A DNA stretch of 47,630 nucleotides, taken from assembly GCA_020849655.1 (NCBI GenBank), contig JADLFU010000055.1, forward strand, positions 1-47,630. Direction: 5' to 3'. Made by a program: the position numbers and the translations under genes. This DNA is from Polyangiaceae bacterium. GTDB taxonomy: Bacteria > Myxococcota_A > Polyangia > Polyangiales > Polyangiaceae. Below, piece by piece: positions 1 through 47,630 of this stretch (the first letter of the stretch is position 1; each line of letters opens with the position of its first letter). The notes under the pieces were generated by a model. It did no database searches, had not been told where the DNA came from, and saw nothing but the letters and a program-made list of their open reading frames with translations.

Positions 1-699
1 ACCACCGAGGTCACCATGGCGCACTACGCGGCCTTCCTCGCCGAGAAGAAGGACGATCTCTCGGGCCAGCGCGAGATCTGCAAGGACAACACCTCGTTCG
101 AGCCGCCCGGCGACAGCGACACGGCAATCATCCGCTGTCCGAACGACTATTTTCTGCCGGACGCCAGGCCCGACTGGCCCATGGGGTGCGTCGATTTCTG
201 CGACGCCGACGCGTACTGCAAGTGGGCGGGCAAGCGGCTGTGTGGGCGCATCGGAGGTGGCACCTTGACCACGGAGGAGTCGATCGATCCGAAGGCGAGC
301 GAGTGGGTCAACGCGTGCACGCAGGGCGGCAAGACCAAGCTCCCGTACGGCAACACGTTCGAGGACGGACGGTGCATCGACGCTACGCGCATGCCCAAGG
401 GCGCAGGACTCGAGGGCCTCGCTGTGCTCGCCGATCCGCAGAAGAATGCGCCCGAGTGTCGTGGAACCGAGCCGCCGTTCGACAAGGTCTACTCGATGAG
501 TGTCGGCCTCGTGGAGTGGGACGACTCGGTCGTGGGAGACACGCCGGACAACGCTACAGCGGGCCTGCGGGGTGGCAACTATGGTGGAAGTTCCAAACAG
601 CTCTTTCCCCCTGCCTGCGCGGAGCCTGACGGCACGCAAGCGCGCACGCTCTTCAGATTTGTCAGCACCTCGCTCGGCTTCCGCTGCTGCGGCGACTGA
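1..699 (+). CDS. SUMF1/formylglycine-generating-enzyme-fold protein, 5' end outside window
   Basis: The frame is open from base 1, and the first residues (TTEVTMAHYAAFL) already match the start of a SUMF1 fold, so the true start and any signal peptide lie off the left edge. The protein ends in GFRCCGD with a stop at 697-699. Typical family signatures are the segment CDADAYCKWAGKRLCG, a WVNACTQGG segment and a GLRGGNYGG turn. Myxobacteria encode many secreted lipoproteins of this kind. I see no evidence for the sulfatase-activating FGE reaction, since the closing Cys pair is a general feature of this subgroup, so the role is unknown. A full-length relative lies at 44067-45623. A damaged copy of this gene follows directly at 727. 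Confidence 0.85.
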   Translation, partial: TTEVTMAHYAAFLAEKKDDLSGQREICKDNTSFEPPGDSDTAIIRCPNDYFLPDARPDWPMGCVDFCDADAYCKWAGKRLCGRIGGGTLTTEESIDPKASEWVNACTQGGKTKLPYGNTFEDGRCIDATRMPKGAGLEGLAVLADPQKNAPECRGTEPPFDKVYSMSVGLVEWDDSVVGDTPDNATAGLRGGNYGGSSKQLFPPACAEPDGTQARTLFRFVSTSLGFRCCGD

Positions 700-726
700 C
701 CGATCCCCCTCACCCCCAACTCACTC

Positions 727-1126
727 ATGGCATCCCATTCCCCACGTCTCCAGCGCACCGTCTCCCCGCTCCTCGTCCTCGCTCTGGCCGCCATCAGCGC
801 GTGCGCGGCTGAGCAACGCGACGCGGCGCCCGGGGGCACGGGCACCGCGGGGACTGCTGGCACGGCGGCCGGGGCAAGCGGTGCTCCCATCGGAGAGGAG
901 ATTCGGCCACGCAGACCGATCATCCGCTGTCCGAATGACTACTTTCTGCCGGAGTGCCGCGGAACCGAGCCGCCGTTCGACAGGATCTACTCGATGAGTG
1001 TCGGGATGCGTGGGTGGGACGACTCGGTCTTGGGCGATGCCGTCTCGGGCCTCCGGTCGGGCGCTCGCCCCATCTCTCATCGCTGGTGTCGCTACCAACG
1101 TCGGTCTCCGCTGCTGCGGCGACTGA
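727..1126 (+). pseudogene. Decayed tandem copy of the upstream SUMF1 lipoprotein gene
   Basis: The ATG at 727 opens a lipoprotein signal peptide (lipobox AISAC) and a Gly/Thr/Ala linker. The segment 919-953 is then nearly identical to 126-162 of the upstream gene (IIRCPNDYFLP). It jumps straight to a match of 455 onward (CRGTEPPFD, YSMSVG), which removes about 98 codons of the fold in frame. Near the end the frame is lost: the homologous ending LRCCGD plus TGA is present at 1109-1126 but in another frame, while the frame opened at 727 runs on to 1158 with unrelated residues. It is therefore a doubly damaged duplicate. A short expressed lipoprotein to 1158 is possible but would lack the fold. 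Confidence 0.8.
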
Positions 1127-1210
1127 CCGATCACGCACCTCCAGCGGAGGGTCGTTGAGTGCCGCTGTGACTGGGGACGCCGTCGCGGAAGGGCGCCGCG
1201 CGGGGCGCGC

Positions 1211-2290
1211 TCACGGCGCGTCGCCGAGCTGCACCACGTAGCGGGCGACGGCCGCGAGATCGGTCGCTCCGAGCAGGCCGGGGCTCGTACCCGGCGGCGC
1301 GACGCTCCCCGCGGTGGAGGTGTGATCGAGCACCACGTAGTAGACGCCCTTCTTCAGCGGGATGGTGCGCTTGACCTCCTTGCCTTGCGGCACGACCTCG
1401 GCCGCCAGCGGCTGCCCGGGGAGCGGGCCCGCGCCGGGGCGAAACACGTGGTCGCGCAGCCAGGGGTCGGCCGTCTCTCTGCGCATCAGGAACATGTCGA
1501 GGTTCGGCGCGCCGTCGACGTTCATCGTCAAGAACAGCGCCCGCCCGTCGCTGTCCACTGTGAAGGGCCCGACGAACTCGCGCTGCTCCGAGTGGATCTC
1601 CGACCAGTCGGAGGCCAGCAGCGCCTTCGAGGAGCCGCGCACGTTGTAGGGGTGAAACGGCCGCTGGCCCTTCTCGAGGATCCCGAGCGCGAAGTCGGCC
1701 TCGCCGTTCGGCTCGCGGAGCACGGTGAAGCCCTTCTGGAGCTCCTGCGCGACGATCTGGGAGCCGATGCGCGACACGAGCTCGGGGCTCGTCTGCCCGA
1801 GCAGCATGCCGGCGACCCCGCTCGCGGTCTGGTGCTCGATCATCACGGCCTCGAACTTCGAGGACTGCACGTTCCGCGGCCGGAAATACGCGTACATCGT
1901 GCCGTCGTCGATCAGCAGATCCGGGTTGTAGGTGATGGCCGCCGCCGCCCGGAAGCCGATGCGCCCCGTCGGCTGGGTCCACGCGTAGCCGGCGCCCGAG
2001 AACTGCACGAACGCGTCGTCGTTCTCCAGCTCCCGGTAGTCGCACTGGTCGATGAAGAACCGCCCGACCGCCGGCGCGTCGTCCCTCACCTTCAGCGGCG
2101 CGCCGCGCTGGCGCATCTCCCTGCAGAACTGCCCCGAGCCGAACTGGAGCAGCTCCCGCCGGAGCGTCCGGTTCTTCGGATCGTTGACGACCCCGGGCAT
2201 GAGCGTGACGAGCTTCGTGCCGGTGGACGTGCACGCCGACGCGGCGCACGAGAGGGTGAGGGCGAGCCCGAGGGCGCGGGGGAGCGACAC
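1211..2290 (-). CDS. Predicted lipoprotein of unknown function
   Basis: I do not recognise a family. Starting at the GTG whose first base is 2290 gives VSLPRALGLALTL followed by lipobox ASAC, a clean lipoprotein signal peptide, so I prefer it. ATG starts at 2362 and 2404 are in frame but would put about 24 to 38 extra residues before the hydrophobic stretch. The mature protein is about 340 residues, without membrane segments, and has a regular mixed composition suggestive of a soluble globular domain on the inner or outer membrane surface. It is the last minus-strand gene before the SUMF1 pair and lies about 145 bases beyond the end of the peptidase gene on the same strand, so the two could share a transcript. 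Confidence 0.7.
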   Translation of the reverse strand: MSLPRALGLALTLSCAASACTSTGTKLVTLMPGVVNDPKNRTLRRELLQFGSGQFCREMRQRGAPLKVRDDAPAVGRFFIDQCDYRELENDDAFVQFSGAGYAWTQPTGRIGFRAAAAITYNPDLLIDDGTMYAYFRPRNVQSSKFEAVMIEHQTASGVAGMLLGQTSPELVSRIGSQIVAQELQKGFTVLREPNGEADFALGILEKGQRPFHPYNVRGSSKALLASDWSEIHSEQREFVGPFTVDSDGRALFLTMNVDGAPNLDMFLMRRETADPWLRDHVFRPGAGPLPGQPLAAEVVPQGKEVKRTIPLKKGVYYVVLDHTSTAGSVAPPGTSPGLLGATDLAAVARYVVQLGDAP

Positions 2291-2435
2291 GGCGGCGACG
2301 TTAGACGGGCGCTCACCCGGACTGAACGACTTTCGTGCGCGAGGCGCTCGCGAGAGGGCCATGTCGATTCCGACATGAGTCGCGGCCAGGCGCACACCCA
2401 CCAAAACGAGGTCACCGTGGAACTGCGCTGTAAAA

Positions 2436-3383
2436 TCAGCGAGTTCGGTCAGACACGAGACGTGTCGGTTTGGACTCGACGTCGTCGTCTCCGTGCCGAT
2501 CGGCCCGCTTCGCCTGCTCGATCTTCGAGTAGCGGGCGGGCTCGCCGGGGCGCGCTAGGTCGACCCAGGTCGTCGCCTTGTCGCGCACGTCGACGTGGAC
2601 GAAGGTGTTGTTCGGGTAGTAGCCGCAGCCGAGCTTCTTGATGGACTTGCAGAAGTCGCGGAGCTCGGAGTTGCGGACGCCCGCGATGTGGAAATCGATC
2701 GCGGCGCCCTCGTGGTGCTTCGAGCGCGCGCCGCGCTGGCCCTTCGCGGGCTGACGGAAGCCGCTGACGACCTCGATCGTCTTGCCCCCGAAGTGATCGC
2801 TGATCTCCGCGATCGTCGCGATGAGGCGCGGGTGGATCGTGTGGCGCTTGCCCGCGTGGGTCGACAGCACCCGCGCGAAGCCCTCCTGCGCGCGCCGCGA
2901 CACGCGCGACCTGCGCTCGAACACCGGGCCCTGCCACTCCTCGCCGTCGAGCACGATCCTCACATGGCCCGGGCGCTGCGGGCCGTCGTCGTCGCTCGAG
3001 CGGCGCTCCTTGTCGCGGTCCTTCTTCTTCGCGCGGTCGGCGCGCGGCTCCTCGCGCTCCTCGTCGCGGTCTCGCTCGCCCCTCGCCTCCGGGTCGGCGC
3101 CCTTCTTCTTGTCGCGCGTGCGCGCGCGATCGTCTCCCTCGCTCGGGATGACGAGCTTCATCCCCTCGTGGAGCTTCTGGCCCGGCGAGAGGTCGTTCGC
3201 CTCGCGCAGATCGTCGACCGAGACGTGGAACCGCTTCGCGATCTTCGCCAGCGTCTGCCCCGCGCCGACGACGTGCACGCGCCCCGGCTCGCCCGGCTTC
3301 GACGCGGCGGACGAGGGCGACGCCGCGGAGATCGCCAGCAGCGACGACATGATCGGCCCGCCCCACCTCGCGAAGAGCTTCAT
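2436..3383 (-). CDS. LysM and M15/DUF882 (YcbK-like) murein peptidase
   Basis: The 315-residue protein has an N-terminal signal peptide (about 1-27), a LysM peptidoglycan-binding domain (about 36-80) and a very charged linker rich in Asp, Arg, Lys and Glu (about 82-135). A C-terminal M15-type zinc peptidase domain follows. The family signature SxHxxGxAxD is visible with S221, H223, G226, A228 and D230, and the second metal motif HVD with H263 and D265. In this family these residues bind zinc and cut peptide cross-links of peptidoglycan, so a periplasmic cell-wall hydrolase is likely. It is divergent from pilM with about 90 bases between the starts, so the two may share a bidirectional promoter region. 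The exact bond cut cannot be told from sequence. Confidence 0.85.
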   Translation of the reverse strand: MKLFARWGGPIMSSLLAISAASPSSAASKPGEPGRVHVVGAGQTLAKIAKRFHVSVDDLREANDLSPGQKLHEGMKLVIPSEGDDRARTRDKKKGADPEARGERDRDEEREEPRADRAKKKDRDKERRSSDDDGPQRPGHVRIVLDGEEWQGPVFERRSRVSRRAQEGFARVLSTHAGKRHTIHPRLIATIAEISDHFGGKTIEVVSGFRQPAKGQRGARSKHHEGAAIDFHIAGVRNSELRDFCKSIKKLGCGYYPNNTFVHVDVRDKATTWVDLARPGEPARYSKIEQAKRADRHGDDDVESKPTRLVSDRTR

Positions 3384-3473
3384 GATGCGAGCCCGCCGGG
3401 TACGGCCGCCCCCCCGCCACGTAAAGCGCTTTTTTGCCCCGAGCGAGGCGAGGGTGTCAGACTTCGTCGAAGC

Positions 3474-4535
3474 ATGGCCGAGGGTAAGAACCTAGTCGGG
3501 GTCGACATCGGTTCCAGTTCGATCAAGGTCTGCCAGCTGAAGGAGGTCCGCAAGGGCCACAGCCTGGCGAAGGTGGCCTACGCGCCGCTCGCGCCGCAGA
3601 CCGTGGTCGACGGCCACGTGATGAACTCGGGGGCCGTCGTGGAGGCGCTCAGCCGCGCCTTCCACGACCACAAGATCAAGCAGCGCGACGTCGCGCTCAG
3701 CGTGAGCGGGCAGTCGGTGATCATCCGCAAGATCACCGTGCCGCACATGACCCCGCAGGAGCTCGAGGAGCAGATCCAGTGGGAGGCGGAGCAGCACATC
3801 CCGTTCGACATCAAGGACGTGCACGTCGACTACGAGGTGCTGCGGCGGCGCCCCGAGGCCGGGCAGATGGACCTGCTGCTCGTCGCCGCGAAGAAGGAGG
3901 AGATCAACGACTACGCGAACATCGCGCGAGAGGCGAAGCTGAAGCCGCTCCTCGTCGACATCGACGCGTTCACCGTGCAGAACTCCTTCGAGGCGTGGCG
4001 CGGCATCCCGCAGGACCAGATCGTCGCGCTCATCAACGTCGGCGCGAGCCTCTCGTCGCTGAACGTGCTCGCCGGCGGCGTCTCGGCGTTCACCCGCGAC
4101 ATCGCGAACGGCGGCCAGACGATCACCGAGGAGATCCAGAAGCAGCTCGGCGCGCCGTTCGAGCAGGCCGAGCTGTACAAGACGGGCAGCAACACCGACG
4201 ACGGCGCGGTCGTGCCGAAGCAGGTCGTCGACATCGTCACGGGCGCGTGCGACGGCATCGCCGCCGAGATCCAGCGCAGCCTCGATTTCTTCCTCGCGAC
4301 GACGGGGGAGGGCGAGCTCGGCCGCATCTTCCTCACCGGCGGCAGCGCGAACCTCCCGCAGCTCGTGACCGCGATCGAGCGCCGGTCACGCGTGCCCGTC
4401 GAGGTGTTCTTCCCGACAGAGAAGCTGACGGTCGAGCCGAGGGACGTCGACCCGCTGCTCGTGCAGGCGCGCAGCGCGCAGCTCGCCGTCGCGCTCGGCC
4501 TCGCGCTCCGCAAAGACAAGGAGAAGCGCGCGTGA
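3474..4535 (+). CDS. pilM: Type IV pilus inner-membrane platform protein PilM
   Basis: PilM is the cytoplasmic actin-like ATP-binding protein that recruits PilN to the pilus alignment complex. The ATG at 3474 gives the family start MAEGKNLVGVDIGSSSIKV, with the phosphate-binding GVDIGSSSIK loop of the actin/FtsA fold. The frame is open further upstream but that part is antisense to the peptidase gene and has no conserved start. The length of 353 residues is normal. Its stop overlaps the GTG of pilN by four bases (GTGA, 4532-4535). It is the first gene of the pilMNOPQ operon. Confidence 0.95.
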   Translation: MAEGKNLVGVDIGSSSIKVCQLKEVRKGHSLAKVAYAPLAPQTVVDGHVMNSGAVVEALSRAFHDHKIKQRDVALSVSGQSVIIRKITVPHMTPQELEEQIQWEAEQHIPFDIKDVHVDYEVLRRRPEAGQMDLLLVAAKKEEINDYANIAREAKLKPLLVDIDAFTVQNSFEAWRGIPQDQIVALINVGASLSSLNVLAGGVSAFTRDIANGGQTITEEIQKQLGAPFEQAELYKTGSNTDDGAVVPKQVVDIVTGACDGIAAEIQRSLDFFLATTGEGELGRIFLTGGSANLPQLVTAIERRSRVPVEVFFPTEKLTVEPRDVDPLLVQARSAQLAVALGLALRKDKEKRA

Positions 4536-5179
4536 TCAGGATCAACCTACTCCCCCAGAAGCGCGCCGCCGCGCAGGCCGAGCAGGGCCAGGCGTGGATC
4601 GGCGTCGTGATGGGCGTGCTGCTCGTGCAGGCGGTCGGCCTGTTCTTCTTCCACCAGTCGAAGCAGAACGAGCTGAAGCGCCAGCGCAGCCAGAACCAGG
4701 AGATCTCGAACCAGATCGCCGAGATCCAGAAGACGGTCGCGAACCACGCGAACGTGCTCGCGCAGCTCGCCGTGTACAAGCAGCGCGAGGAGGCGATCAA
4801 CAAGCTGCAGTCCGCGCGCACCGGCCCGACCGCCGTGCTGCTCGAGGTGGCGCAGGTGATGACCACCGGCCGCGGCCCCACGGTCGCGAACCCGGACACC
4901 ATCCCGCAGCTGCGCAAGGACAACCCGCTCGCGCTGCCGAGCCCGTCGTGGGACGCGCGCCGCCTGTGGATCCTCGGCTACAAGGAGCAGGATCGCGTGG
5001 TGACCATCGAGGGCCTCGCGCGCGACGGCGAGGACGTCTCCGAGCTCGCGCGCAGGCTGGCGCTCTCCGACTACTTCGAGGAGGTGAAGCTCCTCCCCGC
5101 GGCGAAGGTGAAGCTCGACGCGCGCACCGGCTCGCTCGAGATGCTCAAATTCCAGCTCCAAGCAAAGGTGAGGTACTGA
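4532..5179 (+). CDS. pilN: Type IV pilus assembly protein PilN
   Basis: PilN bridges PilM and PilO at the inner membrane. The GTG at 4532 yields the conserved cytoplasmic PilM-binding motif MIRINLLPQK at the extreme N-terminus. One transmembrane helix follows (about residues 22-41), then a coiled-coil stretch (about 45-85) and a periplasmic ferredoxin-like domain. At 215 residues it is of normal family length. Translation is probably coupled to pilM through the GTGA overlap, and pilO starts two bases after its stop. Confidence 0.93.
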   Translation: MIRINLLPQKRAAAQAEQGQAWIGVVMGVLLVQAVGLFFFHQSKQNELKRQRSQNQEISNQIAEIQKTVANHANVLAQLAVYKQREEAINKLQSARTGPTAVLLEVAQVMTTGRGPTVANPDTIPQLRKDNPLALPSPSWDARRLWILGYKEQDRVVTIEGLARDGEDVSELARRLALSDYFEEVKLLPAAKVKLDARTGSLEMLKFQLQAKVRY

Positions 5180-5180
5180 G

Positions 5181-5807
5181 ATGGCCGCCGCCAAGGGCTC
5201 CTCGTCTCCGCTCGCGAAGCTGCCGCTGGCCGCGAAGATCGGCATCGGCGCCGGCCTCGTCGTGCTGATCGGCGTCGCGTATTTCGTCATCGGGTACAGC
5301 GAGGTCTCGTCGCAGATCACCGCCGCGAAGCAGCAGGAGTCGAAGCTGCGCGGCGAGCTCGCGACCGCGCAGGAGAGCGAGTCCGCCTACCTGCGCGACA
5401 TGGCCGACCTCACCGACCGCCAGCAGCGCCAGCGCGAGCTCAACAAGGTGCTGCCGGAGGCCGCGGAGTACCCGTCGTTCCTCTCGGCGGTGCAGGGGGT
5501 CGCCAACGTGACCGGCGTCGCGCTCAACTCGTGGGATCCGATGGACGAGGTGCCGCAGCAGTTCTTCGCGAAGGTGCCGATGAGGCTGACGATCGCCGGG
5601 CGGTTCCACCAGGTCGCCAAGTTCTTCTACGGCGTCGGCCAGCTCGACCGCATCATCAACATCGAGAACATCAGCATCCAGGATCCGAAGCGCGAGGGAG
5701 ATGACGTCACTGTCTCCACCGAGTGCCTCGCGACCGCCTTCCACACGCTGCCCGCGCCCACCGCGCCGGCCGCGGGCGCCGCGCCGCCGGCGGGGGGTGC
5801 ACAGTGA
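5181..5807 (+). CDS. pilO: Type IV pilus assembly protein PilO
   Basis: PilO forms a heterodimer with PilN and binds PilP in the periplasm. The 208-residue protein has a short cytoplasmic tail, one membrane helix (about 16-37), a coiled coil (about 45-85) and a periplasmic domain containing the conserved stretch FHQVAKFFYGVGQLDRI. The C-terminal 20 residues are Ala/Pro-rich. The ATG at 5181 sits just after the pilN stop at 5179. Its own stop overlaps the GTG of pilP (GTGA, 5804-5807). Confidence 0.93.
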   Translation: MAAAKGSSSPLAKLPLAAKIGIGAGLVVLIGVAYFVIGYSEVSSQITAAKQQESKLRGELATAQESESAYLRDMADLTDRQQRQRELNKVLPEAAEYPSFLSAVQGVANVTGVALNSWDPMDEVPQQFFAKVPMRLTIAGRFHQVAKFFYGVGQLDRIINIENISIQDPKREGDDVTVSTECLATAFHTLPAPTAPAAGAAPPAGGAQ

Positions 5808-6406
5808 ACGCCCGCAGCGTCCGCGCATTGTTGCTCGTCGCGTCCGTGTTCGCCGTCCCGGCCGTCGTGGCCGGCTGCGACGACGAGGTCACGCAGGCGC
5901 CTCCTCCTCCCCGTGGCGCCGCCGCCGTGGCCGTCGCGTCGGCGTCGGCGTCGGCCTCCGCGTCGGCGGGGCGGGTGTTCGCAGAGGGCGATTTCACGCC
6001 GTCGGATCGCAACCGCGATCCCTTCCGCGACTACCCGGAGCTGTTCACGGGCGACCAGGGCAGGGGAGGCGGGCCCGGCCGCGGGCAGCAGAAGATCATC
6101 GCCGAGCGCTTCGCGCTCGATGAGCTCAAGCTCGTCGGCATCGTCACGGGCGGCACCCAGGCGCGCGCCATGTTCGTCGACCCGGAGCGCGTCGGCCACA
6201 TCATCACGGTCGGGCAGCTCGTCGGGCGCTCGGAGCTCGTGAAGGCGGGCGGCGTCACCGGGCCCGAGTACGACCTCAACTGGAAGGTCGAGCGCATCCG
6301 CGAGAAGGACGTCGTGTTCGTCCGGGACAACCCCGGCCGCAACGTCGCGACCGCGACCCGCGTCGTCGCGCTGCGCCCCGAGGGCGACCTCTCCGACCGC
6401 AAGTAG
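5804..6406 (+). CDS. pilP: Type IV pilus lipoprotein PilP
   Basis: PilP is the inner-membrane lipoprotein that links PilNO to the secretin PilQ. The GTG at 5804 opens a signal peptide ending in VVAGC. A Pro-rich stretch and a run of alternating Ala/Ser (about residues 45-58) follow, and then the PilP C-terminal beta domain with the conserved LDELKLVGIV segment and the RVGHIITVGQLVG turn. The length is 200 residues. The Ala/Ser run is a simple DNA repeat (gcgtcg/gcctcg) at about 5934-5968 and may vary in length between strains. It is followed by a 161-base gap before pilQ. Confidence 0.92.
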   Translation: MNARSVRALLLVASVFAVPAVVAGCDDEVTQAPPPPRGAAAVAVASASASASASAGRVFAEGDFTPSDRNRDPFRDYPELFTGDQGRGGGPGRGQQKIIAERFALDELKLVGIVTGGTQARAMFVDPERVGHIITVGQLVGRSELVKAGGVTGPEYDLNWKVERIREKDVVFVRDNPGRNVATATRVVALRPEGDLSDRK

Positions 6407-6567
6407 CGCGTCCTGCCGAAGTAAACGAAACTAACCCGACCGGGATGGTTGGCGCAGGCGCCCGCGCGCCCGGCGAGCGCGCCTTCGCGCGCAAATGATG
6501 CCCCTGAATTTGGCCCTCTCACCCACCTCCTGCCTACGATTCGGCACAGTTTAGGAGAGCCCCGCAG

Positions 6568-8894
6568 ATGACCTTCTCCCGCCGTTCGAGCCTCGGTGCC
6601 CCGAGGCGCCTCGTGTGCGCCGTAGCCCTCGCAGCCGGACTCGCCACGCCCACGATCGCGCGCGCCGACGGCGCCCCCCCGAACCGCGTGAGCGAGGTGC
6701 GGGCGCTGGCGGCGCCGCAGAGCACGGAGATCGTGGTCGTCGGCACCGCGAGCCCGAAGTTCTCCGCGAGGCTCGCCGACAAGCGGCGCCTGATCATCGA
6801 CATCTCCGACACGCAGGTGGAGGGCGCCCCGGCGCCCATCACCGAGCGCGTGGGCCTCGTCGCCGGCGTCTCGACGCAATCGTTCAAGACCGACACCGGC
6901 TCGACGACGCGCGTGACGATCAGCCTGACGGAGGAGGCGAGCTTCCGGGTCCGCGCGGACGGCACCAACCTGCGCGTATCACTGTCGAAGGGCGACGCCT
7001 CGACCGGGCCGGTCCGCCTCGGCGCGCCGACGCCGGCCGCGCCGCGCGCCCCGGGTGATCGCGTCCGGGACGTCCGCTACTCCCGCGCGGGCGGGGTCGA
7101 CCGCGTCACCATCGAGGTCGGAGAGGACGCGCGCGTCTCCGAGGGCGCGACCGGCGGCGGCAAGGCGCGCCTCGATCTGCGCGGCGCGAAGGTGCCGAAG
7201 GAGCTCGAGCGCACGCTCGACGTCGGCGCGTACGGCGGCCTCGTGAAATCGGTCAGCACCTTCCACACCGACGCGGGCGTCGTCGTCGAGGTCGAGCGCC
7301 AGGACGGCGCGGTCGGCGTCGTCTCCCGCGAGGGCTCGGCCGTCGTGTGGACGTTCTCGTCGAAGGCGCGGGGCGCGACCTCGGCCGAGACCGGCGTCGC
7401 GCTCGACGGCGGCGTGGCGCGCAAGACGCGCACCGTCGCGCGCGAGGAGGCCGTGTCCGGCGTGCCGAAGATCGAGACGGGGATCTCCGCCGACGACATC
7501 GCCGCGCCCGACGCCGCGGGCTTCGTCTCCGCGCCGCTCGGCCAGGCCCGCGGCGCGGCCGACACCGTCGACGGCCGCCGCCGCCGCTACACCGGCGCGC
7601 GCGTCGACATCGATCTCAAGGACGCCGACGTCCACAACGTCCTGCGCATCCTCGCCGACGTCGGCCACGTGAACATCGTCACCGCCGACAACGTCAAGGG
7701 CGACGTCACCCTGCGCCTGCGCAACGTCCCGTGGGATCAGGCGCTCGACGTCGTCCTGCAGGCGAAGAGCCTCGGGATGGTGCGCACCGGCAACATGCTG
7801 CGCGTCGCGCCGCTCGCCGATCTGGAGAAGGAGCGCGAGATGCTCATCCAGAAGCGCAAGCAGGAGCTCGACCTCGCCCCGCTCGAGACGCGGCTCATCC
7901 CCGTCTCGTACTCGAGCGCGACCGACATCGCGGCGCGCGCGAAGGAGCTGCTGTCGGCGCGCGGCTCGCTCTCCGTCGACGAGCGGACGAACATGCTCAT
8001 CGCGCGGGACGTGCCGGGCAACCTGAACCAGGTCGAGGAGCTCATCCGCTCGCTCGACACGCAGACGCCGCAGGTGCTCATCGAGGCGCGCATCGTCGAG
8101 GCGACGAGCCGCTACCTGCGCGACGTCGGCATCCAGTGGGGCGGCGACGCGACGTTCTCGCCCGCGACCGGCAACCCGACGGGCCTCGCGTTCCCGAACA
8201 GCATCGGCCTCGTCGGCGGCGCCAGCGACGCGCAGACCCCGACGGCCGGCCTGTCGCCCTTTCAGCGCAACGTGCAGAACCCGAACTTCGCCGTGAACCT
8301 CCCGGCCGCGGCGGGCACCGGCACCGGCGGCGCGCTCGGCCTGACGTTCGGCTCGATCAACAACGCGTTCAACCTCGGCCTGCGCCTCTCGGCCGCGGAG
8401 TCGAGCGGCATGCTGCGCATCGTCTCCAGCCCGCGCATCCTCACGCTCGACAACCGCCAGGCGCGCATCGCGCAGGGCACGCTGATCCCGTACTCGCAGA
8501 TCAGCGCGCAGGGCGTGCAGACGAACTTCCAGGAGGCGAAGCTCCAGCTCGACGTGAAGCCGCACGTCACCGCGGACGGCAGCATCTCGATGCACGTGAA
8601 GATCAACCGCGACGAGCCCGACTTCAACCAGACCTCCGCCCGCGGCGACCCCACGATCCTGAAGCGCGAGGCGGAGACCGATCTCCTGATCATGGACGGT
8701 CACACGGCGGTCATCGGCGGCATCTTCACGCGCAACACCGGCCGCAACCTCGACCAGGTGCCGTTCTTCGGCGACATCCCGCTGCTCGGCCTGCTCTTCC
8801 AGCGGCGTCGCGCCAGCGACTCGCGCGGCGAGCTCGTCATCTTCCTCACGCCGCGCATCGTCAACCGCGCGGAGGCGCTCGGGAAATTACCTGA
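6568..8894 (+). CDS. pilQ: Type IV pilus secretin PilQ, natural stop apparently lost by a frameshift
   Basis: PilQ is the outer-membrane secretin through which the pilus passes. After a signal peptide (to about residue 32) come two AMIN peptidoglycan-binding domains (about 45-130 and 165-260). An STN/secretin-N domain follows (ARVDIDLKDADVHNVLRILA onward), then an N1/NolW-type repeat and the C-terminal secretin barrel ending ELVIFLTPRIVNRAEALG. Homologues end within a few residues of this point. Here the frame has no stop and stays open to 9837, entirely antisense to the kinase-family gene at 8887-9816, with composition typical of a shadow frame. One extra G in GGG at 8881-8883 would give a stop at 8892-8894, which is the end I report. 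Either the assembly has an indel or the gene is truly frameshifted. Confidence 0.9.
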
Positions 8895-9816
8895 TCCGCA
8901 CCGCGCCGCGGAGCACGGTCGCGCGGAGCGGCAGGCGCCCCGGCGTCTCGCCGTCCATGTCGATGAGCACCTTCGTCCACGGGTGGATGGGCTCCGCCTC
9001 GACGATCGCGCCGCGCGTCACCTTCACCGCGCGAGAGGTGAGGTGGGTGCCGGCGTAGATCTTGTTCGACAGCGACAGGCCCTCGAGCCGCGAAAAATCG
9101 CCCATCGAGACGACGTCGAACAGGCCGTCGGTCGGATCGGCGTCGGGCGCGACCTTCATCCCGCCGCCGAAGTACCTGCCGTTGCAGACCGCGAGGTTGA
9201 ACACCGGGCCCTCCTCGAAGACGGCCCCGTCGACGCGCACGCGCATCGGCTGGTTGCGGTAGCGGAGCCACGCGCGCGCGGAGCCGAGGAAGTACGACGC
9301 CTTGCCGCCGAGCCACTTCGGCGACTCGTTGACCATCCTGTCGGCGACGCCTCCGATGCCGAAGCTCGTGATGTTGATGAACGCGCGCGTGACCGTCGCG
9401 CCGTCGTCGTCGACGAGCTCCAGCCGCCCGAGATCGTGGGGGACGGCGGCCCGCCCGCGCGCGCGCGCGATCGCCGCCGTGAGGCCGTCGATGCCGAGCG
9501 TCTTGCGGAAATCTCCGCCCGTCCCGGCGGGCACGACGAGCAGGTCCGGGCCCTCGATCGCGCCGCCGTCGTCGCCGAGGTAGCCCTGCGCGGCCTCGTT
9601 GAGCGTGCCGTCGCCGCCCATCACCGCGACCATCTGGACGCCCTCCGCGTGCGCGCGCTTCACCAGGCGCCCGGCGTCGCGCGGGCCCTCGGTCTCGGCG
9701 ACGTCGCTCGAGAGATCCAGGCGCGCGAGCTCGCGGCGCACCTCGGGGAGCAGGCGCTTGGCGCTCCCAGCGCCCGCGCGAGGGTTGAGGACGACGCGGA
9801 CGTCGGGTGGTTTCAT
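8887..9816 (-). CDS. Diacylglycerol kinase catalytic-domain (DagK/YegS/LCB5-type) lipid kinase
   Basis: The 309-residue protein belongs to the DAGK_cat family, which phosphorylates diacylglycerol or related lipids with ATP at the inner face of the membrane. The nucleotide-binding motif GGDGTLNEAAQG is clear, preceded by VVLNPRAGAGSA at the N-terminus and followed by the VPAGTGGDFRK motif. I chose the ATG at 9816 because it opens directly on the family N-terminus. The frame extends to 9978 but the extra residues are Arg/Ala-rich and unrelated. The gene converges on pilQ and its stop at 8887-8889 lies at the expected end of pilQ. The lipid substrate cannot be read from the sequence. Confidence 0.9.
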   Translation of the reverse strand: MKPPDVRVVLNPRAGAGSAKRLLPEVRRELARLDLSSDVAETEGPRDAGRLVKRAHAEGVQMVAVMGGDGTLNEAAQGYLGDDGGAIEGPDLLVVPAGTGGDFRKTLGIDGLTAAIARARGRAAVPHDLGRLELVDDDGATVTRAFINITSFGIGGVADRMVNESPKWLGGKASYFLGSARAWLRYRNQPMRVRVDGAVFEEGPVFNLAVCNGRYFGGGMKVAPDADPTDGLFDVVSMGDFSRLEGLSLSNKIYAGTHLTSRAVKVTRGAIVEAEPIHPWTKVLIDMDGETPGRLPLRATVLRGAVRIR

Positions 9817-9874
9817 CGCGGTCGCGCGGGAGGATAGACGAGACGCGACGACGAGGAAGCGCGCTCTCGCTCGC

Positions 9875-9902
9875 TTGACGACCGACCGGCGCTCGGTATC
9901 GT
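9875..9902 (+). promoter_or_regulatory. Candidate sigma-70 promoter of the RRM protein gene
   Basis: TTGACG at 9875-9880 and TATCGT at 9897-9902 are separated by 16 bases, a fair housekeeping-type match in a region of otherwise very high GC. It points toward the RNA-binding protein gene at 9984, giving a leader of about 75 bases. The match is by eye only. Confidence 0.45.
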
Positions 9903-9983
9903 GTCCGCTCGCAGGTCGCGCCGTCGCGCGGCCGCGCGCGCTGCCCCACCCCCGCCCGAGTATCGAGGAAAGAGACACGTTTC

Positions 9984-10877
9984 ATGGCCGCTGAAGAGCG
10001 CAAGCTGTTCGTCGCAGGGCTCTCCGAGTCCATCACCGAGGATGTCCTCCGCCAGCTGTTCGAGGCGACCGGGGGCGCGGTCATCGACGTCAGCCTCCCG
10101 AAGGATCGCGCCACGGGGCGCCCGCGCGGGTTTGGGTTCGTGACGATGTCGACGGGGGCAGAGGCAGAGGCCGCGCGCGAGGCGCTCGACGGCACCCTGC
10201 AGGGTGGGCGCTCGATCTCGGTGCGCGAGTTCAAGGCGGAGCCGCCGAAGCGCGACGGAGAGCGGGGCCCGTCGTCCGGGGGCTTCGGCGACCGCGGGTT
10301 CGCGCCGCGCGGCGACCGCCCGCCGTCGAGCGGTGGAGGTGGCGGCGGCAGCCCGCCCGATCGCACGATCTACGTCGGCAACCTGCCGTACGACTCCACC
10401 CCGCAGGAGATCGAGGCGCTGTTCAACGAGCGCGAGCTCGGGCCGCTCGTGCGGGTGAGCCTGCCCACCGACGCCGAGGGACGTCGCCGGTTCGGGTTCG
10501 TCTCGATGCCGTCGCCCGAGAGCGCGAACGCGGCGATCGAGGCGCTGCGCGGCGCGGATCTGCGCGGCCGCCCGCTGGTCATCAACCTCGCGTACCCGAA
10601 GGGCGAGCGTCCCGCGGGCGCCCCCCCGCGCAGCGGCGGCGGCTACGCGGGAGGGGGTGGAGCGGGTGCCGGCGGGGGAGGCTACGGAGGCCCGCCGGGC
10701 GGCGGGTACGGGGGCCCGCCGGCGGGCGGCGGTGGCGGTCAGGGCGGGGGGCCGCGCAAGGTCGACTGGAAGAAGAAGAAGCCCGACGAGAGCGCAGGCC
10801 GCCGCACCAAGCAGTGGGACCGTGAGCGCTCCGGCGGCCGCTTCGACAAGGGCGGCGGCGGCTGGAGCGACGACTGA
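9984..10877 (+). CDS. Two-RRM, glycine-rich RNA-binding protein
   Basis: The 297-residue protein carries two RNA recognition motifs. The first (about 7-85) has RNP2 LFVAGL and RNP1 RGFGFVTM; the second (about 128-205) has RNP2 IYVGNL and RNP1 RRFGFVSM. They are joined by a Gly/Pro/Arg-rich linker. The tail (about 215-255) is almost pure Gly/Tyr/Pro and then becomes basic (KKKK stretch). Single-RRM Gly-rich proteins are common in cyanobacteria and some myxobacteria, but a double-RRM architecture of this eukaryote-like kind is less usual. The likely role is binding of RNA, perhaps during stress or development. The Gly-rich tail could support self-association, which is inference. Confidence 0.9.
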   Translation: MAAEERKLFVAGLSESITEDVLRQLFEATGGAVIDVSLPKDRATGRPRGFGFVTMSTGAEAEAAREALDGTLQGGRSISVREFKAEPPKRDGERGPSSGGFGDRGFAPRGDRPPSSGGGGGGSPPDRTIYVGNLPYDSTPQEIEALFNERELGPLVRVSLPTDAEGRRRFGFVSMPSPESANAAIEALRGADLRGRPLVINLAYPKGERPAGAPPRSGGGYAGGGGAGAGGGGYGGPPGGGYGGPPAGGGGGQGGGPRKVDWKKKKPDESAGRRTKQWDRERSGGRFDKGGGGWSDD

Positions 10878-10881
10878 CGCA

Positions 10882-11004
10882 AGGCCACTGGCCGCATCCC
10901 GCGGGCGGGCGCGCTGACGGGGTTCGCGTGCTCGCCGTACTGGAGTACGGCTGCGCGCGGCGAACCCCGCCCTCGCATCCCGCCGCGAGCGCGGCCAGCG
11001 GCCT
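10882..11004. repeat. Large imperfect inverted repeat (123 bp, nested stems)
   Basis: The gap of 323 bases between the RRM gene and the HNH gene holds a palindrome-like element just after the RRM stop. The outer arms 10883-10895 and 10991-11003 match at 12 of 13 positions. The middle arms ggggttcgc at 10919-10927 and gcgaacccc at 10960-10968 match exactly. The core arms gccgtact at 10934-10941 and agtacggc at 10944-10951 are exact with a two-base gap. It could fold into a long structured RNA and act as a terminator, or be a dispersed REP-like repeat. Confidence 0.75.
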
Positions 11005-11073
11005 GGGTGGCGACGATCCGGGGGTGTGAGAATTGCGGCACGTCGTGGAGATTGTGATGATCGGGCAGCGCGC

Positions 11074-11133
11074 TCAAAAGGCGTAGGAGGGGAGGCGCCC
11101 TCCCGACTAGCTCGAGGCGTCGCGCGCCTGGTA
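11074..11133 (-). pseudogene. Decayed fragment equal to the 3' end of the neighbouring beta-barrel gene
   Basis: Read on the minus strand, these 20 codons give YQARDASS, a stop, SGGRLPSYAF and a stop. The intact gene at 11997-13079 ends YQARDASSGGPAGGLSLSYAF. At the DNA level 11111-11134 is identical to 12040-12063 (24 bases), and 11070-11089 matches 11993-12012 at 17 of 20 positions. The HNH endonuclease gene lies exactly between the two copies, as if its arrival duplicated the end of the target gene or replaced the body of a tandem paralogue. Confidence 0.75.
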
Positions 11134-11200
11134 GGGGTGTGAGGATCGACGTTCGTGCGGAGGCGGTCCGACCGCGGCCGGGCGGTGGTACTGGTTAGGG

Positions 11201-11965
11201 GTGGTCCCCTCCGCCGGACATGGGCCGTTCGAGCTGGACTACGCGCTGGCCCTCCAGCGCGTCGCCGGGACGCTCACCACGATCCAGAGAGATGTGCTCG
11301 CCGCGCTCATCACCGCGCCAGGCGATTGGATTTCCGGCGGGGAAATTGCGCTTCAGCTCGGCCTCCGACACCACGCCTCGGTGAACACCGCAGTCGTTGG
11401 GCTGGCCAGGAGCCTTACGAAGGCCGTCGGAGCCGCAGCCCCCAGCAAGCGAGACGACGGCTCGACGCCCTGGTGGCGCGTCGTGGCCGAAGGACGGTAC
11501 GAGGGCCGCCTCTTCCGGTGGCGGCTGCGACCGAAGCTCCGGGGCGCCGCCATCGCAGCCGGGATGGCAGCGCCGGCGGCCTCTGTGCTTCCCATTCTTC
11601 CCGAGGAGATCACGGAGGATCCGGACGAGCCCCGCTTCGAGGGGGCCGTCGCGCGTGTCCTCGTGAATGCCTACGAGCGCGACCCAGAGGCTCGGCGGCG
11701 TTGCATCGCGCACCACGGGACGGCGTGCGCCGCTTGTGAACGCGTGCTTGCCGACGTCTACGGCCCCATCGCCGTCGGCTTGATTCACGTCCACCATTTG
11801 CGGCCGCTGTCGGAGTGCGGCGGGCGAGGTCACCAGGTCGACCCGGTGACCGACCTGCGCCCGGTCTGCCCGAACTGCCACGCCGTCCTGCACCGACGAC
11901 GGCCGCCGCTAGCGATCGAGGAACTCCAAGCCCTGCTCGCGTCGCGCCTCGCCCCCCAGCGCTGA
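11201..11965 (+). CDS. HNH endonuclease with N-terminal winged-helix-like region
   Basis: The 254-residue protein ends in an HNH nuclease domain (about 150-235). A zinc knuckle is formed by C176/C179 and C223/C226. The catalytic core is HVHHLRPLSE with H198/H199, followed by DLRPVCPNCHAVLH containing N225 and H231. This is the arrangement of predicted restriction-type HNH proteins whose hallmark is HHxxPL...DLxPLCPNCHxxxH. Residues 20-75 look like a helix-turn-helix (TLTTIQRDVLAALI, then GGEIALQLGL). The start is a GTG at 11201 with no strong ribosome site. No methyltransferase gene is beside it. The gene is flanked by direct copies of the 3' end of the downstream minus-strand gene, which suggests it moved in. 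Confidence 0.85.
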   Translation: MVPSAGHGPFELDYALALQRVAGTLTTIQRDVLAALITAPGDWISGGEIALQLGLRHHASVNTAVVGLARSLTKAVGAAAPSKRDDGSTPWWRVVAEGRYEGRLFRWRLRPKLRGAAIAAGMAAPAASVLPILPEEITEDPDEPRFEGAVARVLVNAYERDPEARRRCIAHHGTACAACERVLADVYGPIAVGLIHVHHLRPLSECGGRGHQVDPVTDLRPVCPNCHAVLHRRRPPLAIEELQALLASRLAPQR

Positions 11966-11992
11966 CGTCACTGCTGCGCGCGGTCGTTACGA

Positions 11993-12063
11993 GCGCTCAG
12001 AACGCGTAGGAGAGCGACAGGCCGCCCGCGGGACCTCCGCTCGAGGCGTCGCGCGCCTGGTAG
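11993..12063. repeat. Right-hand copy of the direct repeat flanking the HNH gene
   Basis: This segment, the 3' end of the beta-barrel gene, pairs with 11070-11134 on the other side of the HNH gene in the same orientation. It includes a 24-base identical stretch (12040-12063) and a 20-base stretch with three mismatches (11993-12012). The left copy is a few bases shorter. Confidence 0.75.
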
Positions 12064-13079
12064 CCGAGGAGGGCGCCGAGCCCGTAGCCGTCGCCGAGAT
12101 CGGCGCGGGCCTCGACGAGGAGGCGGACGCCGGGGCGGTCCGCGTGGGGCATGTCCGTGACCTCCACGATCGGCGCGACGTACACGCGCGGGGTGACCGG
12201 GAGATCGAGCCGCGTGTAGGCGCGCGTGCCGAACACCTGGATCGACTCGACGCCCATCGTGAACTTCGATCCCCACGGATCGCCGATCACGAACGCCGCG
12301 CCGCCGCCGATCGAGAAGCCGACCTCGGTCACGCTCGTCAGCATCGTCGCCTCGATGTGCAGCCAGTCGGCAGCGCGAAACAGCACGCGCGGCGCGCCGT
12401 AGTTGAGGCCGACGTCGAGCTTGCCGCGCTCCGTCTCGCCCGGGACGGCCGACGTCCCCCGCACCACGCCGCCGCGGATGCCGAACTCGGCCACGACCCC
12501 GAGCATGCGGTAGGTGTAGCCCGCCTCGATGCGGTGGTAGCGGTCCGAGATGTGGGTCGCGGCGGCCGTGGGCCCCGTCGGCTTGGTCGTCGTGTCGCCG
12601 AAGTTGGCGTACTCCGCCGACGCCGTGACCACCGAGCGACGCCCCGACAGGCGCGCGAGCAGCGCTCGCTCGCGCTCGACCTCGCGCGACGTCGTCAGCG
12701 CCACCTCGTGCGGATCCGTGCGGTGCGCGAAGCCCGCGACCCGCGCGCCGTCGAGGAGCTCGATCTCGATCGAGTACGCGAACGCGCCGCACACCTCCGC
12801 CCCGGGCAGCGTGGCGAGGTACGGCCCGTCGCTCGCGCGGCGGAACGGCACCTCGCGCGCCGCGCCCTCTCGGGTGTAGACGAGCCACGCGGCCTTCACT
12901 TGCTCCGGGTGCTCGATGGCGGCCCGCAGCGACAGATCGGTGCAGGCGGCGTGGGTGGCGGGCGGCGCGTGCAGCACCCGCGGGCCATCGGGCGCGAGCC
13001 CCTGTGCGGACGCCGCGGCGCCCATGAGTGACAGCGCGATCAGACAGCGAGACGCCAGCGAACGAGCTCGAGTCACCAT
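11997..13079 (-). CDS. Predicted outer-membrane beta-barrel protein, family not recognised
   Basis: The ATG at 13079 gives a signal peptide (MVTRARSL..., cleavage near ASAQG). The 360-residue protein has an N-terminal periplasmic-looking domain (about 28-150) with two Cys, then many short amphipathic strands, and ends in LSLSYAF. A terminal Phe after alternating hydrophobic residues is the usual signal for barrel insertion. The start overlaps the end of the upstream barrel gene by seven bases, so the two are probably cotranslated and may form one envelope system. The 3' end is duplicated beyond the HNH gene (11074-11133). Confidence 0.75.
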   Translation of the reverse strand: MVTRARSLASRCLIALSLMGAAASAQGLAPDGPRVLHAPPATHAACTDLSLRAAIEHPEQVKAAWLVYTREGAAREVPFRRASDGPYLATLPGAEVCGAFAYSIEIELLDGARVAGFAHRTDPHEVALTTSREVERERALLARLSGRRSVVTASAEYANFGDTTTKPTGPTAAATHISDRYHRIEAGYTYRMLGVVAEFGIRGGVVRGTSAVPGETERGKLDVGLNYGAPRVLFRAADWLHIEATMLTSVTEVGFSIGGGAAFVIGDPWGSKFTMGVESIQVFGTRAYTRLDLPVTPRVYVAPIVEVTDMPHADRPGVRLLVEARADLGDGYGLGALLGYQARDASSGGPAGGLSLSYAF

Positions 13080-14737
13080 GTGTACGTCACTCCTCCGCCG
13101 AAGCCGGGGCCTGCGTGGTTGATGGTGCGACCCTGGTACGAGCCGCGGACGGCGACCTCGAGCTCGTCGGTCAGCTGGTAGCCCACCTGCACGATCGCGC
13201 GCGCGCCGACCTCGCTCTTGCCGCGCGCGACCTCCTTGCCCTCGGCGTCGACCGGGAGCGGGCGGGTCACGCCGGTGCCGGCGGGCTGGTTCGTGACCTC
13301 CGTTCTCAGCACGACGGGCACCCGCGGGATGGTGCGCCACGACAGCTCGGCGATGCCGCGGAGGCCGACCCCGCCGAGCACCTCGCCGCCGAGCATCAGG
13401 TTGGACGCGCGGTCGCTGCCGATGCGCACGAACGCCTGCGCCCCCCCGCCGACGCCGTCGTCGCGCAGCCCGACGATCCCTCGCCCGATGAGCCCGACCG
13501 ACGGCGCGGGCGCGACCTCGAGCTCCACGTAGCCGTAGGTGAGCCCGACCTTGCGGGGCGCGGCGTGATCCTGGTCGAGCTCCTTCAGCGAGCCGCCCGC
13601 GCCGCGGAACACGCCGAACCCCGAGCGCAGCGCGCGCACGCCGACGTCAGCGAAGCGCGTGCCGAAGTAGCCCTCGGTCTGGAACACGTAGTCGTTCCCG
13701 CGCTTCGGCGGCCCGTAGAACGCGTACTCACCGAAGAGCGCGGCGGTCGAGGCGCCACGACGCGCGAGCGCCGCCTCGACGTCGTCGACCTCGACGACCT
13801 CGGGGGCGTCCGCCGTGCGGTACAGGGGGAGCGAGCGCCCCGCGGGATCGGTCGCCTCGGCGAAGTACGACAGCCCCGGCGCCGCGACGAGCTCGCCGGG
13901 CACGAGGGCGACGAGGTACCCGGGGCCCACCTCTCGCAGCGGCAGCGACACGTACGCCGGGCGGTTCGCGGGCTTCACGTGCAGCACGCCCGCGCGCGCG
14001 CCGTGGACGAGGAACGCGACGCGCAGGGGCGTCCTCGCGCGCACGTCCTCCGGCGGCGCGTGCCGCAGCACGGTGGTCTCCTCGGGCGTGACGCCCGTGC
14101 GCGGCCGCACGAGGCTCAGCACCGCCGCCTCCTCGCGCAGCACCGCGACGAAGCGGCTGCCGGGGTGCGCCGCGACGAACTCCTGGTACCGGCGCACGCG
14201 CTCCTCGGGGGGCTTGCCGCGCAGCTCGTCGAACAGGCGCGAGAGCGCGCCGGCGTCCGGATCCTCGGGCGCAGCGGCGCTCGGCGGCGCGAGCGGAGGC
14301 GGCGCGAGCGGAGGCGGCGCGGTCGGTGCGGACGCCGAGGACGCCGCGGACGCCGAGGACGCGGGGGCGCTCGCGGGCGCCTGTGCCTTCGCGGGCTTCT
14401 GGCGGAAGATCACGACGTCGCCCACCGCGGGCTTCCTCGCGGGCTCGCCCTCCGCGCGCGCGAGCGAGAGCGTGCGCTGCACCTGCCCCACGCGCAGCGT
14501 GCCGACGCGGAAGCGATCGACCAGGAGCTGCCCCGTCACCGGGTGCTTGATGCGGAGCGGACGCCAGAGCTCGACCAGCTCGCCCTCCGTCACGCCGCGC
14601 GCGGCGCCGAGGTCGAGCACGAGGTCCTGCCCGTCGATGGAGACGAGCGTCCCCTCGGTGGGGCTCGCGCCGTCGGCCAGCGCCGGTCGGGCGAGCGCCA
14701 CGACGGCGAGCGCGAGGTAGGCGGCGGATCGGGTCAC
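13073..14737 (-). CDS. Predicted secreted outer-membrane beta-barrel protein with Ala/Pro linker
   Basis: I prefer the GTG at 14737 (VTRSAAYLALAVVALARPALADG, a clean signal peptide). A TTG at 14755 is also in frame. Residues about 25-110 form a small domain rich in Val/Leu/Asp that resembles FlgT-like or SH3-like folds only loosely. An Ala/Ser/Pro linker follows (about 118-155), then a TPR-sized helical stretch and a domain of beta character. The C-terminal 200 residues are barrel-like and end FGGGVTYTW. No family is recognised. It is the first gene of a two-gene unit with the barrel protein at 11997-13079, and its last seven bases overlap that gene. Confidence 0.75.
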   Translation of the reverse strand: MTRSAAYLALAVVALARPALADGASPTEGTLVSIDGQDLVLDLGAARGVTEGELVELWRPLRIKHPVTGQLLVDRFRVGTLRVGQVQRTLSLARAEGEPARKPAVGDVVIFRQKPAKAQAPASAPASSASAASSASAPTAPPPLAPPPLAPPSAAAPEDPDAGALSRLFDELRGKPPEERVRRYQEFVAAHPGSRFVAVLREEAAVLSLVRPRTGVTPEETTVLRHAPPEDVRARTPLRVAFLVHGARAGVLHVKPANRPAYVSLPLREVGPGYLVALVPGELVAAPGLSYFAEATDPAGRSLPLYRTADAPEVVEVDDVEAALARRGASTAALFGEYAFYGPPKRGNDYVFQTEGYFGTRFADVGVRALRSGFGVFRGAGGSLKELDQDHAAPRKVGLTYGYVELEVAPAPSVGLIGRGIVGLRDDGVGGGAQAFVRIGSDRASNLMLGGEVLGGVGLRGIAELSWRTIPRVPVVLRTEVTNQPAGTGVTRPLPVDAEGKEVARGKSEVGARAIVQVGYQLTDELEVAVRGSYQGRTINHAGPGFGGGVTYTW

Positions 14738-14788
14738 GGGGCGAAGACTTAGCAATCAACGCGCCACAGCGTCTCTCTCGCGATCGCC

Positions 14789-14822
14789 CCCGCGGGTGTC
14801 TCCTCGCCGCCACACCCGCGGG
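14789..14822. terminator. Strong GC hairpin between the WXXGXW lipoprotein gene and the barrel operon
   Basis: The arms cccgcgggtgt at 14789-14799 and acacccgcggg at 14812-14822 pair perfectly over 11 bases with a 12-base loop. There is no T run. It lies 3' of the minus-strand pilD/lipoprotein unit and about 50 bases upstream of the next minus-strand start. It could end the first transcript or regulate the second. Confidence 0.45.
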
Positions 14823-14911
14823 CGGGGGGTGTGCCCGAATGCCTCAGCGTGTGGCCACGGGCTGCCCACGGGCGACAGCCTGGTGGAGAAATGTTGGTTT
14901 GGGCGACAGGA

Positions 14912-15385
14912 TCAGCGCGCGGCGCAAGCGGGCTTCTGGGCGACGGGCGACAGCGTCCCGTCCGCCGTGCGCGTGTAGAACCGCCCCTTGCGGTACCTGA
15001 AGCGATCGTCGCCGGAGTCGACCTCCTCGTAGCGCTGCAGGGCCTCGTTCCAGCGGATGGTCCGCCCCATCGACTGGCGGGTCCGCTCGACCGCGGGCCT
15101 CGCGTAGTAGACGGCGCCCGGCGGGGGCAGGCAGAACGCCCCCTGCTCCCACGTCCAGCGCTTCGTCAGCGGCAAAAAAGTCCACTGTCCGTCGATCCAC
15201 ACGTGCGCGGGCGACGGCGGATCCCCGATCTGCTCCGCTTGCACGGGCGGCGGGGGCGAGTCGAGCTGCTCACCGTCCCACTTGCTGCCGTCCGGGTGAG
15301 GCCCGAGCACAGGCTCGCGAAGCGCGCGGCCCCCGCAGGCGCAGACCAGCACGAGCGCGCCGAGGGCGCACGGAGACCTCTTCAC
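14912..15385 (-). CDS. Small lipoprotein with WXXGXW-type repeats
   Basis: The GTG at 15385 opens VKRSPCALGALVLVCAC, a short lipoprotein signal peptide with lipobox VCAC. The mature protein of about 140 residues contains WIDGQWTFLPLTKRWTWEQG followed by PPPGAVYYARP. This is the pattern of WXXGXW repeat proteins, a family of secreted or envelope proteins of unknown function. The start overlaps the pilD stop by four bases (GTGA, 15382-15385), so it is translationally coupled to the prepilin peptidase. The frame is open upstream through pilD but that part is out of frame with PilD and is a shadow. Confidence 0.8.
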   Translation of the reverse strand: MKRSPCALGALVLVCACGGRALREPVLGPHPDGSKWDGEQLDSPPPPVQAEQIGDPPSPAHVWIDGQWTFLPLTKRWTWEQGAFCLPPPGAVYYARPAVERTRQSMGRTIRWNEALQRYEEVDSGDDRFRYRKGRFYTRTADGTLSPVAQKPACAAR

Positions 15386-16338
15386 TCGCCCACCCCGAAC
15401 GCCGCTTGCATCACGTCGCGGCCGACGAGCAGGTACTCGAGCATCGCGAGCGCGAGGAAGGGCCCGAACGGGATGCGCGCGCCGAGCCCGCCCTCCGGCT
15501 CGTCCAGGATCGGATCTCGGCCCGACGCCTCGACCTCGGCGCGCTCCTCCGGCGTGAGCTTGGCGAGGGCCTCCTCGAGCTCCGCGCGCTCGCGCGCCAC
15601 CGCCTCGTGATCGTCGAGCTTGCCCTTCACGAACCACATCAGCCCCGCCGCGAGGGTGCCCTGCACGGCGCCGGCCATCAGCGCGAAGAAGGCGCCCTCG
15701 ACGCCGAACCACGCGCCCGCCGTCATCACCAGCGTCGCGTCGCCGAGCGCCATCCCGGTGCGCCCGCGCAGCTTGCGGTAGAGGAAATCGAACGGCAGCC
15801 ACACGATCAAGAACCCCACGAACGCCCCCACCACCACCTCGCGGATCGTGAGCGGCGGCCGCGTCCAGAACGAGAGCACGCCGAGCGCGGAGAGCCCGTA
15901 CGGGATGAACTCGGGGATGTACACGTGCTCGAGATCGATGAACGCCGCGCCGACGAGCCCGAGCGCGAACAGCAGATCGACGACGTACACGACGAGCGCC
16001 TGCCACGCGGGCGTCGCCGGGTGCAGCCGCAGGATGACGACCTCGAGCACCGCCCACATGAGCAGGCCGATCATCGCCTCGATGAGCGGGTAGCGCGGCG
16101 ACAGGCGCGTCTTGCAGCAGCGCGTCTTGCCCGCGAGCCACAGGTACGCGAGCACCGGCACGTTGTCCCACGGCTTGATCGGCGCGCCGCACGACGGGCA
16201 CGCCGAGCCGGGGCGCACGACGCTCATCCCGCGCGGCACCCGGTAGATGACGACGTTCAGGAAGCTGCCCCACAACAGGCCCATCGTGATCGCGAAGGCG
16301 CGCAGGAACCACAGCGGGAAGTCGGAGAGGGTGAGCAC
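15382..16338 (-). CDS. pilD: Prepilin peptidase (A24 family), PilD
   Basis: PilD cleaves and N-methylates type IV prepilins at the inner membrane. The family start GSFLNVVIYRVPRG (about 24-37) is followed by the first zinc pair C47/C50. The second pair, normally CxxC, appears as adjacent C74/C75 before LSPRYPLIE. The two catalytic aspartates fit D135 (FIDLEHVYIP) and D200 (GMALGD; the usual motif is GxGD). About seven to eight membrane helices are visible. A charged helical insertion (about 240-275, Glu/Arg-rich, EALAKLTPEERAEVE) lies before the last helix, making the protein longer (318 residues) than most. It lies about 7 kb from pilMNOPQ on the opposite strand. Confidence 0.92.
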   Translation of the reverse strand: MLTLSDFPLWFLRAFAITMGLLWGSFLNVVIYRVPRGMSVVRPGSACPSCGAPIKPWDNVPVLAYLWLAGKTRCCKTRLSPRYPLIEAMIGLLMWAVLEVVILRLHPATPAWQALVVYVVDLLFALGLVGAAFIDLEHVYIPEFIPYGLSALGVLSFWTRPPLTIREVVVGAFVGFLIVWLPFDFLYRKLRGRTGMALGDATLVMTAGAWFGVEGAFFALMAGAVQGTLAAGLMWFVKGKLDDHEAVARERAELEEALAKLTPEERAEVEASGRDPILDEPEGGLGARIPFGPFLALAMLEYLLVGRDVMQAAFGVGE

Positions 16339-16466
16339 GCGCGCGCCGGGCCAGACACTACACCGTCGCGCGCGGGGGACCCGGGGTCGACGACGCCTGG
16401 TCGTGGCGCGAGGGGCGCGGCCATCTGGTTGCGCGCGGCCCGCGTCTCGCGCAGGCTCGGCGCTCG

Positions 16467-16694
16467 ATGTCAGAACGCCGCTGCGGCCCGCACACCAAGC
16501 TCGTCGAGAACGACAACCTCCGCATCTCCCAGTGTCCGTGCGGCAGCTACCACCTCAACTTCGCGAAGCGCGGGCTCACCGTGCAGGTCGGCGAGGCCGA
16601 GGCGCGCGCGCTCGCGGCGGGGCTGGGGGTCGTCGTCCGCGTGGCGGACGCGGAGGCGCGCGGGCGCGCGCTCGGGACGCTGCCGTCGAATTGA
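16467..16694 (+). CDS. Small conserved-looking protein with Cys-x-Cys motif
   Basis: A 75-residue protein begins at the ATG at 16467, about 130 bases from the divergent pilD start. It has C6 near the N-terminus, the motif QCPCGSYHLNF (about 22-32), and an Ala/Val-rich helix-forming tail. The motif could bind a metal or be half of a zinc ribbon. No family is recognised. I call it because it occupies a gap, has a plausible start and stop, and its first half has a composition unlike the shadow frames around it. Confidence 0.55.
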   Translation: MSERRCGPHTKLVENDNLRISQCPCGSYHLNFAKRGLTVQVGEAEARALAAGLGVVVRVADAEARGRALGTLPSN

Positions 16695-16778
16695 CGCGCC
16701 GCCTGGCGCTGCAGCATTGCAGCCGGGCCGAACGCCGTACGACGCGTGCGCCCGATGGGCTAGCCTCACGCTCGTCGC

Positions 16779-19700
16779 ATGGTGCTCTCTCAGGCGCGGC
16801 CGGCGCGGGCGTCGGCGCTCTCCGACGGGGAGTGCGTCGCGGGGCGCTACACCGTCATCCGCGAGCTCGGCAGAGGCGGCATGGCGGCCGTGTTCCTCGC
16901 GTTCGACAGCACGACCGGCGACACCGTGGCGCTGAAGGTGCTGTTCTTCGAGCAGCCGCAGGCCGCGCAGAAGTACGCGATCTGGTTCCACCAGGAGGCG
17001 CGCGCGCTCGCCGCGCTCGATCACCCCGCCGTCGTGCGGGCGCGCGACTTCGGCTCCCTGCCGGACGGCGCGCCGTACCTCGTGATGGACGCGATCGAGG
17101 GGCGCAGCCTGCACAGCTGGAAGCACCTCTCGCCGCCGCCGTGGCCCGCGACGTGGACGATCGTCGATCAGGTGCTGTCGGGGCTCGCGCACGCGCACGC
17201 GCGCAGCGTCATCCACGGCGATCTGAAGCCCTCGAACGTGATGGTCGATCCGCGCGACCTCCGCGCCGAGCCCCGCGCGTACGTGCTCGATCTCGGGCTC
17301 GCGTGGCTCCTGCACGATCCCATCGATCCGCGGCTCGGCGGCGAGCAGGAGGCGCCGTCGATGCCGCTCGGCGGCGGCACGCCCGGGTGGCTCGCGCCGG
17401 AGCAGATCCGCCACGCGACGCCGCACGTCGGGCCGCCGACGGATCTCTACGCGCTCGGCTGCATCCTGCACGAGATGGTGACGGGCTCGGAGGTGTTCAG
17501 CGGGTCGTCCGAGGAGGTGCTGCGCCAGCACCGCGACGCGCCCGTCCCGCGCCCGTCGCTCAAGCCGGACGTGCCCGACGGGGTCGCCGCGTTCGTCGTG
17601 AAGATGCTCGCGAAGCGCCCCTGGCATCGCTTCCGCTTCGCCGCCGAGGCGCGCGCCGCGTGGCGGGCCTTCAAGCCCGACGAGCCCATCCGCTGGCGCC
17701 CGAGCGTGCCGTCGAGCGGGGCGCGGTGGCAGGAGGAGCGTGAGTCCCGCGACAGCTCGCCAGGCGCCGCGCGGCACGTCGCGCCGGGGATCGTCGCCTT
17801 GCGGCCGGTGCCGTTCGTCGGGCGCGAGCGAGAGCGGGCGGCCCTGCGCGACGCCGTCGATGCGCTCGCGCGCGGCGAGGGCGATCGTCACCGCATGGTG
17901 ATCCTCGAGGGCGACGCCGGCGTGGGCAAGAGCCGCCTCGCCGAGTGGCTGAGCGTGCACGTGCACGAGCAGGCGCTGATGGTGCCCCTGCGCGCGCGGT
18001 ACCACCCGACGCCGTCCCCGCTCGACGGGCTGCGCGGCGCCATCCTGACGCACTTCAACCTCGTGGGGCAGCCTCGCGAGATCATCGAGCAGGCGCTCCT
18101 GAACGAGTGGGAGGTCGCGCGGGGCGACGACGACGCGCGCACCTGGGTCGCCGCGACGTCCGCGTGGCTGCGCCCGCCCGCGCCGGACGATCCGGGCGAC
18201 GGCGGCGCCGGGCGGCGGTTCGTGCTCGACAAGCCCGAGCTCGGTCGCGCGATCGTGCGGCACGCGCTGACGCGCATCGCGCAGGGCAGGCCGGTGGCGC
18301 TCTGGCTCGACGACGTGCACCTCGCGCCGCCCGCGACGGCCGAGGGACTTTTGTACTTGCACCAAGATCTCGCGACGCTGCCGATGCTGACGGTGGCGAC
18401 GGTGCGGACGGAGGCCGTCACAGCCGACGCACGCGCCGCGATGCGCGTCGAGGCGCTCTCGCGCATCGTGCCGACGGTGCGCCTCCCCTTGCCGCCGATG
18501 GACGAGGCCGAGACGCGGGCGCTGCTCGACGCCGTGCTGCCGATGACCGGCGACGCGCAGTCCATCGCGATCGAGCGCGCGCGGGGCAACCCGCTGTTCT
18601 TGCTGCAGCTCGTGCACGCGTGGGCGGGCGGCGGACACTTCGTGCATCAGGGGGGCCGCTGGTCGGTGAAGGCGCAGGCGCTCGCGGGGCGCGCCGTCAC
18701 GACCGCGGAGCTGTGGGAGGAGCGCGTCGGCGCGGTGCCGGCGCCGAGCCGCCCGGCCGCGTACGCCGCGGCGGCGCTCGGCACCGTGTTCCCCGAGCAG
18801 GTGCTCTCGCAGCTGTTGACGACCCTCGGCCTGGAGGCGTCCGCCGCGATCGCGGCGCTCGTGCGGGCTCAGCTGCTGATGAGCGAGGCGGGCGAGCGGC
18901 TGCGGTTCGCGCACGCGCTCCTGCAGGAGCACCTGTTCTCGCGGGTGGAGGAGGCGCCGAACGCGAAGGAGGTGTTCCGCGCCGCCGCGGACGCGCTGTC
19001 GTTCCACCCCGACGCGGGCACCGATCGCGTGGTGCGCCAGCGCGCGCAGCTCTTGCTCCACGCGGGCGAGCCCACCGCCGCGGCGGACGCCATTTTTCAC
19101 TACGTCGCGGCGGCGTGGGGGCGGCAGCGAGATCCGGCGGCGACGCGCGTCGCCATCTCGCTGCTCGAGGGGCGCGTCGCGGGGCGGCACGGCGTCCTGC
19201 TGTCGAGGTGGAAGGCCGAGGTCGAGCGCCTGGTCGGCAACCTCCCGCTCGCGCGGCAGCTCGCGGAGGGCGCGCTCCGCGACGCGACGGTCGCGGGCCT
19301 CTCCGGCGACGCCGCGCACGCGTCGCGCCTGCTCGCGCAGATCGCGTGCGACGAGGGGAGGCCGACGCAGGCGCGCGGGTTCGTGGAGGACGCGTACGCG
19401 ATGTTCCTCGCGAGCGGCGACGACGAGGGGCGCGCGGAGTGCGAGCTCGTGCTCGGGCAGCTCGAGTCGCTGCTCGGCAACCACGACGAGGCGAAGGCGC
19501 GCCTCGCGAACGCGGCGGCGACCTTCCGCCAGTCGGGCGAGTCGCTGCTGTACGCGCAGTGCACCCTCGTGCAGGCGCGCGCCGAGATGGCCCGCGGGCG
19601 CCTCGCCGCCGCGCAGGAGCTCCTGCGCGCGGCGCGCGCGGAGTTTCAGCAGATCGGGTACCCGGAGGGGCTCGCGCAGGTCGAGCTCGCGCTCGCGCAG

Positions 19701-20303
19701 GTGGAGCAGGCCGCGCTCCGCCACGACGCCGCGCTCGGTCGTGCGCAGGCGACGAAGGCGAGGTTCGAGACGCTGGGCTCGGCGCGCGGGATGACCGACA
19801 GCGCGCGCCTCGCGGCGATGGCGGCGCTCGATCTCGGCGACACCGCGGTCGCGCGCAGGGAGGCGTCCGACGCGCTCGCGCTCGCGACGAAGGGCCGCCG
19901 TGACCCCTGGGGCAACGTCGAGGCCGAGTGCCTGCTCGCGCAGATCGCGCTCGCCGAGGGAGATCTCGGCGCGGCCACGGACCACCTCGCCGCCGCCGAG
20001 GCGATCTCGATCGACGACGCCGAGCCGACGCAGCACCGCAAGCTGACGGCGGCGTGGCTCGCGCTGCTGTCGGGCGATCCGGATCGCGCGCTCGAGGCGG
20101 TGACGTCGGCGCGCCGCGCGTTCTCGGATCAGCGGCGGACGGGCGATCACGCGCCGGTCCTGCTCGCGACGATCGAGGTGCTGGCGCGCGGGACGCCGGT
20201 CGAGGTGCCGCTCGCCGCGTGGCAGGCGGCGCTGATGCTCCGCTCGCGCGAGTCGCTCCCCGACTCGACCGAGCCGCCGACGCACCGCCGCGACGCGACC
20301 TGA
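16779..20303 (+). CDS. Ser/Thr protein kinase fused to AAA-type ATPase and TPR-like region
   Basis: This 1174-residue cytoplasmic regulator starts with a protein kinase domain (about 24-310). It has a Gly-rich loop ELGRGGMAAVF and K53 in VALKVL. The catalytic loop is VIHGDLKPSN (D148, K150, N153) and the metal motif is DLG (D171-G173) instead of DFG. Next comes an orc1/AAA_16-type ATPase (about 350-640) with FVGRERERAAL, Walker A GDAGVGKSRLA and Walker B ALWLDDVHLA. The C-terminal 450 residues are helical, with TPR-like Ala/Leu repeats. This architecture is common in myxobacteria and resembles a kinase joined to a STAND/MalT-like sensor. The HRD Arg is Gly here (HGD), which removes the usual activation-loop phosphorylation requirement. 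Its signal and targets are unknown. Confidence 0.92.
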   Translation: MVLSQARPARASALSDGECVAGRYTVIRELGRGGMAAVFLAFDSTTGDTVALKVLFFEQPQAAQKYAIWFHQEARALAALDHPAVVRARDFGSLPDGAPYLVMDAIEGRSLHSWKHLSPPPWPATWTIVDQVLSGLAHAHARSVIHGDLKPSNVMVDPRDLRAEPRAYVLDLGLAWLLHDPIDPRLGGEQEAPSMPLGGGTPGWLAPEQIRHATPHVGPPTDLYALGCILHEMVTGSEVFSGSSEEVLRQHRDAPVPRPSLKPDVPDGVAAFVVKMLAKRPWHRFRFAAEARAAWRAFKPDEPIRWRPSVPSSGARWQEERESRDSSPGAARHVAPGIVALRPVPFVGRERERAALRDAVDALARGEGDRHRMVILEGDAGVGKSRLAEWLSVHVHEQALMVPLRARYHPTPSPLDGLRGAILTHFNLVGQPREIIEQALLNEWEVARGDDDARTWVAATSAWLRPPAPDDPGDGGAGRRFVLDKPELGRAIVRHALTRIAQGRPVALWLDDVHLAPPATAEGLLYLHQDLATLPMLTVATVRTEAVTADARAAMRVEALSRIVPTVRLPLPPMDEAETRALLDAVLPMTGDAQSIAIERARGNPLFLLQLVHAWAGGGHFVHQGGRWSVKAQALAGRAVTTAELWEERVGAVPAPSRPAAYAAAALGTVFPEQVLSQLLTTLGLEASAAIAALVRAQLLMSEAGERLRFAHALLQEHLFSRVEEAPNAKEVFRAAADALSFHPDAGTDRVVRQRAQLLLHAGEPTAAADAIFHYVAAAWGRQRDPAATRVAISLLEGRVAGRHGVLLSRWKAEVERLVGNLPLARQLAEGALRDATVAGLSGDAAHASRLLAQIACDEGRPTQARGFVEDAYAMFLASGDDEGRAECELVLGQLESLLGNHDEAKARLANAAATFRQSGESLLYAQCTLVQARAEMARGRLAAAQELLRAARAEFQQIGYPEGLAQVELALAQVEQAALRHDAALGRAQATKARFETLGSARGMTDSARLAAMAALDLGDTAVARREASDALALATKGRRDPWGNVEAECLLAQIALAEGDLGAATDHLAAAEAISIDDAEPTQHRKLTAAWLALLSGDPDRALEAVTSARRAFSDQRRTGDHAPVLLATIEVLARGTPVEVPLAAWQAALMLRSRESLPDSTEPPTHRRDAT

Positions 20304-20327
20304 CGCGCGCCGTGCGATGCTGCGCGG

Positions 20328-21376
20328 ATGACGGCGACCGAGAGCGGCGCACGCGCGCGCCTCACCGCGACGGGGTTCGCGCGCGAGCTGGAGGTGGAGC
20401 GCTTCGAGCCCGCGCCGCCCGGCCCCGGCCAGGTGCTGATCGAGGTCGAGGCGTGCGGCGTCTGCTACCGCGACCTCATCGATCGCCGCGGAGGATTTCC
20501 GTTCTTGCAGCTGCCGATCACGCCCGGGCACGAGGCCGCGGGCCGCGTGGTCGCGGTCGGCCCGCCGGTCGACGGCGCGCCCGCGTTCGAGGTCGGCCTG
20601 CGCGTCGGGACGATGCACCGCGACTCGTGCGGCGAGTGCGCGGCGTGCCGGGCGGGCAGCACGTCGCTGTGCGCGTCGGCCGCGTGGGTCTTCGGCATCC
20701 TCGCCGACGGCGGCTACGCGACGCACCTCGTCGCGCCCGCGCGCGCCCTCTACCCGCTGCCCGACGCGCTCGCCCCCGAGCACGCGGCGGTGATGCATTG
20801 CACGTTCGGCACCGCGTACCGCGATCTCGTCACGCTCGGGCGGCTCGCCGCGGGCGAGCGCGTCGTCGTCACGGGCGCGAACGGCGGCGTCGGCAGCGCG
20901 GGCGTGCAGATCGCTCACAGGCTGGGCGCCGAGGTCGTCGCGATCGTCCGCGACGCGCGCCACGAGCCGCGGCTGCGCGCGCTCGGCGCCGATCACGTCA
21001 TCGTCGATCCGGGCAGCGGCTTCCACAAGCACCCGGTGCTCGCGTCGCGCCGCGCCGAGGTCGTGCTCGACGCGACCGGAGCCAGCACGTTCAACTCCTC
21101 GCTCCGCTCGCTCGCGGTCGGCGGTCGCGCCGTCGTGGTCGGGAACATCGCGGAGCAGCAGGCCTCGCTGAACCTCGGCCTCGTGATCACCTCCGGGCTC
21201 ACCATCGTCGGCGGCAGCGGCGCCACGCCCGCGGAGATGGCGGCCTTGCTGGCGCTCCACGCGGCGCGGCCGTTCGACGTCCCCATCGAGGACGTGCTGC
21301 CGCTCGAGAGCGCCGATCTCGCGCAGCGGCGGCTGCTGGGCGGCGGCGTGTTCGGGCGGCTGGTGCTCCGGCCCGC

Positions 21377-21395
<19 letters not shown>
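20328..21395 (+). CDS. Zinc-dependent alcohol dehydrogenase (MDR family)
   Basis: The 355-residue protein has the medium-chain dehydrogenase layout. The catalytic zinc site is around ACGVCYRD and PGHEAAG, and the structural zinc loop is [15 protein letters not shown] with four Cys. The Rossmann domain carries the motif [23 protein letters not shown], which binds NAD(P). It probably oxidises alcohols or reduces aldehydes or enones; the substrate cannot be inferred. It starts 25 bases after the kinase gene. It converges on metH, and the two coding regions overlap tail to tail by 19 bases (21377-21395). Confidence 0.9.
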
Positions 21396-25152
<3,757 letters not shown>

Positions 25153-25156
<4 letters not shown>

Positions 25157-26103
25157 GGCTTTCTCTCTCGAGGCTTCGGCTTCGTCGGCTTGTCGGCGAC
25201 GCACAGGACGACGCGAAAATGAGGCTTCTTCGGCTCGGTGCAGGCGACGGCGGCGTGGCCGACCACGAGCCCGGCGCGGGTGAGCTTCGCCGTGAGCTCC
25301 CGCGCGGAGAACCCCGCGTGGCGCTCGCCGAACCGGGCCGTGAGCTCGCGGTGCGCGTGCCGGTCGAGCGACAGGGCGACGAGGCGACCGCCGGGCCGCA
25401 GCACGCGGGCGCACTCGGCGAGGACGGCGTCGGGACGCTCGACGTACGCGAGCGTGTGGAACAGCAGCGCCTGGTCGAACGATCCGTCGTCGAACGGCAG
25501 CGCCGCCGCGTCCGCGACGACCGCGCGCGCGTGGCGGTGCCCGCGCAGCCTCCGCGCCGCCGCGGCCACCATCTCCCGGCTGGCGTCGACGCAGGTGAGC
25601 GACCGGCAGCGAGCGACGAGGCGCGCGCTCGCGGCGGCGTCGCCCGACCCGAGGTCGAGCACGTCGCCGAGCGACAGGAGCGCGGCGAGGCCCTCGCACA
25701 GCGACTGCCACGTGCGCCCTGGAGAGTAGTGGCGCTCCATCTCTCCCGCGAACGATCCCGGCAGCCGCCCGCGCGGCGCGGCGTCCAGGGCGCGCAGGCG
25801 CGCGGCGTCGCCCTGGAGCGCCGGGTCTCCGGTCGCCTTCGCGCCGTCGAGCACGAGGCGCGCGGTCGGGGGGAGCGCCTCGCCCGCGAGCGCGTAGTAG
25901 GTGTGCTGCCCGTCGCGCCGCAGCCGCACATACCCGGCCTCGCGCAGCCGGGCGAGGTGCGTCGATACCCGCGGCTGCGACAGGCCCGTCACCCGCACGA
26001 GCGACGAGACGCTGAGCTCCCGGCCGTCGAGCAGCGCGCACAGCCGCAGGCGGCGCTCGTCGCCGAGGAGGGTGAGTGCGCCGACGTAGCTCGCGAGCTC
26101 CAT
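25153..26103 (-). CDS. ArsR-type regulator fused to SAM methyltransferase domain (SahR-like)
   Basis: Residues about 8-75 form an ArsR winged helix ([18 protein letters not shown], then [19 protein letters not shown] as recognition region). Residues about 125-300 form a class I methyltransferase fold with the SAM loop [12 protein letters not shown] and the acidic turn CVDASREM. The same fusion beside methionine-cycle genes is known for SahR-type regulators, which sense S-adenosylhomocysteine in Proteobacteria. Assignment here rests on architecture and on the ATGA overlap with metH. No Cys metal site of classic ArsR sensors is visible. It likely represses its own operon through a dyad just upstream (26106-26129). 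Confidence 0.85.
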
Positions 26104-26105
26104 GA

Positions 26106-26129
26106 ATCCGCCTATGCAGATGAACGGAT
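26106..26129 (-). promoter_or_regulatory. Candidate operator dyad upstream of the ArsR-methyltransferase/metH operon
   Basis: The exact arms atccg at 26106-26110 and cggat at 26125-26129 frame an imperfect palindrome (7 of 12 positions symmetric per half). Its edge is two bases from the start codon at 26103. The position fits autoregulation by the ArsR-type protein, which usually binds such dyads over the promoter or start. Confidence 0.45.
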
Positions 26130-26202
26130 ACCTTGGGCGCGTCCCCCGCGCGCGTCAAGCCGCCAGGTTCGGCCTTGCCGGCCCGCGCCCTCGCGCGGGA
26201 AC

Positions 26203-27234
26203 ATGCCCGTCGTGATCCAGCTCGACGGCACGATGGGCGAGGGCGGCGGGCAGGTGTTGCGCACGGCGCTCGCGCTGTCGCTCGCGACCGGGCGTGGGTT
26301 CCGCGTGCTCGGCGTGCGCGGCAGGCGCAAGGTGCCGGGCTTGTTGCGTCAGCACCTGGTCGTCGTGCAGGCGGCGGCGCGCGTGTCGGGAGCGCGCGTC
26401 ACGGGCGCGGAGGTCGGCTCGACGCACGTGACGTTCGAGCCCCGCGCGATCGACGGCGACGCGTGGTCGATCTCGGTAGGTTCGGCGGGCAGCGCGACGC
26501 TGGTCGCGCAGACGCTCGCGCCGGCGCTCCTGCTGCGATCGAGGCCCTCGACGGTCACGATCGAGGGCGGCACGCACAACCCGGGCACGCCGACGCTCGA
26601 GTTCCTCGCGGAGTGCTGGGCGCCCGCGCTCGCGTCCACAGGCGCCACCCTGACGCTCTCGCTCGAGCGGCACGGGTTCTACCCGAAGGGCGGGGGCAAG
26701 ATCGTGCTCACGACGGCGGCGTCGCGCCTCGGGCCGCTCGACCTCTCGACGCGCGGCGCGCTCACGTCGATCGAGGTGCGGAGCGCGCTCTCGGAGTCGC
26801 TGCCGACCCACATCCTCGACCGCGAGCTCGGTCAGGCGGGGCGGCGGCTCACGCGCCTCGGGCCGAGGCTCACGCGCGCGCACGTCCCGTCGGACGGCCA
26901 CGGCAACGCGATGACGCTCATCGCTACCTACGAGCGCGTCCGCCACGTCTCGACCTCGCTCGGCGAGCTCGGCGTCCCGGCCGAGGAGGTCGCCGACGAT
27001 CTCGTGAACGACTTCGAGCGGTTCGACGCTGGAGGCGCGGCCGTCGGTCCGCACCTCGCCGACATGTTGCCGGTCGCGCTCGCGCTGGGCGACGGGGGGC
27101 GCTTCGTCACCGGCGCGCCGACGTCGCATCTCTCGACGCAGGCCGCGCTCGTGCCGCTGTTCGCCCCGGTGACCGTCGATCTCTCGCCCCACCCCGACGG
27201 GACGACGCTCGTCGAGGTGCGACAGCGGCCGTGA
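26203..27234 (+). CDS. rtcA: RNA 3'-terminal phosphate cyclase RtcA
   Basis: RtcA uses ATP to convert RNA 3'-phosphates to 2',3'-cyclic phosphates. The ATG at 26203 gives the family start [20 protein letters not shown]. Further signatures are [10 protein letters not shown], the [12 protein letters not shown] turn, and a C-terminal [12 protein letters not shown] followed by [11 protein letters not shown] containing the candidate nucleotidyl-accepting His. Its length of 343 residues is normal. No rtcB or rtcR gene is adjacent, so it is an orphan here. It is divergent from the metH operon and its stop overlaps the GTG of the START lipoprotein (GTGA). Confidence 0.93.
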
Positions 27235-27995
27235 CCCGTCCGCTCGTCCGGCGGTGGCCCGGGTGGCTGGCGGTCGCGCTGTCCGCGTGCGGCGGCGCGG
27301 CGCCGGCGGCGCGATCCCCGTCCCCCGCCGTCGCTGCCGCGCCCGCACCGAGCGCGGAGGCGCCCGCGACCTCCGAAGAGACGCCGCCGTGGGAGCCGGT
27401 CCTCGACGAGGACGGCGTCGTCGTGCAGAGGCGCGAGGTGCCCGGCAGCTCGCTCATCGCGTTTCGCGGGGAGGGCATGGTCGAGCAGCCGCTCCTGCGC
27501 GTCGCGATGGTGGTGCTCGACGCGACCCGCAGCCGCGAGTGGGCGGCGCGCGTCGTCGAGGCCCGCGAGCTCGGCGCGCGCTCGCCGCTCGAGATCGTCC
27601 ACTACTCGCGGCTGGCAGGATCGCTCGTCACCAGCGACCGCGAGTTCGTCTCGGCGGTGACGCTCGACGTCGTGCCAGGGCGGCAGATCCGGCTCCGGCT
27701 GCGGGCGACCGACGATCCGCGCGCGCCGAAGGGCGACGCCGTCCGCGGAGAGGTGCACTTCGGGGCGTTCACTTTGACCGCCGACGGTGACGCGAGGACG
27801 CGCGTGGAGGTCGAGCTCCACGCAGACCCGAAGGGCTCGCTGCCCAGGTGGATAGTGAACCTCGTGCAGCGCAGGTGGGCCTACAAGACCATCATTGCCT
27901 TGCGCAAGCAGGCGGCGCGGGCCGACCTGGTCGACGTGCCGCGTGTGCGAGAGCGGCTGACAGCGGCGGGGTTCTTCGGCGACGCGCCGCGGTGA
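27231..27995 (+). CDS. START-domain lipoprotein
   Basis: The GTG at 27231 opens a short signal peptide with lipobox LSAC, then an Ala/Pro/Ser linker (to about residue 45). The rest (about 55-240) fits a START/SRPBCC lipid-binding fold. It begins EPVLDEDGVVVQRREVPGSS, has RSREWAARVVEARE and YSRLAGSLVTSDREFV, and ends in a long amphipathic helix (WIVNLVQRRWAYKTIIALRK). Such proteins hold a hydrophobic ligand in a helix-grip pocket. A periplasmic lipid-binding role is likely, but the ligand is unknown. Coupling to rtcA by GTGA overlap is a surprising pairing for an RNA enzyme. Confidence 0.85.
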   Translation: MTRPLVRRWPGWLAVALSACGGAAPAARSPSPAVAAAPAPSAEAPATSEETPPWEPVLDEDGVVVQRREVPGSSLIAFRGEGMVEQPLLRVAMVVLDATRSREWAARVVEARELGARSPLEIVHYSRLAGSLVTSDREFVSAVTLDVVPGRQIRLRLRATDDPRAPKGDAVRGEVHFGAFTLTADGDARTRVEVELHADPKGSLPRWIVNLVQRRWAYKTIIALRKQAARADLVDVPRVRERLTAAGFFGDAPR

Positions 27996-28040
27996 GGGGC
28001 TCGCTTGGCTCGCTTGGCGCCCGCCCGAGGGAGGTTCAAG

Positions 28041-28060
28041 GACTGTGCGAGACTGTGCGA
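28041..28060 (+). repeat. Tandem 10-base direct repeat upstream of a secreted-protein gene
   Basis: The 10-mer gactgtgcga occurs twice in a row, 18 bases before a candidate -35 box. Another pair of direct repeats, tcgcttggc twice, lies at 28001-28018. Their position suggests activator binding sites; no protein is identified. Confidence 0.4.
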
Positions 28061-28077
28061 TTTGGGTGATGTGAGGC

Positions 28078-28107
28078 TTGACGTCAGTCGAAGCCTACTG
28101 GTAGTCT
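28078..28107 (+). promoter_or_regulatory. Candidate sigma-70 promoter for the 28.2-30.6 kb secreted-protein pair
   Basis: TTGACG at 28078-28083 and TAGTCT at 28102-28107 are spaced by 18 bases. They lie 30 bases before an ATG at 28137 that has a strong GAGGAGGG ribosome site at 28122-28129. The -10 match is weak. Confidence 0.4.
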
Positions 28108-28168
28108 GCGGCTCCCAGCCCAGAGGAGGGACCACGATGCGCTCACCGCTCACCGCTCTCTGCTCGTC

Positions 28169-29743
28169 GTGCTGTCGCTGTTCGCGGCGTCCCAGCTCGG
28201 GGCGGACGGGTGCAGGTGCAACCCGCTCCCTCCTGGCGCCGACGCCGAGGTCCGCTACTACACGGGTGACACGGAAGAGCCGGTGAACCTCATGAGCATC
28301 CCCGCGGGAGAGGTGGCCACGCAGGAGGTGCAGACCCACATGGTGTTCAACGAGGGCGGCCACCTCGCGGCGCGGCGAGGCCGGGGACGGATGGAGATCC
28401 AGGCGATGTCGCAGGTCGGTGGCGTCCCCTACGCGGCGTCGAAGCCCTGGCAGGCCAAGAACTACCTGTCGTACTTCCTGGAGGGCACCCAGCTCGACGC
28501 AGCGCACATGGCGCTGCTCGTGAACGGGGTAGCGGGAGCCAGGGCTTCGCACAGCGGCTTCGCGTCGTACTCGTACCTGTTCGGAGGGCTCGACTACCAC
28601 TTCCCGGAGCGCGACGTCGGCTACCCGGTCGAGGCCGTGCGGACGCAGCTGCGGGGGCGCTGCTCCCGGTTCGAGCCGTGGGCGTCGACGTTCCAGGCCC
28701 TGGTGGACCAGTTCTCCGTCGGGTTCGGCTGCGGCGTGTTGAACTCGACGTACGACGGGGGGATCTTCACGGGCAAGCCTGGGTATGGCGGCTGGAGGCA
28801 CCAGATGGGGCTGTTTCCTCACCTGACCGGTCCGACCGAGCCGGGGCGCCACGTGGTCGGCGGCGGCTTCACGATGTTCGGCAACTTCGAGGCCAATCTG
28901 GTGTCCTATCTCGGCAACTCGGACGTCTTCTTCAACGCCGGCTACGAGTTTCGGGTCGATGCCTACCAGCCCAGGCTGGTGGTGACCCATGGGGGATATC
29001 ACGCAGAGGGCAGCTTGACGGACGAGAACGTCCGGGAGTCCCTCCAGGAGGCGGCCGAGAAGACCATCCCGGCCGGGTTCACCGCGACGATGCAGAGCCG
29101 GCTCGCGCAGCTGCTGCCGGGCAAGATCGTCCTCCCGTCGAAGGCTGTCTACCCAGCCGCCTGTTCGCTGGCCGCGCCCGACCCTGACGACTGCAGGAAA
29201 CGGACGGCAGGCACGCTGACGGCAATCCTGATCGCGCACCTGACGAAGACAGGCATGTCCGACACCGAAGCAGGGATACGAGCAGCTCTGATGGTGGAAG
29301 ACTTCAATGCGTCGGATTTCACCTGCGAGAAGGCGTACGAGAAGACGGGCGACGGCGTCACGCCCGACGAGACAGAGGAGTACAACTTCCAGATGTGCAA
29401 CCAGGCGCCGTGCTTGGGCGGCGGCGCGTGTGGGGTGTGCATGTTTCACATCCCCGTCCAGGCGGTCAACGTGTACAACGACGGCTTCGAGCTGGTGATG
29501 CGAGAGGCGGAGAACGACACGCTGGCGGCGCTGCAGATGGCGCTCCTCGAGGCGAACGACCCCGCCTCCGCCTCCGCTCGCGCCGAGCTGGACGCGCTCT
29601 GCAACACGAGCGACGGCGAGCGCGACGCGTTCACGCGGGACTACACTTTCACCCACGTGCACGATCACGCGTATTTCAACCAGTGTCCTGCCCCGGGCGC
29701 TCCGGGCGCTCCCCCTCCCCCCGCGCTCTTCTGCAAGCCATGA
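28169..29743 (+). CDS. Secreted protein of unknown function, signal peptide probably frameshifted
   Basis: No family is recognised. The intact frame starts at a GTG at 28169 (VLSLFAASQLGADGCRC), which is only the second half of a signal peptide. A strong ribosome site (GAGGAGGG) and ATG at 28137 lie in another frame. One inserted base near 28161 would join them into MRSPLTALLLVVLSLFAASQ, an ideal signal peptide. The mature protein of about 510 residues has Cys pairs, aromatic-rich blocks (YSYLFGGLDYHFPERDVGYP; GGGFTMFGNFEANLVSYLG) and a His-rich end (HVHDHAYFNQCP). Its stop overlaps the ATG of the next lipoprotein (ATGA, 29740-29743), so the two act together. Confidence 0.75.
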   Translation: MLSLFAASQLGADGCRCNPLPPGADAEVRYYTGDTEEPVNLMSIPAGEVATQEVQTHMVFNEGGHLAARRGRGRMEIQAMSQVGGVPYAASKPWQAKNYLSYFLEGTQLDAAHMALLVNGVAGARASHSGFASYSYLFGGLDYHFPERDVGYPVEAVRTQLRGRCSRFEPWASTFQALVDQFSVGFGCGVLNSTYDGGIFTGKPGYGGWRHQMGLFPHLTGPTEPGRHVVGGGFTMFGNFEANLVSYLGNSDVFFNAGYEFRVDAYQPRLVVTHGGYHAEGSLTDENVRESLQEAAEKTIPAGFTATMQSRLAQLLPGKIVLPSKAVYPAACSLAAPDPDDCRKRTAGTLTAILIAHLTKTGMSDTEAGIRAALMVEDFNASDFTCEKAYEKTGDGVTPDETEEYNFQMCNQAPCLGGGACGVCMFHIPVQAVNVYNDGFELVMREAENDTLAALQMALLEANDPASASARAELDALCNTSDGERDAFTRDYTFTHVHDHAYFNQCPAPGAPGAPPPPALFCKP

Positions 29744-30648
29744 GCACCCTGACGACCACGAGGACACAGGTCGTGCTCGTCGCCGCGGCGCTCGTCGTCG
29801 CGTGCGGCGGGCAGATCGAGCACGACGTCGACACCACCGGGCCCGGCTCGGCCGGGAGCGGGCAGGGTGCGAGCGGGCGCGGCGGCGCCGGCGGGCGGGG
29901 CGCCAGCGCACCTGGGGGCGCCGCAGGATCCGTCGCGGGGGCACCGGCCTCGGGCGCGGCTGGATCGGGCGGATCCGGGCCCGTGTGCGAGGCGTTCACC
30001 GTCTCGATTTGCAACGGACCCTGCCCCTACAAATGCCCTGGCACGTGCCTCGACAGCAACATCTGGCCAGAGTACAAGCCGGGCCTCGGCTTCTGCGCGT
30101 ACGGCCCAGCGTGGACGCAGAAGGGCTACTATTGCCCTCTCTGCGAGGACGGCATGGTGTGCGTCGGTGGATGGAGATGTGGCCCGCGCGAGCAGTGCGA
30201 GCTGTTCGAGCTGAACGGCCAGTTCAACTCGTGCACCTACTCGGACTTCACCCCGTACGACGGGGCTGCGGTGCCTGACCCGGAAGTGTGTCCTTCCATC
30301 CCAGACGCCGCCGTCAAGCTCTGCGGAGGGGCCTGCGGCGTGTGCGGACCGGACGATGGGTGTGTTCAGCGCTCGCCGACCCATCCCGTGGGCCTGTGTC
30401 TGCCTCTGGACTCCTACCCGGGCAAGCCCAAGCGACCGGATAGCTGCGGCACGAAGAACACCTGCGATCAGGGCAACGGTTGCTACATCCCGACGGCGCC
30501 GCTCGCCTACATGAAGGTCCAGACGCTCGCGGGCGGGCTCTGCTTCCCGTTCGACACTTGCATCGCGCTCGCCAATGACCTACCGGGGGGAGGTGTGTGT
30601 CTGGGAGGGACGGGAGCCGTGCTCGGAGGCAAGTGGCCCACGGAGTGA
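29740..30648 (+). CDS. Cys-rich lipoprotein of unknown function (intact copy)
   Basis: The ATG at 29740 gives a signal peptide with lipobox VVAC followed by GGQIEHDVDTTGPG and a Gly/Ala/Ser linker (about 35-80). The folded part (about 82-302) contains more than 20 Cys, including CNGPCPYKCPGTCLD, CPLCEDGMVC and CGGACGVCGPDDGC. This implies a disulfide-stabilised extracellular domain. It is coupled to the preceding secreted protein. Its 3' end (30471-30664) is repeated at 31161-31353 and its 5' part is repeated at 31346-31470, so it is the only intact member of a three-copy tandem array. Function is unknown. Confidence 0.8.
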   Translation: MSTLTTTRTQVVLVAAALVVACGGQIEHDVDTTGPGSAGSGQGASGRGGAGGRGASAPGGAAGSVAGAPASGAAGSGGSGPVCEAFTVSICNGPCPYKCPGTCLDSNIWPEYKPGLGFCAYGPAWTQKGYYCPLCEDGMVCVGGWRCGPREQCELFELNGQFNSCTYSDFTPYDGAAVPDPEVCPSIPDAAVKLCGGACGVCGPDDGCVQRSPTHPVGLCLPLDSYPGKPKRPDSCGTKNTCDQGNGCYIPTAPLAYMKVQTLAGGLCFPFDTCIALANDLPGGGVCLGGTGAVLGGKWPTE

Positions 30649-30664
30649 CGACACCGAAGGCACG
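30471..30664 (+). repeat. Direct repeat, first copy: 3' end of the Cys-rich lipoprotein gene
   Basis: This segment recurs at 31161-31353 with one single-base indel and scattered substitutions. Both copies encode LCFPFDTCIALANDLPGGGV and the same ending GGKWPTE. Both continue past the stop into a GTG-started next frame (VTTPKAR versus VTTSKTR). Confidence 0.85.
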
Positions 30665-31337
30665 GGCCGCGACGGCTGCCGCGAGTGTCGAGATCCTCGA
30701 GCTGCCGAGCGCCATCTCCTGGGACGCGTGGCTCGAGGACCACCACGCCCGCTCGGAGGGAGTCTGGCTCAAGATCCCGAAGAAGGGCGCCCTGGGCGCT
30801 GACGGTGGGCTCACGTACGCCTCTGCGCTGCTCTCGGCGCTCGCGCGGGGCTGGATCGACAGCCAGAAGCGAGCGCTCGACGACAGCGCGTGGCTGCAGC
30901 GCTTCACGCCACGGCGGGCGAGGAGCCGGTGGTCGAAGGTCAACCGCGAGAAGGCGGAGGCTCTCATTGCCCGTGGCGGCATGCACGCGCCGGGGCTGGC
31001 AGAGGTCGACCGGGCGAAGCGCGACGGACGCTGGGCCCACGCCTACGACTCCGCGAGGGCGGCGACCGTACCCGCCGATCTCGCGGCTGCGCTCGCACCC
31101 TGCGAAGAACCGGTGACGCGCGGCGCCTCGGCGTTCCCCAGCGCCGCCGCGTGGCACCCCGGGCAGCGGCTGCCACATCCCCACGCGCCGCTCGCGTACA
31201 TGACAGCTCTGACCCTCACGAGCAGGCTCTGCTTCCCGTTCGACACCTGCATCGCACTCGCCAATGATCTGCCGGGGGGAGGTGTGTGTCTCGGAGGGAC
31301 GGGCGCCGTACTCGGAGGCAAGTGGCCCACGGAGTGA
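30645..31337 (+). CDS. Chimeric ORF: YdeI/OmpD-associated domain joined to lipoprotein C-terminus
   Basis: The GTG at 30645 overlaps the previous stop (GTGA) and encodes 230 residues. Residues about 15-155 match the YdeI/OmdA family (bacteriocin-protection, OmpD-associated): SWDAWLEDHHARSEGVWLKI, YASALLSALARGWIDSQKR and FTPRRARSRWSKVNREKAE. The family normally continues about 40 residues to an AKRxxTRxxRI tail. Here that tail is missing and the frame runs instead into the last 50 residues of the duplicated Cys-rich lipoprotein (LCFPFDTCIALANDLPGGGV). The join lies between about 31130 and 31175, and the lipoprotein part is preceded by a one-base indel relative to the intact copy. The product may be a dead fusion or a new protein; no signal peptide is present. 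Confidence 0.75.
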   Translation: MTTPKARAATAAASVEILELPSAISWDAWLEDHHARSEGVWLKIPKKGALGADGGLTYASALLSALARGWIDSQKRALDDSAWLQRFTPRRARSRWSKVNREKAEALIARGGMHAPGLAEVDRAKRDGRWAHAYDSARAATVPADLAAALAPCEEPVTRGASAFPSAAAWHPGQRLPHPHAPLAYMTALTLTSRLCFPFDTCIALANDLPGGGVCLGGTGAVLGGKWPTE

Positions 31338-31353
31338 CGACATCGAAGACACG
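31161..31353 (+). repeat. Direct repeat, second copy: remnant of a gutted lipoprotein paralogue
   Basis: This is the pair of 30471-30664. It is the remaining 3' end of a second lipoprotein copy whose body is replaced by the YdeI-family sequence. The stop at 31335-31337 and the following GTG are conserved between the copies. Confidence 0.85.
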
Positions 31354-31501
31354 CGTGGCCCTCGTCGCCGCGGCGCTCGTCGTAGCGTGCGGAGGGCAGA
31401 TCGAGCACGATGTCGACACCACCGGGCCCGGCTCGGCCGGGAGCGGCCAGGGCGCGGCTGGCAAGGGGGCGAGCGTGCGCGGCGGCGCCGCGGTCCCGTA
31501 G
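31334..31501 (+). pseudogene. Third lipoprotein copy, truncated after the signal peptide and linker
   Basis: The GTG at 31334 opens VTTSKTRVALVAAALVVAC, then GGQIEHDVDTTGPGSAGSGQ, nearly identical to the N-terminus of the intact lipoprotein at 29740. After about 55 residues it meets a stop at 31499-31501, and no Cys-rich domain follows. It could still give a tiny lipidated peptide, but it is best seen as a broken tandem copy. The DNA match to the intact gene covers about 31346-31470. Confidence 0.8.
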
Positions 31502-31698
31502 GCGCCCGCTCTCTCATCGCCGCACAGCGGAGGGTCGCACCGCGCGAGAGCCGCCGGGCCCGTACGCGCGGAGCGAGGCGCCTCACAAACCGCACGAGCG
31601 GGACGGCGGCTCTCCGAGGGCCACGCTCTCGCTCCCGCGCCGTGCACAGGCACCAGCCGAGTCACCAGACCGAGCAGCCACCTCCGACCTCCGGGCGA

Positions 31699-31723
31699 AA
31701 ATCGCGGCCTCTGGCCGCGATTT
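31699..31723. terminator. Bidirectional-looking terminator hairpin
   Basis: The arms aaatcgcggcc at 31699-31709 and ggccgcgattt at 31713-31723 pair perfectly over 11 bases with loop tct. The stem has A residues on the left and T residues on the right. It lies 3' of the plus-strand lipoprotein array and 3' of the minus-strand TonB-type gene, where a shared terminator is expected. Confidence 0.6.
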
Positions 31724-31829
31724 CGGGGGGAGTTGGGGAGGGGGGGTGGCCGGGGTGTCCAGAGTGTCCAGAGGGGCTGGCCGGGGGGAGGGGCTTTGTG
31801 GGGGGCGCGAGCCCTCCTGCCCCTCCGCC

Positions 31830-32083
31830 CGAGAAGCCCCTCTGGCCCTGGGGCTTGGGGGCCGGGGAGGCCCCCAACCGAGCGCGCCTCCACGCGCCCC
31901 TGTGGCCCCCCCGGCACGGCGACGTGACAAGGGCCCAGCGCCAGCGCCTCCCCCGAGAAGCCCCTCTGGCCCTGGGGCTTGGGGGCCGGGGAGGCCGGGG
32001 AGGCCCCCAACCGAGCGCGCCTCCACGCGCCCCTGTGGCCTCCCCGGCACGGCGACGTGACAGAGGCCCAGCGCCAGCGCCTC
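31830..32083. repeat. GC-rich tandem duplication (121 and 130 bases)
   Basis: The 580-base gap 31502-32081 has no credible gene. After G-rich low-complexity DNA (about 31720-31800), unit 1 (31830-31950) is repeated almost exactly as unit 2 (31954-32083). Unit 2 has nine extra bases (ggccgggga duplicated) and a few substitutions. Unit 1 contains a perfect hairpin ttgggggcc/ggcccccaa. The second unit runs up to, and by two bases into, the 3' end of the TonB-type gene. Frames through it encode only Pro/Arg/Gly-rich shadow sequence. Confidence 0.85.
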
Positions 32084-33575
32084 ATGCGCCCGGCGTGAAC
32101 GTGATCGGATAAACCACCGTGACGATCCCGTTCTCCGGCTCGGGGAACGACAGCCCCGAGAACGAGCTGACGACGCAGCTGACGACCTTCGAGTCCGGCA
32201 GATCCGAGCCGGAGTTGCCGACGCTCGCGACGTGCCCCGCGCGGTCGATGGCGAAGCGCACCGAGACGCGCCCCGACAGCGACGGGTTGTTGCGCAGGCC
32301 CTGCTCGTAGCACATGCGGAACCTCCCGAAGTTCTGCCGCACGATGCGCTGGATGACGTCGGACGGCAGGCGCCCGCTGACGCTCGTGACGCCGACGCGC
32401 ACCGACGGCGGCGATTTGACGACGTGATCGCCCATCGTCTTGCCGCGCGACAGGCCGAACCCGTCGAGATCTCCGCCCGCGGCGCGCCCCCGGCCGAAGC
32501 CGATCTGGCCGAGCCCGATCGACTCGTGCTTCCCGTCGGCGCCCTCGCCGACGCCGTACAGCCCGAGCCCGCTGCCGAAGCTGTCGTCCAGCGTCGCGCC
32601 CCAGAAGTTGCCGCGCGCGGAGAGCGCGTCGCGGCCGTCCGAGATCGGGCCGCCCCACGGCGCGGTCGGCGCGTTCGGATCGCCGCCGGCGCCGGCGTTC
32701 AGGAGGCCGATGATGCCGAAGCTCGCGGCCTCGGTGCGCGCGCGTTCCCGGGCGAGCTGCGGGTTGGGGTTGTCTTTCTCCCCCTTGATCGCCATGCGGC
32801 CGTTCGTCTTCGGGGCCGTGTCCTTGCCGGCCGCGCCGGTCGGGCTCTTCGCGGCGGCGCCCTCGGAGCCGCCCTCCGCGGAGTCCGCGGCGTCGTCGCG
32901 CTTCTCCTTCGCCTCGTCCTCCCGCTCGGCCGACGCGCGCAGGAGCTGCTGCATCATCACCACCTGCTCGCGCCGCGACTCATCGTCGTCGGCCGCCGAG
33001 ATGCGCGGCTTGAAGAACGCGAACCCGGAGAGCAGCCCCGCGTGCGCCGCGAACGAGAGCGCGACCACCGCGAGGACCGACTTGTCGGCGAGCAGCGCCC
33101 GCGGCGTGCGGCGGCCCGCGACGCCCGCGCGCACCTTGAACACGAGGTCGCCGAGCTCGGTCGTCAGCGCTGCGCCGGCGGTCATCGGCACGAGGTGCGC
33201 GCCGCGCAGGCCCGCATACGGGCGCGCGACGCCGCGCGCGACGAGCTCCGCGACGCTGGTCTCGACGCCGTCCCGCGTGACGAGGGTGCCGACCGCGCCG
33301 GGGAGCGCGACCGCGTAGGTGACGCCGCCCTCGCTGACGACCAGCGGCGCGCGGGTCGCGCCGAGCCGCTCGGCCGGGATCAAGAAGTCGGTGCGCAGGT
33401 TGCGGTGCTGCTCCTCGCCGACGAACAGCTCGCCGCCCGCCGCGATCTCCGCGACGTGGAGCACCGAGCCGCCCCACGCGATCGACACGGAGGTCGACTC
33501 CCTGGTGGCGTCCTCGGTGAGGGAGGAGAGCTCGTGATCGATCGAAGCGGCGGGCGTGGTGACGTGCGTGGACAT
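32082..33575 (-). CDS. AgmX/PglI-type TonB-domain protein
   Basis: The 497-residue protein has an N-terminal cytoplasmic domain (about 1-160, beta-rich, possibly FHA-like) and one membrane helix (about 166-187). A charged Asp/Glu/Lys/Ala linker and a Gly-rich region follow (about 300-390, GLGQIGFGRGRAAGGDLDGF). The C-terminal TonB-like domain (about 400-497) has LPSDVIQRIVRQNFGRFRMC and VSVRFAIDRAGHV, the hallmark of AgmX/PglI proteins. In Myxococcus such proteins serve gliding motility or outer-membrane energy transfer. It stands alone, so its partner is unknown. Two Cys in the terminal domain (YEQGL region and SCVVSSF) are typical of the family. Confidence 0.85.
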   Translation of the reverse strand: MSTHVTTPAASIDHELSSLTEDATRESTSVSIAWGGSVLHVAEIAAGGELFVGEEQHRNLRTDFLIPAERLGATRAPLVVSEGGVTYAVALPGAVGTLVTRDGVETSVAELVARGVARPYAGLRGAHLVPMTAGAALTTELGDLVFKVRAGVAGRRTPRALLADKSVLAVVALSFAAHAGLLSGFAFFKPRISAADDDESRREQVVMMQQLLRASAEREDEAKEKRDDAADSAEGGSEGAAAKSPTGAAGKDTAPKTNGRMAIKGEKDNPNPQLARERARTEAASFGIIGLLNAGAGGDPNAPTAPWGGPISDGRDALSARGNFWGATLDDSFGSGLGLYGVGEGADGKHESIGLGQIGFGRGRAAGGDLDGFGLSRGKTMGDHVVKSPPSVRVGVTSVSGRLPSDVIQRIVRQNFGRFRMCYEQGLRNNPSLSGRVSVRFAIDRAGHVASVGNSGSDLPDSKVVSCVVSSFSGLSFPEPENGIVTVVYPITFTPGA

Positions 33576-33796
33576 GGCTGGACCTCTCGTGGTGCGCGGC
33601 GAGACGCTCGTCGCGCGGTGATCCCCGTCGACCGCGTCGACGCGCGACAGTGCGCGCCGGCTCGGCTGCGGGCCCTCGGGGAAGTGGCGCCGCTCGTACC
33701 GACCGACAGCGAGCCCGGGCGCCCGTTCCGAAAATCGGACGGTGCGTCGATCTTCGAGTCAGCGAGGAAAAATCCAGCTGGGCAAGACGAGCGATT

Positions 33797-35128
33797 TCAG
33801 GTCCGCGGGCCGAAGACGCGCGCGAGGAGCTCGTTGTCGAACGTGCCCGTCGGATCGACCTCGCGCCGGAGCGCCGCCGCGTCGCCGAGGCGCGGGTAGC
33901 GCGCCGCGAGCGCGGAGGACGACGCCGAGAATCGCTTGCCCCAGTGCGGGCGGCCACCCCACGCGAGACAGCGCTCCTCGACCGCGTCGAAGTAGCGCGC
34001 GCGGTCGCGCGGCTGCGCGATGTACGCGCCGATCCACGCGGTGTCGCGCTCGAACGAGGGGCTGAGCCACGCGTCGTCGGCCGCCGAGAAGCGCAGCTCG
34101 ACGATGAAGTCGACGCGGAGCCGCTCGCGCTCGATGACGTCTCGAACGTACGCGAGCGCGTCCGCCGCGCGCTCGACGGGCAGCGCGTACTCGAGCTCGT
34201 CGTGGCGCGGCGGCATCGCGAGGTTCAGCACGCGGTGGCTCGGGCCGACCGTCTCGCCAGCGCGAAAATACGCGCTCGCGACGGCGCGGTTGATCGACGG
34301 GATGGCCTCGGGCCAGCGCGCGCCCGCCGACAGCAGGCCCGCGAGCACCCGCGCGTTCAGCACGCGCTCGTCGAGGGCGCGCGCGGCCTCGCTGAACGTC
34401 CTCGAGCCCGTCGACGGTCGGTAGCGCACGACCATCGCGGTAGGCGTGTGCGGCAGCCACCACACCTTCACGAAGGGCTCGCTCCGGCGCAGCTCATCGA
34501 CGCGCGCGAGCGCGGCGTCGAAGGGGAGCGGCTCGCGGATCTCGACGAGATCGAACGCAGGCACCGTGCGCAGCGTCAGCCGCGTCGCCACCCCGAACGC
34601 GCCGAGCCCGACCCGCGCCGCGAGGAGCAGGGGCTCGTCGCGCGCGCCCCCGAGATCGCGCACGCCTCCCGAGGCGAGCACGAGGCGCATCGCGCGGACG
34701 CCCGCCGCGAGGTTGCCGAGGCCCGGCGCGCTGCCGTGCGTGCCCGTCGCCGTCGCGCCCGCGACGCTCTGCTCCGAGATCGATCCGAGCACCGGCAGCG
34801 CGCGCCCGCGGCAGGCGAGCGCCGCGTTCAGCTCCGAGAGGCGCATCCCCGCCTCGACCGTCACGTCCCCCGTCTCGGCGTCGAGCCCGCACAGGCGTCG
34901 CATCCGGTCGAGGCTGACGAGGACGCCGCTCGTGCACGCGGCATCGCTCCATGAGTGTCCGGCGCCGACGGCCTTCACCCGCTCGCGCTCGCGCGTCGCC
35001 GCCGCGACGAGCGCCGCCACCTCCTCCTCGTCGCGCGGCAGCGCCACCCGCTTCGGCCGCGCGCGCGCCGTCCGCGCCCAGCTCGACCACTCCCCGTCGC
35101 GGAGCCGCGGCCCCGCCGCGTCGATCAC
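33797..35128 (-). CDS. FAD-linked aldonolactone oxidase (D-arabinono/L-gulono-1,4-lactone oxidase family)
   Basis: The 443-residue protein has an N-terminal VAO-type FAD domain (about 10-175) with the motif VGAGHSWSDAACT (His is the usual covalent flavin site) and GSISEQSVAGATATGTHGS. A C-terminal ALO domain ends in the conserved GRPHWGKRF and DPTGTFDNELL. It oxidises sugar-acid lactones such as arabinonolactone or gulonolactone. The GTG at 35128 overlaps the stop of the upstream lipoprotein (GTGA), so I chose it; the frame is open further upstream but there it is out of frame with the lipoprotein. No secretion signal is seen. The exact lactone is not determinable. Confidence 0.88.
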   Translation of the reverse strand: MIDAAGPRLRDGEWSSWARTARARPKRVALPRDEEEVAALVAAATRERERVKAVGAGHSWSDAACTSGVLVSLDRMRRLCGLDAETGDVTVEAGMRLSELNAALACRGRALPVLGSISEQSVAGATATGTHGSAPGLGNLAAGVRAMRLVLASGGVRDLGGARDEPLLLAARVGLGAFGVATRLTLRTVPAFDLVEIREPLPFDAALARVDELRRSEPFVKVWWLPHTPTAMVVRYRPSTGSRTFSEAARALDERVLNARVLAGLLSAGARWPEAIPSINRAVASAYFRAGETVGPSHRVLNLAMPPRHDELEYALPVERAADALAYVRDVIERERLRVDFIVELRFSAADDAWLSPSFERDTAWIGAYIAQPRDRARYFDAVEERCLAWGGRPHWGKRFSASSSALAARYPRLGDAAALRREVDPTGTFDNELLARVFGPRT

Positions 35129-35526
35129 TGCGCGCCGGGCATTCCCCCGGGGCCGCACACCGCGACCGGGGTGCCCGCGCCGATGCACGACGATCCGGCG
35201 ATGCAGTCCGCGTTCGACCCGCACGGGAACGCGCAGCGCCCTGCCGCCATGTTGCAGCGTGCGAACCCGCACGTCCCCTCCGGCTGCTGGCACGGCGGCG
35301 CGAGCGGGCTCGGCTGCGCGGTCGTCTGCGCGGGCGGCTGCTGCACAGGCTGCTGCTGGTAGGGCTGCTGCTGGTAGGGCTGCTGCTGCCCGTAGGGCTG
35401 CTGCTGCCCGTAGGGCTGCTGCTGGTACGGCTGCGGCTGCTGCGCGGGCTGATCGCGCTTGCACGCCACCAAGGAGACGATCGCCGACGCCGCCGCCCAC
35501 GTGAGGATCTTCGCGTAGCTCTTCAT
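35125..35526 (-). CDS. Small Gln-rich lipoprotein with QQPY repeats and Cys-rich end
   Basis: The ATG at 35526 gives a signal peptide (TWAAASAIVSLVAC, lipobox LVAC). The mature part opens with KRDQPAQQPQPY and then tandem QQPY/GQQQPY repeats (about residues 33-60). The C-terminal 60 residues hold eight Cys (CQQPEGTCGFARC, CAFPCGSNADC, SSCIG), like the Cys-knot modules of myxobacterial lipoproteins. Function is unknown. It is coupled to the lactone oxidase gene by a GTGA overlap. The Gln repeats should make the length vary between strains. Confidence 0.85.
   Translation of the reverse strand: MKSYAKILTWAAASAIVSLVACKRDQPAQQPQPYQQQPYGQQQPYGQQQPYQQQPYQQQPVQQPPAQTTAQPSPLAPPCQQPEGTCGFARCNMAAGRCAFPCGSNADCIAGSSCIGAGTPVAVCGPGGMPGAQ
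35341..35447. repeat. Short tandem repeat coding for QQPY units
   Basis: On the plus strand the unit ctgctgctggtaggg or ctgctgctgcccgtaggg recurs about five times within the lipoprotein gene. The unit sizes are 15 and 18 bases, so length changes keep the frame. Confidence 0.8.
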
Positions 35527-35573
35527 TCGAGCGGCAGAATAGACGCCGCGCGCGCGCCGCGCGAGCCCGTTGG

Positions 35574-37004
35574 TCAGGGCGGCTTCGGCGCGGCGGGCAG
35601 GGCGCCGTTCGCGCGGAGGGCGGCGTCGTAGATCTGCGCGCGGGGCGTGCCTCGCGCGAGGAGCGCCTTCGCCTTCGCGAGCTCTTCGTCGATCACCGCG
35701 TCGAAGTCCGCCTTCGGGCGCGCGCCGCCGACCCGCCGCCCGTTGACGAAGAACGTGGGCGTGCCCCGGACGCCCGCCGCGCGCCCGAGCGCGAGATCGG
35801 CCTCGATGGCGGGGGTCGTCACCTTGGTTGGCGTACCTAGTCGATGACGGGCCGCGAGGCTGGAGAGCGTCGCGTCGTCGACGGCGTGGGAGGCCATCAG
35901 CTCGTCGTGCGCCGCGAAGAAGGCGGTCGGACCCCCGCGCGCGAGCGCCCGCCGGACGAGCGCCGCGGCGGAGATCGCGTGGGTGTGGAAGGGCAGCGGG
36001 AAATCCTTCCACACGTGGCGCACGTCCCCGCCGCGCTCGGCGAGCAGCGCCTTCATCGTCGCCGCGGCCTTGCGCGAGAACGGGTCCTGGTAGCCGCCGA
36101 ACTCGACGATCGTCACGAGCGCGTCGGCGGGCCCGCGCGCGGGGGAGGCGCCGACCGGGACGCTGACGAACTCGGGCGTGTCCGCGGCGGGCGACGGCGC
36201 GGTCGGGCGCTGCTCGGCGCGGGTCGGGTGCGCCTGGCGTGTCGCCTCGCAGGCGTCGAGCCCGCCCCGTCGCGACGCCTGGAGCGCGCGCCCGAGGACC
36301 TCGCGGAAGCGATCGATCGGCTGCGCGCCGTTGATCACCTCGCCGTTGACGAGGAACGCGGGGGTGCCGAGCAGGCCGAGGTCGCGCGCGAGGCCGGCGC
36401 TCGCGTCGAGCTCGGCCTCCAGCCTGGGATCGTCGAGCGCCGCGGCGAGATCCGCCCGGCCCACGCCCTCGCGGGCCGCGAGCTCGAAGAGGCGCTCGTC
36501 GGTGTGCGGCGGGCGCGCGTCGAGGACCGCGCGGATGAACCTCCCGAACGCCTCGTCGCCGCGCTGCTCGAACACGTGCTGGGCCGCCTTCGCGGCGCGC
36601 CTCGCCGTCCTGTGGAACGGCAGGGGGTGGTGACGCCAGACCACGCGCACCTGCTCGCGCCCCGCCTCGTCGCGCGCCTCGAACACGGTCGGCGCCGCGC
36701 GCGCCGTGAAAGGATCGTCGAGATCGAAGAACCAAACAATCGTTACAGGCGCGCCGATCGGGCCCGTCTGCGGGGACATCGGCGTCCAGAGCGGCTCGCT
36801 CGTCCAGGGGAGCCGGCACGTCTCGGCGGCGACCGGCCGCGCGTGCGGCGCGGCGACGACGAGCGGCGCCGCGGGCGCGGGCGACGAGGTCGTCGAGGGG
36901 TGGGCGGCGGCCGGGGCGGCGACCGTGGGCGGCTCTGCGGGCCTCGGGGCCGCGCACCCGGCGAGCAGCGCGAGCGCACACAGGGGGAGGTGCTTCATGT
37001 TCAT
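35574..37004 (-). CDS. Lipoprotein with two DsbA-like thioredoxin domains lacking CxxC
   Basis: The ATG at 37004 opens MNMKHLPLCALALLAGC, a lipoprotein signal with lipobox LAGC, then an Ala/Pro linker. Two DsbA-fold domains follow (about 75-250 and 285-460). Each has a cis-Pro loop (GTPAFLVNG and GTPTFFVNG) and the usual WRHHPLPFH or WKDFPLPFH helix. At the active-site position, where CPxC is expected, the sequences are LDDPFTARA and YQDPFSRKA, so both redox Cys pairs are absent. It is therefore unlikely to be an oxidoreductase; a chaperone or binding role is inferred. It is coupled to the DUF1015 gene by an ATGA overlap. Confidence 0.87.
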   Translation of the reverse strand: MNMKHLPLCALALLAGCAAPRPAEPPTVAAPAAAHPSTTSSPAPAAPLVVAAPHARPVAAETCRLPWTSEPLWTPMSPQTGPIGAPVTIVWFFDLDDPFTARAAPTVFEARDEAGREQVRVVWRHHPLPFHRTARRAAKAAQHVFEQRGDEAFGRFIRAVLDARPPHTDERLFELAAREGVGRADLAAALDDPRLEAELDASAGLARDLGLLGTPAFLVNGEVINGAQPIDRFREVLGRALQASRRGGLDACEATRQAHPTRAEQRPTAPSPAADTPEFVSVPVGASPARGPADALVTIVEFGGYQDPFSRKAAATMKALLAERGGDVRHVWKDFPLPFHTHAISAAALVRRALARGGPTAFFAAHDELMASHAVDDATLSSLAARHRLGTPTKVTTPAIEADLALGRAAGVRGTPTFFVNGRRVGGARPKADFDAVIDEELAKAKALLARGTPRAQIYDAALRANGALPAAPKPP

Positions 37005-38215
37005 TGGAACCGGTGCACGAAGAGGCCGCTGCGGAGCTTGGGCTCGAACCAGGTGCTCTTCGGCGGCATCAGCTGACCCGCGTCACTGACGGCGAGGAGC
37101 TGGGCCACGCTCGTCGGGTAGAGATGGATCGCGAGGCTCCAGCCCTCGTCGCGCACGCGCCGCTCGAGCTCGGCCGCGCCGCGGATCCCGCCGACGAAAT
37201 CCACGCGGTCGTCGACGCGGGGATCGTCGATCCCGAACACGGCCGAGAGGATCTTCGTCTGGCACACGGAGCAGTCGAGCGCGCCGACGGGATCGTCGGG
37301 CGGGGCCTCGCGCGGGGTCGCGAGCAGCCACACCCCCCCGAGGTACAGGCCGAACGTGCCAGCGCGAGGAGGCGCGGGGGACGCGGCGGGCGCGAGCTCG
37401 AACCCGACCTCGAGCGCCGCGCGCAGCTCGGCCGCGCTCCTCCCGCGCGAGTCCCGGACCAGGCGGTTGTAGGCCAGGATCTGCAGCTGATCGTCGGGGA
37501 ACAGCACCGCGAGGAACACCCCGTGCTCGCCTGCCGTGCCGCGCCGCCGCGCGTGCACGCGGGACGCGGCGGCCGAGCGGTGGTGCCCGTCGGCGACGTA
37601 GAGCGCGGGCACGCGCGCCGCGAACGCCGCGACGAGCGCGTCACGCGCGTCCGGCGGCACGACCCAGACCTCGTGCCGCACGCCGTCGGCCGTGACGAAA
37701 TCGGGCGACGCGGGCGACGCCGTCACGCGGGCGACGAGGGCGTCGATCTCGCGGTCGGCCCGGTAGGTGAGGAACACCGGCTCGTCGTGCGCGCCGAGCT
37801 CGTCGATGTGCCGCGCGCGATCGTCCTCCTTGTTGCGGCGGGTCTTCTCGTGCTTCTTGATGACGTCGCGGTCGTACTCGTCGACCGACACGCACCCGAC
37901 GACGCCGAGCTGCCGGTGCGCGCCCATCGTCTGCGCGTAGAGGTACAGCGACGGCGCGGGGTCGGCGACGAGCGCGCCGTCGGCGAGGAGCCTCGCGAGC
38001 GCGCGCGGCCCCTCGGCGTACACGGCGTCGGCGTGCTCGTCGACGCCGTCGGGGAGGCCCACCTCCGGGCGCGACACGAGGAGGTACGAGCTGTCGCCGG
38101 TCGCGACGAGCGCGCGCGCCTCCTTGGTCGAGACGACGTCGTAGGGCGGCGCGGCGACGCGCTTCGCCAGCTCGGCGGGGGGCCGCAGCGCGGCGAAGGG
38201 GGCGAGGGTCGACAC
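37001..38215 (-). CDS. DUF1015 family protein
   Basis: The 404-residue cytoplasmic protein matches DUF1015, whose members are of unknown enzymology and often lie near serine or phosphoglycerate genes. It starts MSTLAPFAALRPPAELAKRV and has the family hallmarks VAAPPYDVVS, KKHEKTRRNKEDDRARHID, YVADGHHRSAAA and MPPKSTWFEPKLRSGLFVHR. The ADGHHR motif suggests a metal or phosphate site. Its stop overlaps the ATG of the tandem DsbA-like lipoprotein. It is divergent from the pseudouridine synthase gene with 78 bases between the starts. Confidence 0.92.
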   Translation of the reverse strand: MSTLAPFAALRPPAELAKRVAAPPYDVVSTKEARALVATGDSSYLLVSRPEVGLPDGVDEHADAVYAEGPRALARLLADGALVADPAPSLYLYAQTMGAHRQLGVVGCVSVDEYDRDVIKKHEKTRRNKEDDRARHIDELGAHDEPVFLTYRADREIDALVARVTASPASPDFVTADGVRHEVWVVPPDARDALVAAFAARVPALYVADGHHRSAAASRVHARRRGTAGEHGVFLAVLFPDDQLQILAYNRLVRDSRGRSAAELRAALEVGFELAPAASPAPPRAGTFGLYLGGVWLLATPREAPPDDPVGALDCSVCQTKILSAVFGIDDPRVDDRVDFVGGIRGAAELERRVRDEGWSLAIHLYPTSVAQLLAVSDAGQLMPPKSTWFEPKLRSGLFVHRFQ

Positions 38216-38293
38216 GGTGCTGTGTCGCTACCCGAGCCCCGAGGGCGCGACAAACCTTGCGTTCGCGCGGCGCTCGGCCCACGCGGGGCCCGG

Positions 38294-39298
38294 ATGACGC
38301 GCCTCCGCGCGAGAGACGAGCGCTGGGTGCGCCCCGACGGGGTCGGCGACGACGCCGTCGTCACGGTGTTCCGTGTCCCGCCGGAGCTCGCCGGGATGCG
38401 CCTCGATCAGTTCCTGAAGCTCGAGCTGCACCGCACGAGCCGCACGCGCGCGCAGTTCATCATCCACAACAGCGCCTACGACGATCTCGGCCACAAGCTC
38501 CGGCCGAACCAGCGCGTCCGCGCCGAGCAGCGCGTGCTCCTGTGGCGACCGGCGTGGGACGAGCAGCCGGTGCCGACCGAGCTGCCCGTGCTCTACGAGG
38601 ACGAGTGGCTGCTCGCGATCGACAAGCCCTCGGGCGTGCCCGTCCACCCGACCGCGCGGTACCACAAGAACACCGTCGTCAAGCTGCTCGAGGCGGCGCG
38701 CCCCGACCAGGAGCACCTCCTCGCGCACCGGCTCGATCGCGAGACGAGCGGGGTGCTGTTCCTGACGAAGACGCACGAGGCCGACCGCAAGATCAAGCGC
38801 CTCTTCGAGGGCCGCAGCGTCGACAAGCGCTACCTCGCGCTCACGTGGGGCGCGCCGCCCGACGCGGAGTTTCGCGTCGATCTCCCGCTCGAGCTCGATC
38901 CGACGTCGTCGACGCGGGTGAAGATGCGCGTCGCGGCGCCCGGCCGAGGGCTCGCGTCGGGCACGCGGTTCACGGTGCTCGGGGCGCGAGGCGGGTACGC
39001 GCAGCTCGCGTGCGACCTCGAGACGGGGCGCCAGCATCAGATCCGGGTGCACCTCGCGGCGATCGGCGCGCCGATTGTCGGGGACAAGCTCTACGCGTTC
39101 GACGAGGGCTACTTCAAGCGCGACCGCGACGGCGAGGCGACCGACGAGGACCGCGCGCGGCTCGAGCTCCCGCGCCACGCGCTGCACGCCCACGAGCTCC
39201 GCCTCGCGCACCCCATCACGGGCGCGCCGCTCGTCGTGACGTCGCCCTGGCCGCGCGATCTGTCGAGCTTCTGGGACGCTCGCGCCGATCCGCGGTAG
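38294..39298 (+). CDS. RluA-family pseudouridine synthase
   Basis: The enzyme isomerises uridine to pseudouridine in rRNA or tRNA. The 334-residue protein has an N-terminal S4-like segment (about 20-80, MRLDQFLKLEL) and a catalytic domain. The domain shows the RluA motif HRLDRETSGVLFL with catalytic Asp, KRYLAL, and GRQHQIRVHLAAIGAPIVGD. I chose the ATG at 38294, because the open frame upstream is antisense to the DUF1015 gene. The exact RNA site cannot be read from sequence. The PuuD gene starts nine bases after its stop. Confidence 0.93.
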   Translation: MTRLRARDERWVRPDGVGDDAVVTVFRVPPELAGMRLDQFLKLELHRTSRTRAQFIIHNSAYDDLGHKLRPNQRVRAEQRVLLWRPAWDEQPVPTELPVLYEDEWLLAIDKPSGVPVHPTARYHKNTVVKLLEAARPDQEHLLAHRLDRETSGVLFLTKTHEADRKIKRLFEGRSVDKRYLALTWGAPPDAEFRVDLPLELDPTSSTRVKMRVAAPGRGLASGTRFTVLGARGGYAQLACDLETGRQHQIRVHLAAIGAPIVGDKLYAFDEGYFKRDRDGEATDEDRARLELPRHALHAHELRLAHPITGAPLVVTSPWPRDLSSFWDARADPR

Positions 39299-39307
39299 TC
39301 GCGCGCG

Positions 39308-40495
39308 ATGGACGCACACCTGCGCGAGCTGCTGGATCTGGTGATCCGGTGGGTCCACGTGATCGCGGGGATCATGTGGATCGGGAACTCTCTGTTGTTC
39401 AACTGGCTCGACCGCAACCTCGTCAAGCTCGCCGACCGCGACGCGCGCCACGAGGGCGAGATCTGGCTCCTGCACTCGGGCGGCTTCTACCAGGTCGAGA
39501 AGAAGCAGCTGCCGCCGGGGCAGATGCCCGCGATGCTGCACTGGTTCAAGTGGCAGAACTTCACCACGTGGGCGAGCGGCATCTCGCTGCTCGTCGTCGT
39601 CTACTACATGGGCGGGGGCGCGCTGCTCGCCGATCCGAGCGTGACGACCCTCCACCCGCACGCGCAGATCGGCGTCGGCGTCGGCACCATCGTCGGCGCG
39701 TGGGTCGTGTACGACGGGCTCTTCCGGTCGCCGCTCGCGAAGATCGAGTGGCTCGCGTCGCTCCTCGGGCTCGGCCTCCTGTTCGGGCTCGCGTACGGCC
39801 TCACGCACGTGATGAGCGGGCGCGCGGCGTTCCTCCACGTCGGCGTCGTCATCGGCACGCTGATGACCGGCAACGTGTGGATGGTGATCGTGCCGTCGCA
39901 GCGCGAGCTGGTGGCGGCGACGACCGAGGGGCGCGAGCAGGACAAGCGCATCGGGATGCGCGCGAAGGCGCGCAGCATCCACAACAACTACTTCACGTTC
40001 CCGCTGCTGTTCATCATGGTGTCGAACCACTTCCCGTCGACGTTCGGCGCGAAGCTGCCGTGGGCGGTGCTGGCGCTCATCCTGTTCGTCGGCGCGGGCG
40101 TGCGGCACCTGATGAACATCCGGTTCCACACCAAGGGGTGGTTCCCGCCGCTCGTCGGGCTGTGCGTGGCCGGCCTGGCGGGCCTGTTCGCGCTCACGCG
40201 GCGAGAGGGGCCGAAGGCGCCCTCCGGGCCGCCGGTGTCGTTCGCCGAGGCGCAGGCGATCGTGCAGCAGAGGTGTGTCCCCTGCCACTCGCAGCACCCC
40301 ACCGACGACGTGTGGAAGGCCCCGCCGAGCGGCGTCGTGCTCGACGCGCCGGCGCAGATGAAGCTCCTCGCGTCGCGCATCCGCGAGCGCGCGGTCGTCA
40401 CGCGGTCGATGCCGCTAGGTAACAAGACCAACATGACCGACGACGAGCGCGACCGGCTCGCGCGCTGGGTCGCGGCGGGCGCGCCGATCGAGTGA
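39308..40495 (+). CDS. puuD: Urate hydroxylase PuuD (membrane, with cytochrome c domain)
   Basis: PuuD oxidises urate to 5-hydroxyisourate, passing electrons to its own cytochrome c domain. The 395-residue protein begins with the Urate_ox_N (DUF989) membrane region: a conserved RWVHVIAGIMWIGNS helix and about eight hydrophobic segments in the first 300 residues. A short linker leads to a C-terminal haem c domain with the CVPCH site and MTDDERDRLARWV near the end. No other purine-catabolism gene (allantoinase, HIU hydrolase, OHCU decarboxylase) is in the window. It may be cotranscribed with the pseudouridine synthase. Confidence 0.92.
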   Translation: MDAHLRELLDLVIRWVHVIAGIMWIGNSLLFNWLDRNLVKLADRDARHEGEIWLLHSGGFYQVEKKQLPPGQMPAMLHWFKWQNFTTWASGISLLVVVYYMGGGALLADPSVTTLHPHAQIGVGVGTIVGAWVVYDGLFRSPLAKIEWLASLLGLGLLFGLAYGLTHVMSGRAAFLHVGVVIGTLMTGNVWMVIVPSQRELVAATTEGREQDKRIGMRAKARSIHNNYFTFPLLFIMVSNHFPSTFGAKLPWAVLALILFVGAGVRHLMNIRFHTKGWFPPLVGLCVAGLAGLFALTRREGPKAPSGPPVSFAEAQAIVQQRCVPCHSQHPTDDVWKAPPSGVVLDAPAQMKLLASRIRERAVVTRSMPLGNKTNMTDDERDRLARWVAAGAPIE

Positions 40496-40505
40496 GCCGT
40501 GCGGC

Positions 40506-41369
40506 TCAGTGTTCGCGCGCCTTCGTCGCCGTCGCCGTGAGCAGCTCGGGCCCGCCCGGCTCGCCGTGGCCCGGGATGACGACCCGCGCGCCCAGCGCCA
40601 GCGCCGCCTCCGCCGAGGTCGCCCAGTGGTCCAGATCGGCGTCGGCGGTGTTCCCGAGGCCGGGGTGCGAGCGGACCATGCAGCCGCCGAACAGCACGCC
40701 GCGCTCGGGGAAGTACACGACGAGGTTGTCTGCGCTGTGGCCCGCGCCGACGAACAGCGCGCGCGCCTCCTCCGCGCCGGCCTTCACGGTGAGGCCCTCC
40801 GCCTCGGCGAACTCGTGCGCGGCCCTGGTGAAGCGCGTCGCGCGGACGCGCGCGGCGAGGGCGGGCGCGTCGGCCTGCACGTACGTCGCCATCCCAAGGA
40901 GGCCGGCGACCCCGCGCGCTGCCTGGAGGCGTGAGGTGTGGTCGCTCGCGTACGTCTCGACCCCCTCGGCCGCGTAGCCCTCGTTCCCCCCGGTGCCGTC
41001 CGCGTGAAAGTGCGTGTTGATCGCGACCATGCGGGCAGGTGAGAGCCGCGCCCGCGCCCAGCGCACGAGGGCGCGCGTGGCCTCGGTGTCGTACGGCGAC
41101 GAGCAGAACACCACCGTCCCGTCCTGCATGCGCACGACGAGGATGTTCGCCGCGCTCCCGCGGGGGCTCTCCTGCACCGCGAGGTACGCGCCGCCTCCGA
41201 GGTCGCGCACCGTGACGCCGACGTCCGTGAGCGCCGCCTCCGCCTCGATCAGGTGAGGCGCGGGGGAGGCGGCAGGAGCGGGGCGGCGGGCGCACGCCGC
41301 GGCGCCGAGCGCGAGGCCGATCGCCGCGGCGAGGAGCTGTCGAGCGCGCCTCGTCATCGCCGCCCTCAC
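40506..41369 (-). CDS. Lipoprotein metallo-beta-lactamase-fold protein with subclass B1 ligand set
   Basis: A GTG at 41369 overlaps the hisA stop (GTGA); an ATG at 41357 is the alternative. The signal peptide ends in LGAAAC (Cys 26), so it is a lipoprotein. Numbered from the GTG, zinc ligands fit subclass B1: H120, H122 and D124 in NTHFHADGTGG, H211 in GHSADNLVVYFPERGVLF, C230 in GGCMVR, and H268 in IPGHGE. The GLGN-x5-DxDxxHW stretch after C230 also matches B1 enzymes such as IMP. A region of about 28 extra residues sits between D124 and H211. Hydrolysis of beta-lactams is plausible but not shown. Its place at the end of a his operon is odd. Confidence 0.85.
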   Translation of the reverse strand: MRAAMTRRARQLLAAAIGLALGAAACARRPAPAASPAPHLIEAEAALTDVGVTVRDLGGGAYLAVQESPRGSAANILVVRMQDGTVVFCSSPYDTEATRALVRWARARLSPARMVAINTHFHADGTGGNEGYAAEGVETYASDHTSRLQAARGVAGLLGMATYVQADAPALAARVRATRFTRAAHEFAEAEGLTVKAGAEEARALFVGAGHSADNLVVYFPERGVLFGGCMVRSHPGLGNTADADLDHWATSAEAALALGARVVIPGHGEPGGPELLTATATKAREH

Positions 41370-42085
41370 GCGCCGAGCGCGCGCGCGTCCTCGATCGAGA
41401 ACACGCCGTCGTGCAGCGCCTTGCCGATGACGACCCCCGCGATCGTCGGGGCCGCGGCCAGCGCGCGCACGTGGTCGAGGGCGCCGACGCCGCCGCTCGC
41501 GAGCACGGGGAACGGCGACGCCGCGCCGAGCGCCGAGGTCGCCTCGACGTTGGGCCCGGCTCTCGTGCCGTCGCGCGAGATGTCGGTGTACAGCACGGCG
41601 CCGATCGGGGCGTCGTCGAAGGAGCGGACGACGTCGATCGAGGTGCGGGTCGTCACCGTCTCCCAGCCTCGCGTCGCGACGAGGCCGTCCTTCGCGTCGA
41701 CGGCGAGCACGACGCGCCCGGGCGCGCCCCTCGCGATCGACCGGACGAGATCGGGCGCCTCGACGGCGGCGGTGCCGAGCACGACGCGCGCGGCGCCTGC
41801 CGACAAGTACGCCTCCGCCGCGTCGAGCGAGCGCACGCCGCCCCCGACCTGCACGCCGGGCCCGAACGCCGCGACCAGCGCCCGCACGGCGTCGAGCTGC
41901 GCGAGCTCGCCGCCGCGCGCGCCCTCGAGATCGACGACGTGCAGCCGCGGCGTGCGGCCGCGCCACCGCGTCGCGATGGCGACCGGGTCCGCGTCGTAGA
42001 CCGTGACCTCGTCGTAGCGGCCCTGGAGCAGCCGCACGGCCGCCCCTCGGAGCAGATCGATCGCGGGGTAGATCTCGAGCGCCAC
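41366..42085 (-). CDS. hisA: HisA, ProFAR isomerase (histidine biosynthesis)
   Basis: HisA converts ProFAR to PRFAR, a (beta/alpha)8 barrel step in histidine synthesis. The catalytic Asp at the N-terminus (PAIDLLRG) and the second one in YTDISRDGTRAGPN are present, as are the phosphate loops VQVGGGVRS and ASGGVGAL. Its length of 239 residues is normal. It follows hisH by seven bases and precedes the metallo-beta-lactamase gene, overlapping its GTG. Confidence 0.95.
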   Translation of the reverse strand: MALEIYPAIDLLRGAAVRLLQGRYDEVTVYDADPVAIATRWRGRTPRLHVVDLEGARGGELAQLDAVRALVAAFGPGVQVGGGVRSLDAAEAYLSAGAARVVLGTAAVEAPDLVRSIARGAPGRVVLAVDAKDGLVATRGWETVTTRTSIDVVRSFDDAPIGAVLYTDISRDGTRAGPNVEATSALGAASPFPVLASGGVGALDHVRALAAAPTIAGVVIGKALHDGVFSIEDARALGA

Positions 42086-42092
42086 CGCTTCT

Positions 42093-42734
42093 TCAGCCTC
42101 TCAGGAAGGACGCGAGCAGCGCGACGCCGGCCGCGTGGCTCTTCTCGGGGTGAAACTGCACGGCGAGCACGTTGTCGCGGGCGACGGCCGCGGTCACCGC
42201 GTTCGCGCCGTGCGTCGCCTCCGCAGCGATGAGCCCACGATCGACCGGCGCCGCGTGGAACGAGTGGACGAAGTAGAACCACGGCGACACGCGCGCGGCC
42301 TCGACGAGCGGCGCGGGCGCGTCGGCCGAGAGCGTCACGCGGTTCCACCCCATGTGCGGGACTTTCACGCCCGGCCCGGCCGAGAGCCGCGTGTTGTGTC
42401 CGCCGAACAGCCCGAGCCCCCGCACGCCCGGCGCCTCGTCGCTCGACTCGAACAGCAGCTGCAGCCCCAGGCAGATGCCGAGGTACGGCGCGCCCCGCGC
42501 GACGGCGGAGCGGAGCGCCTCACCGAGCGCGGTCGCGACCGCCGCGCCCCCGTCGCGAAAGGCGCCCTGCCCGGGCACGACGACGTGGTCGGCGGCCGCG
42601 ACGTCGTCGGGGCGGCTCGTGACCTCGACGGTCGCGTCCACGCGCGCGACGGCCGCGGCCTGCTGGAGCGCGCGCTCGACCGAGCGCAGGTTGCCGAGCC
42701 CGAGATCGACCAGCGCGACGCGACGCGCGCTCAC
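42093..42734 (-). CDS. hisH: HisH, glutaminase subunit of IGP synthase
   Basis: HisH supplies ammonia from glutamine to HisF. The GTG at 42734 overlaps the hisB stop (GTGA) and opens VSARRVALVDLGLGNLRSVE, the family start. The class I amidotransferase triad is visible: the nucleophile Cys in GICLGLQLLFESS, and the His/Glu pair in QFHPEKS. PHMGWN is also conserved. Its length is 213 residues. HisF, its partner, is not in the window. The frame is open upstream into hisB but that part is a shadow. Confidence 0.94.
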   Translation of the reverse strand: MSARRVALVDLGLGNLRSVERALQQAAAVARVDATVEVTSRPDDVAAADHVVVPGQGAFRDGGAAVATALGEALRSAVARGAPYLGICLGLQLLFESSDEAPGVRGLGLFGGHNTRLSAGPGVKVPHMGWNRVTLSADAPAPLVEAARVSPWFYFVHSFHAAPVDRGLIAAEATHGANAVTAAVARDNVLAVQFHPEKSHAAGVALLASFLRG

Positions 42735-43321
42735 AACGAGCCCTTCGTCGACGGCACGCCGGTGACGCGCGGCTCGAGGCGCGTCGCCATGCACAGCGCC
42801 CGCGCGAACGCCGTGAACGAGATCTCGATGATGTGGTGGAGGTTCTCGCCCTCGTGCAGCTTGACGTGCAGGTTCGCGCCCGCGCCCCGCGCGAACCCCT
42901 CGAAGAACACGGCCGCGAGCTCGACGTCGAAGTCGCCGAGCTTCGCCTTCGGCAGCGGCACCCGCCACACGAAGAACGTGCGGCCCGACAGGTCGAGCGC
43001 CGCCGTCACCAGCGCCTCGTCCATCGGCAGCGTCGCGTGCCCGTATCTGACGAGGCCCCTCTTGTCGCCGAGCGCCTTCGCCAGCGCCTCGCCGAGCACG
43101 ATGCCGATGTCCTCGGTCGTGTGGTGCCCGTCGATCTCGACGTCGCCCGTCGCGCGCACCGTGAGGTCGAAGAGCCCGTGCCGCGCGATCTGCTCGAGCA
43201 TGTGCGAGAGGAACGGCAGCGGCGTCTCGATCTGCGCGCGCCCTGCGCCGTCGAGGTCGAGCTCGACCGTGACGCTGGTCTCGCGCGTCGTGCGGGTGAC
43301 GGTGGCGGCCCTCGCGGTCAT
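42731..43321 (-). CDS. hisB: HisB, imidazoleglycerol-phosphate dehydratase
   Basis: This is the monofunctional dehydratase form (196 residues); the N-terminal histidinol-phosphatase domain of some HisB proteins is absent. Metal-site motifs are FLSHMLEQIARHG, DGHHTTEDIGI and, near the end, HEGENLHHIIE. It starts at the ATG at 43321, sharing one base with the stop of the upstream lipoprotein gene, and overlaps hisH. The minus-strand order is lipoprotein, hisB, hisH, hisA, lactamase. Confidence 0.95.
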   Translation of the reverse strand: MTARAATVTRTTRETSVTVELDLDGAGRAQIETPLPFLSHMLEQIARHGLFDLTVRATGDVEIDGHHTTEDIGIVLGEALAKALGDKRGLVRYGHATLPMDEALVTAALDLSGRTFFVWRVPLPKAKLGDFDVELAAVFFEGFARGAGANLHVKLHEGENLHHIIEISFTAFARALCMATRLEPRVTGVPSTKGSL

Positions 43322-43998
43322 CAGTCGAACTCCTCGATCTTCCACAGACCTCGCTCGCGCACGAGCAGCACCGTGCCCGACGCCCCGTACGACATCGCCG
43401 CGCGCTCGCCGGTCTCCTCGATCTGCGCGTCGGGCAAGGCCGCGCGGATGGCCGAGACGATGCGCTGCATGTCCTCGCGCTGCGGGCCCTCCCACGAGTC
43501 CTTCAGCTTCGCCTCGTCGAGCGGCGGGGCCTTCTCGTCGGGGGTCTTCTTCGCGTCGGGGACGAACCGCAGGAGGATGTCCCAGCGGCGCTTCTCGTAC
43601 GCGCGGAGGAACGCGCGGAGCGCCCGCCGAGGTGTGTCCTGGCCGTACAGATCCACGCTCGCGGCGTCGATCTTCCAGGCGCCGTGCTCGTAGAACAGCA
43701 CGAGCTCCTCGCCGTTGGGCGCCGTGAGCGTCGCCGTCACCATCGGCGCCGTCGTCGGCAAGGCGAGCGCCCGCGCGAGCTCGTCCATGTCGTCGCCGCT
43801 CTCCTTGACGATGCGCCGGAACGCCTCGAGCGGCAGCCCGCGGCGCGCCTCCGCGGACAGGAGCGCGTACGCGTCCTCCACGCGCCGCTCGCGGATGGCC
43901 GCCGCGTACGCCGAGAGCGCCTGCTCGGGCGTCGCCGGGCGCGACGGCGCGCAGGCGGCGAGCAGGCAGACGGCGAGGAGGCAGCGCGCGCGCGACAC
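43321..43998 (-). CDS. Predicted lipoprotein at the head of the his operon
   Basis: A GTG at 43998 opens VSRARCLLAVCLLAACAP, a lipoprotein signal with lipobox LAAC. The mature protein of about 210 residues has two related halves (about 25-110 and 120-225). Each half begins with a helix preceding A-Y-x-LLS or a similar segment and ends in a strand with EHGAWKIDAAS or ERGLWKIEEFD. This is the pattern of NTF2-like/DUF4878 folds. The ligand is unknown. Its last base overlaps the hisB start codon, so the his genes depend on its transcription or translation. Confidence 0.8.
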   Translation of the reverse strand: MSRARCLLAVCLLAACAPSRPATPEQALSAYAAAIRERRVEDAYALLSAEARRGLPLEAFRRIVKESGDDMDELARALALPTTAPMVTATLTAPNGEELVLFYEHGAWKIDAASVDLYGQDTPRRALRAFLRAYEKRRWDILLRFVPDAKKTPDEKAPPLDEAKLKDSWEGPQREDMQRIVSAIRAALPDAQIEETGERAAMSYGASGTVLLVRERGLWKIEEFD

Positions 43999-44066
43999 GG
44001 AGCGCCCTTCTACCTCACCGCCGTGAGTTTTCCGAATTGCGGCGCGTTTGCTAGCCTTGAGGCACC

Positions 44067-45623
44067 GTGACCCCTTCGCGCGCCCTCCGTCGTCCGCTGC
44101 TCCTCGTCGCCGCCTTCTCGCTCGGCGCCACCGTCGTCGCCGCGGGCTGCGGAGGAGGCGGGGACGACGACAAGCCCCCGCCGCTCGGCTCCGGGCTGTC
44201 CGGGCAGGCGGGCAGCGCGGGCGCCTCGGCGGGGAGCGCGGGCAAGAGCGGCAAGGCGGGCGCCGCAGGCAAGGGCGCGGCGGGGCAGGGGGGCGCGGCC
44301 GGCGAGGCAGGCGCAGGCGGCGACGCGGGCGCGGCCGGGGACGGAGGCGCAGGAGGCGACGCGGGCGCGGGGGGCGACGCGGGCGCGAGCGGCGCGGGCG
44401 GCGGGCTGCCGACCAGCGACTGCACGAACGGCAAGCAGGACGGCGCCGAGGGCGACGTCGACTGCGGACAGGTCTGCCCCAAGCTCTGCGCGGAGGGCAA
44501 GGGCTGCGAGAGCGCGGCCGACTGCGAGTCGAAGAACTGCGTCAGCGACAAGTGCGCGCCCCCGTCGTGCATGGACACCGCGAAGAACCAGGACGAGACC
44601 GATCTCAACTGTGGCGGCCTCAAGTGCGGCCCGTGCGACGAGGGCCAGGCGTGCCTCGTCAAGTCCGACTGCAAGACAGGCGTCTGCGGCGCCGACAAGA
44701 AGTGCCTGGGGCCGACGTGCAACGACAACGTCCGCAACGGCGACGAGAGCGACATCGACTGCGGCGACGCCTGCGCCAACAAGTGCGCGAACGGCCAGAA
44801 ATGCCTCGCCGGCGCCGACTGTCAGAGCGCGACGTGCGGCCCTGACAACCTCTGCAAGTGCCCCGACGGCATGGCGGTCGTCCCCAAGGTCGGCGGCGGG
44901 GGCTCGTACTGCATCGACGCGACGGAGGTGACGTACTCGCAGTACCAGAAGTTCTGGATGGCGAACCCGCAGGCGATGGGCACCGGCGTCTGCGCGTGGA
45001 ACGGCACCTACACGCCGTCGAACGAGTGGCCCCCGCAGAAGGTGAGCCTCGGCATGCCCGTGCGCTACGTCGACTGGTGCGACGCGCAGGCGTACTGCGC
45101 GTGGGCCGGCAAGCACCTCTGCGGGAAGGTCGGCACCGTCGGCGGCAACCCCCCGGCGGACTTCAAGGATCCGACCAGGAGCGAGTGGCACAACGCGTGC
45201 TCCGCGGGAGGCAGCAACGTGTACCCGTACGGGCAGGCGTACTCGAAGGGCGCGCACTGCCGCGACCCCAGCCTCAAGGTGCCGACGAGCCCCACGACCC
45301 CGCAGCTCGATTTCGAGGTCGGCTGCTCGGTCGACTACTCGATCCTGCCGCTCCAGCAGACGGCCGAGGTGTGCAGCGTCGTCGACTCGAGCGGCGCACC
45401 GTATGACTTCTGCCTCGGCGGCGCGCCCGGGGTCTACCAGATGTCCGGCAACGTCGCGGAGTGGGAGGACAGCTGCGCGGGCGTGGCGGGCGCCGGCGAC
45501 GCGTGCCACGTCCGCGGCGGCTCGTTCTCGACGGCGGATCCGCAGCAGCTGCGCTGCGACGCCGACGCGTCGGCGAAGCGCGACACGCGCAACGCCGAGA
45601 TCGGGTTCCGGTGCTGCCTGTGA
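44067..45623 (+). CDS. SUMF1-domain lipoprotein with Cys-rich repeats
   Basis: The GTG at 44067 gives a lipoprotein signal with lipobox VVAAGC, then a long Gly/Ala linker (about 33-112). Three Cys-rich repeats follow (about 115-270), each with the pattern CxNGxxDGxExDxDCGxxCxxxC. A SUMF1/FGE-fold domain comes last (about 275-518) with [45 protein letters not shown] and the final GFRCCL. It is a complete relative of the truncated gene at the left edge. Whether it has any oxidase activity is unknown; secreted SUMF1 lipoproteins of this type are frequent in myxobacteria. Confidence 0.92.
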
Positions 45624-45675
45624 CGCGCACCCCGCCGTTGCTCGCCGACCTCCGCGTTGGTACGGGGCGGGAGCC

Positions 45676-46077
45676 ATGAGCCAGAAAGCCCGCATCCTCG
45701 TCGCGAAGCCCGGCCTCGACGGCCACGACCGCGGCGCGAAGGTGGTGGCCCGCGCGCTGCGCGACGCAGGGTTCGAGGTCATCTACACCGGGCTGCACCA
45801 GACCCCCGAGATGATCGCCGCCGCGGCCGTCCAGGAGGACGTCGACGCGGTCGGCCTCTCGATCATGTCGGGCGCGCACAACACGCTCTTCCCCGCCGTC
45901 GTCGAGGCGCTCCGCGCAAAGGGCGCCGACGACGTGAAGGTGTTCGGCGGCGGCATCATCCCCGACGAGGACTTCCAGCGCCTGCGCGACGCGGGCGTCT
46001 CGGGCATCTTCACGCCCGGCACCCCGCTCGCGACGATCATCGAGTGGGTGAACACCCACGTGAAGCCCGCGGCCTGA
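45676..46077 (+). CDS. Stand-alone cobalamin-binding domain protein (methylmalonyl-CoA mutase small/C-terminal type)
   Basis: The 133-residue protein is the B12-binding half of methylmalonyl-CoA mutase. The motif DGHDRG (DxHxxG) supplies the lower His ligand, and [15 protein letters not shown] and [10 protein letters not shown] match the family. Mutases of this class use a separate small subunit, so a large subunit should be encoded elsewhere. The start at 45676 lies 50 bases after the SUMF1 gene, with a modest ribosome site (GGCGGGAG). It converges on argS, leaving only a few bases between the stops. Confidence 0.93.
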
Positions 46078-46084
46078 CCCGCCG

Positions 46085-47630
46085 TTATTCTGAACAAATA
46101 TAACATCCGCTCGGGCGCCTCGATGCCGAGCAGCGAGAGGCCCTGGCGCAGCGTCCGGCGCGTCAGCGCGCAGACCGCGAGGCGGGACGCGCGCACGTCG
46201 CCCTCGGCCTTCAGCACCGGGCAGGCCTCGTAGAACCCCATGAACGCCCCGGCGAGCTCGTAGAGGTACGTGCACAGCCTGTGAGGCTCGAGCGTCTCGT
46301 CGACCGCGGCGACCACGGCGCCGAAGCCGAGGAGGTGCAGGAGGAGCGCGCGCTCCTTCGCCGCGCCCTCGCCGCTCGCGGGGGCGATCGCGCCCGCCGC
46401 CGCGCCCTCGGCCTCGGCCTTGCGGAAGATGGAGCACAGCCGCGCGTGCGCGTACTGCAGGTAGGGCGCCGTGTTGCCGTCGAACGACAGCATCCGGTCG
46501 AGGTCGAACACGTAGTCCTTCACGCGATCGCTCGATAGATCCGCGTATTTTATCGCGCCGACGCCGATCGCGCGCGCGACGGCCGCGCGCTCCTCGGGCG
46601 AGAGGTCGCGCGCCTTGTCGTCGACGACGGCGCGCGCGCGGGCCTCGGCCTCGTCGATGAGATCGACGAGCCGGACCGTGTCGCCCGAGCGCGTCTTGAA
46701 CATGCGCTTGTCGGTGCCGAGCACCGAGCCGAACGCGACGTGCGCCGCGCGCGCCGGCGGTCGCAGCCAGCCGAGCTCCCTCGCCGCCTCGAACACCATC
46801 GCGAGGTGCTGCGCCTGCGGCGCGCCGACGACATACAGCAGGCGCGTCGCGCCGAGCTCGTCGACCCGGTAGCGGATGGCGGCGAGATCCGTCGTCGCGT
46901 ACCCGAAGCCGCCGTCCGACTTCTGGACGATGAGCGGCAGCGGGGCGCCGTCCTTGCCGGCGAACCCCTGGGGGAACAGGCACAGCGCGCCCTCCGTGAC
47001 GATGGCGGCGCCGCTCGCGCGGAGCTCGGCCGCGAGCGGGGTGAGCCGCGGATCGTAGAGGCTCTCGCCCGCGACGTCGTCGCGCTGCAGGGTCACGCCC
47101 AGGCGCGCGTAGATCGCCTCGAAGTACCGCGCCGAGACGTCGACGAGCACGCGCCACAGCCTGCGCGTCTCCGCGTCGCCGCCCTGGAGCGACACGACCC
47201 GCCTCCGTGAGCGCGCGGCGAACCCCTCGTCCGCGTCGAACTTCTGCCGCGCGGCCTTGTAGAAGGCGCCGAGCTCGCCGACGCCGAGCTCCTCGGTCGC
47301 CGTCGCCTCGCCGACGTCCACGAGGTGCTCGATGAGCATCCCGAACGGCGTGCCCCAGTCGCCGACGTGGTTCTGCCGGACGACGGTGTGCCCGCGGTGC
47401 TCGAGGGTGCGCGCGAGCGCGTCGCCGATGACGGTGCTGCGCAGGTGCCCGACGTGCATCTCCTTCGCGACGTTCGGCGACGAGTAGTCGATGACCACGC
47501 GCTCGGGCGCCGCCGCGGGCTCGACGGCCAGCCGCTCGCTCGAGAGCGCGCGCGCCGCGGCGCCCGCGAGCCAGTCGGCGCGGAGCCAGAGGTTGAAGAA
47601 CCCCGGCCCCGCGAGCTCCACCCGCTCGAG
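46085..47630 (-). CDS. argS: Arginyl-tRNA synthetase, 5' end outside window, stop apparently lost
   Basis: ArgS charges tRNA-Arg. Signatures are SSPNVAKEMHVGHLRSTV (HIGH region), SVLGTDKRMFKTRSG (KMSKS-like region), and the C-terminal helix bundle ending RQGLSLLGIEAPERM. The first about 100 residues (tRNA D-loop domain) lie beyond 47630. After ERM the frame has no stop and continues through the antisense of the B12 gene to 45783. One T removed from the ATGTTATAT region at 46096-46106 (minus strand) would give ERMYICSE and a stop TAA at 46085-46087. I give that stop as the likely end. Confidence 0.92.

Follow-up and report, generated by a model that had tools for sequence, protein, structure and literature searches.

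A predicted lipoprotein of the SPM branch of subclass B1 metallo-beta-lactamases encoded behind hisA in a Polyangiaceae genome

Introduction

The contig JADLFU010000055.1 of an uncultured Polyangiaceae bacterium, analyzed here as one stretch of 47,630 nucleotides (the window), carries directly behind hisA an open reading frame for which an initial annotation had proposed a lipoprotein metallo-beta-lactamase of subclass B1 that is coupled to the his operon. This raises the question to which branch of the metallo-beta-lactamases the encoded protein belongs and whether its position behind a histidine gene has a functional meaning. We conclude with high confidence that the product of this gene, here termed bla, is a subclass B1 metallo-beta-lactamase of the SPM branch, a predicted hydrolase that is periplasmic and probably anchored by a lipid. 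The bla gene was more likely gained as a single gene behind hisA than lost from the related genome.

Gene, Start Codon and Signal Peptide

In agreement with the initial annotation, the minus strand contains a single uninterrupted frame from 40506 to 41369, comprising 287 codons counted from a GTG at 41369. The similarity of its product to B1 enzymes is far above chance, with 9e-45 for SPM-1 as nearest solved structure by sequence, followed by SPS-1 (4e-33), and with E = 4e-49 for the B1 model of NCBIfam. From the end of hisA to the start of bla the minus strand reads GGCGC-GTGA-GGGCGGCG-ATG. The GTG at 41369 overlaps the hisA stop codon and no ribosome-binding sequence was found just before it, whereas the ATG at 41357 is preceded by GAGG six bases upstream and yields a compact signal peptide, MTRRARQLLAAAIGLALGAAAC. 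For this reason the ATG is the more likely start, and the GTG a possible one. The overlap that had been described as GTGA coupling is thus present in the sequence but is probably not the true start of bla. With the ATG, the gene spans 40506 to 41357 on the minus strand and encodes a predicted lipoprotein of 283 amino acids.

The translation places the signal peptide at 41292 to 41357 (minus strand) with the lipobox cysteine at Cys22 of the ATG-started protein, and the structural model has a helix at residues 3–19. The lipobox, LGAAAC, is a plausible but loose form with Ala at -3; those of the two nearest homologues are stricter (LAAC and LGAC). The lipobox had been likened to that of NDM-1, and this likeness does not extend to the enzyme, as NDM-1 is only 30% identical and falls outside the SPM clade, so that an NDM-like reading was rejected. 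A foreign base composition of bla was rejected as well: GC content (76%) and GC3 (0.94) are host-like and match hisA.

Zinc Ligands, Active-Site Residues and Central Insert

The alignment of 49 B1 sequences shows every one of the six zinc ligands in the window protein, i.e., H116, H118 and H196 as well as D120, C221 and H263. They are located in the motifs HFHADG (H116, H118, D120; H116-F-H118-A-D120 followed by G121 at 40998 to 41012, minus strand), GHSADN (H196), GGCMVR (C221) and IPGHGE (H263), and GLGN contains N233; the positions were verified by alignment with SPM-1, SPS-1, VIM-4, IMP-1 and NDM-1. The ligands and the GLGN region are hence as described initially. From this alignment, N233 and R224 are likely substrate contacts. 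A B1-like sequence of Hymenobacter mucosus in the comparison set (L045:4001-4549) aligns with Ser at position 221 and Asn at position 263, where the other ligand sets have C221 and H263; this may reflect a changed metal site or a slip in the alignment.

The extra region of about 28 residues that had been noticed between the two metal motifs is real. The spacing between D120 and H196 is 86 residues, compared to 84 in SPM-1 and 87 in SPS-1; it is 78–88 in the whole SPM/SPS clade and 44–64 in all other B1 enzymes compared. The corresponding region lies approximately at 40839 to 40943 (minus strand), with model helices 139–161 and 165–173. It is not a novel feature, as this central insert was once believed to occur only in SPM-1 and was later met in PAN-1 and SPS-1 (PMC6663966); the placement of the protein in the SPM branch explains it. 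The window protein also has the second-sphere pair S84/G121, which within the aligned set is restricted to the SPM clade and one further locus (L023). Among pathogen-associated enzymes this pair was reported to be unique to SPM-1 (PMC3879351).

Family Assignment and Phylogeny

The Pfam search assigned the window protein to Lactamase_B and no further, which would leave room for another family of the metallo-beta-lactamase fold such as glyoxalase II, B3 or B2. All of the 25 top-ranking NCBIfam models are B1 families, headed by GMB (168.7 bits) and the B1 equivalog (167.2 bits), and SPM scores 152.9 bits, with none of the cut-offs being reached. The miss of the curated 200-bit cut-off of NF033088 (B1) is not telling, since the core of SPS-1, which hydrolyzes imipenem (PMC5637372), scores only 141.8 bits against 206 for the SPM-1 core; this cut-off does not bound subclass B1. 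NF012150, describing the SPM family in the sense of alleles, starts at 500 bits, and by its score the window protein is classified as SPM-like rather than as an SPM allele.

The structure prediction that the initial annotation had suggested as a check was done with AlphaFold2 on an alignment of 13 proteins from the tree set described below and resulted in a model with a mean pLDDT of 89.9. SPM-1 was its best match, both in Foldseek (rank 1) and in VIA-align (rank 1, Z 35.1, 1.7 Å over 235 residues), followed in the latter by SPS-1 (Z 33.0) and, among the further matches, the B2 enzyme CphA (Z 30.3). The chains 5ls3 and 4bp0 are SPM-1 by their titles, despite an IMP-1 label in the sequence table.

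A phylogeny had been suggested likewise, and a maximum-likelihood tree was calculated from 53 sequences including B3-like outgroups, with B2 left out. The window protein and two Myxococcota genes, to which it is 74% and 71% identical, form a clade of three (100/100) within a ten-member SPM-1 clade (100/98), itself part of a 19-member SPM+SPS clade (100/99). Ligands, predicted fold and tree agree and support the assignment to subclass B1, within which the protein is placed as a myxobacterial sister line to SPM-1 with about 40% identity. The initial expectation of an outgroup to B1 is therefore not borne out, as the protein sits inside B1, in the SPM-1 branch, which is also designated group B1-5. 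B3 enzymes generally lack Cys221, and the window protein has both C221 and H116; the B3-like proteins are separated from B1 by a long, well supported branch, by which a B3 reading was rejected. In B2 enzymes position 116 is Asn (PMC5637372), and H116 thus argues against B2. Membership in another family of the fold is by these observations extremely improbable.

The nearest genes and genomes are metagenome-assembled genomes (MAGs) of Myxococcota, consistent with the myxobacterial host that had been assumed. Purifying selection is seen between the window gene and its nearest homologue, L018 (dN 0.284, dS 1.17), and between L018 and L019 (dN 0.095, dS 0.52).

Two other loci carry genes with high identity to SPM-1 over the core, namely 65% in a MAG (L024:2231-3019, JAIEMT010000048.1) and 60% in Eisenbacteria (L025). 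Both may be nearer to SPM-1 than is PAN-1 with its published 57%, although the compared lengths differ. In the SPS branch, several loci (L026, L029 and L032) encode the B1 domain together with an upstream domain in one long open frame; these are possible fusion proteins, and by eye the upstream domain resembles polysaccharide deacetylase.

Genomic Setting

Upstream of bla and on the same strand lie hisA, hisH and hisB. The hisA gene (41366 to 42085, minus strand; PF00977), the stop codon of which is 8 nt before the preferred ATG, is 90% identical to hisA of G026, the sole other genome of the genus that was compared. Downstream, a gene for a membrane protein resembling the N-terminal part of urate oxidase (39308 to 40495, plus strand; PF06181) is convergent to bla. 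G026 has the same gene order and no bla gene. The stretch absent from it corresponds to 40498 to 41364 of the window, has clean ends and is flanked on both sides by DNA of about 83–86% identity, and in G026 the convergent gene and hisA are about ten bases apart.

The strand shared with hisB, hisH and hisA and the short distance to the hisA stop would fit a functional part in the his operon, e.g., in metabolite repair or in the regulation of histidine synthesis. This reading is nevertheless highly improbable, as the his genes of G026 are the same but bla is missing there, and the nearest homologues are found in other contexts: those at L019 and L010 have an HD-domain response regulator region on one side and a gene for a universal stress protein on the other, and that at L018 has phage-type genes on both sides. 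No conserved linkage of bla to his genes was seen among the homologues and in G026. The proposed coupling to the operon is therefore not supported and a role of bla in histidine synthesis is unlikely; with a single-gene addition that is absent from the nearest relative, the link to hisA looks local and incidental to histidine.

Gain or Loss and Possible Mobility

Local sequence alone cannot separate a gain of bla from a loss in G026. Around bla no convincing flanking repeats or integron-like site were found beyond GC-rich chance repeats, and both ends of the stretch absent from G026 share only the triplet TCA, i.e., the two stop codons. In G026 the urate-oxidase-like gene (L137:11788-13209) reads GAG-TTA where the window has GAG-TGA; without this stop codon, its frame continues antisense into hisA. 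This read-through could be the scar of a bla loss. A gain as a single gene behind hisA is favoured over such a loss, because relatives of bla were found by a single-protein search in only 8 of 108 genomes of the family, the window genome included, the neighbourhoods of the homologues differ and the gene tree departs from that of the hosts. The bla genes of L018 (genome G131) and L019 (genome G025), which belong to different families (f4 and f1), are 83% identical with a dS of 0.52, a distance similar to that between hisA genes inside the genus of the window host (dS 0.48), and the window gene, whose host shares the family of L019, is more distant from L019 than L018 is. The closeness of L018 and L019 against their host families is no more than a suggestive sign of transfer, because L018 is a 3-kb contig that may be misbinned.

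L018 (positions 316-3005, JAGQJE010000370.1, MAG HKST-UBA22) contains the homologue with 74% identity in opposite orientation to phage-type neighbours, namely a tail completion or Neck1-type phage protein (phrog_222, Phage_tail_S) and a phrog_16236 protein (463 bits). On this 3-kb contig the SPM-type B1 gene is apparently prophage cargo. The matches listed from plasmid collections are VIM, IMP and NDM, mostly 25–33% identical, with no close relative of the window gene among them; no close relative was found in phage collections or, by pattern search, in IMG/VR. One speculative and rather unlikely scenario is that the SPM branch is old and moves horizontally as single-gene cargo among Myxococcota and further little-known phyla, in part on prophages, and that SPM-1 came to Pseudomonas from a source in or near such environmental bacteria.

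Proposed Function

By analogy to the family, the window protein would hold two zinc ions by H116/H118/H196 and D120/C221/H263, and a zinc-activated water would attack the beta-lactam carbonyl and open the ring outside the inner membrane, as in other B1 enzymes. R224 and N233 would keep the substrate in place, and the active site would be shaped, as in SPM-1, by the helical insert that separates the metal motifs. Judged from the layout, bla is probably transcribed by read-through from the his genes. The frame, the ligands, the predicted fold, the branch and the absence of bla from G026 come directly from the analysis, and we infer lipidation, transcription with hisA, hydrolysis and biological role. 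Hydrolysis of beta-lactams is predicted from the family, and the benefit for the host would probably be to be shielded from beta-lactams of its surroundings.

Points against this reading are R224 in place of K224, the identity of about 40% to SPM-1, the missed B1 cut-off of NCBIfam and the origin from one MAG; the first two limit what can be said on the substrate range. A B1-fold hydrolase whose beta-lactamase activity was lost or never strong, and whose substrate is another ester, a thioester or a lactone, is improbable, though less so than a part in the his operon. Imipenem was hydrolyzed by 18 of 21 predicted B1 genes and three were inactive in Escherichia coli (PMC5637372), and the place of bla next to the his genes might point to a metabolic function. 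However, all ligands and N233 are kept, the clade is shared with SPM-1 and near to SPS-1, both of which are active, and the his neighbourhood is unconserved.

Comparison with Known Enzymes

B1 enzymes are already known in myxobacteria, such as MYX-1 and STA-1 (PMC5637372, PMC10740994). MYX-1, COR and PYX are from Myxococcaceae, and the Pyxidicoccus and Corallococcus sequences differ from the window protein by a short spacing (54), D84/R121 and a separate branch. The GMB family (NCBIfam NF038103), although the best-scoring model, has a family cut-off of 580 bits, far above the score of the window protein. Environmental relatives of SPM-1 are known as well. PAN-1 from Pseudobacteriovorax antillogorgiicola is an active relative that is likewise environmental and chromosomal with the SPM-type insert (PMC6663966), and its identity to SPM-1 is higher than that of the window protein (57 and about 40%, each against SPM-1 and not against one another). 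SPS-1 from Sediminispirochaeta smaragdinae (PDB 6cqs) shares the insert, R224 and N233, whereas it has G116 and D84/N121 instead of H116 and S84/G121 and is 36% identical. SPM-1, a hospital carbapenemase from Pseudomonas aeruginosa (PDB 2fhx, 4bp0), has in common with the window protein the six zinc ligands, the central helical insert, S84/G121 and the fold, and it differs by K224 and Y233 in place of R224 and N233, the identity being about 40% over the core; unlike SPM-1, the window gene lies on a chromosomal contig from a myxobacterium. What is new here is an SPM-type sub-branch with S84/G121 among Myxococcota, which shows signs of having moved between genomes. SPM-1 was seen as exceptional because of its insert and S84/G121, and the presence of both in environmental genomes, several of them Myxococcota, suggests that they mark a branch and are not peculiar to a single clinical enzyme. 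The natural variants R224 and N233 in this set provide material for testing the roles of these residues.
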